A stretch of DNA of 64,000 nt, taken from Ulva prolifera (taxonomy: Eukaryota; Chlorophyta; Ulvophyceae; Ulvales; Ulvaceae). Where the stretch lies: positions 1,495,713 to 1,559,712 of the forward strand of contig CM041201.1 in assembly GCA_023078555.1 (NCBI GenBank), in the 5' to 3' direction. Positions 1 through 64,000 of the stretch are shown here, piece after piece (within the stretch, counting starts at the first letter, position 1; the number at the start of each line of letters is the position of its first letter). Both the position numbers and the translations under genes were made by a program. Under the pieces are notes generated by a model. That model was not told where the DNA came from. It searched no databases and was given only the letters and a program-made list of their open reading frames with translations.

Positions 1-733
1 ACAGTGAGTGCAGCCTGCCTGAGGTTGCCATCCATCATCACTCTCTTGGAGGTAGCAACGGAAGCCGCACTGGGGGCGGGACGTCCCAACCTTGCACGAG
101 CAGCGATCGCAGTAGTGAACTGGGATCGATCCGAAGGCCCATTCGTGCACTCGTGGCCACATTTCAGGCTGCAGCTGAGCAGGTGCTGCTGTCAACGTTC
201 ATGCACATGCAAGTCTCTGTCATCGTCGAGTTTGCAGTGGGCGTCCCAGGCCTTCACAATGCGCTCGTGAGCAATCAGGAGGTGAGATCCCTTGTGCACA
301 TAGCCTGCATGCCACAGCAGGCGACTGTGGTCATGTCTCGTTACCTGTGCAGTGACACTGCTGCTGATGTGTACAGCCACAAATAGAGTGTGCTCACTCC
401 ATGCAGTATGCGTTCACGTCGCATTGTGCTGCCACGCCCAGTGTGCGTCTGATGCTCCATCTGTTTGCCCAGCATCCCCTCAGGCATCGTGGCTGGAGGT
501 ACCCAGCAAGCACATGTGCAGCGTGAGCATCCGGGCGTTGACCATGCAGAAAATCGCTGCCACGCTCTCCGATTGCGGGGTCCAAATCGTTTTGCTGGAG
601 CAGAGGCTTGTGGCAGAGCACCCGGAGGTGGTCGCGATGTGCCGTGGCCTGACATCTGCTCCATTGATCCTCATGTTTGGCAGCCGAGATAACTGCGACC
701 GTTGGGGCCTGGATGCATATGTGGTGCGCCCTG
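1..733 (+). CDS. Partial unrecognised protein, possible receiver-like segment
   Basis: Two exons are supported. The first enters from the left edge and ends at 281 (GAG then GTGAGA). The second starts at 484 after a CAG acceptor, and both join in phase 0. The joined text includes RALTMQKIAATLSDCGVQIV followed about 30 residues later by PLILMFGS and GLDAYVVRP. This order resembles the helix, strand and final K/R-P region of a response-regulator receiver, but the phospho-acceptor Asp and acidic pocket are not visible, so a pseudo-receiver of a hybrid kinase is only a possibility. The downstream donor is unresolved (a candidate is near 732). A 17-bp inverted repeat (734-774) follows at once. This may be the same gene as the exons at 1278-2341. 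Confidence 0.4.
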
Positions 734-774
734 AGTGTGGCAGTCCAGTGATAAGACCACTGGACTGCCACACT
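734..774. repeat. Inverted repeat, 17-bp arms, 7-nt loop
   Basis: Arms at 734-750 and 758-774 are exact complements around a 7-nt loop. The arm core, GTGGCAGTCCAGTG, resembles the arm of another inverted repeat at 23639-23683 (GTGGCAATCCAGTG), so the two may be one hairpin family. Confidence 0.7.
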
Positions 775-1277
775 GAGCCCGCTAGTGCCGCATGCTCTCT
801 GCACATCCCAAGCACACTGCAACGGTCAGGACACACCACAGAAGCGCGTTTCGCGGACCGCCAGACGCTGCTTGACGTTGGAGCCATTGCACAGTGCATC
901 GGTCTGTTTCTGGTCGTACACGCCATTGGCCGGTGGTCGAGTGACTCACGACGAGCGGCTGACGGGCGCCTCGTCATCATCGCAGTGTTTCACAACCCGG
1001 CAGCACCGTTCCCTCACGGCCGTGCCACAAGCTTCAGCTTGCATGCTTCTGGAATCACAGATGCGCAGAGACCGGCCCGCGTTGTGGCCAGGGCACTGTT
1101 CACATGGGATTAGGCCACTGCATGCCAGCACCCATGCAAACGTCGCGGTGTTGTGGCTGTGCTGAGTGGCAGCACACGTGGATGTGTCGCTCGACCAAGG
1201 ACATTGGCGAGGCGAAGGCGCCACAGACTCCGCCACGCGCTGCCACAGACCCGGACGTGTGCCGATGTGTGCTGCAG

Positions 1278-2341
1278 CCGGCAAGCGCGCAGCGGGGGGT
1301 GCTCTTTGACACCGGCGTGATGGAGCGCGTCATGTACGGCTGCGTGGCCCACCCTGAGCATGCCGCAGCCGCCGCAACCTGCAGCCCTGGTCCTCAGCCG
1401 CTGCCGGCTGAGCGCTCCCTGACCGCGGAGCGCCGGCGGCAAGCCATGCAGCCCGTGAGCACCCCCCCCAGTGCCACCGGGGAGCAGGTGGGTCGAGAAG
1501 AGGCAGCGGCGGACGCGCTGGGGGGCCGCACGACGCGGGACTGGGACTCGAGGGCGGCGGAGATCCAGGACCGGTACCAGATGCTGTCGCGGGCGCTCCC
1601 CCCGGTGGCTGTGTCCACCGGCGCGCCGGCGCATGGGAGCGGTGGGGTGCTAGACCTGGCCGCCTTGGGGAGCGTTGGTCTGCATGGCGAGGAGCAGTTA
1701 CGAGGCAGGAGGAGCCGGTCGGAGGGCCGCCCTGTGCGCAACGTCCAGGTGCGCCATGGTTTTACCAAATCCATTGGCTTGGCTATTTCCGGTGTTGCTG
1801 GCTGAAAGTGAATATGAACTCCTGTTACTCGCTGTGGCCACTAGACAATTGGGAATTGGGCTGCCGTGTGGGAACAGGCTTGGCGTGATGCAATGCGTTC
1901 TGGTCATTTGATTTTGTGATCTTCCGGTTGGTGGCAACTGGAACAGAATGGTGCTGGAGGAACAGGACTCAGGGCGCACTGTTGGGGGCGCTCAGGCATG
2001 TTGTCAACTTAGTATTGGTGAAGGGCACAGCTCATGCGCCTTTCTCTACGGTTTCGTAGCAGCAAGGAATGAGGTGTTCAGTGATGCAGAGCCCAAGGGT
2101 GACGCTGCAAGACTGGAATGATCGTTTAAGCGCATACACAGCAGACAGCTTGACAGATGCACTTGATAGGCAGCAACGGCCAATGGCTAGCCAGCACGGG
2201 CCTGGAGATGGAAGCCCAAGCAAGCGATTTGGAACAGCGTGGGGCAAGGGGTGGAGCACTAGTGCTGTGGCGGTGTCTCGCGTCACAGCTAGGAAGCGGA
2301 TCGTGTCCCATCCACTGAAGCTGGACCCGTCCGAGCTGTAA
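1278..2341 (+). CDS. C-terminal exons of an unrecognised protein
   Basis: The exon at 1278-1748 opens after a CAG acceptor (CTGCAG) and closes at a GTGCGC donor, the commonest donor in this window. The next exon, 2063-2341, follows an acceptor ending GTAGCAG, joins in phase 0 and ends KLDPSEL-stop. The product is rich in Arg, Ala, Gln and Ser (for example SRAAEIQDRYQMLSRALPP), looks partly disordered and has no motif I recognise. The stop codon overlaps TGTAA (GAG CTG TAA), as in the UbiA gene. It could be the 3' end of the gene entering at 1-733; the link across 733-1278 is not resolved. Confidence 0.42.
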
Positions 2342-2902
2342 ATATATTATTATGGCTTTGGTTGTAAGTGATGATGAAGCTGCAGCGTGCTGGAGGTTAG
2401 AGCTGCGGCGCAACGGCGTGAGTCTGGACGCGGCAGTGCTCTCGAAGCGCGACGCAGGCTGTTGCGTTTGGGCCCGCGACCAGTGTTGAAAAATGAAGGC
2501 CAGGTTTGAGCTTCCGGGCAACATGATAAGAGCGCAGCCTGTGTAGGCATCGCATCGGTCACGCCTCATCGCGCGTCTTTTGGTCGTGGTGTCCTGCGAA
2601 AGATGAACGCATTCGGCGCGCCGGCTCAACGACGCATGGACGGCTGCACTGCAGAACGCACGAGTGCGGGCGACGGTGCAGATCCGCGTGTCCGATATGT
2701 ATCCAGCATGAAATCCCGTCTCAGTTTGGAGTAATGTCGGCAACTTGTCCCTTGTGCCTCTGATTGACCGTATGTCGAGCTGCTGTCGAGTGTAGACACC
2801 TCCCCCCGGATGGTGACGCGAATAATACACAGTTCCCAAGCGAACGACACACGCAAAATCCAAGATTTTTTGTAGCAGGCAGATTTTCTGATTCAGTGCG
2901 GC
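2342..2902. other. Intergenic, no gene seen
   Basis: This holds the 3' flank of the preceding exon and the 5' flank of PRP43. I see no conserved ORF. No promoter motif could be assigned. Confidence 0.5.
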
Positions 2903-10888
<7,986 letters not shown>

Positions 10889-10919
10889 CCGCTGCCGGCC
10901 ACGTCAGGCCGCGGATCCG

Positions 10920-10924
10920 TGTAA
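10920..10924 (+). terminator. TGTAA poly(A) signal of PRP43
   Basis: TGTAA lies 32 nt after the PRP43 stop codon. TGTAA serves as the poly(A) signal in chlorophyte algae; its use here is inferred. Confidence 0.5.
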
Positions 10925-12119
10925 CAGTGTGAGTCAAGCTTGTGGGTCAGGGCTGTCTGTGTACTATGCATGAGACGGGTTGACAGAGGCGCGCCGGCCG
11001 GTGGCAATGGCATGCATACATGCGAAGCATACTCTCTTTGATTTCATTTGTGGTTTGAGGATGTCTGTGGGCGCTCTGTGCTGTTGTGGTGAGAGCGTGT
11101 GCGCTTGCAACGGCGTGTGCGGTGCAGTGAACGAGGCCCTTGCACTGTCTCAAGCCGAAAGGCAATCGAAGCGTCCAGGGGAGCGTGTATAAACATTTCC
11201 CCCTCAGCATCACTGATTGTTGCCGCGGTCAGCACACAATACGCTATCAGGCGAACATCTCTCCCCTTGAACATCCCCTGAATATGGAGGTTATACGAAA
11301 GATTCTAGAGTCAGCCAGGCGGGTGTTACTCCTTACTGAATTCACACTCTGCGTAGTATGAACTGCAGTGGGCGTACCGACTGAAGTCGTGGGCCCTCCG
11401 TTGTTGGGAAGGCATGGTGGAACAACTCATTGTAAGAAATTCATAGACTGGATTCGCCATGCTGGGTGGCTCACAGCCATACGACTGAGCGCTACAGTTT
11501 GCCTCTAGACAGCATTGGCATTGATGTGATATAGCAGCCCCAGCCGAGGGAGACCGCCTACTGACACCCCGGCTGTCGACCCCACCCAGCACCGCGTACA
11601 TGCGATCACTTCCGGTTTATGTTGCCTGGAGTCGTCACAAGCGCTGGCACGGAGCAGGCACACGACCGAGGATAAGAGCTCATGATACGGTTACAAGTCC
11701 AGCCGCCTCACTTTGTATTGCACACGGCAGCCGGCCTTCATGCATTGCCGGAATCTGATGCCTTCCGTGGCGCGGGCACGCACATGCCTGCATGAGCTCC
11801 CATACATGTACTCAATCATGTTCAACGCTCATCTAGCCCAGCCCTGCAGGGGCATGCATGTTCGTAGGGGTATGCATATTCCGTTCCAGGCAGCCCCCTG
11901 TACATCTGGAGTGCGTACCACCCTCCTCATACGTCTTGAGATACATAAATACACATACCTCACTACGGTACTCTCGAGTGAGCAATCATTCGCACAGTTT
12001 GGAACCAATTGGCCCAAGCTGGTTTTTTTTTCAAACCATGCATTGTTGCGTTTGACCGTGCCACAGCGTTCCTCGCGGCTCCGCAGTCGGCGCTCTCGAC
12101 AGTCGCGGCGCTCCCATGC

Positions 12120-12842
12120 ATCACAGAGCCACCGCGAGCATGCATAGCCCCGCCGCGACGGGGGCAAATGACTGGTCCCTGCCCCACAGCGCAGCGGCGC
12201 GCTGGCAGCCGGCGGCGCGCGACATGTGCACAAAGTGCCACATGCGTGATGCGCCTGGCGGTCACCGCGAGGAATACAGCCACAAGCGCGGCCCGGCACC
12301 CTCACCACCCGGCATGGAGGCCGCGCCGCCCCCTGCCGCGGCCATGCATGCCGCTGCGACCGCGCAGCCTGCCACGGCAACGCCGGCGGCTACGGCGAGG
12401 GCCGCGCGGGGGCCGGTCAGAATTGGAAGGGTCCGGATGTTTCCGGCAGCATCACCGCACTGGTCGGCCGCGTCGGCCACCGCGGAACGCCATGCAGCCA
12501 AAGATGAGGGCGGCCGCCGGGAAGGCCCGCTCCACGGCCCCTGGGATCTGCTTGTGTCCAGAGGTGTGAGCGTTGCGCTGGGCCACACTTCTACTCATGC
12601 AGCGCAGTGTCAGAGCACGGACGCCCTTCCGATGCACGCATGTGGCGACAGATCACAATTAATTATAATTGGCGCAATATTAGGCGCCGTATCACCCGGC
12701 ACGAGGTGATACCTCCCAACACCCGCACACACTGGCATGCCGGCATGCATGCATGAGCGTCTGCAAGAGCGTTTGCAGACGCCATTATGCCGCTGACCCA
12801 AGCATATGAGGGCTCAATGAGAGGGGGCCACAGCAGGGTTGG

Positions 12843-12888
<46 letters not shown>

Positions 12889-13135
12889 GGGCACGAGGGT
12901 GGCGAGCGAGCAAACACCGGCAAAGGGGTGTTTACGGCAGCGCATACCTCAGCCACAAACGAGAGTCTCGCTATCTCGAGGTACGCGGCGAGGCCGGGCG
13001 GCATTCGAGCGTGCTGCGCGCTGCGCGTGCTGGGGAGTCGGGTAGGCCGGCGGTCCCCGCCGGGCACGCCGCGGCGCCTGCAGGTGTGGCGCGGGGAGGT
13101 GAGAGCTCTCATGCGTGCGCAGGATGGTCTTGGAC
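12120..13135 (-). pseudogene. UbiA prenyltransferase pseudogene
   Basis: A decayed copy of the intact gene at 14866-16756. Exon-3-like sequence (about 12120-12570) keeps ERAFPAAALIFGCM and GDAAGNIRTLPIL, but in different frames: five bases are missing between FR and VADAAD, and a further shift separates the later ITHVALC part. Exon-1-like sequence (about 12955-13130) keeps PPGLAAYLEIARL but has lost seven bases next to the position of the start Met and has no ATG there. A deletion has fused exon 1 to the tail of exon 2, removing the first Asp-rich motif, intron 1 and most of exon 2. A 44-base G run sits at the former exon 2/intron 2 border. No function is expected. Confidence 0.85.
12844..12887 (+). 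repeat. Poly-G tract, 44 nt
   Basis: Unbroken G run inside the UbiA pseudogene. The intact copy has a 13-nt G run at the matching place (15733-15745), next to the exon 2 donor. Its length may be assembly-sensitive. Confidence 0.9.
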
Positions 13136-13340
13136 ACCCTCTGGGGTGTTGGTAGACTCATGCCCTGGCGGGGGCTGCTCTCAATTGCAATCATGGAGCC
13201 TTGGGACCTGCGTCGCGCCGATGATGAGCGCAACGCCTTCTAGCTCCGTCACAGAGCTACGGTAGTGCTCGCAGGGGAGCTTGAGATGGCATCTTCGACA
13301 CGGAAGCAGCCATCGACCGGATCCGGCGCTGAACCATAAT

Positions 13341-13372
13341 GTAACTCAGCTGAGTTACATATGCTAGCATAT
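13341..13372. repeat. Two adjacent perfect palindromes
   Basis: GTAACTCAGCTGAGTTAC (13341-13358) is directly followed by ATATGCTAGCATAT (13359-13372), just before the SINE-like copy. They may be part of its insertion site. Confidence 0.7.
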
Positions 13373-13446
13373 GTGGTCCCGTTAACTCAGAGTTGTCAAC
13401 GTCCAATAGGATACGGCTCAGTAAATTCAGATTTACTTTACTTTAC
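13367..13446 (+). repeat. SINE-like repeat, truncated copy
   Basis: Matches the 3' part of the elements at 37605-37790 and 48573-48748: TATGTGGTCCCGTTAA, then AATAGGATACGGCTCAG, then a tail of TTTAC units. The 5' half is absent. Confidence 0.75.
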
Positions 13447-13939
13447 AGCATCAGTGTGACAAGGTTCTCGCCCATGTACGTGTTGACAATTTTGAATGGC
13501 GAATGGCGGATGTTCAGGCGCCACATTTGGGGCCACTAGCACTGTTGTAAGCGTACGGCTAGCGCTGCTCTGCCTACCAAAGCTTCTCCCACAGGTGTTC
13601 GAAGCGATCGAATCACGAACAACGTGAGGAGTGTGCACGTCCATCTGTGCACCGTGCGAATGTGCCACCGGTACCGATCTACGCGTATGCCCCACGGCCA
13701 CCCACGTGCCACCCTGCACAGCAGGCACAGTGTTGAAACAATAACTCGCTGAAGGGGTCTGCGATGCATCGGAACACTGGAATCGTTATCGCGCGTGAGC
13801 AGGGGCTCCGGTATGGCGCGGGCCTAAAAGACCCATTTCCCCTACCCCCTTACCGCCGGACAGAGGCGTGTGTACATGTGCGCGGGCGTCTGAAGCGCGG
13901 CTCTGTGCATGTGGCGTCCGGGGGCGGCTTGCCAGGAGC

Positions 13940-16870
13940 ATGCATGGGCTTTTCCACCTCAGCATCGCCGATTGCTGCTACAGTCAGCACATAACACGCT
14001 GTCAAGCACACATCTCCCCCGCTTGAACATCCCCTCACTGAAGAGGTCACGCGCAACTTGAAGGCCCCTGGGCCAGCCGGACAGGCGTTACACTTTGCTA
14101 TATTCACACTGTTCGTAAACTGTGTAATGTAAACTGGGCGCCCCATCTGAAATCGTAGGCGCTCCATTGTTGGGAAGGCATGGTAGGAAAAACGCATCGC
14201 AAGAAATGCATCGAAGGAATCCGCTGTGCTGAGTGGCCTACAGCCATACGGCACAGCGGCGACGTCTGTCTCGAGAAAGCGTCCACATGTTGAAAGCTGG
14301 CGTGGAGCTCACGAGCTCACGCCGCATTTGGCCACGAAAGCAAGAGGCTGTGTTGGGAAAGGCCCCTCTGAGGAGGCCATACATGGGGGGTGTCCAGGCA
14401 AGCCACCAGCCTGCTGGCACCCCAGCTGTCGACTGGGTTCGACCCCACGTGCACCACATACATGAAAAGTCTGCCAGTGGATCTTGCCTGAAATCGTCAG
14501 AAGTACTGGCATGGGCCAGCACTCGAGCGATCGCAAGCGCTTAAGCGCTCACACCCCGGCGCAAACGGCACCACACCGTGCGTTTTCGCACAGCAGCCAG
14601 ACTCCAGCGCCACGATCCGGAGTCCGCCGTGGCACGCACATCATAAGGTATCATAGAGATATCCCATCCTCTTCCGTGCTCATTGCGCCCTGCCTTACAG
14701 GCATACACATTAACCTCTCTCGGCAGCTACATGAACAATCGGACTGCCCACGAACCCCCCCCCCCCCCCCTTTCATGCTCGATTAAGCACATTTTGGCCG
14801 TTCCACCAAGTTTTGGCCATTCCACCCTCTTCCCCACTGGTGACTCCCGGCCGGCCGTGCATGCATTACAAGGCCACCGCCAGCATGCACAGCCCGGCTG
14901 CGATGGGGGCAAATGACTGGTCCTTGCCCCACAGTGCAGCGGCGGGCCGGCAGCCGGCACGCGCGACACACAGTGCCACATGCGTGATGCGCCCGGCGGT
15001 CACCGCGAGGAACGCGGCCGCAAGCGCGGCCCTCGCTCCCTCACTGCCCGTCACTGAGGCCACGCTGCCCCCTGCCACGGCCATGCATGTCGCGGCAGAG
15101 CCGCGCGCGAGTGCCGCGGCGGCGACCGCGCAGCCCGCCGCGGCGACGGCGGCGGCCGCGGCGAGGGCCGTGCGGGGCCCGACGAGGATCGGAAGGGTCC
15201 GGATGTTTCCAGCGGCGTCCCCGAATCTGTCGGCCACGTCGGCCACCGTCTCACGGAACGTCATGCAGCCAAAGATCAGGGCGGCGGCCGGGAAGGCCCG
15301 CTCCACGGCCCCCGGGACCTGCAGGAGGCGCTACACGTGTTTGAAACTCACAAGACACAACTTTGTGTCTTGCTAGCAGTTCATCACTGCGCCAAGAAAA
15401 TCTGCAGCCTCCCGATCAACAAGAACTGAGGAAACTCAGCCGATGCAGGAGAGCTGCGCGTGTCCACAGATGTTGCCAGGGTACACTGCCGCTGGTGCAG
15501 TGCAACGGTGCAGCAGGGAGCACACACACCCCGCCATGGCACTGCTGTGGCACTGCATCGATGCTTGCGTCCATGCGGCGTGAGCATGTGTATACTCCCG
15601 CTACCACACACCAGCACGGACGTCCGTTGAAAGCGGCTGAAATTGCAGAGGTCTCTGTGCAGCTGGCTTTGGAGATGCGGTGGGAACTCGGGGTGCGTGC
15701 GCCGCAGCCGTTGCCAAAACAACATTGTGGGTAGGGGGGGGGGGGAGCGCACGAGGGTGGCGAGAGCGGCAAATACCGGCGAAGCGGCCATGACGGCGGC
15801 ACACACGAGCGTCTTGACGCCCGGCACCGGCTTCAGCAGCGGCGTGTAGACGAGGGTGAGCACGGCGGAGGCGACGGCGACCATGCGCGCTGCGGAGCTC
15901 GGCAGCATGCATGCGACGGACAGCGCGGCGACGTAGAGGGCCATGCCGGCGAGCAGCGCTGAGTCGGCGTCCGCGCGGCCGCTGCACAGCACACAGCACG
16001 GCTTCTCTACCTGTGATGTGGGGCTGAAAGGCGGCGGGGGTGGGGTGTTGATGCGGTGGTACCGGCAGGACACGTGCTGGGCCTCTGCGTGATGGGAGCT
16101 TGTACCGAGGCTGCGTACAGGGTTCAGCATGCATGGCCCTCTGGCGCTGAGGACTCGAAGCCCGTGGCTGAAAGCAGGGACACACAGGGCCCGAAGTCGT
16201 GCCACTTGCGGTGTTTGCTCTCATGGCCATGAAAGCGGCGCTACCAACACGCACACCCTTAGACCGCGCTCAGCCGACGCGTCCCTCAGTGTCTCACAGT
16301 CATGGAACTTACTAATAAGTTACAAAGGCCCGCAGCAGCGGTGTCACGGATCTCGCCGCGTGCTTGCCGAACGGGTGCTGCTCTGCCTCGGCGATGCAGT
16401 ACGTAAATGTACGGGAATGACACGTGTTGCAGTATGTGCAGCCATCGCGAGTGATCAGGGCACGGGCGAGCCTGATGCATGCACTGGGATACACACCTCG
16501 GGATCGGTCGGCCGGGTTCATTCACCGCGTCCACGCCGGCCTTCCAGTCAAAGTAGTCATTCACCATCATCGAGCCCGCCGTGACGAGCGACGACACGGC
16601 GGCGGCCGCCCACACCCCCGGCTCGAGCAGCGCCGCCGCCGACTGCGCCACCGTAGCCGCGCTCACCAGCACCATGCAGCACGCCTTGGCCACAAACGGC
16701 AGCCGCGCCATCTCGAGATACGTGGCGAGGCCGGGCGGCACGAGCGCCGCGAGCATGCTGCGCGCTGCGCGTGCTGGGGAGTCAAGCAGGCCAGCGGTGT
16801 CCGCCGAGCACGCCGCGGCGCCTGCAGCTGCAGCGCGGGAAGGTGAGAGCTTTCATGCATGCGTAGGCGG
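13940..16870. repeat. Right unit of the tandem segmental duplication
   Basis: Carries the intact UbiA gene plus its downstream flank. Block order matches the left unit at about 11180-13150. This unit keeps intron 1 and all of exon 2. Confidence 0.75.
14866..16756 (-). CDS. UbiA-family prenyltransferase
   Basis: Integral-membrane enzyme family joining a prenyl diphosphate to an aromatic or other acceptor (plastoquinone, tocopherol, chlorophyll, haem or ether-lipid paths). Three exons on the minus strand: 16756-16497, 15981-15753, 15318-14866, giving 942 nt in frame, 313 aa. First Asp-rich motif NDYFDWKAGVD (66-76) runs into NEPGRPIPSGR (79-89), whose Ser codon is completed across intron 1. 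Second motif DVADRFGD (190-197) precedes NIRTLPILVG. Long Ala/Val/Leu stretches suit membrane helices. The frame continues upstream of the chosen ATG to a stop near 16856, so an upstream targeting exon is possible. NDYFD with RPIPSG recalls the digeranylgeranylglyceryl-phosphate synthase or chlorophyll synthase branches; the substrate is not assigned. The stop overlaps TGTAA (TTG TAA). Confidence 0.88.
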
Positions 16871-19800
16871 TTTGGGGACGATTGCAGGGCCGCTGGTGCA
16901 TGAGGGGGGGGTATGTGCACAGCGCCGACGTAGCTGTAGCTGTGTACGTACAGATGGCAATGGAGACCAGCTGGGCGGGGAGCGAACACGCTGTGTGGGT
17001 GTGCGCTTCAATCAACACAGACTGACTCTTTTAGAAGCACCGAGGTCGTTTTGAGGTTATTCGCCGTTGACTGGCGTCTGCGGTTTGAGCATTTGCCGCG
17101 CTCCTACGGCATGTAGCCATGATGCAGGTGCCAGGAAAGCTGTGTGCAGTGCTGTGGCGGGCACGGCCAATGTCATGGACGCTGTCCTGTTTCACAGTGT
17201 GATGGAGAGAATGAGGCACATGCATGTGCGTCGGCAAGCGCAGGGCAGTGCCACGGGGCAGGGCAACCATGGACAGGCCAGTGTTAGACCATGGAAGCTG
17301 GGTCTGGACCGAATTGCCCGTTGCCCACTGTTATGGTGACAAGAATTTATGCACCGCTCCATTCGAATGGCGGCCATGCCGGACATGGCAGCCAATGCAT
17401 TCACTCCTGGCTAGCAGCCAAAGCATTCACTCTTCATCTCATGCAGTCTCGGACTGATGCAACGATGGTGAGCTTGGCTGGAAGGGCAACCATCGCCCCA
17501 TTTGCTCAGGCTGGTAAGCAGTCCAGAACAGTGCAGCACACCGGATGCAGGTGGACCTTGGACACATCTGAGATGACTATGGTGGCTGGTACAAACCAGG
17601 TGGATAAGCCATCCATGTGGTGACAGATGTGACACACACATGCTGCCTGCGAAGGCAGGTCCATCTAGGTCCATCACAAAGCAGGATGCTGAGGGGAAGG
17701 TCAAGGAGCAAGTCAGACCGTGTCTCAACCCTGTGTGGCACACTGGTCTGCTTTAGTCACTCAGGGACATCACAGTGAGGTTTGCCCTGAAGCCACATTA
17801 GTGAGAAAGAGATCTGCGAGACATTCCACGCCTTCAATTGCGGCAGTCTACGCTTCAGGTATTGCAGATATGAGAGATGTGACTTGCGTCCCACCGGTAA
17901 GCGTAGCGCTGCTCAGTGATTGCAGAAGACATGGAGATGGCATTTTCAACACCGAATCGTAAATCCGGCAATGGCATCAAGGCAACACCGCATCAGTACG
18001 GTGAAGACTCTTGCCTACGCATCTGATGACACTCATTCCAGCGCCAGATTTGGGGCTGGTATCTCACGGATGCTTGCTTGGCAGCGCTTCTGCTGAAGCT
18101 GTTCGACTGATGGACTCGCGATCACGTGAGGCACGCAACATAATGATCGCGTGCACGGCGGGTGAGACGTGTGAGGCACAGACACTGCTGAATAAGTATA
18201 CATGGGAAGCGCTTACAGCACGTCCGTGTCCGAGGTACAAGACGGCATCACTGATCTGTGCCCTACGGCCACTCCGAATCCACGCCATACAGCAGGCACA
18301 GTGCTGAATGATTATTTTCTGACGCTATTGGTATCTGGCACATGTACACGCGGGTCGCGACTGAGCGGTCTGGTAACAGCTAGTGCAACAGGCGGGATTG
18401 GTCCAACAGAAGCAGCACTGTATCACTCAATCGCTGCGATCTTAACGACTAACCTCATCCCTTATGAGCATGCACGTGAATTCCCTGTCTCGAAAATTTG
18501 GCATCACGCACGTACAGACTAACAGCGCAGCAGCGGTACATTGCCAGTGTGCGCCACTCGCGCGCACATGCCCTCTGACGGAATATTCACACGAGCAGAG
18601 TGCTGAAGTATTCCAGTTATTGCGTGAGCCTTCTGCGGCCGTATGTGTGCGCGTGGCCACGTTGGCATGTGCATGCATTGTTTCACAATTTGAGTGGGGA
18701 GACCGTACACCGGCCGCGGTCAGTCTCAGCAGACGGTGATGTCAGAAGCACGCGTTATCATACATCAGTGCCTGTCACCAGGTGCTCCCGCATGGCAACG
18801 CATCCGGCTGACTCACACATCATGGTAATCCATCAGAAGATGTCAGTGGACTGCTGTGCATTGTCTGCATCTTCTAATACCACAATTGTGAGCATTCATA
18901 CCGCAATTGTGGAACATTGTGGGGGCCGGCCATCCACGTGTGCAAAAAATCCATGGCCATGGACACACCCGTGTGGCATCACATCACAGCGAATGCGTCA
19001 GAGGAAACACGTGTACATGGGCACAGACAAACGCCAAACAGGAGGCGCTGCAGCTCTGGAGCTCAAGGCCAGATGTATTGTCAGTATGTGCTGCGCCTGG
19101 CTCAAGTCAAATGGGGACACTGGTGCTACAAGGATAGAGGGACGCTTGTGCAAAATCCAGGCTGGGAGGCAGCTCGACTGGCATGCTACACATATGTGGA
19201 CATACGTGCAGGCGGCAAGGTACAATGCAATTGCATCAGCAAGCAGGCGGCAGTATCGTGTCGTATGCACTATGCCAGGGATCGAACTACAGTGCTATGG
19301 CCACAGTGCACATAGCATGGGTTGCCACATCATGGGGCAGACCCACGACCGATGCCACTCCTGATCACGAACATGCCAGAATCGTACTATCTGCTGTGAG
19401 TTGTGTCCCCATACAGGCACATTTGGATGCTCTCGAACAGCTACGCATCGTTCTTGGTCGCACGTCGTGGCGTAGGCCCCTCTGCTTCAAATCTGCAGCT
19501 CGCCAATCCGCTGTACAGGTGGTCACATCCACACGGCATCGCCGAGCCAGCATGACACTCTGCCTTAAAACGTGGGATCTAGAGCTTAGAGCTTGAAAGT
19601 CGATGATTTGTCCACCCTGCTGACTTGCCAGCCGTGAATGAGTCCGCGCAGCGCTGGGAGTACCGGTCCCGTGAATTTAAATTGCAACAGGGCACTGGCG
19701 AAGCAGGTGTCCACCGCTATACAATAACAGGCTGAAGATTGAGGTATTCGAGCCCCGCTTTTGGCGGTGATGAACTTGATGCGGGAGTACATGCCCGCGA

Positions 19801-21249
19801 ACGTCTAAATTGAGACAACGTCTTGCAATTCCGTCGCGCTGTATACGGTACGCGCATGCGTGTGAGCACCACGAGCTCGTGTGTGATGATTCAACATGAC
19901 AAATTGGCATAACGTGCTGCACTTACACGGGTCTCTGAGGTGCGGGACACGCTTGCATAGCTGCACATGTTTTCATCATGCTGCAACAGTGGTGCAGGCG
20001 CTCACCATACATGCCTGCACAAGCGAATTCTTACTGCACGCATCTCTGAGTTTACAGATTCCAGATATGTGGTAACCTCAGTGACATTACACACTGCGTG
20101 GCGGTTCAGCCGAAGCATGACTAACGTGGAATTTGCACCGTGTCTCAGCGCAGCAAGTGATCACGGTACATGCGATCATGATGCTCAACCCCCTAATATG
20201 TATACGTGGCTACCTCATTATGCCTTGCTGACCGAGGCCAGTGACACTGCCAGTCCAAACTCGCTGGAAAGCAGCATAACAATCGCAGTCCATACGGAAC
20301 GATGCCATTTTAATTCCTAATTGATAGACTGATGTGTGCACTCTGGGCTTTAACGGCCGTCTCACGTATGCAACATGGCTTTTTGTCTGATCTGCAGGCG
20401 TCGATCGTGTTCTAATCATATCTGACAGTGTGCTGTTGGTCACTGCTTATGGTGACACTTGAAGCCTGTGCAATGATGAGTGTCAGCTGACGTTTCGAAT
20501 CAGATGGAGCATCATCGTTGCTGGGAAAGGCGCTACTGACAGCCAGTTATCCTGGTGCAGCACATCACTGCTGGGGATGCATCCATGCCACGCGACGCCA
20601 TGATGGCCACATTGAGCCTGCTCCTGCTCTGACCTGTCCAGTGTCTGTGTTGCCAGTGCATTCCTGCTCCATTGCAGGGAATGACGTGTGCCAGAACTGT
20701 TCACATACGACTTGTCTTCCTGAGCAAGCCCAGCTCATTTACAACCCCAGACACTAACTGCAGCCATTCCAACGCAATCGTCCGGCACTTGATTGTCTGG
20801 GTATTGTGCATAGAAATGCCCCATACCAGCGTGTACAAGCAAATGCTGTACATCTGGTGTTTCTGGCCCCAACGGCCGTGGCCTCTGCAATGAGAGTGCA
20901 CATTGTGTTGGACAGAGAAAGAGGGTGTGGCCAAGCATGTCACACAATATACACACTGTAGTGTTGGGGAGATCCTTTGCCGAATGATGCGTTGACTTGC
21001 TATGCTGCCTCAGAGGCACGCGTGCCAAGGAAACACATTGACTGCCTTGAGCCTTGTGGACATGACACGCCAGAGATAATTATGACTTCAACCTGCCCAA
21101 ATGAAGGTCCACGACCGCGAGGGACCCTTGTTCTGCCTGGTCCATGCAGTGTGACCCAGAAGCATTACCCAGAATTACTACTGCTGTTGCGGTGTTACTA
21201 TCATGGCAGTAGACCCTGCTGTATCATGAATGCTCACACTGCAGGCAGT
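16871..21249. other. Gene-poor stretch
   Basis: No reading frame with recognisable protein features on either strand. GC content is lower than in the gene blocks. It contains a diverged repeat near 17885-18315 (matching 13250-13790) and a small imperfect hairpin near 18882-18915 built on CAATTG. I see no transposase or reverse-transcriptase motif. Confidence 0.5.
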
Positions 21250-21280
21250 TGCTGCCTTTGTCCTTGTAACACACTGCAGG
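21240..21280 (+). repeat. Short dispersed repeat with CTTGTAACACA core
   Basis: GCTGCCTTTGTCCTTGTAAC followed by ACA. Related stretches occur near 22890-22930, 23170-23215, 24790-24820 and 41125-41155, and inverted forms appear near 42800 and 43010. Confidence 0.5.
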
Positions 21281-22559
21281 CAGTGTTGAGTGGCTTCAGT
21301 GCCACGAGCTTACTCTGTGATACGTGACGGCTGCAGTTTGGCGTGGTTGCGCTGTGCTGTGTGTTGCTGTATGGTTCCTTCAGTGCTGCCTGCCTCTCTG
21401 ACTCTTTCCATGTACGAATGAAGGTGGTCTCAGGGGCTGTGTCTCATCGACCAGCAGGCTGTGGCAGGGCAAACATGCATTTTCATACCAGTACTAATGC
21501 ACATCCAAACTGGAAGTTGTGCTTAGGGGCGGCCTAGGCTGAGGTCAGCCTGGGAGTAAGGTCTTGTCACCAAGGCCTGCAACACAATGCCACACCAACA
21601 GCCACGGAGACCAGGCACTGCACTCGTAAAGGTGCCGAGTGACCAACTCGTGATGGCCTGCACATGGCTTCAAGGGTGCCGTTACTTACATAGGTTTCCT
21701 GTTTACCAAGTAGATTTCCTGCCAACAAATTGCAAGCCACAAGTTTAGCACGAGCATGTCACTCACACAAGTTTGCGCTATTGTGCGAATGGGAAAACCC
21801 ATCAGGCACTGATGCTCTCAATCATTCTGCATTGTCATGACTTCTCCTGTTCCAAGGGGCATGTTCAGATGTCTAAATGCTCTGACGCAGTGGCCTGAGC
21901 ACCTGCAGCCTATCAGGAAGAGGTGAGCGTGTAATTGAATTGTCAATGTCCCGGTGCATGACACTTGACTATGTTATCATGCACACATGAAAATGCCATT
22001 GCTGCTGCCACTGGCTGTGCTTACAGTGGGAGAGGCTCACGCGGGCTGTGCATCTGAACGATGTATGCTGACAATGCATACCGTTGTCTGCAGGTGCAGT
22101 GCATAGTACTGCCAGTACATCTCTACTTCACTCTTGCCACGCCACGCCACGTCACCCCTGGAGACCATCAACAGTACTAGTACTGTTGGCTGTGTGAGCT
22201 GTGCAGGCGAGCTTGTGTGGTAATGCACTGGCCGCTGCGCCTGTGACTCATGCTCAAGTACACACAGCATGGCTATATATATAGCACACACAGCAGTATA
22301 AGCACAATTCCCTAGTTGTACTGGTAGACCGGTAAAGGCAGCACAAGACTCATGACCGGTCACAGTACCGATTGCAAGGTATGCTGTCCTGCAAGCTTGC
22401 ATCTGCAGAACTCTGCCACATGGACTGCCCGTGGCTCCAAGTTTACATCTGGCGAGAAGCGCACTTGTGGTCACTCTGTGTCTGTCCGACCGAATCGTGA
22501 ACCCCTGCCACGTTGCCAAGTGCTGGAAGTCTGCCCTGCCGCGGACACATCACAGACCG

Positions 22560-22930
22560 GGCTTGCGTGGTGTGCTGTGGCTCGGGGGGTGGGGGTGGGG
22601 TTTGGGGCTAAGGCGGCCCCCGGCAATCGGGCGGCCATGATGGGCGGCCTCAGGCAGCAGTGTGTTGGGCGTGGCCCTGTCGTGCGGCGGCGGGCGTTGT
22701 GGTGTTTGCAGTTGTGTTATTGTGTGTGGGCCGTGAGGTCTGTGCGTGTGTGTATGGGTGTGTGGGTGTGTGCTTGGCGGTCTGCGGATCTGTGTCGTGT
22801 GCTGCGCCGGTGATGGGTTTCCTGGGCGTGGTGGGTGTCACGTGCGTGGGTGGCTGGGTGTTTACTGCGTTTGTGTGCTTCTTTCGCGGTGCTGCCCGGC
22901 TTGCTGCCTTTGTCCTTGTAACACATCACA
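22560..22930 (+). repeat. G/T-rich low-complexity stretch ending in the dispersed core
   Basis: Long GT/TG-rich text (about 22680-22860) leads into TTCGCGGTGCTGCCCGGC and then GTCCTTGTAACACA. The start of that block, TTCGCGGTGCTGCCC, recurs at about 23174. No supported gene. Confidence 0.45.
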
Positions 22931-23214
22931 GACCTCCCGCAGCGCTCGTAATTGCGGCCAGTATCAATGGCATCGCATTGCGCTGGCTCTGCTGCCACTG
23001 CTGCACGTGCAGCAGTGCACTCACCACATTACACGCAAGTCCAAAGCTGTGTCTGCATACAGTCAGAAGTAACTGCACCGGCAAATGTGCAACGGCCCCC
23101 AGCTACATGCATGTGCACCCACACGTTCCAGGCCCGGGTTGCTGGTTGTGTTCTTAGGCCTGCTTGCTGCTTTCGCGGTGCTGCCCGCCTCGCCTCCTTC
23201 ATCCGTGCAACACC

Positions 23215-23300
23215 TTCAGCATTTGTGGTCCCGTTGACTCGGAGTTGCCAATGTCCTCTTCAGGATACGGCTCAGTAATGTCAGAATTCGCTGTACGTTA
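23215..23300 (+). repeat. Diverged SINE-like repeat copy
   Basis: TTTGTGGTCCCGTTGACTCG, then AGGATACGGCTCAGTAA, then a degraded tail. Same block order as the better copies at 13367, 37605 and 48573. Confidence 0.6.
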
Positions 23301-23638
23301 CATCCAAGACCACTGCTGTCGTTGGTGGCGTTGGTGCGCTTGTGCGTTGCCCAGGCGGTGCTACCGGCCTCTTGGACTTTCTCCTCGAGCACGGCCACCT
23401 CTATCCCCTCGCACCGCTGAGCCCATCCTGGGGCCCGCCTCCTCCGGATGCAAGTGTTGCAAGGAGAAAGACGAAGATGCAGGCAGCGCCGAGCACAGCA
23501 CACAGCATACACCAGTGATACCTCACACCCCCTACCAGTGGCTCTGCCCTGCACCATGGAGGCAGGAGCATCCGGAATTCTGCCGTGCACCATGGAGGAA
23601 GGAGCATCCCCAAGTCACCACAGCCACTCCAGCGCACC

Positions 23639-23683
23639 TGTGGCAATCCAGTGATATGGCTGCTACACCACTGGATTGCCACA
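23639..23683. repeat. Inverted repeat, 15-bp arms
   Basis: Arms 23639-23653 and 23669-23683 pair exactly around a 15-nt loop. Arm core related to the inverted repeat at 734-774. Confidence 0.7.
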
Positions 23684-23689
23684 TGTAGC

Positions 23690-24420
23690 ACCCCAATCAC
23701 AACGCGCCCGAGCGCACGATCCCCACGCCCCCACGCCGAGGCGCCCACGCGCGTTGTGGGGCCCAGCTGCGCGGGCACCGTGCGGGCGCGGATGTGCTGA
23801 ATGGACACAGCCGAGGAGGCAGGCGGCGCTGCGCAGGAGGCGGTGCGCAGCACCAGAACAGGCCCGGCACGAAGCTCACCCGAAGCCCTCCGCCGGCCCA
23901 GCCGAGACTCTCAGCCGGCCCAGCCGACGCTCTCAGCCGGCCCAGCCAAGGCTCTCAGCCGCCGGCCGCCATGCTGCGGCACGGCGCGGGCGCTGGCGGG
24001 TGTGCCACGCACCATCGAGGCCGACGCGGCGGCGAGCCTGCTGAGACGCGGATTTGTCCGGGGATGGGCGGGAGGGCGTGGGTGCCGCGGCCCCCGAGGC
24101 AGCCCACCGTGGGACCGCTATCCGACTACAAGAGGCCGCAACCCCTGAGTCCGCACGGCTACCCGGACACGTTTGCCGTGCATCAGATCGAGACCCGCCG
24201 CCCCCGCTCACGCCTCCGCAGCCAAAGCGCGTACCGCACCCCATCAGGGCACTGCTATAGCACCATGCATGGTGCTGCTCATATGACTGCATGCCATGCA
24301 GCCGCCACTGGTAGCCACACTGTGCGCCCGGCTGAGCTTAACGTCCAGACGGCGGAGGCCAAGCGGGGGGCCAGCAGCGCGAGCTTGATCATGGTAGATG
24401 CCCAGGGGGGCGGGTGTGCG
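23690..24420 (+). other. GC-rich island with open frames, gene not established
   Basis: A GC-rich block with long open frames in several registers. One plus-strand frame reads QPTVGPLSDYKRPQPL and then FAVHQIETRRPRSRLRSQS near 24105-24235, which looks more protein-like than its alternatives. I could not place splice sites or recognise a family. A CGGCCCAGCC motif repeats several times near 23895-23945. Confidence 0.25.
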
Positions 24421-25932
24421 GCCATATGCTTCGGATGCATGCATGCGTATGAAGCCGCCTGTGGTTGTGAATTCGGTCAGATTCTTCTTGTCTTGAATCA
24501 TTTTTCTTGCACCCCGTGAGCTGATGCTGTCTTGTGCCCAGAGGGACCGCAGGTTGGCGCGGCACTGCCACGTGCAGTGCAAATGCTTAAGCCCTCGGCA
24601 GCTCGGATAGCAGCTGCAGGGCGTGCATGCGATCATGCTCACCCCCGTTCCCATCTGTGCAATGTGGGCACTGCTTCATTCGGGAGTCGTTGCCGTCATG
24701 CTGGCTAGTTCACAAGTGTGCCACCACCACGGCTGTTAACAAATTTGCACACATCAGCACTCACGAGTTTGTGCTCTATTCCTGTGCATGTGCTGCCTGC
24801 CTCTGCGACGTGTAACACAATCGCGATCACCATCACCGTGCTGTCATGCAAGGTCTACTCCATGCCTGAGATCGTCAGCATACCACGACGTCGACAGTGT
24901 CGGTTCGGTACATGTTCGTGACGCGGGAAAACGCATTGGGAGCGCCCGTCGTGCCTGCATGTATCTAATTACAAAAAGTAGCAGGTGGCCATGGCCATAG
25001 ATAATTATCTCTCGAGAAACCTGCAATCTCAAGGGGGGTTCAAAGATATATATCATCGCAGATACTTCGGTAAGTAGGTAGGTGAAGTGCGCGATCATAG
25101 CGGTGCTTACATCGGATACGCTAGGTGGCGCTATGGCGGCTGATACCGACACCGTGCACCAGCAAAATGGCGGGGGCATCAATGACATGGCTCGTTCGCA
25201 AATCACAAGGTGTGACGGCAGCCGCCACACGCCGCCACGGGACAGTGGTCACTGTATACACATGACCCGGTGCTGCCCGACACCTCTGACGATCGAGCAA
25301 CGCCCATTCTACTGTCCCGGTGTGCCACTGCAGCTGTCAGTAAATCAGAGACTCTTTCCGTTGCGCTCGCTTGAGTAGGTGCTGTGCGTTGGAGATGCGT
25401 GATAAAAATCTTCCCCTTTGCGACATATGAAATTCCATTTCGATAGAACTGAGGGCCCTCCCGGGTTCCGGTGCACCTCGGTGTCGTGCAAACTCCAATA
25501 GCGAGCACAGGCGGAAACACGATAACCGGCGAAGCTGAAGTGCGCAAACGCGCGTACGATCAATCCTGAACGCATCATAATACAGCTTGGCGCCAAGGTA
25601 TGGATAGCGACGGTGCAGGACCTTTCAGGTATGCTTCTTGCCGCTTGCTACGCCATGCCAGCTGATGCTCCAGCAGTTTCGCTCTCTCTTTCCAGAGCAT
25701 GGCCCAACCCATGATATGTTCCGACTATTGGCGACGTGCTTGTTGTTTCACCACTGCCTGTTTGTGCGGTGGGCAGGGCATTGTCACTGGCGCAATGCTG
25801 TACTGACATAATTATGTCCATAAGCGATTCGGACAGGCCAAGTCGAGACTGTAAAAGGGGTGAATAATACGTATTCGATAGGAATATGATTTGAGAGAAC
25901 GTCTACGCTGACAGACATGCAGTGGGCGCTCG
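24421..25932. other. No gene seen
   Basis: Low-GC text with no supported ORF on either strand. One partial copy of the TGTAACACA motif occurs near 24808. Confidence 0.45.
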
Positions 25933-27700
25933 ATGCAAGCGTGCAGCGCTGCAGAAAGCATCGAGCCCGTTCTGTGCAGAGAGTCTCGGGATGTGACATC
26001 CCCCAAACCTTTACCAAAGCTAGCCCCACTGCACCCCGTGAAGACCCCGCAAGTGCATATCAGTGCGTGGGCCAGGCGCAAGTTTAGGCAACCGGTACGG
26101 CAGAAGCAGCAGCCTCGGCGCGAGCTACTCCACACTCAAACATTCCCAGCTCCGTCGCGTCTACGACGTATAACAGAAGAAGATGGATCTGCGAAGATCA
26201 GTTCCCGTGATACATGGAATGAGCTAGCTTTCAGGGAACACGGCCAGGTATGTCGAACTCGGGGATCGCCACGGCTAAACACAGACGGAAGTGACGTCCG
26301 CGCTGTGCATCGGTGCAAACTGTATACAGAGCGCTAATCGAAGTATGCCGTTGCAGATGAGACAGTGGCATCTCTGCTGTCAGAGCTGTGGGCTCCTCCA
26401 TGTGTACGCCTTGCCACGTAGCTTCCAACTTCTGCCCCCGCCTCGCGAACAGCAAGTACTTGCCACGACCGCAACACAATCACGTCACTCAGACACGAGT
26501 CTATCGGCACAGGTTGCAGTAGTCCCTCCCTCCTTAGGATCAAGCCAGCCTTCACCACAACCGCAAGCAGGCCATCCAGTTTCCAGCACGTCACCACTAC
26601 AGTTGGCGAAAATTGCCATCCGTTTCGCCGAGGACGATTCACATGCGCATCCACAGCCTTCCAAAGACAGTCAGGTGCCTTCCACATGCTCAGGAGGTTC
26701 CCAGTGCCCTTGCTAACATGTGCCAATAATGTGTGCTACCAACATTGATGCATAATGCATACCTGCTACCAATGGCCTGTTGTTGCTGCGGTTGCAGCGC
26801 TTGCCAGCAGAAGGCTCTTGCTGCCAGGTCTGCCTGGACCAAATCGGGTTGTCCACATGATTAACTGCTGACAACCTTACTGCCTAGATACGACCTACAC
26901 AATCGCCTCGTGTTGTGCAGGAGCACCTACAGGCCTATACAGCTGACCACAAACGCATGGCCAGTTCCCCAGGTGGGTTGACCTATGCACCACACCCAGA
27001 CGTGACGCAGCTCCGCTGCACGCTGCTCAACATCGCAGACTCCGCCACGGGCCTTAGCGCCGCGGTACGCCCGCCCTCCATTACCTCTGCCAAACTCTCC
27101 TCCACATCGGCCTCTCTTCTGTGATCTCCTGTTCAAACCACGCACGTCATCATCAAGTGACCAGCATCGGGCGGTCTGCCGAGTGGATCAGGTTGTTGAG
27201 CAGCAAGCTCTCTCGCGTGCCCGGCCGGAACTCCTATGCGTGATCCCTCCACTCAACGGAGACCTGGACCCCACCCCGTATGCTGCAAGCAGGGCGTTTG
27301 TCCGCCCTGAATACAACCGGCCCATGCAGATCTCCAAGCGGCGTGGCTCGGGAGGTGGTGTGGTGCCACTCTGGGACGATGCGAGCTGCGGCACCTCCAG
27401 CCACCTGATCCCCAGCTGTCCCGGCGCAGCGCCGCACCGGGACAGCTCGGCAGACGCGCGTCCCTGCGGCAAGCCGTGCCGGTCGGCGGCTGAAGCCCCC
27501 TCTGTGCGGCAGGCGGGCACAGGCGGCGCCGCCGACACGGCCACAGCCCCCCCTTCTCCCGCATGCTCCGCGCCGCCGGCCTGCCCGCCACGGCAGCCCC
27601 TGCGGCGGCTGGCGCGCGGCCTGCGCGGGTGTTTGTGTCCCCGAGGACGCTGCAGCGCGGCACAGCGGCGGCCGCCGGGCCTCCGGCGAGCGGGGTGGGG
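25933..27700 (+). CDS. Unrecognised protein, four candidate exons
   Basis: Exons 25933-26247, 26357-26674, 26921-27064 and 27192 onward all join in phase 0 at plausible sites: CAG|GTATGT with acceptor TTGCAG, CAG|GTGCCT with GTGCAG, GCG|GTACGC with ATCAG. An ATG at 25933 could be the start. The product is Pro/Ser/Gln-rich in exon 2 and more ordered later (EHLQAYTADHKRM, VTQLRCTLLNIADSATGLS, YAASRAFVRPEYNRPMQISK). The 3' end is not resolved; the frame stays open to 27911 and a donor near 27630 is possible. No family recognised, no motif found. Four in-phase joins argue against chance, but conservation data are lacking. Confidence 0.4.
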
Positions 27701-27762
27701 CACTTCGGTTCACAGCTGCTTTGGTTCACTGGTGCGACCCATGGAGTGTACAGATCGTGCCG

Positions 27763-27798
27763 GTGCTGCTCGTGGTGTGGCAGCACCACGAGCAGCAC
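27763..27798. repeat. Perfect inverted repeat, 15-bp arms, 6-nt loop
   Basis: GTGCTGCTCGTGGTG at 27763-27777 pairs with 27784-27798. It could form a stable hairpin in RNA if transcribed. Confidence 0.75.
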
Positions 27799-27947
27799 GT
27801 GTGTGCTGTGACGGCGAACGTGCATCTGGAGAGTGTGCAGTGCTAGTGCGGTGCATGCTGGTGCCCCTGTGCCATGCCTCGCCTGGCATGCATTCATTTC
27901 TGCTGTGTTGACAGGACGGGGTCGGAGAGGCAGGTAGCCCCACGGTT

Positions 27948-27998
27948 TGTCTGTCGCTACACGTGTCTGTCGCTACACGTGTCTGTCGCTACACGTGT
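27948..27998 (+). repeat. Three-copy 16-bp tandem repeat
   Basis: Unit ACGTGTCTGTCGCTAC, three near-perfect copies. Confidence 0.85.
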
Positions 27999-28524
27999 GT
28001 ATCGTCCGGACCAGGTGCTGGCCATCATGTGCGTGGGAGGAGGGGAGGGGTGTCACACCAGAAGCGCGATCCACGTGCGCTGGCGCCGGCGCAGCATGCC
28101 CGACTCTGTGTTGTTCAAAGACTTGACAACTCTCTTGCCGACTCACAAGCGCCTCAGCGCTGTTGGGATGCAGGCTGACCTCGGGATAGGCGCTCCACAA
28201 CGGCGCTCGAATTCGTGCCGCGTGGCCCGGCGAGGCAGGTGACCTTCACAAACCCTGCGCCTATTCGCGCGTCACTCTGGCATGGCTAAGCTGAACCGTT
28301 GATGGTGCACCCAACAGCCACGGACCTGCGGCATTCTGCCTGCTGCCTTCTGGCTCGGCCTGCTCTGCCCGGCGCGCTGCAGCCACAGGCACCCCCCCCC
28401 CTCCCCCATGCACACGCGCTCCTCCGTAGTGGCTGAATGCGGCCCGTCACGCCTGTGCCTGTGGGGTCTGGGGCCGGTTTTTTGTACGCCGTGTGATCAG
28501 GCTGGCACGTTTGGCACTGAGGAC

Positions 28525-28662
28525 ACACGCACGCCGCCAGGGACGTGTGGTGGCGTGCTCAAGCCACACACGCGCGCCGTCAGGGACGTGTGGTGGCGTG
28601 CTCAAGCCACACACGCACGCCGCCAGGGACGTGTGGTGGCGTGCTCAAGCCACACACGTGCG
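28525..28662 (+). repeat. Three-copy 43-bp tandem repeat
   Basis: Units start at 28540, 28583 and 28626 with GGGACGTGTGGTGGCGTGCT and a CACACACGC(A/G)CGCCG(C/T)CA spacer. A 43-bp period cycles through all three frames, so it is unlikely to encode a protein repeat. Confidence 0.9.
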
Positions 28663-30077
28663 GGCTGGTGAGATCGCCGGCCTGCGCTGCCGTGTGCCTG
28701 CTCCATCTGCGCTGCGAGCGCACAACCATGTCACAGCAGCCTGACGGGGAAGTGTGAGCCTCTCTGCCACATGGCAAGGGACAGCGCAGTGGCTCCTCTT
28801 CTCTGGTGCAGAGTGGGGCAGGGCATTTGAGGGACATGGAAGCCCTATATGTGGCAGATTGTGAGTGTTCTAAGGTCAAAGGCGGGCACCACCGCGAAAC
28901 CAGCAGATTATGCGTGTAGCCAGCTGCTGTGATGCACATACAGAGATGACGTGGCATCATACGTAGCACAGCTGGGAGAGCGTGTGCAACACGGAGACCG
29001 GGTTGACGACACAGGCCTTGGTGGTGGGGTGTGTGCTTGCGTGTCCTTCGCCGCAGCCTCTTTCATGTGACCGCTAGTTTGCAGGAGGCTGCAGCTGGAC
29101 TGCGACGGAGGGTATGGCACATGTGTGCATTGGTCACTGATGGCATTCATGTCAGTTGGATGGCAAGTGTTCTGAAAGCCATGAGTTCTGAAATGTTGGC
29201 GGTGGAGGGGTGGCACCTTTTCGGTGGGTACCTGCGGCCTATACTATAACAGAACTCGACGATCGCGTTTCTTGCCTATGGCAACCGTCTGTAATACTCT
29301 GACCGTCTGTAGACTCTGTAACGAATCAGGTTGCCCTGAAGGTCGAGATCACCCGAGACCGGAGACAGCAGGTTGACGCAAATTTGAATACAGCCGAGCA
29401 CGCGTGACGGCGACCCGCGCGAGTGCATGCATGGCGGAGCGCTCGCTGGGATGCATTACATAGATAAGCTGGTGAGGCACCGTGACACCAGCGATGATCG
29501 CACGTGTAAGTTACACGGTGTAGCACCGCACTATAGCTAGTGTCATCGGGCATTCGCGATTGGAGTCATTGATGACACTGCTTGTGCGGGCCGCGACTGC
29601 CACAGTGTGTTGCAGCATGAGCGGGTGTCGACAGGCAGAAGTTTCAGTGAAAAAAGGAGTCTTTCTAATCCTGGAGTGCGCCCACCCACCCACACACACA
29701 AACCCACCAGCTACAGCCCACCCGCCCACAAACACACACATATGGGCACACCACAGCCACACCCTCTGCGGCCCCGCGCAAGACCGGGCAGTCCGGCCGC
29801 CCGGCTGCGGGGGCCCGTGGCTAGCCCCCCGGCCCCCGATCGCGCCCCTCACCCGCGGGGCCATCGCCATGGCGAGAAGCTCGTACCTAAGGTGCCCCGA
29901 CCAAGGACGAGGCTCCCCAGTTTGCATAGTCTACATAGCGTTGTGTTGCATGGAATGTGGCACTGGTCCCGCGGCCGGTCCAGCAGCGCTGGCCATTCTG
30001 ATCATCTGCCTCGCGATCGTGCCTTGCACCTGGTTGGCACCTAGGAGCTCTGCCTCACTGCCAGAGTCACGCTTCAA

Positions 30078-30142
30078 GGCAAGCGCAGCCACAAGCAGCT
30101 CGAGAGAAAGTTGCTGTCGAGCTGCTTGTGGCTGCGCTTGCC
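30078..30142. repeat. Perfect inverted repeat, 26-bp arms, 13-nt loop
   Basis: Arms 30078-30103 and 30117-30142 are exact complements (outer end GGCAAGCGC, inner end CAGCTCGA). No coding frame spans it convincingly. Confidence 0.9.
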
Positions 30143-30478
30143 ACATTCCAGCCAGAATATAAAAAGACTATACTCACAGGCTCCTGGTAAACCACCCGCT
30201 GGAGGCTTGCCAGCCTGGCCGTCTCGTCCTCTCCTTGAGTTGGCTAGGAGTCTGCAATGCCACTGCAGACTGGGCTGGTACAGAGTCCTGCACCGGCAAA
30301 GGTTTGTGGAATCATAGGCGAGTGGGTCATCTAGTCTGTAGCAATTTGATTGCCACTCCAACCAATTCATGCAGGTGGGGCCGGCTGTGGCCTCAGTAGG
30401 CTTGGCTACTGCAAAGCACGGTCAGTGCTGCGCTAGGCGCTGTGAGGTCTGTGGCACACCGGCAGCTAGCTAGTAGAT

Positions 30479-30522
30479 CCTGCACAACTGCGGGCCGGCC
30501 ATGTGGCCCGCAGTTGTGCAGG
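30479..30522. repeat. Perfect inverted repeat, 18-bp arms, 8-nt loop
   Basis: Arms 30479-30496 and 30505-30522 (CCTGCACAACTGCGGGCC and its complement). Confidence 0.9.
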
Positions 30523-31599
30523 AAATCCACGAATTCGGTGAATGAAACACAGTGTACATGTGAATGTGTGGGCCTTGTCTGCTGTGCATTAGGGGTGCTG
30601 ATGTTGGGGCTCGTCTGGTCAATACACATTCCTCAAAGCCCCGTTCGTGTGACCGCGTGCATGCATGATCAAGCCCATGCGCCACAGCCAGGAGCACACG
30701 TGGTAATCGGATCAGATGCACCGACAGCAGCACGTGCGTCATATGGACCCCGGGCTGTGCATGATCGTTTCCAAGCGCGCGCCAGCAAATGAGTAGCTGC
30801 AAGGATGGAGAGCATGGAGCGCATGCTGCAGATTCACGGTTCACGACGTCCAAAGACGTGCACATACTTTTGTGGTGCATGCACCAAGATCGCCGTGCGT
30901 CGTTTGGGGCTTGAACTCAGGCATCGTCCTATAGCGTTTAAATCATGAAGCCCGGCAGCTTGGCGGCTGATGCGTACTCAAGGCACATGCATGCAAGCGG
31001 CTTCAGAGATCGGATCCCGTGGGGCCGCCACAACGCCCATGATGGATCATCTCCTTCAGCACTGCCGGCATGCGCATGGGTCGCATGGGTCGCATGGGTC
31101 GGCGGGCCGAATGTGACAACGCCTACGCCTGCAGAAGCGATTGGAATTGAAGGGCGATGCTTGTTTCTGCCATGTCGAAGCTCGTCCCAAAGATGCTGCT
31201 GACGCATACGAATCTTACCAGACTGCCTGCAGCTGCAATGAAGCCCTGTGATACCCCCTAGCTGTAGCTCGCGTGTTGACGCAGACGCCAGCATGGCGTT
31301 GTCGTGACATTAGCGGCCACCGATCTTCCAGCAGCGAAAGAGTTGATGAAGGTGCAACTCGCGCTGTCGTGTTGACCCGTGCTGCTCTGCTATTCAAACA
31401 CAACCACCATTTCAGTTCGACTGCCTGCATATACAAGTTCGGGGCCTGCATCTCCATGTGCAGAGCCAACACATTCAAAGCATGGTGATAAACTTTGATA
31501 CACTTTGGCATGGCCGTGGATGCTGAAGAGCCTGCTGCTTGTTGCTTTCTGACCCGGCAGGTCGTTTGTTCCCCATGCAGGAAGCGAGCGACTTGACAG

Positions 31600-33300
31600 C
31601 AACGTGTGCGTGAACTCACAATTTGCACGGATCACTGCTCTACACCAGACAGCATGGACATTATACAGTACACCTGTCCGCAAAACCACGCACCCAGAGC
31701 ATTCAGGTTCATGGTCAACGGGAGCAGCCGAAGTCATGTTGCCGAGATCTTATTTGCTCTTGATGCAATGCAGCTCACTGCAAGTTGTAACAAATCATCC
31801 TGTACCTACATGTGCTCAAGTTTCTTTCGCTAGCCTGCATGTGCGTCAGCGAGACGTGCTCCTGATATGCAGGCCCAAGGTGATCACGAGTAAACATGCA
31901 AAACGCCACCCGATCAGCTTGCAATCGTCGTACAGTATCAGCAGGACATATTAATCCCGATACGGCTCATGTTTCGTCGGAACCTGTATCTCTGGCCAAA
32001 CGAGCAGAGGCAGTGCCCCCGAGCTGCATGATGACGCTCGTAGCCGAAGGCAGGCACGGCGACGCTGAAGCTCCGCAGTATATTTGCACACAGCTTAATA
32101 CAAAAGGCTCCGTCCTATCGTCACCATGCCCGGCGACAGAGAGATCGGGCTGTGTCGAGGTGCGCGCCCCATGTCACGGAACAGAAACATGACTCATTGC
32201 TATTACAGGTGCTGTGATGTCTACTCTTTATCTTCATCTTCCAAGCATGTTCGTGTGACTTGTAGGACAGCATCGGTTGTCATTCCTGTGCCATTGCGGA
32301 GGACGCGCCTTGACCACCGCGAACTCACCGCAAATTCTGCCTGTCGCCTCATGAGGCCTCAGCTGATCGAATTCATTGAACGCCAAGGCTATGAAGCGCA
32401 TATAAGTGCAGGCCAGTGTTGATGAATCCAATAAGTATGAAGTGAACAAAGGAATCGCTAAAGTCTGCTTGCCCATGATGTATCCGCTCCGACATTCTTC
32501 CGGTCCAGAGCTAGAGACCAACTTCCGCACTGCGAGGAGCCCGTCCGCGAAGCAGGCAGCAGAAGATGTAGACTCTGCAGCTGCGTTTGCAGACAAGCAG
32601 CAGGAAGATATGTCACATAAATATTTCGCTGCCTCTACAAGGATTCGGGATCCAGTGCTTCTACCGGGAAGAGTTGACCAGCGTGCCCTGGCTACTGACG
32701 AACCAGCGATACTCTCATCAGTACGCCAGCGTGCCACAGCTTCCGGAAAAGAGGTCTGTGCAGCAAGCAGTCGGTTCTACATGTCCGGGGAAAGTGCTGC
32801 GCCATCGTCATTCTGCCTAGGCCAGCAGCGCTACAACGACAAATTGGCAGTGTCAGCGTCGCCTGTGAAGTCCAAGCAAAGCATCCTGTCCCACGGGGCA
32901 CAAAAAATTATGGTGTGCAACATCTTTTTCAATCTTATAGGTTGATTCGCTGCTTGCGGTCGCCATTAACCAGGAAGCACCACATGCAAATTAGTCTCTG
33001 GCTGCAGACAACTGCAAAACGACACCAAGGGTCCGAAGACCTCCAAGTGAGTGAGGCCGAGGCAGAAAAAGAGCAGGTACACCAAAAAATGCCTTCTGAA
33101 GACATTGATCATGCTATGGTATGCCTCTGCATTACTACCAACATGTGCAACAGGAGATCACCGCAGCATCCACCGAGCTGCATCATCGTTATGGTCCACT
33201 CCAGGCTGGTGCTGTTCATGCACACATGCAGACATGGCATCCTCGCACGCACGTTGTCCACTTTGTATCCGTTGACTCAGTTCCTCAGAAGTATGTATGT
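31600..33300 (+). other. Fragments with coding look, gene not established
   Basis: Several plus-strand stretches read like protein: FRFMVNGSSRSHVAEILFAL near 31700-31760; RPQLIEFIERQGYEAHI near 32360; EDLQVSEAEAEKEQVHQKM near 33035-33095; EITAASTELHHRYGPLQAG near 33150-33210, ending at a strong GTATGT donor at 33292. A pyrimidine-rich acceptor precedes 32941. I could not chain them in phase. They may be exons of a low-GC gene or remains of one. Confidence 0.25.
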
Positions 33301-33595
33301 ATGTATGCTTTATTACATTGCCATTCCCATCTGGACTTGAGTGATTGTCAAGCATGTCGGTGTGCATGTGGCCACATGTCGACACTGGCCCTCATGCAGC
33401 GGCATTGCACTGCAGATCCGCACCAGCGCCTGCCCTGCATATCCCCATGTGTTTGGAACAGTATTCAGTCTGAGTGCAACTGCTGCACCACCCGCACTCA
33501 AGGCTCCGGACGGCGCCTGCTGGACATCATGAAGCCCTTTGGTGGCCTGCATGGTGGCCTGCACTTGCGTAAGTACAGTACAATCTGGAATCACT

Positions 33596-33719
33596 TGGTG
33601 TAAGCATGTGTTGGGTCGTCGGGCCCGATCAAATGTAATATTTCCAAATATTCGGGTGTAGTTCCTGGGTGGCAGCCCTGGAAATGCTGCAGCGACCCAA
33701 CACTGGTGTAAGCATGTGT
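33596..33719. mobile_element. MITE-like element with target duplication
   Basis: An 11-bp terminal inverted repeat, GTGTTGGGTCG (33608-33618) and CGACCCAACAC (33693-33703), bounds a 96-bp core. A direct repeat TGGTGTAAGCAT lies immediately outside both ends (33596-33607 and 33704-33715). The layout is that of a short non-autonomous DNA transposon. No coding content. The direct repeat could also be read as 16 bp overlapping the left terminal repeat. Confidence 0.65.
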
Positions 33720-34099
33720 GCGTATACTATAGTGACACCTCGCTTCTGCAGGCACCGGTCGCCGGTCACACAGCATTTTGAGCTGCACCAGTAAACCTCA
33801 GAGATCGGGGGCTCTGATGCTATTCAACATGAAACAGCGCACCGAGGTTGTGATGTTCTGAATGTAAACAGCGGCTATGTGGTGGATGGTGAGACAGCAC
33901 TGGATGCATGAAGGATGCGAAGTGTCCCTACAGCAGGTCCTTACTTGCCTGGCCACTGGCCCGGTCAACGGTGGATCTTTTGCTGCAGAGCACCAAGTCG
34001 GGGCGCCCGTCGATCCGCAGAAGTGTAGACTGCACAAAGCTGATCACCGTCAAGGATGCAAGAGGCGGCGACCTGGGCGCCGGGAACGCAACCCCGGCA

Positions 34100-34440
34100 A
34101 ACCCACGCCCACACACCCAGCTTCCTCTGCCACAGCCCTCTATTCAAGATGGAGAGGCCCCACGCCGCGACGCAGCCGGGTTTCCGGACCTGGAGCGGTG
34201 CTTCCTCGATGCGCTGGGGGGCCTCGAGGAGCGTGCGGCGGCGGCGGCCGGCCGGCTACAGCTGCCGCGGCGCGCGGACGAGGTCCGCGGCCGCCGCGGC
34301 GCCCCGCCGTGCAACGCCCCGGCAGCCTCGCCCGCGCCCGCGCGCATCAGCGTCGAGTTTGTGCGCCGCGGCATCCCCCAGCTCACGCAGCACACCGCGG
34401 CACCCTCAGTTGCACCTGCAACAATCGACTTGCTGTGGAT
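34100..34440 (+). other. GC-rich open frame, possible exon
   Basis: A plus-strand frame reads DLERCFLDALGGLEERAAAA, then ARISVEFVRRGIPQLTQH, with the look of an amphipathic helix. It could be a 5' exon of the gene starting at 38869 or of its pseudogene copy. Splice sites were not fixed. Confidence 0.25.
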
Positions 34441-34484
34441 GGGGGTGTGTCTGGAAGAAGCTATGTGAGACGTCCTGTTGGGGA

Positions 34485-34509
34485 GGGGGGGGGGGGGGGG
34501 GGGGGGGGG
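34485..34509 (+). repeat. Poly-G tract, about 25 nt
   Basis: Uninterrupted G run, preceded by GGGGA. Confidence 0.85.
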
Positions 34510-35737
34510 CTGGGCTTCTCCAGAAACTAAAGAGTCGACCATTGATGACGCTGCACACGCGGAGGAGGCGTGCTGCCTGCGGTGACGCAACAGATCATGG
34601 AGAGTTTGCGCATCGGAGTATGTGGGGATGGCAGCGCATGCATCAGTCCGCAGGTGTGAGGGGCATGCTGGGGCCTCATGGCAGAAGCAGGCGATCTATG
34701 CGCGCAGGGCTGTGTTGCGGCTGTCGGGTCGAGTGTACGAGCAATTGCTGCGTGTACGGCATGCACTGGACTGTGCACAGCCGGTGTGGGGTAAACACGG
34801 CACTGGGGGACAGGAGGGGGCGGCAACCGCGCACCGTGGTGAGAGCGCCGAGGGGGCGCGCGCGTACGCACACTATGGCAACGTCGGGGCAGGCAGTGCG
34901 CTGGCGGTGCATACTTTCTTTGCTGGTCGCATGTGCCACAGGGGGGACCTGCGGCGCAGAGTGAAGCAGGCGAATTGGCCGACGCTGGAGGTGACCTGGC
35001 ATCATGACGGGAGGTACGATGCACAAGACGCAGCGAAGGGCTGGTGAGCGTAAAGAGAGGCTTGGTCAGCCTCTCAGGTCGTGGTGCTTGTGTGTCCGGT
35101 GGTGGCGCGTGCGTGTTATGATGCATGCGGAGTGTTCCAACGGCGACGAGGTCGGCTTAGGACGGGCTGTGGTGCGCCATGAGAGGTACCACTCAGCTAC
35201 GCATGGGGGAGGGGGGAGGGGTCGCTGCTCGGCAAGCGCGACGGTGGATGCGTGCGTTCCATGCGTGCGTGTGTGCGGAATTCGCCACATGTGGGTGAGG
35301 CAATGCACAGGTGGACAATGCAGCACATGCATATGGCCAATCGCCAGCCTGGTCGTCCGGGGACGGCCGCCTGCTGGCAAAGGGCACCCTGTGCGGCCGC
35401 GTGCGGTGGCAGTTGTGCTTGCGCTCGCGTGTGGACCTCTCCGCCCATGAGTTTCGAAGGTAGTCTCGGAGGTAGATGACCTCTTGTTGGCGAATGAGGC
35501 CCCATCTGTGGGCTAAAGATGAGCCTCTTGTAACGGGGTATCATTGGTGTAGCACAGAGCAGCAGTGGCTCTGTGAGGCCGATGTGGTGCCTCTGCTGCG
35601 TGCATGCGTGCATCGAGGCGCTAGTTCGTGGTACTTTTCACTCCAGACAGCAGCCAATGTGAATTGTGCACGGCAGCAGTCGCCTCTGCCACACGGCAGC
35701 GGCTTTCCACACGCTTTGCGCGCACGCGCTCACGTGA

Positions 35738-37195
35738 TTGTGCATGGTGATTGCAGCACACTCATGGTGTGGACTCGGCCAGCTCTTGGAGATGCTTCAG
35801 AGCCCTGCAACAAACCAAAACCTGCCATCTGCGAGTCACAGCGACTGCCAGTGGTCACCAGCTTCTGTGGGACAAACTTGTGGTTGCGCTGCCAGATGCA
35901 GTATCGGCTTCACTGTTATCGTGTCGCGGTGCACTTGCCGTTCGAGTCATGGCAGCCATCAGGGACATTCCGTGTCTGTCTGCACCAACATTGGGCAGCT
36001 GGGCAGCCTGTGGCTACAGGTGGGCAGCTGTGCGGCCGAGTCCCCACAGCTGCTACTACAGGGCATGGCTCCAGGCCATGGCTCTCACAGGTACGAGCCT
36101 GACTCTGAACTCCCGCTATGTAGAGCCTGCGGGCTAGATCTGCCATGCGTGATCCACCTACTTGCAAGTTCAGAAACTCGCCCTTTCAAAGCTAGGGCTG
36201 TGCGTGATCGACTGCATGGACATCGTGATTGTCGTTGCCTGGAGCGAGGACAGTCGCATTTGTACTACCTCACGCGCGTGTTCTGCTTCCCGGCTGTGTG
36301 CAAGATGTTCAGTTGCATTCATACAGTGGATATGCTGTATCGCTGCGGGACCCGCATGTAAATGAGAAGCATGCTAGCTTGTGCACGGCACGCGGTGTTT
36401 CCTGCCACCGGTGTTTGCGGGCACACCACACCAGATTCCAAACTCTGCGGGCCAGGTCGCGGAGATAATATTCATGCGGGGATAAGTACCAGAAGTCTAA
36501 GCTCCCAGGCGAAGGGGGATTCAAGCTCAAGGATGTTCAGCCTCTCGACCTGGGGAACGGCAATCTCTAATTCGTCGTCGGCGAGCTGCGTTGCAGCACT
36601 CGTGCAACCGACAACGTAACTACATCATCAAGCTTTTAAGGTCTCCGATCAACACAGGCATCGTCCAGATGTGATCCAGGACATCAGCGCGCTAGTGGAC
36701 CACATCGAGCCTGTGCGGTGCCCGAACTCGGTTCAGCGCGTGCGAGCCAGGCTTGTCAGCCTGCTCGCCCACACCATCACTCATTGCAAGTAGTGTTTAC
36801 TCGAGCACTGACCAGTGACAGTGTCAGTGTGGTCACGAGCCACAATCTTGCAGCCAGGCATGACCAGTCAATCTCCAGGGCCTTACGCAGCTGCGATGCA
36901 GGCCAGGACGTCATGGGCAACGGTGGCCTCCAGGAGGTAGCCTGAGGCACCTGCTACTGTGAATTCGCTCATGCTGTAGTGCCATCGTGCTTTGGGTGCA
37001 GGCCATCGACACCGTGGACGAGCTGGTGGTTAAAGCATGGATGCAAACGATCACCTGCTTCCAGGCACCACCTGAGCCCACGTCGCAGCTGCTCCTCCGA
37101 GAGCTCGCCCCCGACGGCGGCAGACTGCCCTCCAAAATCCTCAACAAGCCTCAGCTCATGGCACCCCGCTTCAAGTATGTGCTGAACGGCTGCAA
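35738..37195 (+). pseudogene. Partial duplicate of the gene at 38869-45819
   Basis: Copies the first two recognised exons of the downstream gene and the intron text between them. The first exon-like part (about 36410-36738) keeps GEGGFKLKDVQPLDLGN but has two in-frame stops (after LRARSRR and after GNGNL), and the acceptor AG is gone. The second part (37002-37195) keeps an open AIDTVDEL frame, but the donor used in the intact gene (CA|GTGCGC) is changed to AAGAGCGC. A weaker match further upstream (about 35930-36035) parallels 38430-38540. No continuation to the later exons is present. Confidence 0.75.
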
Positions 37196-37604
37196 GAGCG
37201 CTCCCATCTCCACCGCTGCCTTGACATTCGTTGAGCGAAAAGCGCCAACCTTGGAGGATTAATTGACGACTGATTGGGATGGAATGCATGTATAGTGCAC
37301 GTGCGACATGGGTGGCAGCCTCGCTCGGAACGCAAAGAGGGGCGCACCCAGGGGGCCGCCTTGGCGCACGTCCTGTCTCTCCGCGGATCCCCCGGCTGGT
37401 GCTGTCTGAGCGCTGGGCAATGATCAGGCGGATGTGTCCGCATTCCGTACACTGTGGGGGAGCACGGGATCCGGAGGAGCTGCGGGGGCTCCTCGGCGAG
37501 CTGCTCCTGCATTGTCTCGCGGGACATCACGCTGAGCGCATCCTGTAGATCTGCAGATGACATGTGGTCCAGGCCGTAACAGAGATCAGGGTCCGCGACA
37601 TCAC

Positions 37605-37790
37605 ACGGCCGTACGTGACCACCTCGCTTAGCACAGGAGGAGGCCCTGTGAGTTGCGTACGGTCGTCTGAAGGGGGTTTCCAGGTGGTTTACCCCTTCAG
37701 CATATGTGGTCCCGTTAATTCGGAGTTGTCAATGTCCAATAGGATACGGCTCAGTAAATTCAGATTTACTTTATTTTACTTTACTTTACA
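37605..37790 (+). repeat. SINE-like repeat with TTTAC tail
   Basis: Shares about 180 bp with 48573-48748: ACGGCCGTACGTGACCACC, a CACAGGAGGAGGCCCTGTGA hairpin-like block, TGCGTACGGTCGTCTGA, GGTGGTTTACCCCTTC, TATGTGGTCCCGTTAATTCG, GGATACGGCTCAG, then TTTACTTTA units. The 3' microsatellite tail and the 5'-truncated copies suggest retroposition. No ORF. Confidence 0.75.
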
Positions 37791-38868
37791 CCAGAGGGCA
37801 TGGCTCGGGACCCCCGGCTCTGCATTGGATGCCAGCACCAATCCGAAAAAAAGGCCGAGGTCCCCAAAGTGGCTTAGGGCAACTTGAACCTCGCCAGCGT
37901 GAAGGCGCTGGCCAGGCGGACGAAGGTTTCACCGATTGCGACGAGTCGCGCACATCGATACCCCGGCTTCGACTTGAAGCAGAGGGCGAAATGACATTTA
38001 GCAACTTGCAGAGCACGTGGAGCCCGGCGTTGTGGCGGGCCCGGGTCGGGCCGGGCCGCTTCATGATGGTCCAATGCATTATACATGTATAATTTGCGCA
38101 TGTGTATATTGTCATGTATACGCATACACTTATGTCTATTCAGTGTTGCACGTAGCATGTTATTTGCACGTCTACTTCGCTGTGGAATGTTCAAGGATAT
38201 CGATTCTTTGGCCACAGCTTGAGCATGGTGTCCGACACCTTGCCGGCTGAGGCTAGTTGCCTCAGCCAGCTCTCGGGTCTAACGTATGTGGCTGATTGCA
38301 TCTCATTTGCAAGCCCTGCAAGAATTGTTTAAACTGATCCCTACAGAATTGTTTCAACTGATGCCGCCGGCAGTTGCAGGCGGCAAGTTGCCCGGATCAA
38401 TTGCCGGCACTGTTCTCAAAGACCTGGCGGTGATTCTAGAAGCGGCCGTGATCCGCTGCAATCGGCAGTCACCGGGGACATGCCGCGTCTCACTGCAGCA
38501 ACGTTTAGCTGCTGGGCAGCAGTGGCTACAGATGGCACTGTTGATCGCCTTCTAATACAGAGCCCGCGTGCCACACGACGCCCGTGCGTTCAAAATTGAC
38601 CCAGAACGTTTGTCTGCTTTGTCATACATTCGCCCTGCTGTCAGAGCTAGGGATGGCGGGATAAGTTGAATGATCGATCGTGGTGTCGTTGCCCGCAGCG
38701 AGGACAGTCGCACATGCACTTGCTCGTGCGTAGCTGACATTACTTCCAAGTTGGAAGGTGGTAGATGCCAGTGATGTAGCCGATTGGCTGCATTGCTACC
38801 TGACCCGCGTGTCAACGGTGATGTCGTGAAGCATGCTTGCTTGTGCACGGCAAACGGTGTTCCGCCAG

Positions 38869-40092
38869 TGTTTGCTGGCACGCTACGCCAGCATCAAAGC
38901 TCTGCGGGCCAGATCGCGGAGGCAATTCGAGGATCAAACTAAGAAGAGCACGCTCACAGGCGAAGGAGGTTTCAAACTCAAAGATGTTCAGCCTCTCGAC
39001 CTGGGGAACGCCAATCCCTATTCCGTCATCGGCGATCTGCTTCGCAGCGCGCAAGAAGCCAAATACGTGTTCCATCCGCCGAAGGCCTATCATGAGTCCA
39101 GGCTTCACCCAGATGTGCTCCAGGTCATCAACGCACTGGTGGACCACTTCGAGCCTGTGCGGTGCCCGACCTCCGACCAGCGTGTGTCGCCAGACTGATC
39201 AGCCTCGCCCATCTTCCTAAAGTCATTTGAATTGTACCTGAGGTCCTTCAGCGCGGCTGGTGGTCACCATCCACAGTCTAGCAAGCCAGGAATGAACAGG
39301 CAAGCAGCACGCCCCAAAGCAGCTGCGATGCAGCCCACAACGACATGGTCAACGATGCCCTCCGTGAAGACTTCCTGGTACACCTGCTACCGCTCATACT
39401 ATAGTGCTGGCGCCATCGTGCTTCGGGTGCAGGCCATCGACACCGTGGACGAGCTGGCGGTCAAAGCAGTGATGAAAACATTCACCTGCTTCCAGCCACC
39501 CCCTGAGTCCACCTCACAGCTGCTTCTTCGAGAACTCTCCCTCGACGGCGGCAGACTGCCATCAAACCTCCTCGACAAGCCTCAGCCCATGACGCTCCGC
39601 TTCAAGTATGCGCTAGACGGCTGCCAGTGCGCTTCCATCTCCACAGAGGCATGCAACCCGTCCGCCACTGCGTCACCCGCCATCCCTGTACTACCGCAAC
39701 ACCACTGCTCGCATCCCCTCCACTCGGACCGCTTGGCCAACCAGATTTTGTTCCCGGATGGTGTTGCCACATGTAGCTACAGAAGGCCGTACCGATACGC
39801 CTCGCTGGCGCTCTGCTGTGCCCACTGCAACAACGCAAAGTGAAGCCGGCCAGTATCTGTAGGTGCACCCGCTCAGTGCTACTTGTGCGCGATTCCCATT
39901 CCAGTCGCGGCAATTCTAGAATAAAACACGTCTGCCACCGTCCGGATTGCTCCAGCCACGGCACCGCAGGATATTGTCAACGTCTGGCGGTCATACACGA
40001 CACTGGCGCTGGTGCTCCCAGCCGAAATGCATGGTGTACTTGAGTCTACCACCGCCCGGCTCGCTCCAGCCATGATACCGCAGGCTGTGCCA

Positions 40093-40123
<31 letters not shown>

Positions 40124-43100
40124 TCACGGCCCGAGTCAGAACCTTGGCTGGCGCAGGTCGTTCACAGAGGCGACAGAGCGCCTGCGCAACATCGCGACGC
40201 GCCTCGACCGCTGCCAGCTCATGCCCACGGCGGACCCCGGCGCGGCACTGCTCGGCGACTACGCCTTCGCTCCGGGCCCTCCGGCGGCCGCTCGGCCGGG
40301 CCCCGCGGCCGTCGCGGCATCCGTCAAGGCCGGGGACGTGCTGCCGGCGCTCCTCTGGCCGGACAGCGCGGCCGCGCCGCCGTGCCTCCAGCAGCTGTGG
40401 CTGCCTCCGGAAAAGGCCGCGAAGCTCGGCAGCGTGCGATGCTGCCCCCCCTCCCCCCCCCGGCCCCCGGCCTGTTCATGGATCTGTATATCCAGTGCGC
40501 TGTTCCCCCACACCGCTGTGGGGAGAGGTCCTATCCATCATTGCCGACTCAACGTGAATGCTCTCAGGTTGCCTCTGTCACGTTCAGTGATGAGTGGATG
40601 TGAAGGTTGCTTTCTGACTCGATTCGTGGGGGTCACGAACTGCGCGGCAGGACAGGCAGCAAGTGCTGTGCGCGTGCTGAGTTTGATTTGAGTAGAGTGT
40701 GCGCCACATCAGGGCAGCCGGTCGTGGGCATGTGCTGCCGTTCCATGCATGCAACACCGCCGCCGCTCCTCCGCATGCATGCTACAGGGGGCTGTGTGCC
40801 TGGCGGCGATCAAGATCAAGCGTGACTGCATATCCGGCGCTGGGTTGCGGCGCATGCGCATGCATTGCTCTGTGCACATGACACGTTCGCAATGTGACGT
40901 CGCAGAGACCGTCAAAGTGTCCATGATGTGGGCGCCATATGTGGGTAAATGCATGCACAGTGTCCACACGCACACAGCTCGGCGCCGCCGCAGAACAACC
41001 GCCTGACGTTTCGACCACTCCGTACCCATCCTGCATGCCACGCCCGAGATGTGCCCGCAGAGAGGATGTGCGTGTGGAACTTGGTACACCGTCATCTCTC
41101 GCAGCACCGCACGGCACTCAGCTGCCGGCCACTCCGACTTTGTCCGTGTAACACAGCTGCTGGGCAAGTGGTGCAGGTGCAGCTGACTCAGCCGGTGGGG
41201 CGCTCCGCGGACCTCGGGGTGACGCACATGGCCACCCTGCGCTGGGCCCCCGACGGCCGCCCCACGCTGACGCTCCACGCCAACGCGCTCTGGCGTGGCG
41301 TCGTGCTGCAGCCCCGCCGCGGGGGCTGGCCCTCCGGCACCGTCCCAGCGCCCGCACCAGGTGCCCTCACGCCCCGCGTAGCCATGCTGGTGTTGCGCAG
41401 ACCAGGGCATGCATGGGAGCTCGCTTGCCTGGAACCCTGTGGCTGCCCGCAGCTTCCTGACGCTGCGGAAGCTGCGGGCAGCGCCCGATTCGCGCATCAC
41501 ATATTCCTCAGGACGGTGAGGCAGGTAGCACTGCAGGGTTCGCGCGCACACCATGGACAGGAACACCACCCACGCCGCCATCGTGTCGTGTCTCCCTGAT
41601 CTGCGGAGCATGCGGGGCCGTGCTGCAGGGCCGCTCCCACAGCTGCAGCGCTACCCCTTCCCACCCTACCTCTCCCACCAGGCGATCCACGACGCCAACA
41701 GCGGCCACAGCCCCGCCCTCGCCGCGCGTAGCACGCGCAGCACGACGGCGGCCGAGGCCTCGACGGCCGAGGCCAACGCACACACCGTGTGGCGCCACAC
41801 GCTTATGTTTGACTCTCGCAGTGGCGCCGGTAGCGCCGGTTCGGGCAGCAGCAGCGCGGCGGGGGGGGAGAGGCAGCCGCCGCCGGCCGCGACGTGGACG
41901 TGCCGGCTGCTGCGAGCCCTCTACAAGTGCGGCCCCAGCGATGCTGTTGGTGCGTGACTGTGAGCCCCAGCGTCCAGCATGAACTTCTTGCTGAGGGGCG
42001 GCTAGATTGTGATTGCCGGAATTGTAGTCGGGGGTCCGCGGGCTCGTATTGCGTGTTCCAAGACCGCGTGCAATGTGCATGGTGGAGGTAGGGTGCTCGA
42101 TGATTGGCACATGCCGCTGGCGACTCAGACAATCCCGGGTCATGCTGCATCATCAGCAGGTTGGTGGCAAGCATATGCGAGGGCATGCTGTGGCGCCATG
42201 CGTGCGCCATCGCACACCATACATCCCGGCCACTTTCCAGCATGGTAAACCCTCTCGCTCCGGAAGCGGGGCGCGTTGCGCGTGGCTGCCGCTGCCGGAG
42301 TACAGATATGCATGCGTTGCAGGCACACCTCAGACGTCCGGCAGTCTTCTGACTTCCTCAAGCCCCTGGCCTTCGCGCAGATGGCGAGCAGCTACGTGAA
42401 GGACACCCCCTCTGGGCCCCTGTCGATGCTTGTGGGCAAGTGGACCGGCGCAGGGCGCAGCGGCGGCTGGGCCCCTCGTTCGATCATGCATCGGGCCGCG
42501 GCGCGGTGGCGCCACTACCGCGACACGCTCACGGCCGCGGCCGCAGCCAGCCGCGACCGCGGCGCTGCGCGCCGCGGCGGCCAGCCGCCAAAGGCGGCCC
42601 CGTACTGGCCCCCCGGCCCGGTGATCGGCCTCTCGACGATGTTTTCTCGGGTGCGGCAGCGCTGCCCTGGTCTTGTCCTGCGCTTGTACAGCGACCCCGT
42701 GGAATGTGAGTCTTTGCTTGGTGCTGCGGCGCAACAACCAGGAGTAGTGATGAGGTGGCCCCCCGGGACCATGTGGCGGCGAGGCGCAGCTTGACATGCA
42801 TGTGGCACAAGGATAAATCCAGAGAGGCGACTAGCACCGCTGCACTCAAACAGGGGCACCGCACACGCACGCAACGACCGGCCCGCAACACAGACCGGCA
42901 CACCTGTACCGCCTCACACCAACACCCACCACCTCCCACGCATGCCAGCACCCACCCCCGCCAACAGCAACACACACCTAATGTGCATGTGTGACAAGTA
43001 TCAAGCCGGAGTGGCTGGTAACGCCACCAGGGCAACGAACAGGCACCCCCACTCCCCAATTGATGCTCGTCAGGAGATGACCCGGACATGGCGCCCAATC

Positions 43101-43153
43101 ACCGCATGACAAACACCCACCGAACACGCACACACACGCGCACACACGCACGC

Positions 43154-43190
<37 letters not shown>

Positions 43191-45819
43191 CGGGAGCATG
43201 ACTGTGTGTCCATTTGAGTGCGGTGCACAAACCGCGGTGGAAGCTGGCTGCCGTTGGCCAGCGTGGGGCTGGGCATTGCACCCTGCTCGGCCCCACCAAT
43301 GCCCATGAATGCGGTGATCACCCTCCTTACCTAATGTTCACTGACTGCGTCGGTGCTCCGCAAGCTGCTTGTCTATCTCCTAGACAGTCCCCCAGGTAGC
43401 AGCAGCGATACAGCCGAGCCCAGCGTGCTCCTCAAACCCACTTGCCTGACTGCAGACGTGGGTCGGGAGCACAAAGATGAACCTGGACGGGGCCAGCACA
43501 GCCGCGCTGGCGCGGCCGCCGCCGGGATGGGAAAGTGGCTACAAGTGGCCTCAGACGCGGCACTGGCTGGATCTGAAGGAGAGCGAGGACGCGCAGCCGG
43601 CGGCGGGGGGTGTCGTGGGGGCGAAGCTGGTGGACGCGGCGACGGTCGGGCGCTTCTGTGAGGGTGCCAGCCTCGCCTGGAGGTGCTGCTCCCGGGCCCC
43701 CCACACAGCTGGCTTGCTCGCGGGCTGTTGAACAGTGAATGCTACCATGATTGGGGGGGCACCCCGCATGGCTGGCTGGTTCGCTTGCTGCCTGTTGATA
43801 CGATGCTGTTTTGACACACCATCAACAGCCTGCAAACCTCTTTTGTTCAATTCGGCGGTCCAACCTGAAATTCCTGCATGAAATTCACAGTGAGAGAGAT
43901 GCATGTCTGCCTGCAAACACTTTCTTTGTTCAGTAATGGGACGTGGAGCCTGAAGTACCCGCACACAACGTACGGTATGAGATGGGCATGTGTGTGGAGG
44001 TGTGGACCGGAGGTGCGATACACGTGTGGCGGAACAGCACCAGCAGCTCCTGGGAATGTGTGCCAAATGTGGCCACCCGCAGTACATGGGACAGTGCGGT
44101 GCTCAGCTGCTCTCTCCGGCTCTGAGCCCCGCTCACACCCGCCGAACGCAACGCCCACCCGGAACTCTCATGCCATCTGATCATGCCATTCTCTGATTGA
44201 GTGGCTATGCTTTGCACGGCGGGGTTGCTGTGTGCGTACGAACGATGGAGTTTCGGCACCAGAATGAGACCTGCTAGGCCGAGCAGTCCCGGGCTGCGCC
44301 CTGAGGCAACAAGGGGCTACAACGACAAGGGCGAGGAGGCGTTCAACACCGCAGGAACAGCGGGCAGCACACGAATGAGATTCCCGCAACAGCTGCTGTG
44401 CAATGCCACGGCACCCATGGCAGAGAGCAAGGTGACCCACCCGCGCCTCGTGCAGGCTCGACAAGCGGGTGCCACCCATGGTGCGCGGCCACCCCTTCGG
44501 CGAGTCCAACACCCTCCTCAACAACCCCGCCACCCGCATCTGGGAGCTCTTCGCGTGGACCTCCGCCTGCGACCCGCCGCGCCGAAGCGGCGGCGAAGGC
44601 CCCGCACAGCACGCGCCAGTGAACAGGCTGCGGTGCGCAGCCCAGCGCTTGACCTCTTCCCACTCTTGATCAGTGGGTGTTGCGGATATGCCTCCTCGCG
44701 GGAGCGTGCTGCTTAGGTAGGGTTATTCAAAACGGCCAATATGTGTGCCGAAATTCCGCACTCGCGCGCCGCTCACACCCGCGGGTGCAGCCGGCTGATT
44801 ATCGTTTACTCCCTGTTTACCAAAGCCGCAGCAGGGGAGGATCCAGTGCGGCTGCCGTGCAGGGACACCGCGCCGCATCACGGCGTGCACCCTGTCGTGA
44901 CGCCCCCGGACTGGCGCTGCGCGTTCCGCAAGAAGCGCTGGCTGCTCGAGGTGCCTCTGAAGAGCCTGTGGACCGAGGCGGGCTCGCGGCAGGAGCACGC
45001 CGGGCTCGCGCTCTTCCTCGTGAACACGATCGAGAAGCTCGCGAAGGAGGGGTGGGAGCTCGACGGCGCGCTGCAGGGTGTGCTGTACCTGTCGCGGCCA
45101 CAGGGGGACCGGCTGGAGGTGCGCCGCACGCGAGCGGTGACGTCAGCGCTCGCGTTTGGCGTGCTGCCGGAGATCCGCACCGTGCCGCGGCGGCCGCCGG
45201 GGGAGCGGGCGGCGAAGGTGCGGTGCATGGCGTGCATGCATTGGTGTACCTCACTTCGGATCGTGCGTGCAGTCGAGCCACTCCCGGCGTGGCCATACGT
45301 GCCCGGATGGCTTATCGGACACGTCCCGGGAGTCACCTGAAGCACGCCACGGAACACACAACTGTCGCATGTCAGAGCGCCGAAGCAGACTACAAAGGAC
45401 ACCTCTGATGGGTGTCAGGATACGGCTGAATAAAGTCGAATACGGTTCACTGTACAAAGCATTGAAATGGAAAGCACTCTGATGCACTACGGAAGAATGC
45501 ATGCACGTTTGTATCCTGAAGGGGGTCCGGGATGCAGGCATTCGGGCGTGCCCGCGTCGGCGTTGCGGACCGGCCCTCCGGCACCCCGTTCCGGCAGGAT
45601 GCGTACATGCCGTACACGGAGGTCGATCTGCGGCTGCTGGAGGAGCTGGGGCTGCCGGCGCCGGCGGAGCTCGACGACAGCGACGAGATGCGGGCCCAGG
45701 CCGCGGAGGCGGTGCACGTGCTGGTGGAGCGTTGTGCTGACAAGATGCTGGCTCACGAGCAGCGCCTCGAGGCCCGCTGCCGGCGCCTCGACCTGCAGGA
45801 GATCACTGCCACTGCCTAG
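38869..45819 (+). CDS. Unrecognised protein, at least 878 aa, ten exons
   Basis: Exons 38869-39183, 39433-39626, 40157-40433, 41177-41360, 41629-41926, 42323-42650, 43456-43682, 44456-44632, 44863-45217, 45538-45819 sum to 2637 nt in one frame. Most donors are GTGCG-type. Well-formed segments include GEGGFKLKDVQPLDLGNANP, AIDTVDELAVKAVMKTFTCF, FTEATERLRNIATRLDRCQL, HMATLRWAPDGRPTLTLHAN, HPFGESNTLLNNPATRIWEL, RKKRWLLEVPLKSLW and, near the end, MPYTEVDLRLLEELGLP followed by a charged helix. No transmembrane or signal segment is evident. I do not recognise the family. The true start lies upstream: exon 1 opens at a splice acceptor (CGCCAG). Exon 6 (RRG/Ala-rich) is the least certain. TGTAA follows the stop by 21 nt. 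A partial pseudogene copy lies just upstream. Confidence 0.7.
40094..40122 (+). repeat. Poly-C tract, 29 nt
   Basis: C run in the intron before exon 3 of the unrecognised gene, ending about 35 nt ahead of the acceptor. It may act as an extended polypyrimidine tract. Confidence 0.85.
41442..41482. repeat. Perfect inverted repeat, 16-bp arms, 9-nt loop
   Basis: GCTGCCCGCAGCTTCC (41442-41457) pairs with 41467-41482, inside the intron between exons 4 and 5 of the unrecognised gene. Confidence 0.85.
43126..43192 (+). repeat. CA/CGCA microsatellite
   Basis: CACA-rich text turning into about ten CGCA units, within the intron between exons 6 and 7 of the unrecognised gene. Confidence 0.9.
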
Positions 45820-45840
45820 CTGAGGTTTTGTATACGTGCG

Positions 45841-45845
45841 TGTAA
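45841..45845 (+). terminator. TGTAA poly(A) signal
   Basis: TGTAA 21 nt after the stop codon at 45819. Use inferred from the chlorophyte consensus. Confidence 0.5.
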
Positions 45846-46293
45846 TCATGTGGAGGCCAGGTATTGCGTTTGACCTGCCTCTGGTTCAGACAGGGCTTCG
45901 TTGTTTGTAACTTGTAAACGCCCGGCAGCATCTGCGGTGGGATAGTCCAGCGACAGGCCCAGATGCTTCTGATGTCCTTGCGTTGCGAATCCCTTTCCTG
46001 CGCACAACCGTGTGGCATGTGGACGGCATGGCTGTGGAGCTTCGTTCCCTGTGGCCATGTGGTGAAGTTGCCAGCGGGCACATGCATGCAAATTTATGGA
46101 GCGGAATAGTACCACGTACTTGCACACAGCCGGGCTGCGTTTTTCAAATGCAATGCTGCTCACGTGACGATGGCTGATGCCGTTCGCAGTGTATGCTGTG
46201 CCACCGTTGCCACGCCGTGGGCCCCAGCCACTGTCATGCTTCACATGGTACTCACTTGTCGAAGATGTTTGAACATTTTGATTTAGACAGCTC

Positions 46294-46506
46294 TCAGCTC
46301 TGAAGTCGTTTCGTCTGATTTGGTTGGATCTTCTGCATTGAGTCGTAGAGCAGCAGAGATGGGGGTCGAGCAGCAAGACCAGGTGTCGCTGAATGCGGTT
46401 TGGTGCGCGGTTTCTTCGAGAGTCGTGCGGCAGACCGATTCAACCTCTGATTTGCTTGCTGTTTGTGAGCTAAGAGATCGTCGTCGGTGATGCGCCTCGG
46501 TGCCAT
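46294..46506 (-). CDS. Small basic ORF, 70 aa, candidate
   Basis: An ATG-started frame on the minus strand, beginning MAPRRITDDDLLAHKQQANQ, followed by a Lys/Arg-rich part (SAARLSKKPRTK). The frame stays open upstream (KHAKEEEEYMRTLRG), so it could also be an internal exon. It lies just upstream of and antisense to the CFAP144 exon. No family recognised. It may be chance. Confidence 0.25.
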   Translation of the reverse strand: MAPRRITDDDLLAHKQQANQRLNRSAARLSKKPRTKPHSATPGLAARPPSLLLYDSMQKIQPNQTKRLQS

Positions 46507-46687
46507 GTCTCCGTCAGAAGTTCTGGGACGTGCAGGACAGAGGCGATTGTGCGGGAGGCAAGATGCTTGCGGATGAACGAAACTTTCGGAGGCATCAGGA
46601 GTCCCACGAAGAGTACGCATATACTCTTCCTCCTCCTTTGCGTGCTTTACCAACATGTCGACCAAGCTCACCGTTGCGCCTTCGCAG

Positions 46688-46992
46688 TGACCATGCTGCC
46701 GGAGAAGCCCAACAATATGGTGCCACTCTCCAAACCGTCCAATGAAGAAGTAACACAGGCGAAGAAAAGCTTAGCACGACTATGCATTCTGAAACACGAA
46801 GACAAGACACCACAACAGCGACATGTCCTTCCAATCACCGCTGCACAAGAGGTTGGCTGGTTCACAACTCCACTGGTGCAGCCACAGCCAATATTCAATC
46901 ACCCCAAGGGACAGTGCGATGTTACGGCGTATGCTGACACATACGCAAGTATGGCCGGTGGAATGTCTCCATTTGCAAAAGCACCGGAATAG
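46688..46992 (+). CDS. CFAP144: CFAP144 (FAM183-like) axonemal protein, last exon
   Basis: CFAP144 (Chlamydomonas FAP144, animal FAM183) is a small microtubule-inner protein of the ciliary doublet. This exon starts after TTCGCAG with two bases completing a codon, then encodes LPEKPNNMVPLSKPSNEEV, a linker, AAQEVGWFTTPLVQPQ and HPKGQCDVTAYADTYASM, and ends in a stop at 46992. The order KPN, QE(V/I)GW and CD(V/I)T is the family signature as I recall it. About 100 residues are present; the usual N-terminal segment (NPxxK before KPN) must lie in upstream exons that I could not find. Two TGTAA signals follow within 45 nt. It is convergent with pyruvate kinase, about 290 nt apart. Confidence 0.72.
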
Positions 46993-47026
46993 GTGTCCAA
47001 GAGCAGTCCAAAAGCTGGATGCGCCT

Positions 47027-47037
47027 TGTAAATGTAA
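47027..47037 (+). terminator. Two TGTAA poly(A) signals of CFAP144
   Basis: TGTAA at 47027-47031 and 47033-47037, 35-45 nt after the CFAP144 stop. Confidence 0.5.
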
Positions 47038-47281
47038 ACAGAACACATTGCAAATCTTGGAGCTGGAGTTGCACCTGTAATGGCTCAAGATTTTCGATCA
47101 TGCGTAGCTGATTGACAGGGCACTCTTGGCAGACAGAGGAACACTTGGTGTATAACTCATACAGTGTGAGTGACTGATCGAATGGACGTGATTGTGGCCG
47201 TGGAGCTGACATGAGTTCTCCATGGTAGTGCGGACTCTGCACAGTTGCTACTTCTATCTAGACAACCCTTTTAGCCAAGTC

Positions 47282-50200
47282 TTAGGCACTGAGCAACTTG
47301 CTCGGGTCAAGAATGGAAAGTGTGGCTCCCTGATCAGCAAAGAGGCTATCACAGCCATGCATAATTCCAACTCTCCCACCAGAATACATCCCTTGTGCCT
47401 GTGCGCCAGCGAGCACAAACTTCACACTGTCCATCAGCGACTCCTTGCTGGACTTGAGGCAGCAGCCCCACATGCCAAAGTACAGATTCGCAGCCTGAGC
47501 CACATCCTTGCTCGTGGTCGCAACAAAATGTGGCACAGGCGGCCTGTACTTTGTGCAGATCTGCGCAGGGCTGCCGTTTGCTGTGAATGTAATCACTGCT
47601 GTCACATCAGCATCCAGGGCCATCCGTGCGAGGCAGTGGCTTGATGCCTCCAGTGATGTGAAGGGCTTGGAGGAGAAGTCACGGGTGAATGAGTGCAGAG
47701 CGTAGTAGTGTGTAGCCTCTTCTGCATTAGTGATGATGGACGCCATGGTCTGCACCGAGTCGATGGGGAAACTGCCGATCGCCGTCTCCTCTCCCAGCAC
47801 CACCGCATCAGCAGACTCAAACACCGCGGCGGCCACATCCAGCATTTCAGCGCGGGTCGGCCGAGGGTTGACGACCATGGAACGGAGCATGTGCCGCATG
47901 ACGATAGACACCTGAACATCAGCCCGGCGCTTGTTGCCCTTGCCATGCTAGAGCCATGCATGGTGCACGTCGCACCTCGTGCAGGTGCCTATGAGAATTT
48001 TGCAACAAGTCATGGCTGCGCAACGTTGCCTTGCTTCACGAGCAGCACCAGCGCATGCAATTGACGGGTCGACCAGAGATAAGTGAGTGCACATGCACTT
48101 GATTGACTGAGTGTGGGCACGGCGAGCCATGACTTGCCTCGACCTGCCTGCCCCCAAGGTCCATCACGTGTATACTGCCAGTCAGTGAGCGGGGGCTGAC
48201 CTTGCCGCGGATGTTACACTTGGTGACGCAGAGGTTCTGCGCAAGCGCCACGGTCTCCGGAGACAGCTCGAGCCCGAGAGTGCCTCGGGCGACGATGATC
48301 CCGTCCGAGGCATCCAGCACCTTCTCCAGGTTCCGCAAGCCATCAGCGTCCTCCACCTTTGCGATGATCCTGCACGTGCCGGCCTCACCCGGTGTTCACC
48401 CATGAACCCCCGTGCTCCTCCGGCCAGGCTCACAGCTGAGGGGTCAGCTGCAGTCCGCTGCATGTAGACACGACTCGAGGTGCCCACCAATGGGTTGAGG
48501 ACGGATGAAAAGCTACCCCCTCCGTTTCAGGAGGTCGTGCGTTCGATTCTGCGTGCGCTTTGGGGAATCGAAACGGCCGTACGTGACCACCTCGCTTAGC
48601 ACAGGAGGAGGCCCTGTGAGCTGCGTACGGTCGTCTGAGGGGGTTTTCCAGGTGGTTTACCCCTTCGGCATATGTGGTCCCGTTAATTCGGAGTTGTCAA
48701 TCTCCAATAGGATACGGCTCAGTAAATTCAGATTTACTTTACTTTACCAGCTTCAGAACAGCCCTATATAGCGGTAGGATATCCTACCCATATCCCACGT
48801 GGTAGTGCTGTGGCTGTGAGTGCGCACAGTCCAGCCCCTCTAGTCTGTTGCCAGTCCAAAATTGATTGATCAATTAATGTATGTCGTGGATATCTTGGAC
48901 CGGAATTAGCCGGAGCTTTGGGCAGCAGGCAGCACCCTTTCCAGTGCTAGACAATGGTGAAGCGGACCTGACGAAGCTTCCCCCGTTGTTGTCAAGTATG
49001 TCCCGCAGCTCGGCCACGTCCTCCTCGGTGCGCGTGAAGGGCGCCGCCACAAAGTTGATGCCCCGCGCAGTCGCCCACTTGAGGTCCTGGCTGTCCTGGG
49101 CGGTCAGGAAGGGCGTGCGGACCTTCTGGCCGCGGATGGAGACCTTGGAATGCTCGTGCAGCGTGCAGTCGGCGAGCACTGTGCCCGCCACCTCCGTGGC
49201 GGACACAATCTCGTCCACTTTCACCGCCACCGCCCCGTCGCTCATGCTCACCTGCATCGCCCCAATGGTGGTTCTTGACTCAGACCTGGTAAGAGCAGAC
49301 CAGATGGTGTTCCTGATCGATCGGCTCTGATCCACATGTCTGCTCCAAGCGCACACTAACGTGTGAACATTCCTTGGCTGCTAGTAGGTGCGAGGCGGCA
49401 GAGTGATCCTGTGCTCGCGTGTGTCCATGCTGTGCTGGATGCCGAGCCATGTTCAAATGAGGTATTCTGGCAGGTCGGGCACCATCCCGCCGACCGCAGC
49501 TGGATAGACCGGCGCCAGTCCACCCAACACTAGTGTATACCCATATGACTCGCACCAGGCAGCACCACAGATGGAGCTGCTTCAGGCCCATCGAGCAGCC
49601 TCTGATGCAAAGGGTGGCCGTCCCCACGTAGCGCTCACTCCATCCAGTGCGGTGGACCTGAGGTGGTCCCCACAGGTGCAACAGGCACTAAGCGCCAGCC
49701 ATGCACCTGTTGTCGTGCATTGCACCCTGAGTCGCGCCCGCTGGGCCGGACCATTCCAATACAGGCAGGAGCACAAGCATCATCCAGCACAGGCAGTACA
49801 TCCCGCCATCGTCCAGGTTCGAGAAGACACAAATCTGCGCACATGCATGAGTGTTCCAAGTGCACCCCCACCACCGTATCCCCCTGTCAGTCACGACCCT
49901 TCCTGAGTCGTCTGTATGCATCCAAAAGGTCCGCATGTCCTCTTCCCTCGGGAGCCCTGTGCGTACGCTCCCAGCCAGCCAACTACATCGGGTCCCCTAT
50001 CATTATCCACCATGACATCCCCCCATCAGCCGGCCGCAGCATGTTTGAATGAATACAATCGAAAGAGGCGCACCACCGCGCCCAGCGGCGTGATCTCGCC
50101 GAGCTTCTCGTACTGGATCCCAATCCGCGCCCCCGTGTCGTCCGCCCAGCCGACAAACTCCAGCGGGTCGCTCGCCGCGGTGCCGTACAGGTTCACCCGC

Positions 50201-53200
50201 AGCCCCGCGCGCAGCTCGACGCGCTTCACCGGCGTGCCGGCGGCCCTGTCCATGAGGTACGACGCGCGCAGCGTGCTGCCGCGCAGCTCGCACAGCACGC
50301 ACGGCAGCGCGCCGGCGTCGGCGGCGGCCTCGCGGTACGCGGAGAGCATGGCCTCGGCCTGGGCGGTGGTGGAGTGCGAGAGGTTGATGCGGAGCACGTC
50401 CATGCCGGCGCGGATGAGCTGGCGCAGCGTGTCGCGGTTCGTCGACGGTACCGCGGTGCAGATGATCTTGGTCTTGCGGCGCACCTGTACCCCGGGTGCC
50501 GTCGATGCACAGACGCGGTGCGACACCGCATAGCATGAGGGCATCCCTGCGAACCTGTGCGCTCAGTGTCCAGCCCTACCTTATAGCATGGCTGAACATG
50601 GCGAATTCTGCAAGATAGCATGTCATGTATGCCCTCTAATCGTCTCGCCAAGCACAGTGACGCCACGCACAATCCACGGCGCACCTTGCTCTCATGCATC
50701 ACGAGCGACAGGTCCATCCGCGTGGCGCGCAGCGATACCGTCTTGGCTACAAACGCGAGGTCCACCGCGCCGCCGGCGAGGTTCGGCGCGAGGCTGCCAA
50801 GCTTCTCAAACTGCAGCCGGCCCGGCGCGACCGTCACAAAGAGCTCGCGCTCCGCGCCGTGGCCGACCCCGGACTGCGTCGCCGCCGTCGACGCGAGAAC
50901 AACGACCTCCTTGCCCGGCACGCACAGCCCGGCCTCCACGCCATGCTTCAGCGAGCGCCGCAGCGTGCCGAGCAGCGCGGCGCGGTCGCGCATCGGCTCG
51001 GGGAGGAGCAGCGCGTGGCACGCGAATAGCGCGCTGCAGCGGCACGCGAGCGCGCCGTTCGACGTCACGACGAGCAGCGGCACGCACGGCCGGTACTTCG
51101 CGGCGAGGCGCGCCATCTTCCCGCTCTCGGAGAACACGATCGCCATGCCGGGCTTCACGTCCACCGCGGCCTTCGCGAGCGCGGACACCGACGCCTCGAC
51201 GGTGCCAACCGGCTTTGGCGTGAACTCCCGCACGAAGTTGTACGCCTGGTTGTGGTTCGAGCCGATCTCGGCGTGCTGCTGGATGGAGGCCATGAGGGAG
51301 ACGGCGAGGGCGGGGTGGGCGCCATTGGCGGTCTCGCCGGAGAGCATGCATGCGTCGGCGCCGTCCCAGACGGCGTTGGCGATGTCGGAGATCTCGGCGC
51401 GCGTCGGGTGCGGCGAGTCGATCATGCTCTCCATCATCTGCGTCGCGCAGATGACGAAACGCCCCGCAATCTGCATGCGCCGGCAGCAGTGCATGAGCCT
51501 GTGTATGATCTGGTGCGTGTGGGTAGCCACAGATTTGGGACAGCATCAGCCGTGCACAGAGTAAGGTGAGAAAACCGCAATGGAGAAACACTGCTTTGGA
51601 AAATGTACTGCTCTGGTGGTGCAGACGGCGGAGGTACGGGCGCACATTGGCCTTGGCGATCATCATCTTCTGTGCCAGGGGAACCTTCTGCACCGGAATC
51701 TCCATACCCAGGTCGCCTCGGGCAACCATGATACCTGCACCACAGAGATGCATCAGCGGATTCAACATTATGCAGGCACTGCACTGGGCACATCCTCGTA
51801 ACACGCCAGGCAACAGCCATACGACACACGGAAGTGGGCAAAGCCACAACCGCAGGTATCATCAAGAGGGCGAGGCAAATGGAGCGCGCCAAAGATAGAA
51901 CAAGGTTGCCAGGATTAGGAGAACATGAGCAAGTGGCACACAAACGGACACAAAACAAAAAAACCGCAAAGCCCACCATCTGTGACTTCCAGGATCTCGT
52001 CGTAGTTCTGCAGCCCCTCCTGGTTCTCGATCTTCGAGATGATCCCGATCTCCTCCCCGCCCGCCTCGTCCAGCACGCGCCGAATGAACAGCACATCCTC
52101 CTTGCTCTGCACGAACGACGCCGCCACAAAATCAACCCTGTTCTTGCACGCAAACTCCTGCAAGTCCGCCACGTCCTTCTCCATCAGCACCGGCAGGTCC
52201 ACCTTCGCCCCCGGCAGGTTGCAGTTCTTCCGCTCCCCGAGCGCTTTCGAGTTCTGCACGACGCCCTTGACCTCCGTCTCGCTCACAACCTCCGTCACCT
52301 CGATCGAGATCGTGCCGTCTGCAAGCAGAATTCTCCCGCCCGGCACCACCGTCTGGGCGAGCTGCGCATATGACAGACCGATGCGGGTCTCCTCCGCAGT
52401 TTTGTAGCCCTCGAAGGTCGTGTACGCGTCTCCGACGGCCTCGATGGTGATGCTCTGGCCGGCCTCGAGGTCGATGGGCGTGCCGCCGCGGAGCATCGCG
52501 GTGCGGATCTCGGGGCCTTTGGTGTCGAGCAGGCACGCGGCGTGCGAGTTGCGGCTCGCGGCGGCCGCGCGGAAGCGCTGGAGGACCTCCAGGTGGGAGT
52601 CATGGCTGCCGTGGCTGAAGTTCAACCTGCGCGTGCCTCTCCGATGGTGTATACAATGCCATGCAGCAAACGCCTGATGTTCCGCCTGGGGGGGGCAGCC
52701 AGGGGTTGTGCCACAAGGAACAAGGCGAGGAGGCAGGTAGTGCCGCGGAAACAGCGAGCAGCAGAGGAACCATTCGATCAGCACAGTACACCCACGCCAC
52801 AATCAGCATCACATGTGCCCTGCGACACCGGCACCACAGGAAACAGGATACATACACAGGATGGGCTGATGGGGATGCCGAGCCGCAAGTGCGCGCAGGT
52901 ATGGAAGCAGCACGCTACGGCACAACATGTGCCCGCAGCCGATCGCACGGTGAGGTGTGGACGAGGTGTGGACGAGGCACACACCTCGCGACATTCATGC
53001 CTGCGTCCAGGAGCTTGCCGAGCATCTCCTCCGAGTCGCACTGCGGGCCGAGCGTGCAGATGATCTTGCACTTGCGGACGGCGTGCTTGTACTTGTCCTG
53101 GTCCAGGATCGTGTCCAGCCCGATCTTCGTGGAGCGGTACATGATGGAGGCGCCTCCAGTGAGGCCCTGCATGCATGCGCCCTTGTAAAGCAGTCTATCG

Positions 53201-56200
53201 GGAACAAGTGATACATTTGCGAGGGGAGTGGCGCTGTCGTCGCAATGCCAGGGCAGACGATGCTGCCTCACGGGAACCAGTGTCTAGTGAGATCGTTCTG
53301 CCATGCATGCATTTTCTGTGCATGCATGCACGTCTGGTGCATCCGATCACAACCACTAAGAAAAGTTTATACCATCGTGACGCTCCAGCACACTGCGCAA
53401 GCAGCTCTGGCCCGCCCACAACCCCAACGCACCAGACGACCAGGATGCTGGACCGAGCGCTGCCCGTCTCGCTGCCTCCGCCGCAACACATCACACAAAA
53501 CTGTAGACATACATGGCTACAGGCGGCATACCCGGAACGGCTGCTCCACAGCGGGCCCGTTGCCGACGATGTGTGCACGCACAGCGAGCCGCTGGTCGTC
53601 GAGCGCGTTGCCGAGCTCCAGCGAGCGCCGGCAGACGACGATGACCTGGTCGCCGGGCTGCAGGCTGGCGGCGCCGCTGCGGTTGATGTGCTCCACAAGC
53701 TCCTCCGTCACCTCGCGAATCTGCACGCACGGACAGATGCAACAGGTGATTGCTCAATTTGCCGTCATGTCGGCAAACACTGTGACAACGAATCGGCGCC
53801 GACTTCTAAACCCAACCAACCCAAGCCCTTGGCTGCGTTCTATATAGTCGGAGGGACAGCTTGCCATGGTGTGTGCTCTACAATTCTATGTAAAGCCGGC
53901 TCTGTGAATCTGCGACCCATTGATCCATGCCCCGCTGGCCGATGTGGTGTCAAGCGACAGAGGCAGCAACGGAACTCGGTGTCACGCGAGACAGTGCAGT
54001 CAGGCAACAGTTTCGTTCACGGCAGGGTGTCGCACCGGCTTGCCCTCAAACGCCATGTGCACCCCGTGCAGCCCAAAGTGCGCCCGGCACGCCACCAGTG
54101 CCGGCCGCTCCTCGGCAGCCACAAACACCGGCACCGGCGGCGAGTACTTCGACAGCGCGACGGCCCCCCGGCCACTGCTCGTAAAGCACAGGATCGCGCG
54201 CGCGCCCATGTCCAGCGCCATTGCGACCGCGCTGCTCGCAACCGCCTCTGCACTCTCCAGCGGCGCCGGTGTCTGCGACCGCACAAAGTCGTACCGCCGC
54301 CGCGCGTCGACGATGTGCTCCGCGTTGCGCGCGATCGCGGCCATCGTGGTCACGGTCGCCGCCGGGAAGGCGCCGTTGGCGGTCTCGCCAGAGAGCATGA
54401 CGGCGTCAGCGCCGTCGATGACGGCGTTCGCGACGTCGGTGAGCTCGGCGCGCGTCGGGCGCGGGTTTTTGCACATCGACTCGAGCATCTGGGTCGCACA
54501 GATGACGAACTTGTTCGCGAGGTTGCACTTCGTCGCGAGCAGCTTCTGCGCGTGCGACACCTTGCTCGACGCGATCTCCATGCCCAGGTCGCCTGCAGAA
54601 GCTGATTACGCCATGGACCCATTTTGTTACTCATGGAGAGAGAGTCAAGTGCCCAAGAGACCATCAGATGTGAACATGATCGAATACTGCACAAATGGGG
54701 CGTGAGATGTACGGTGTCATAGAAATTCTGTTAAGAAAGGATAGCTATTACGCCTCTGGACGTGTGGCAGCCTGCTGGCGATGGAAACAAGTCATTCACG
54801 CCATGACCCCACACAGCTCTCGGTGTTGGGGGACAACCTGCTTGCTGCCACAAAAGTGCTGGTGAGTGAAGCACGGCGCTTTGTGGGCGAGTGCAGCGGC
54901 TGTTGGGGCACAGACAGGCGCCACGCCTCTGCAGTGGCGTCCAGGCACCCACGGCAGACGACGGGGGGGAGGGGGCACGCCTCGAGCGATCATGACGCCG
55001 TCAGTCTCCCGCAGGATCTCGGCAAAGTTGTTGAGGCCCTCCTGGTTCTCGATCTTGGAGATGATCTTGATGTCAAAGCCGCCGCCCTCGTCGAGCACCG
55101 AGCGGATGAAGCGCACGTCCGCGGCGCTCTGCACAAACGACGCTGCGACAAAGTCCATGCTGTGCTTGCACGCGAAGTCCTTGAGGTCGTGGATGTCCTT
55201 CTGTGTCAGCACTGGCAGGTCGACTTTAATACCTGGATGGGGCGAACCGGATCAGATCAAGCGGTGTACAGATGCGGTGAACAGCAGGCGAGCATCACTA
55301 ATTGCTAGCACAGGCGGACAAGGCCTCTGGAGGTGCCCCAAGGCATGCGATGCCAATGCCGTGGTGCATGCGCTCTTTATAATTACTGATGCATAACAGT
55401 GCTGGATTTTGTGCGGATCTCACACAGCACCAAGCTGCCTCATCTCCGTCCTACACACGGAAAACGGCCGATACCGGGGCGGGGATCAATACCTGGAAGG
55501 TTGCAGTTCTTCCGTTGGCCGAGCGAGCAGGACCCCATGACCTGGCCCAGGATCTCCGTTGGGGACAGGATCTTCTGCACGGTGATCGCGATGGAGCCGT
55601 CTGCCAGCAGGATGCGATCCCCGGGGGAGACGGAGGAGCACAGCTTGGCGTACGACAGCCCGATGCGGGTCTCCTTGGCATCTTTGTAGCCCTCAAACGT
55701 GGTGTAGTCGTCGCCCACGGCCTCGACGATGACGTCTTGATCCTTCACGAGCTCGATGTTCTCACCGTTTCGCAGCATGGCCGTCCGGATCTCGGGGCCC
55801 TTGGTGTCCAGCAGGGTGCCCCAGATCGGGCCGGACTTGACCCCCGCCTTCTCCTTCAACTCACTAGCTTTCGCAGTACAGACCTTCCTGAAGCGCTGGA
55901 GAACCTCCAGGTGCCCTGCACAGGTCCCGAATCCGCTTCAACCGTCATGGCCCAAAATGCACTGACCAACGCCGAGGGCAGAGTCCGTGAAGCGCAGTGC
56001 CACGGTATATGGAAGCACATGGCCCAGGCTTGACATGCTGCGGCCAGGCAGCCGGCACTGTTTCCAAAGATCAGCGCCACTTAATACAGCAGCTTTGCGA
56101 CTCGGAGCAGTCTCCAGCACCAACGTGACTGTACACCAAGCCACACAGCCATGACTGTACGCCATTCTCCTCCCTCAGCCCACAACGAACACCACAGATG

Positions 56201-59200
56201 CGAAGAGCCCGCACCAGCGTGGTCGCCGTGGCTGAAGTTGAAGCGGACGACGTCGCAGCCCGCGTCCAGCAGCGCCGCGAGCCCCTGTTCGCTCCAGCAC
56301 GCCGGCCCGAGCGTGCATATGACGCGCGTCGCGCGCGGGTGCTGCACCGGCGCCGTCACGAGGCCCAGGCTCGTGTTCGTCGCGCGCAGCGACCGCGTGC
56401 CCCGCGCCGCCAGCGGCGTCCCCGACGGCGTCGTCAGCGCGACCCCGCTCGACTTGAGGTCCTTCGCGAGGCCGCGCTTGCTGATCTTCTCGTGCGCGAT
56501 GACCGGGTCGGCGTCGGCGCTGCCGCCGGCGCGGCCGGTGACCATGATGACGCGGACCGCGGTGCTCTTGGCGTCGGAGATCGCCTCGAAGCGCTTGAGC
56601 GCGAGGCGGGCGAGCTCCTGGCTCGGGATGTCCATCGAGTCGAGCTTGATGCCGGCCATGCCAAAGTAGGCGTTCGCCTGCATAGAGGTGGCACACTGAC
56701 ACCTCGGGGCTGGTGCACGCGTCATGCATTGGCGCTCTCCTCCGCAGGTGTGGTCAAGTCTGGTGAAGACGCACAGCTCAGGGAGACTCTATAGCATGCA
56801 ATCGGCCGAAGTAGTCCCGGATGAAAAAATAAAATGCTGCACATTTGGCACAACACTGCGTTTGTCCGGCTGTAACACAGACACACCGGATCTCGGCAAC
56901 ATGCCGCGCCCTGCCAAACACATGCCTCCGCCCGTCCCGGGTCCTGTACAACACGATGGACGTTCCTGCCCACTCTCGGCCTCGCTCCATATGTGCAAGT
57001 CAGTTGCATCTGAACGGTACATGCGCTTGTGTGCACATGCGCGTCACAGTAAACTGCCATAACAGCCACTCACAAGCACACGACTCAGTCGACCGCACCG
57101 CACCTGCCTGACCGTCTGTGCATTCGTCGAGGCAGTGAACACCATCACCGGCGGGCGGTACTTCGCGATGAGCCGCGCCGGCGCGCCCGACTCCGACAGG
57201 CACACGATGCAGGCAGCGTTGCGCAGCCGCTTCCGGCGCGCGTGCGGCGACGTGTCCTCGTTGTACAGCACCGCCATCGCCGCGGCGGAGCACATGAGGG
57301 CCTCGAGGTCGCCGAGCGGCGCCGTCATGCGGCGCGTCGCCCAGTAGCGGATGAAGTTGAACTGCTTGTAATAGTCCACGCCGACCTGCAGACCGCGACC
57401 GCGGCAGTCGGGTGCTGCAGCACTGCCGGCACGTGCAGCTGCCATGCAGGGGGCATGCATGTATGGATCCTAGCCAAGTGGACAATGGCAGCTCCGGCGC
57501 CCTTGGATGAATCCTGGGCAGGGTCCAGGAGACATCATGCCGACAGTGCATGTTTGTCTACAGTGCCTGTTTCAGCACGATGGCCAGCTGCTGTGAGGCA
57601 GAAGTGTGTTCAGCGAGATGCAAAAGCATGCACGTTTCACGTGCAAAGCGGCCTGTAGGCTTGCAGCTGAGCTGTTCCGTGCTGTGCTGAATCCGGCATC
57701 TGGTGCCTGACGCAGCAGCGGGAGGGAGACGTCAGCATGTGCCCTGCTACTCCATCAGTACTTGTGTGCGCTTTACTGCCCGACATATCTCGAGACGTCC
57801 AGCACAGCAGGTTGTTGTGGCAGCCCTGCGGGAGGCACAGGGCATGGATCTGGGCCAGCTGCACACACCTCAGCGTTGCCGACGATATCAGCCATGTGCT
57901 GCACAGCCTCCGCAGGGAACTTGCCGTTGGCTGTCTCGCCGCTGAGCATCACAGCATCCACTCCATCGTAGACGGCATTCGCAGTGTCTGTCATCTCAGC
58001 TCGAGTCGGGCGCATGGAGTCAATCATACTCTCCAGCATCTGTGTCGCACAGACCACCATCTTGCCTGCGATGTTGCACTTCGTGATGAGCATCTTCTGT
58101 GCGAGGGGCACCTTCTCCGGCGGGATCTCCATCCCTGTATGGACGCATCCTTCGATGAGCAATGAGTCAGTTGCCAATGACTGTTGCCTGCAAGTACTTG
58201 TCTGGTGGTATGTATGCATAATCACATACCCCATACATGGGATGATGAGCACTTTGGACACCAGAACCAATATTGAGTGGTCCCTGAAGTGGTCATTGCG
58301 TATCCCGATTGACTGTTGCACGCAAGGTTCCCACTGGACGGGCGCGGTTAGTAGAAGCACTGTTGTGTGCAGTGCGCCATGCAAGCTGCGACACGCACCA
58401 AGGTCTCCTCGTGCCACCATGACGCCATCTGTTGCCTCCAGGATGCCTGCACACGGGCAAGGCGTCTGAATGCGGCCTGCTGACCAGGAGCAAACACAGG
58501 CTACACCTTCGGAATGTATGAACCAGCTCTCTACAGGAATACACTGTTCACCATGTTCAGCACAGTGCTGTAGGTGGCAGACAAGCAGTGGTCAGGTCGA
58601 AGCTGGTCCACGGCACACCATCAAAATTCTCCAGGCCAGCCATATTCTCAATTTTCGAGATGATTTTGATGTCCTGACCACCAGCGTCAGCGAGCACCTT
58701 ACGGATGAAGAGCACATCAGCTTTGCTCTGCACAAATGACGCAGCAACAAAGTCCACCTTGTGCTTGCAGGCGAAGTTTTGTAGGTCATCAATGTCCTGC
58801 AGATGTTGCACAAGACGTCCCAGAGGATGGAAGGTCAGGTGCACCAAGGGAAACGGCTTCACATGACAGCCTGAGGCACAGTACAAGGTAGTGTATCTTC
58901 CAGGGCCGTTCCAGTGTCTCGAGCAACATGTTCAACATGGTCAATTCAGAGAGGAGAGATGCATGCCTTGTCCATCAGGACAGGAAGCTCAACTTTCACG
59001 CCAGGCAGGTTGCAGTTCTTCCTTTGTCCCAGAGCCTTGCTGTTGAGGACCTTTCCTCGCAGCTCCGTGGCACTGATGATCTCCACAACCTCGATTGAGA
59101 TCGTTCCGTCTGCCAAGAGAATACGATTTCCTGGGACCACTGATTGGCAGAGCTTGTCATAAGACAGCCCAATGCGAGTTTCCTCTGCTGTTTTGTGGCC

Positions 59201-60131
59201 CTCAAATGATGTGTACCTATCTCCTACAGCCTCAACAATGATCTCCTGATCTTGCTCCAGCTGAATGTCGTTTCCATCCTGAAGCATCGCAGTGCGGATT
59301 TCTGGCCCTTTCGTGTCCAGCAGGACCGCACGAAGTTTGGTTTTGGCCTCACAAACGCTCCTGCAATGCGGAAGACTTTTGTTGAAGCACCTGCTGTAAA
59401 CTTGTGGTGGCACTGACACAACGCAATGTCTATTCACTGGGGCGCTTGACAAAGCAGTCACCATCCTGACGAGTCAATTATCAAGGACCAAGGAGACTGA
59501 CCTGAACAGAGCGAGCATTTCCAAATGGCTCTCATGTGAGCCGTGTGAGAAGTTGAGGCGTGCGACATTGAGGCCGGCATCTAGCAAAGTCCCCAAGGTC
59601 TCTTTGTTGCCGCATGCAGGACCGAGAGTACAAATAACCTTAGTCTTCCTCGTCATAGTGGAGTCGTCGACGATGTCTTGAAGCTGAATAAGGGTAGCCC
59701 TCTCCGAGACAGTGTAGTCGTTTTGGGCAGGGCTCAGGGCGGCATCTTCGGAGTTCGCATGAGTCTGTGCTGATTCAGGTTCATACTCGGGGTGCCACTC
59801 AAGCAGCAGACGAGCTTTGACTTTCGCAAGGCTGTACTCTTCCAGGGACTTGTGGTCTGTCGCTGCCTCTCGCACGGAGGTTGCCATGGCAGCCAAGTAC
59901 TGCCTGTTTTCAGGAGCATCCCCATTCTCAGACTCGGAATCCCTGCAGAAATACTACCTCTAGCACATCCAATACTGATAAAATCGCATGTTTTCTTGAT
60001 CGGCTGCAAGCATACCCTTGTGCCGAAGCTCTAACGCTGCCTGCCTCAGATGGTTTCTTAAAGGCCGACTTTAAGGGTGAGCTGGGTGAGTTCAAACTTT
60101 TCGGGGTCCCGGAAGTAGGGCTAGCATCAAC
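47282..60131 (-). CDS. Pyruvate kinase with four PK domains in one chain
   Basis: Glycolytic enzyme: phosphoenolpyruvate + ADP to pyruvate + ATP. Exons (descending): 60131-60016, 59942-59502, 59360-58967, 58796-58619, 58446-58399, 58134-57869, 57385-57104, 56677-56215, 55915-55493, 55232-54981, 54592-54021, 53720-53532, 53166-52985, 52626-51977, 51734-51646, 51470-50685, 50484-50074, 49251-48968, 48369-48201, 47911-47282. From the ATG at 59887 the frame gives 2217 aa. PK domains start near residues 79, 633, 1182 and 1721. Domains 1-3 carry Rx[33 protein letters not shown] and CATQMxES. Domain 4 has [31 protein letters not shown] and [10 protein letters not shown]. The frame is open upstream of 59887 to 59942 and joins 60131-60016, so the true start may lie further up. 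The donor at 50074 could be 50077. Donors after 58967 and 54981 read GC. Likely cytosolic; no targeting peptide judged. Confidence 0.9.
48490..48748 (+). repeat. SINE-like repeat, longest copy, in a PK intron
   Basis: Lies in the pyruvate kinase intron 48370-48967, opposite to the gene. The part 48573-48748 matches 37605-37790. A GTTCGATTC block at 48541-48549 resembles a tRNA B box, and GGGTTGAGGACGG at about 48492 is a weak A-box candidate, so a tRNA-derived head is possible. It ends in TTTAC units. Confidence 0.65.
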
Positions 60132-61879
60132 CTGCAAGTGAAGTCCATTGCATTCTTGTATATTTGAGCTGCGTTTGCATGCGCGACGTTACATCGAGTT
60201 TGCCGGAACGACGGGCATGTGTACCAAGTCCTGGTGTGCAGATGGACCGCAGCCCATTGCTTTGACGCCTCGGATGAAAGCTAGACGCCAAGAAATTCAA
60301 GATGTTTTGCACGATGCACGCATTCTACTCGTAAAGCGATCAGCAGTACACTGTCTCACTCACATCCATATGCAGCAACTGGTCTGATGCATTGCACGAG
60401 CAATCAGCTTGCAAGCAGATGTACATCTTTTTGCGGATTTTTCGACTACATACATATGGTTGCCTCGTCGTGAATCGAAGACGAGTCACTCGCTTCATGC
60501 ATGAACATTGTCCGACTGTAACGACTGCACTGCAGAACACATTGACCGCGCGTGAACACGGCCGATCCTCTCGCACACCATGATGGGCCACAGCCTACAT
60601 GCTACACCGACGACCTGCGTCAGTGGAGCATTTGGGGGGGGGCGCAATGCCGGGGTTCGTGTTGGCAGGCGATGGCACGCCTCCAACAGCTGGGCCAGTG
60701 GTCCATCATCAGGTCAAGCGTCATCAAAGCGAAACCTTCTCGGCTCCGTGATGTACATGAATGACCGTGATCAAATTTGTCGCTAATCATCTGTCAGATG
60801 CATCACATCGTTGATCTGGATCTGGTACTGGCTCTAGAGATCTGGGCCTGACTCTGGGAATGACAGTGGAGTAAGCACCTGATGGGCAGGCTATGGATCG
60901 GTAAAGCCCTTTCATCAGATGCGGCTGCGGTGGGACTTGTGTGGACACATCATGTGTGTGTCAAAAGGTCGCCTGTTTCAGCTTGGTGCTCAGTGGCTGC
61001 CTTGAAGTTTTTTCTGTGCTGCGTATCGGCCGGCTGAGGTCGCAATGTGAGGCCGCGGTGTCGTGTCCATGCGTGCCTCAACATTGCCTGTGTCACACAG
61101 ACCACCAGGCAAACCCGGGCCAGTGTTGCATGCATGAACCAACTTGGAGACCGGCATCATTTTCAAAAGCATGGGCCATTGCATGGCAGAGCACCAAATT
61201 ATAATTACTAGGCTTGCAAAAAACGCAGTGATCAAATCACCATACGCATTCGATTGCAATCCCATACATTCAACTCACAGCAGGCACCATCCCCACGCAT
61301 ACTATTCGAGACGACTACCGTGGCACGACTTGTATCAACTATCTTCCATCACAACACTCACAACTCACCCACCGGCTCACCTCAGCCCGGGGTGAGCAGA
61401 CGAGATGGGGCGAGTTTTGTGGCTGGAGGGAACTGATGCCAGGCTTGTTCAGCAATCTGACACGTTCACCAAGCAAGAACATCATCATTCTCCCAGAAGG
61501 ATAGGTGAAGGCAGACACGACCACCTTCGTCAACAGCACACCAGAAATTATGAGATCGGGGTCGGTTTGTCAGATGGTCTGAGTGCATGGCTCCATCGTG
61601 CCTGTGACGAGGATCCGACGTCGAATGCAGGTGGTGTATACGTGGTCACATGCCCGCATGTAGCACACTGAATTCAAGACCACTTCATTATTTGCTCAAA
61701 CTGAACTAAAACGCCTCACGTTGACCGCTGTTAGTCGTTATCAGCCTAGAGCGCATGGCGGAACGGGCTGAAGCACAGTATACCGACCAGCTATAGGCCC
61801 ACCTCGTGTCGAGTGCAAAACAGGGGTGTTTGTTTTTACATGAGCGTCAAACCGTCCGCTGCACGCTGATATTGCTATC
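60132..61879. other. Divergent intergenic region
   Basis: Between the first recognised pyruvate kinase exon (-) and the acyl-activating enzyme start (+). It may hold the first pyruvate kinase exon: an ATG frame on the minus strand near 60312 (MQNILNFLASSFHPRRQ) is open, but I could not join it in phase. No other gene or clear promoter element seen. Confidence 0.45.
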
Positions 61880-64000
61880 ATGCAGCTTTTACAGCTCCTG
61901 ATTGAAGCGGGGGTAGAGCAGGGGCCTGCCTCGTCGCTGGCTGCCCAAATTCACGCTCAAGAGAGATATCAGGGAGATGCCCAGACGGTACAAAATTCAT
62001 TCGTTAAGAATCTGCTTAATGTTGGGCTGAAGGTGATATGTTTGTGATCGGTTGCGCAGGTGTGGTCTCATGTCTCCAAGACATTCCTCACGCCAGATGT
62101 TCCCTTCGCAGCGCACTTGACCGTGCTCAGCCACATATTTCGGAGCTGGGATACTGCAAAGGAAGGTCCACATCCAGTGTGGATCCCCACGTTACCCGGC
62201 AGCTCCAACTCGAACGTGTGTCGCTTCCTGCGCACACATCAGCAACTCACGGACCTGCCTCTACGTGATGACGACACCAAGGATTGCCGATGGCAGAAGT
62301 GGACACCATTTATGCGCGACTGGAGAAGGCTGCATGCGATCACCGTTCAGCATCCGCGAACGTTTTGGGCGCTCTTCATTGAACACCTTGGCATACATTT
62401 CCGACCTGCTCCGCACTCTGTGCTGTCGCCTGGTCAACCCGGAAACCCAGACGATTATCGCTGGTTCCCAGGTGCACGATTCAACATCGCTGAGTGCGCT
62501 CTGGGAGGTCTTGGACGGGACCCAGATGCCCCAGCAGTTGTCTTTGCCGAGGCCAACGACCCTTCCAGGTGCTATTTCTTGCCACAGCCGATCATCTAGC
62601 AGACTTGCAGCAGCATATAGCATCCTCTGCTCACTTGTGTACAACACGTCCCCGTCCACCCACTTCTCCGCACTGTTTCCCTCACACCGATCTGCATGGA
62701 TATCCCTCCGCCCAAGTGATGCCCCATATGCGGCATGCCCAGCCACGCTTCCTCAGCTCCTCAGAAACCTAATGACAGCACACAAACACGCTCACAATGC
62801 AGGCCATGCAGGGTGCACACCTGGACATATCGGGTCCTGAAGCACAGGGCGCACGAGATCGCAGTCGCCCTGCGGGCAGCAGGCCACGGCCCCGGCAGCA
62901 GAGTCGCCATCATCGGCTCCATGACGCCGGAGGCCGTGGCCACGTACCTCGCCGTCGTCCTCGTCGGAGGCGCGGTCGTGTCTGTGGCAGACTCGTTCAG
63001 CCCGGAGGAGATGGCGGTCCGCCTCAATATCGCGGAAGCCACCCTCATCATCGTGCAGGTGCGCAACGGCCCTCCGGGGTCACCTTGCAAAACCCTCAGC
63101 GCAACTGTGACACTTTGGCGACATCCTCATGCCCAAATTCCTATCGATCTTCGGAATGATAATTGAAATTGTCACAAGTGGTGTCCGCGTGATTGTTTCG
63201 CTGCGACTTGCTGTCTCCTAATTCAGTGTACAACAACAATGTATTCTCCACCGCAACGTATAAAGGGGACGTGCCGGCTGTGGGTTCAGGCGTACCTCTC
63301 GTGGGGTGGCAGGAAGGTGCCTCTCTACGCAAAGGTGGCCTCCATGAAGGGTCCGCGCGCACCAGCAGTCGTGCTGACGACCACAAGGGACCCCGCGGTC
63401 GCTCTGGCCGCATCCGACACGGCCTGGGAGGCATTCCTCGCACCCGCCCGAGCGGACCCCGCCGCCGTGCTGGCGTTCCAGGCCGAGGCGGTCGCCCCGG
63501 ACACCATCTCGAATGTGCTGTTCTCCTCGGGCACCACCGGCACCGCGAAGGCCATTCCATGGACGCATGTCACTCCACTGAGGTACGCCTGCAGCTCGAC
63601 GCGTGACAACAGCTACGTTTTTATTTATTTTGTTACAGTTGCATCAGTCGATCGGCGTTGTGTGGGCGTGTGTCCACGTGTTTCAGGCAGTCTGTCCAGG
63701 GGCTCTCGTCGGCCACATGGGGCGTGCGCATGCCTGGTGCTCCACGTGTTGGTATCACCGCTGACTTCATGGCTACATTTTGAGCGGAGGTCGGGACCAT
63801 AAGGCCCGCTTGTGCGTTCGGTCTGGAAGTCCGGCTATATGGATTCGAATAACTGTGGATTCGAGTAACTGTGACAGGTGGCCTCGTGTCTATGCGTCGT
63901 GGTCAGTCTCGCGCCAAATCGTCCATCAAGTTTGCAGAGTACATCCGGACGAACGCCTCAGCCTTTGATTGCCGCCTGCGTGGCTGCCGGGCGGCTGTGG
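61880..64000 (+). CDS. Acyl-activating enzyme, AAE17/18-like, 5' part
   Basis: AMP-binding (ANL) family: activates a carboxylate with ATP to an acyl-adenylate, then forms an acyl-CoA; plant AAE17/18 are peroxisomal. Exons 61880-62032, 62060-62568, 62812-63058 and 63290-63582 join in phase, 400 residues so far; the rest lies beyond the window, as does any C-terminal peroxisome signal. Seen: DWRRLHAITVQHPRTFWALF and WFPGARFNIAECAL (the N-terminal acetyl-CoA-synthetase-like region), TWTYRVLKHRAHEIAVALRA, VVSVADSFSPEEMAVRL, and the adenylate motif FSSGTTGTAKAIPWTH (about 381-396). The ATG at 61880 opens an amphipathic lead (LQLLIEAGVEQG). The first intron is only 27 nt (62033-62059), which is unusually short, so exon 1 is the least certain part. 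Text 63583-64000 is intron or unresolved. Confidence 0.85.

Follow-up and report, generated by a model that had tools for sequence, protein, structure and literature searches.

Gene structure and domain content

The window, i.e. the whole stretch of 64,000 nucleotides of Ulva prolifera DNA that was analyzed, contains a gene in which four pyruvate kinase (PK) domains, called D1 to D4 here, follow one another in one open frame (Table 1). Splice sites and homology guided the manual reconstruction of the gene model. In the joined exons, frame 0 has a single stop, the terminal TAA at 47282, whereas the two alternative frames have 46 and 55, which rules out a frame that is open by chance. A sequence-only reading of this DNA had proposed 19 exons in consistent phase with about 2217 codons. 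The consistent phase stands, with its one terminal stop, while the exon number has to be corrected to 20 and the length to 2269 codons when counted from 60131, or to 2212 codons (237.1 kDa) when counted from the ATG at 59887, the first one in exon 2. An in-frame ATG was looked for in exon 1 (60131-60016) and none was found, hence, the true start of the gene may sit in an upstream exon. The N-terminal 57 residues, the start of which is itself unsure, are acidic (5 K/R, 11 D/E), from which a location outside the plastid, in the cytosol or the cilium, might be guessed, and the N-terminal 135 residues of the chain gave no match in Pfam.

Among the splice sites of the 19 introns, 17 are of the GT-AG type and two, after exons 3 and 10, of the GC-AG type. 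The hand model was compared with spliced alignments by segment, for which one bacterial PK and one single-domain paralog, itself a D1-guided prediction, served as queries. The bacterial PK yielded 14 introns and the paralog 15, in both cases with 13 identical to the hand model, and combined they recovered 14 of the 19 introns exactly. Introns 1 and 11, which lie beyond the aligned part, were missed, and introns 12 and 16 were unrecoverable because the supplied segments ended there. For intron 2 both queries took different nearby sites, and for intron 17 the bacterial query agrees with the hand model, whereas the paralog took other sites.

All four segments score over the Pfam cut-offs for the PK barrel PF00224 (414.3, 386, 422.8 and 258.5 bits for D1 to D4) as well as for the PK C domain PF02887 (44.6, 52.8, 54 and 43.4 bits). 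When the whole genome was searched in six frames, blind to the gene model, four barrel-profile starts appeared inside this gene. A canonical PK chain consists of one unit with about 500 residues; here four units stand in one frame. Pairwise identity amounts to 51-58% within D1-D3 and to 34-37% between D4 and the others. The open frame and the domain content, like the residue loss and the common origin treated below, can be read from the DNA itself, and one chain with four PK domains is very probably the architecture of this gene.

Table 1. Coordinates of the PK gene and its parts in the window (position 1 is the first letter of the window).
Feature	Position	Strand	Remarks	Basis
Whole PK gene	47282..60131	minus	20 exons, 2269 codons + TAA	exon table and frame test
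Most conservative start codon	59885..59887	minus	first ATG of the exon 2 frame	sequence
PK domain 1	56522..59650	minus	barrel and C domain, catalytic residues intact	Pfam limits on exons; residues
Exon 8	56215..56677	minus	D1 end, linker and D2 start, no splice inside	exon table
PK domain 2	53628..56335	minus	catalytic residues intact	Pfam limits on exons; residues
Intron 12	53167..53531	minus	D2-D3 joint wholly splice-dependent	splice-site ranking
PK domain 3	50868..53076	minus	catalytic residues intact	Pfam limits on exons; residues
Exon 16	50685..51470	minus	D3 barrel end, D3 C domain, linker and D4 N-terminal motif (50729-50697), uninterrupted	exon table
Intron 16	50485..50684	minus	200 bases, within the D4 N-terminal segment	exon table
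PK domain 4	47354..50478	minus	pseudo-domain by its residues, with the fold retained and 7 of the 15 catalytic positions altered	Pfam limits on exons; residues

Some further features of the window were recorded. Intron 18 of the PK gene contains a dispersed repeat (48487-48747) with a length of about 260 bases, which is found at no fewer than 39 other places of the genome over about 260 bases with 96-98% identity (40 of 1905 first-look candidates were scored) and looks tRNA-derived and SINE-like. ARAGORN and Rfam reported nothing on the window. A tandem repeat with a period of 43, 3.2 copies and 95% matches occupies 28523-28658, and an open frame of 365 codons on the plus strand (7354-8451) matches the helicase-associated HA2_N domain with 40.5 bits.

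Joints between the domains

The claim of the sequence-only reading that the exon 56677-56215 contains the end of the first and the start of the second domain without any splice is borne out by the exon table. At the other end of the gene, the D4 barrel proper begins in exon 17, and exon 16 carries the N-terminal motif of D4. This motif ([43 protein letters not shown]) precedes each of the four domains. A pattern for it, which was fitted after the four copies had been seen, matches four times in the protein, compared with a mean of 0.02 and a largest value of 1 in 1000 shuffles. The spacing from the motif to ICT is 22 residues in D1 and D2, 25 in D3 and 22 in D4, where it is counted across the splice of exons 16 and 17; this splice gives D4 the same spacing as D1 and D2, in which the intron is absent. 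The D4 motif within the exon of the D3 C domain and the restored spacing argue that D3 and D4 are joined, on the basis of an 11-residue motif and not of a domain piece. Against this joint it has to be considered that D4 has an in-frame ATG at 50544 with an open frame from intron 16 into exon 17; on the other hand, D3 read through intron 16 meets no stop for about 150 codons. Since exon 16 links the D3 C domain with the D4 motif, the fusion of four domains in one frame appears supported somewhat more strongly than the sequence-only reading could know.

The D2-D3 joint depends on intron 12, the donor of which ranks in the top 6% of the GT sites of the region and the acceptor in the top 1% of the AG sites, according to a matrix that was built from 37 paralog introns together with the 18 remaining introns of the gene and is partly circular because the sites were chosen by hand; across all 19 introns the donor ranks vary between the top 0% and the top 32%. 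The linkers between the compared motifs comprise 68 residues for D1-D2, 64 for D2-D3 and 49 for D3-D4, and the linker obtained by removal of intron 12 is thus similar in length to that of D1-D2. We infer that D2 is spliced to D3. The main rival explanation is that intron 12 parts two adjacent genes, one coding for D1-D2 and the other for D3-D4. Such an arrangement needs no further change, because the D1-D2 fusion and the connection of D3 with the D4 motif each lie inside a single exon, and intron 12 lacks a check from the spliced alignments because it lies outside the supplied segments. Moreover, translation of exon 12 into intron 12 would add four codons (VCRL) and then end at a stop, an in-frame ATG at 53142 could open D3, and the intron contains a TATAAA at 53371-53366. 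On the minus strand of the window TATAAA occurs twice, both times within the PK gene, and on the two strands together five times compared with 3.1 expected, as many being found in 25 of 100 shuffles. However, the 3' end of one gene as well as the promoter and 5' leader of the next would need to fit into the 365 bases of the intron, nine other ATGs separate the TATAAA from the one at 53142, and the splice sites rank as high as stated above and keep the frame. TGTAA and AATAAA are absent from intron 12, which carries little weight for the linker introns, because both are also absent within 400 bases past the real stop. Overall, two adjacent two-domain genes seem unlikely.

Origin of the four domains

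The searched genome comprises 88.9 Mb in 44 contigs and contains at least six other PK-like loci, one of which (L010) encodes an ordinary active-type PK. The paralog proteins are homology-guided spliced predictions, the ends of which may be wrong. A first tree was calculated with 12 of 80 bacterial PKs and all six paralogs, and it came with a warning of long branches that meet; D1-D4 form one clade in it (98/98). The second tree included six of the 80 bacterial PKs, three solved eukaryotic PKs out of 102 matching PDB sequences (partial rows) and three of the six paralogs, the three divergent ones being left out. Here D1-D4 again represent one clade (100/99), which is placed inside the eukaryotic branch, and D1-D3 make up a clade without D4 as well (100/100). 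The branching order among the four domains is unsettled in both trees. Unrelated domains that were brought together are ruled out by the single clade of D1-D4, and its position among eukaryotic PKs points to an internal duplication, which was followed by the loss of the D4 active site. Shared intron positions were searched among D1-D4 and none was found in any pair, hence, the present introns give no date for the duplication.

D3 and D4 served as queries against solved structures, and the nearest chains are 3eoe (387 bits) and 4drs (381 bits) in the case of D3 and 2e28 (245 bits) in the case of D4. In none of the 80 bacterial relatives, the best 80 of at least 583, does a frame have more than one PK match, and a further PK frame was not found near their loci among frames of at least 150 codons in the fetched flanks. 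In both trees the paralogs L012 and L013 group together and attach to bacterial and not to eukaryotic PKs; they are read as plastid-type PKs. The paralogs L011 (contig C5), L014 and L015 (both on contig C4) are PK-like genes with changed catalytic residues and stand on their own branch, at which, however, long branches meet.

Catalytic residues and the fate of domain 4

Fifteen catalytic or metal-binding positions were scored, namely R73, N75, S77, D113, T114, K115, E118, R120, K270, E272, R294, G295, D296, T328 and Q329, numbered after PKM. All 15 are kept in each of D1, D2 and D3, which have the residues of active-type PKs and are predicted to be catalytically competent. In contrast, D4 keeps eight of the 15 and falls outside the active type; its changes are D113 to E, T114 to L, K115 to R, E118 to T, D296 to T, T328 to R and Q329 to H, and the losses include the Asp that serves as Mg ligand and the catalytic Thr. 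The 15 positions are invariant in all 80 bacterial PKs (the best 80 of at least 583 loci encoding relatives), the loci of which were retrieved with the peptides LLDTKGPE or YT[TS]FEG[YH]K, hence, the conservation of D113, T114, K115 and E118 is partly built in, while the other 11 positions are unaffected. The earlier description of four complete copies is therefore correct for the fold, with all four domains matched in Pfam, and does not hold for the chemistry of D4. D4 is probably a pseudoenzyme domain, which has kept the PK fold and would be catalytically dead. With one of its four units dead by its residues, the case is more interesting than had been anticipated.

It might be argued that D4 is a decaying, functionless copy carried as a tail. 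It has the longest terminal branch of the four domains (2.54-3.41 compared with 0.41-0.98 in the two trees), and seven of its 15 catalytic positions are altered. However, its 502 codons stay open from the end of exon 16 to exon 20, both of its Pfam domains score above the cut-off, and, of the 88 positions at which D1-D3 and the 80 bacterial PKs (the best 80 of at least 583) never vary, it retains 55, which makes such a decay quite improbable. The same 88 positions are kept to 86 in L010, 73 in L012, 62 in L013, 52 in L011, 48 in L014 and 44 in L015. In the last three paralogs N75 is changed to D throughout, and D296 is replaced by N in L011, T in L014 and W in L015, so these genes probably encode PK pseudoenzymes. 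In the PTRAE..D segment, the residues R, E and D, two of which form a subunit-interface pair in E. coli PK, are conserved in each of D1-D4, in all six paralogs and in all 80 bacterial PKs (the best 80 of at least 583); since it also occurs in the six paralogs, the segment is no special mark of D4.

Assembly and possible function

The gene would give rise to one polypeptide of about 237 kDa with four PK subunits in tandem. An internal duplication of a eukaryotic cytosolic-type PK probably generated the four domains, among which D1-D3 would have stayed competent, while D4 would have turned into a pseudoenzyme domain with retained fold. PK is a textbook allosteric homotetramer, its activity usually needs oligomer contacts, and heteromeric PKs contain non-catalytic subunits. 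The simplest reading of four tethered folds is that they most likely pack as an intramolecular pseudo-tetramer with three active sites, because PK is generally tetrameric. D4 would then serve assembly or allosteric control, as do the non-catalytic subunits of heteromeric PKs. We infer this folding of the chain and this role of D4, and we hold the whole reading, i.e. a single chain, a pseudo-tetramer and three active sites, with moderate confidence. The single chain as a built-in tetramer, which the sequence-only reading had put forward, has to be corrected in that it would hold three competent sites and one dead site; more tentatively, its composition might be fixed, with the dead unit acting as a dedicated non-catalytic regulatory domain beside three competent sites. 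If true, each molecule would contain a built-in asymmetric allosteric control, which is impossible for homotetrameric PKs.

Alternatively, the domains of the one chain might not close up with each other, being arranged like tethered beads or with several chains combined into larger assemblies, such as a multivalent scaffold by which ATP would be made locally in the cilium. The linkers given above are long, with 49-68 residues from one compared motif to the next, and, judged from the protein sequence, tethered independent domains and packing into a tetramer are equally open. The usual dependence of PK activity on oligomer contacts stands against beads. Regarding the cilium, 22 stretches of the genome match dynein heavy chain, hence, the organism probably builds cilia. 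A Tetrahymena study reports that a PK, as well as enolase, is reduced in cilia of mutants without the C1b projection (PMC8175508), and in Chlamydomonas enolase occurs in the C1b arm together with FAP42, a protein with four guanylate kinase domains, according to a structural study of the central apparatus (PMC9113940). However, the word "pyruvate" is absent from the main text of the latter paper (PMC9113940). By analogy a ciliary role of the four-domain PK is possible, and domains that remain separate or join larger complexes, with or without such a scaffold, appear rather unlikely to us.

The preferred pseudo-tetramer reading has several implications. A four-fold chain with one dead unit would set subunit stoichiometry and order genetically and would let each interface evolve alone. 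What each single subunit contributes to PK allostery, which is hard to address in a homotetramer, would become testable domain by domain in one polypeptide. Furthermore, the gene would add a case in which gene fusion makes an oligomer one chain and catalysis is later lost in one part.

Comparison with known systems

The sequence-only reading pointed to very long PKs in Chlamydomonas and considered that the architecture might be common to green algae, and long algal PKs may well have entries in eukaryotic protein databases. Searches of open-licence papers by title and abstract opening gave no PK with several PK units. Smaller forms are documented in green algae: in one study, Chlamydomonas PYK1 is given with 55233 in the apparent mass column, which corresponds to single-domain size (PMC4977305), and another describes ordinary PK homotetramers with subunits of 56-57 kDa in one green alga (PMC13409958).

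With canonical eukaryotic PK the Ulva prolifera protein shares the order from A/B barrel to C domain, the catalytic residues in D1-D3 and the same eukaryotic branch; it differs in that the canonical enzyme has one unit per chain, whereas here four units are present and the fourth is without the catalytic residues. The plastid PK of plants, a heteromer of alpha and beta subunits, also mixes competent and degenerate PK folds. Its subunits are encoded by separate genes, unlike the one chain here, and the plastid-like L012 and L013 fall into another clade. According to the study mentioned above, the alpha and beta plastid subunits must function together (PMC13409958). Finally, FAP42 of the Chlamydomonas C1b arm provides a parallel in architecture, since an enzyme domain of nucleotide metabolism occurs four times in one chain (PMC9113940). 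In the Ulva prolifera genome three guanylate kinase stretches, with at least two domains, lie on one strand within 2.9 kb (C8:4399824-4402709), and they may belong to one gene in which the guanylate kinase domain is repeated as in FAP42. In contrast to the four-domain PK, FAP42, which is an unrelated enzyme, also carries an adenylate kinase domain (PMC9113940).
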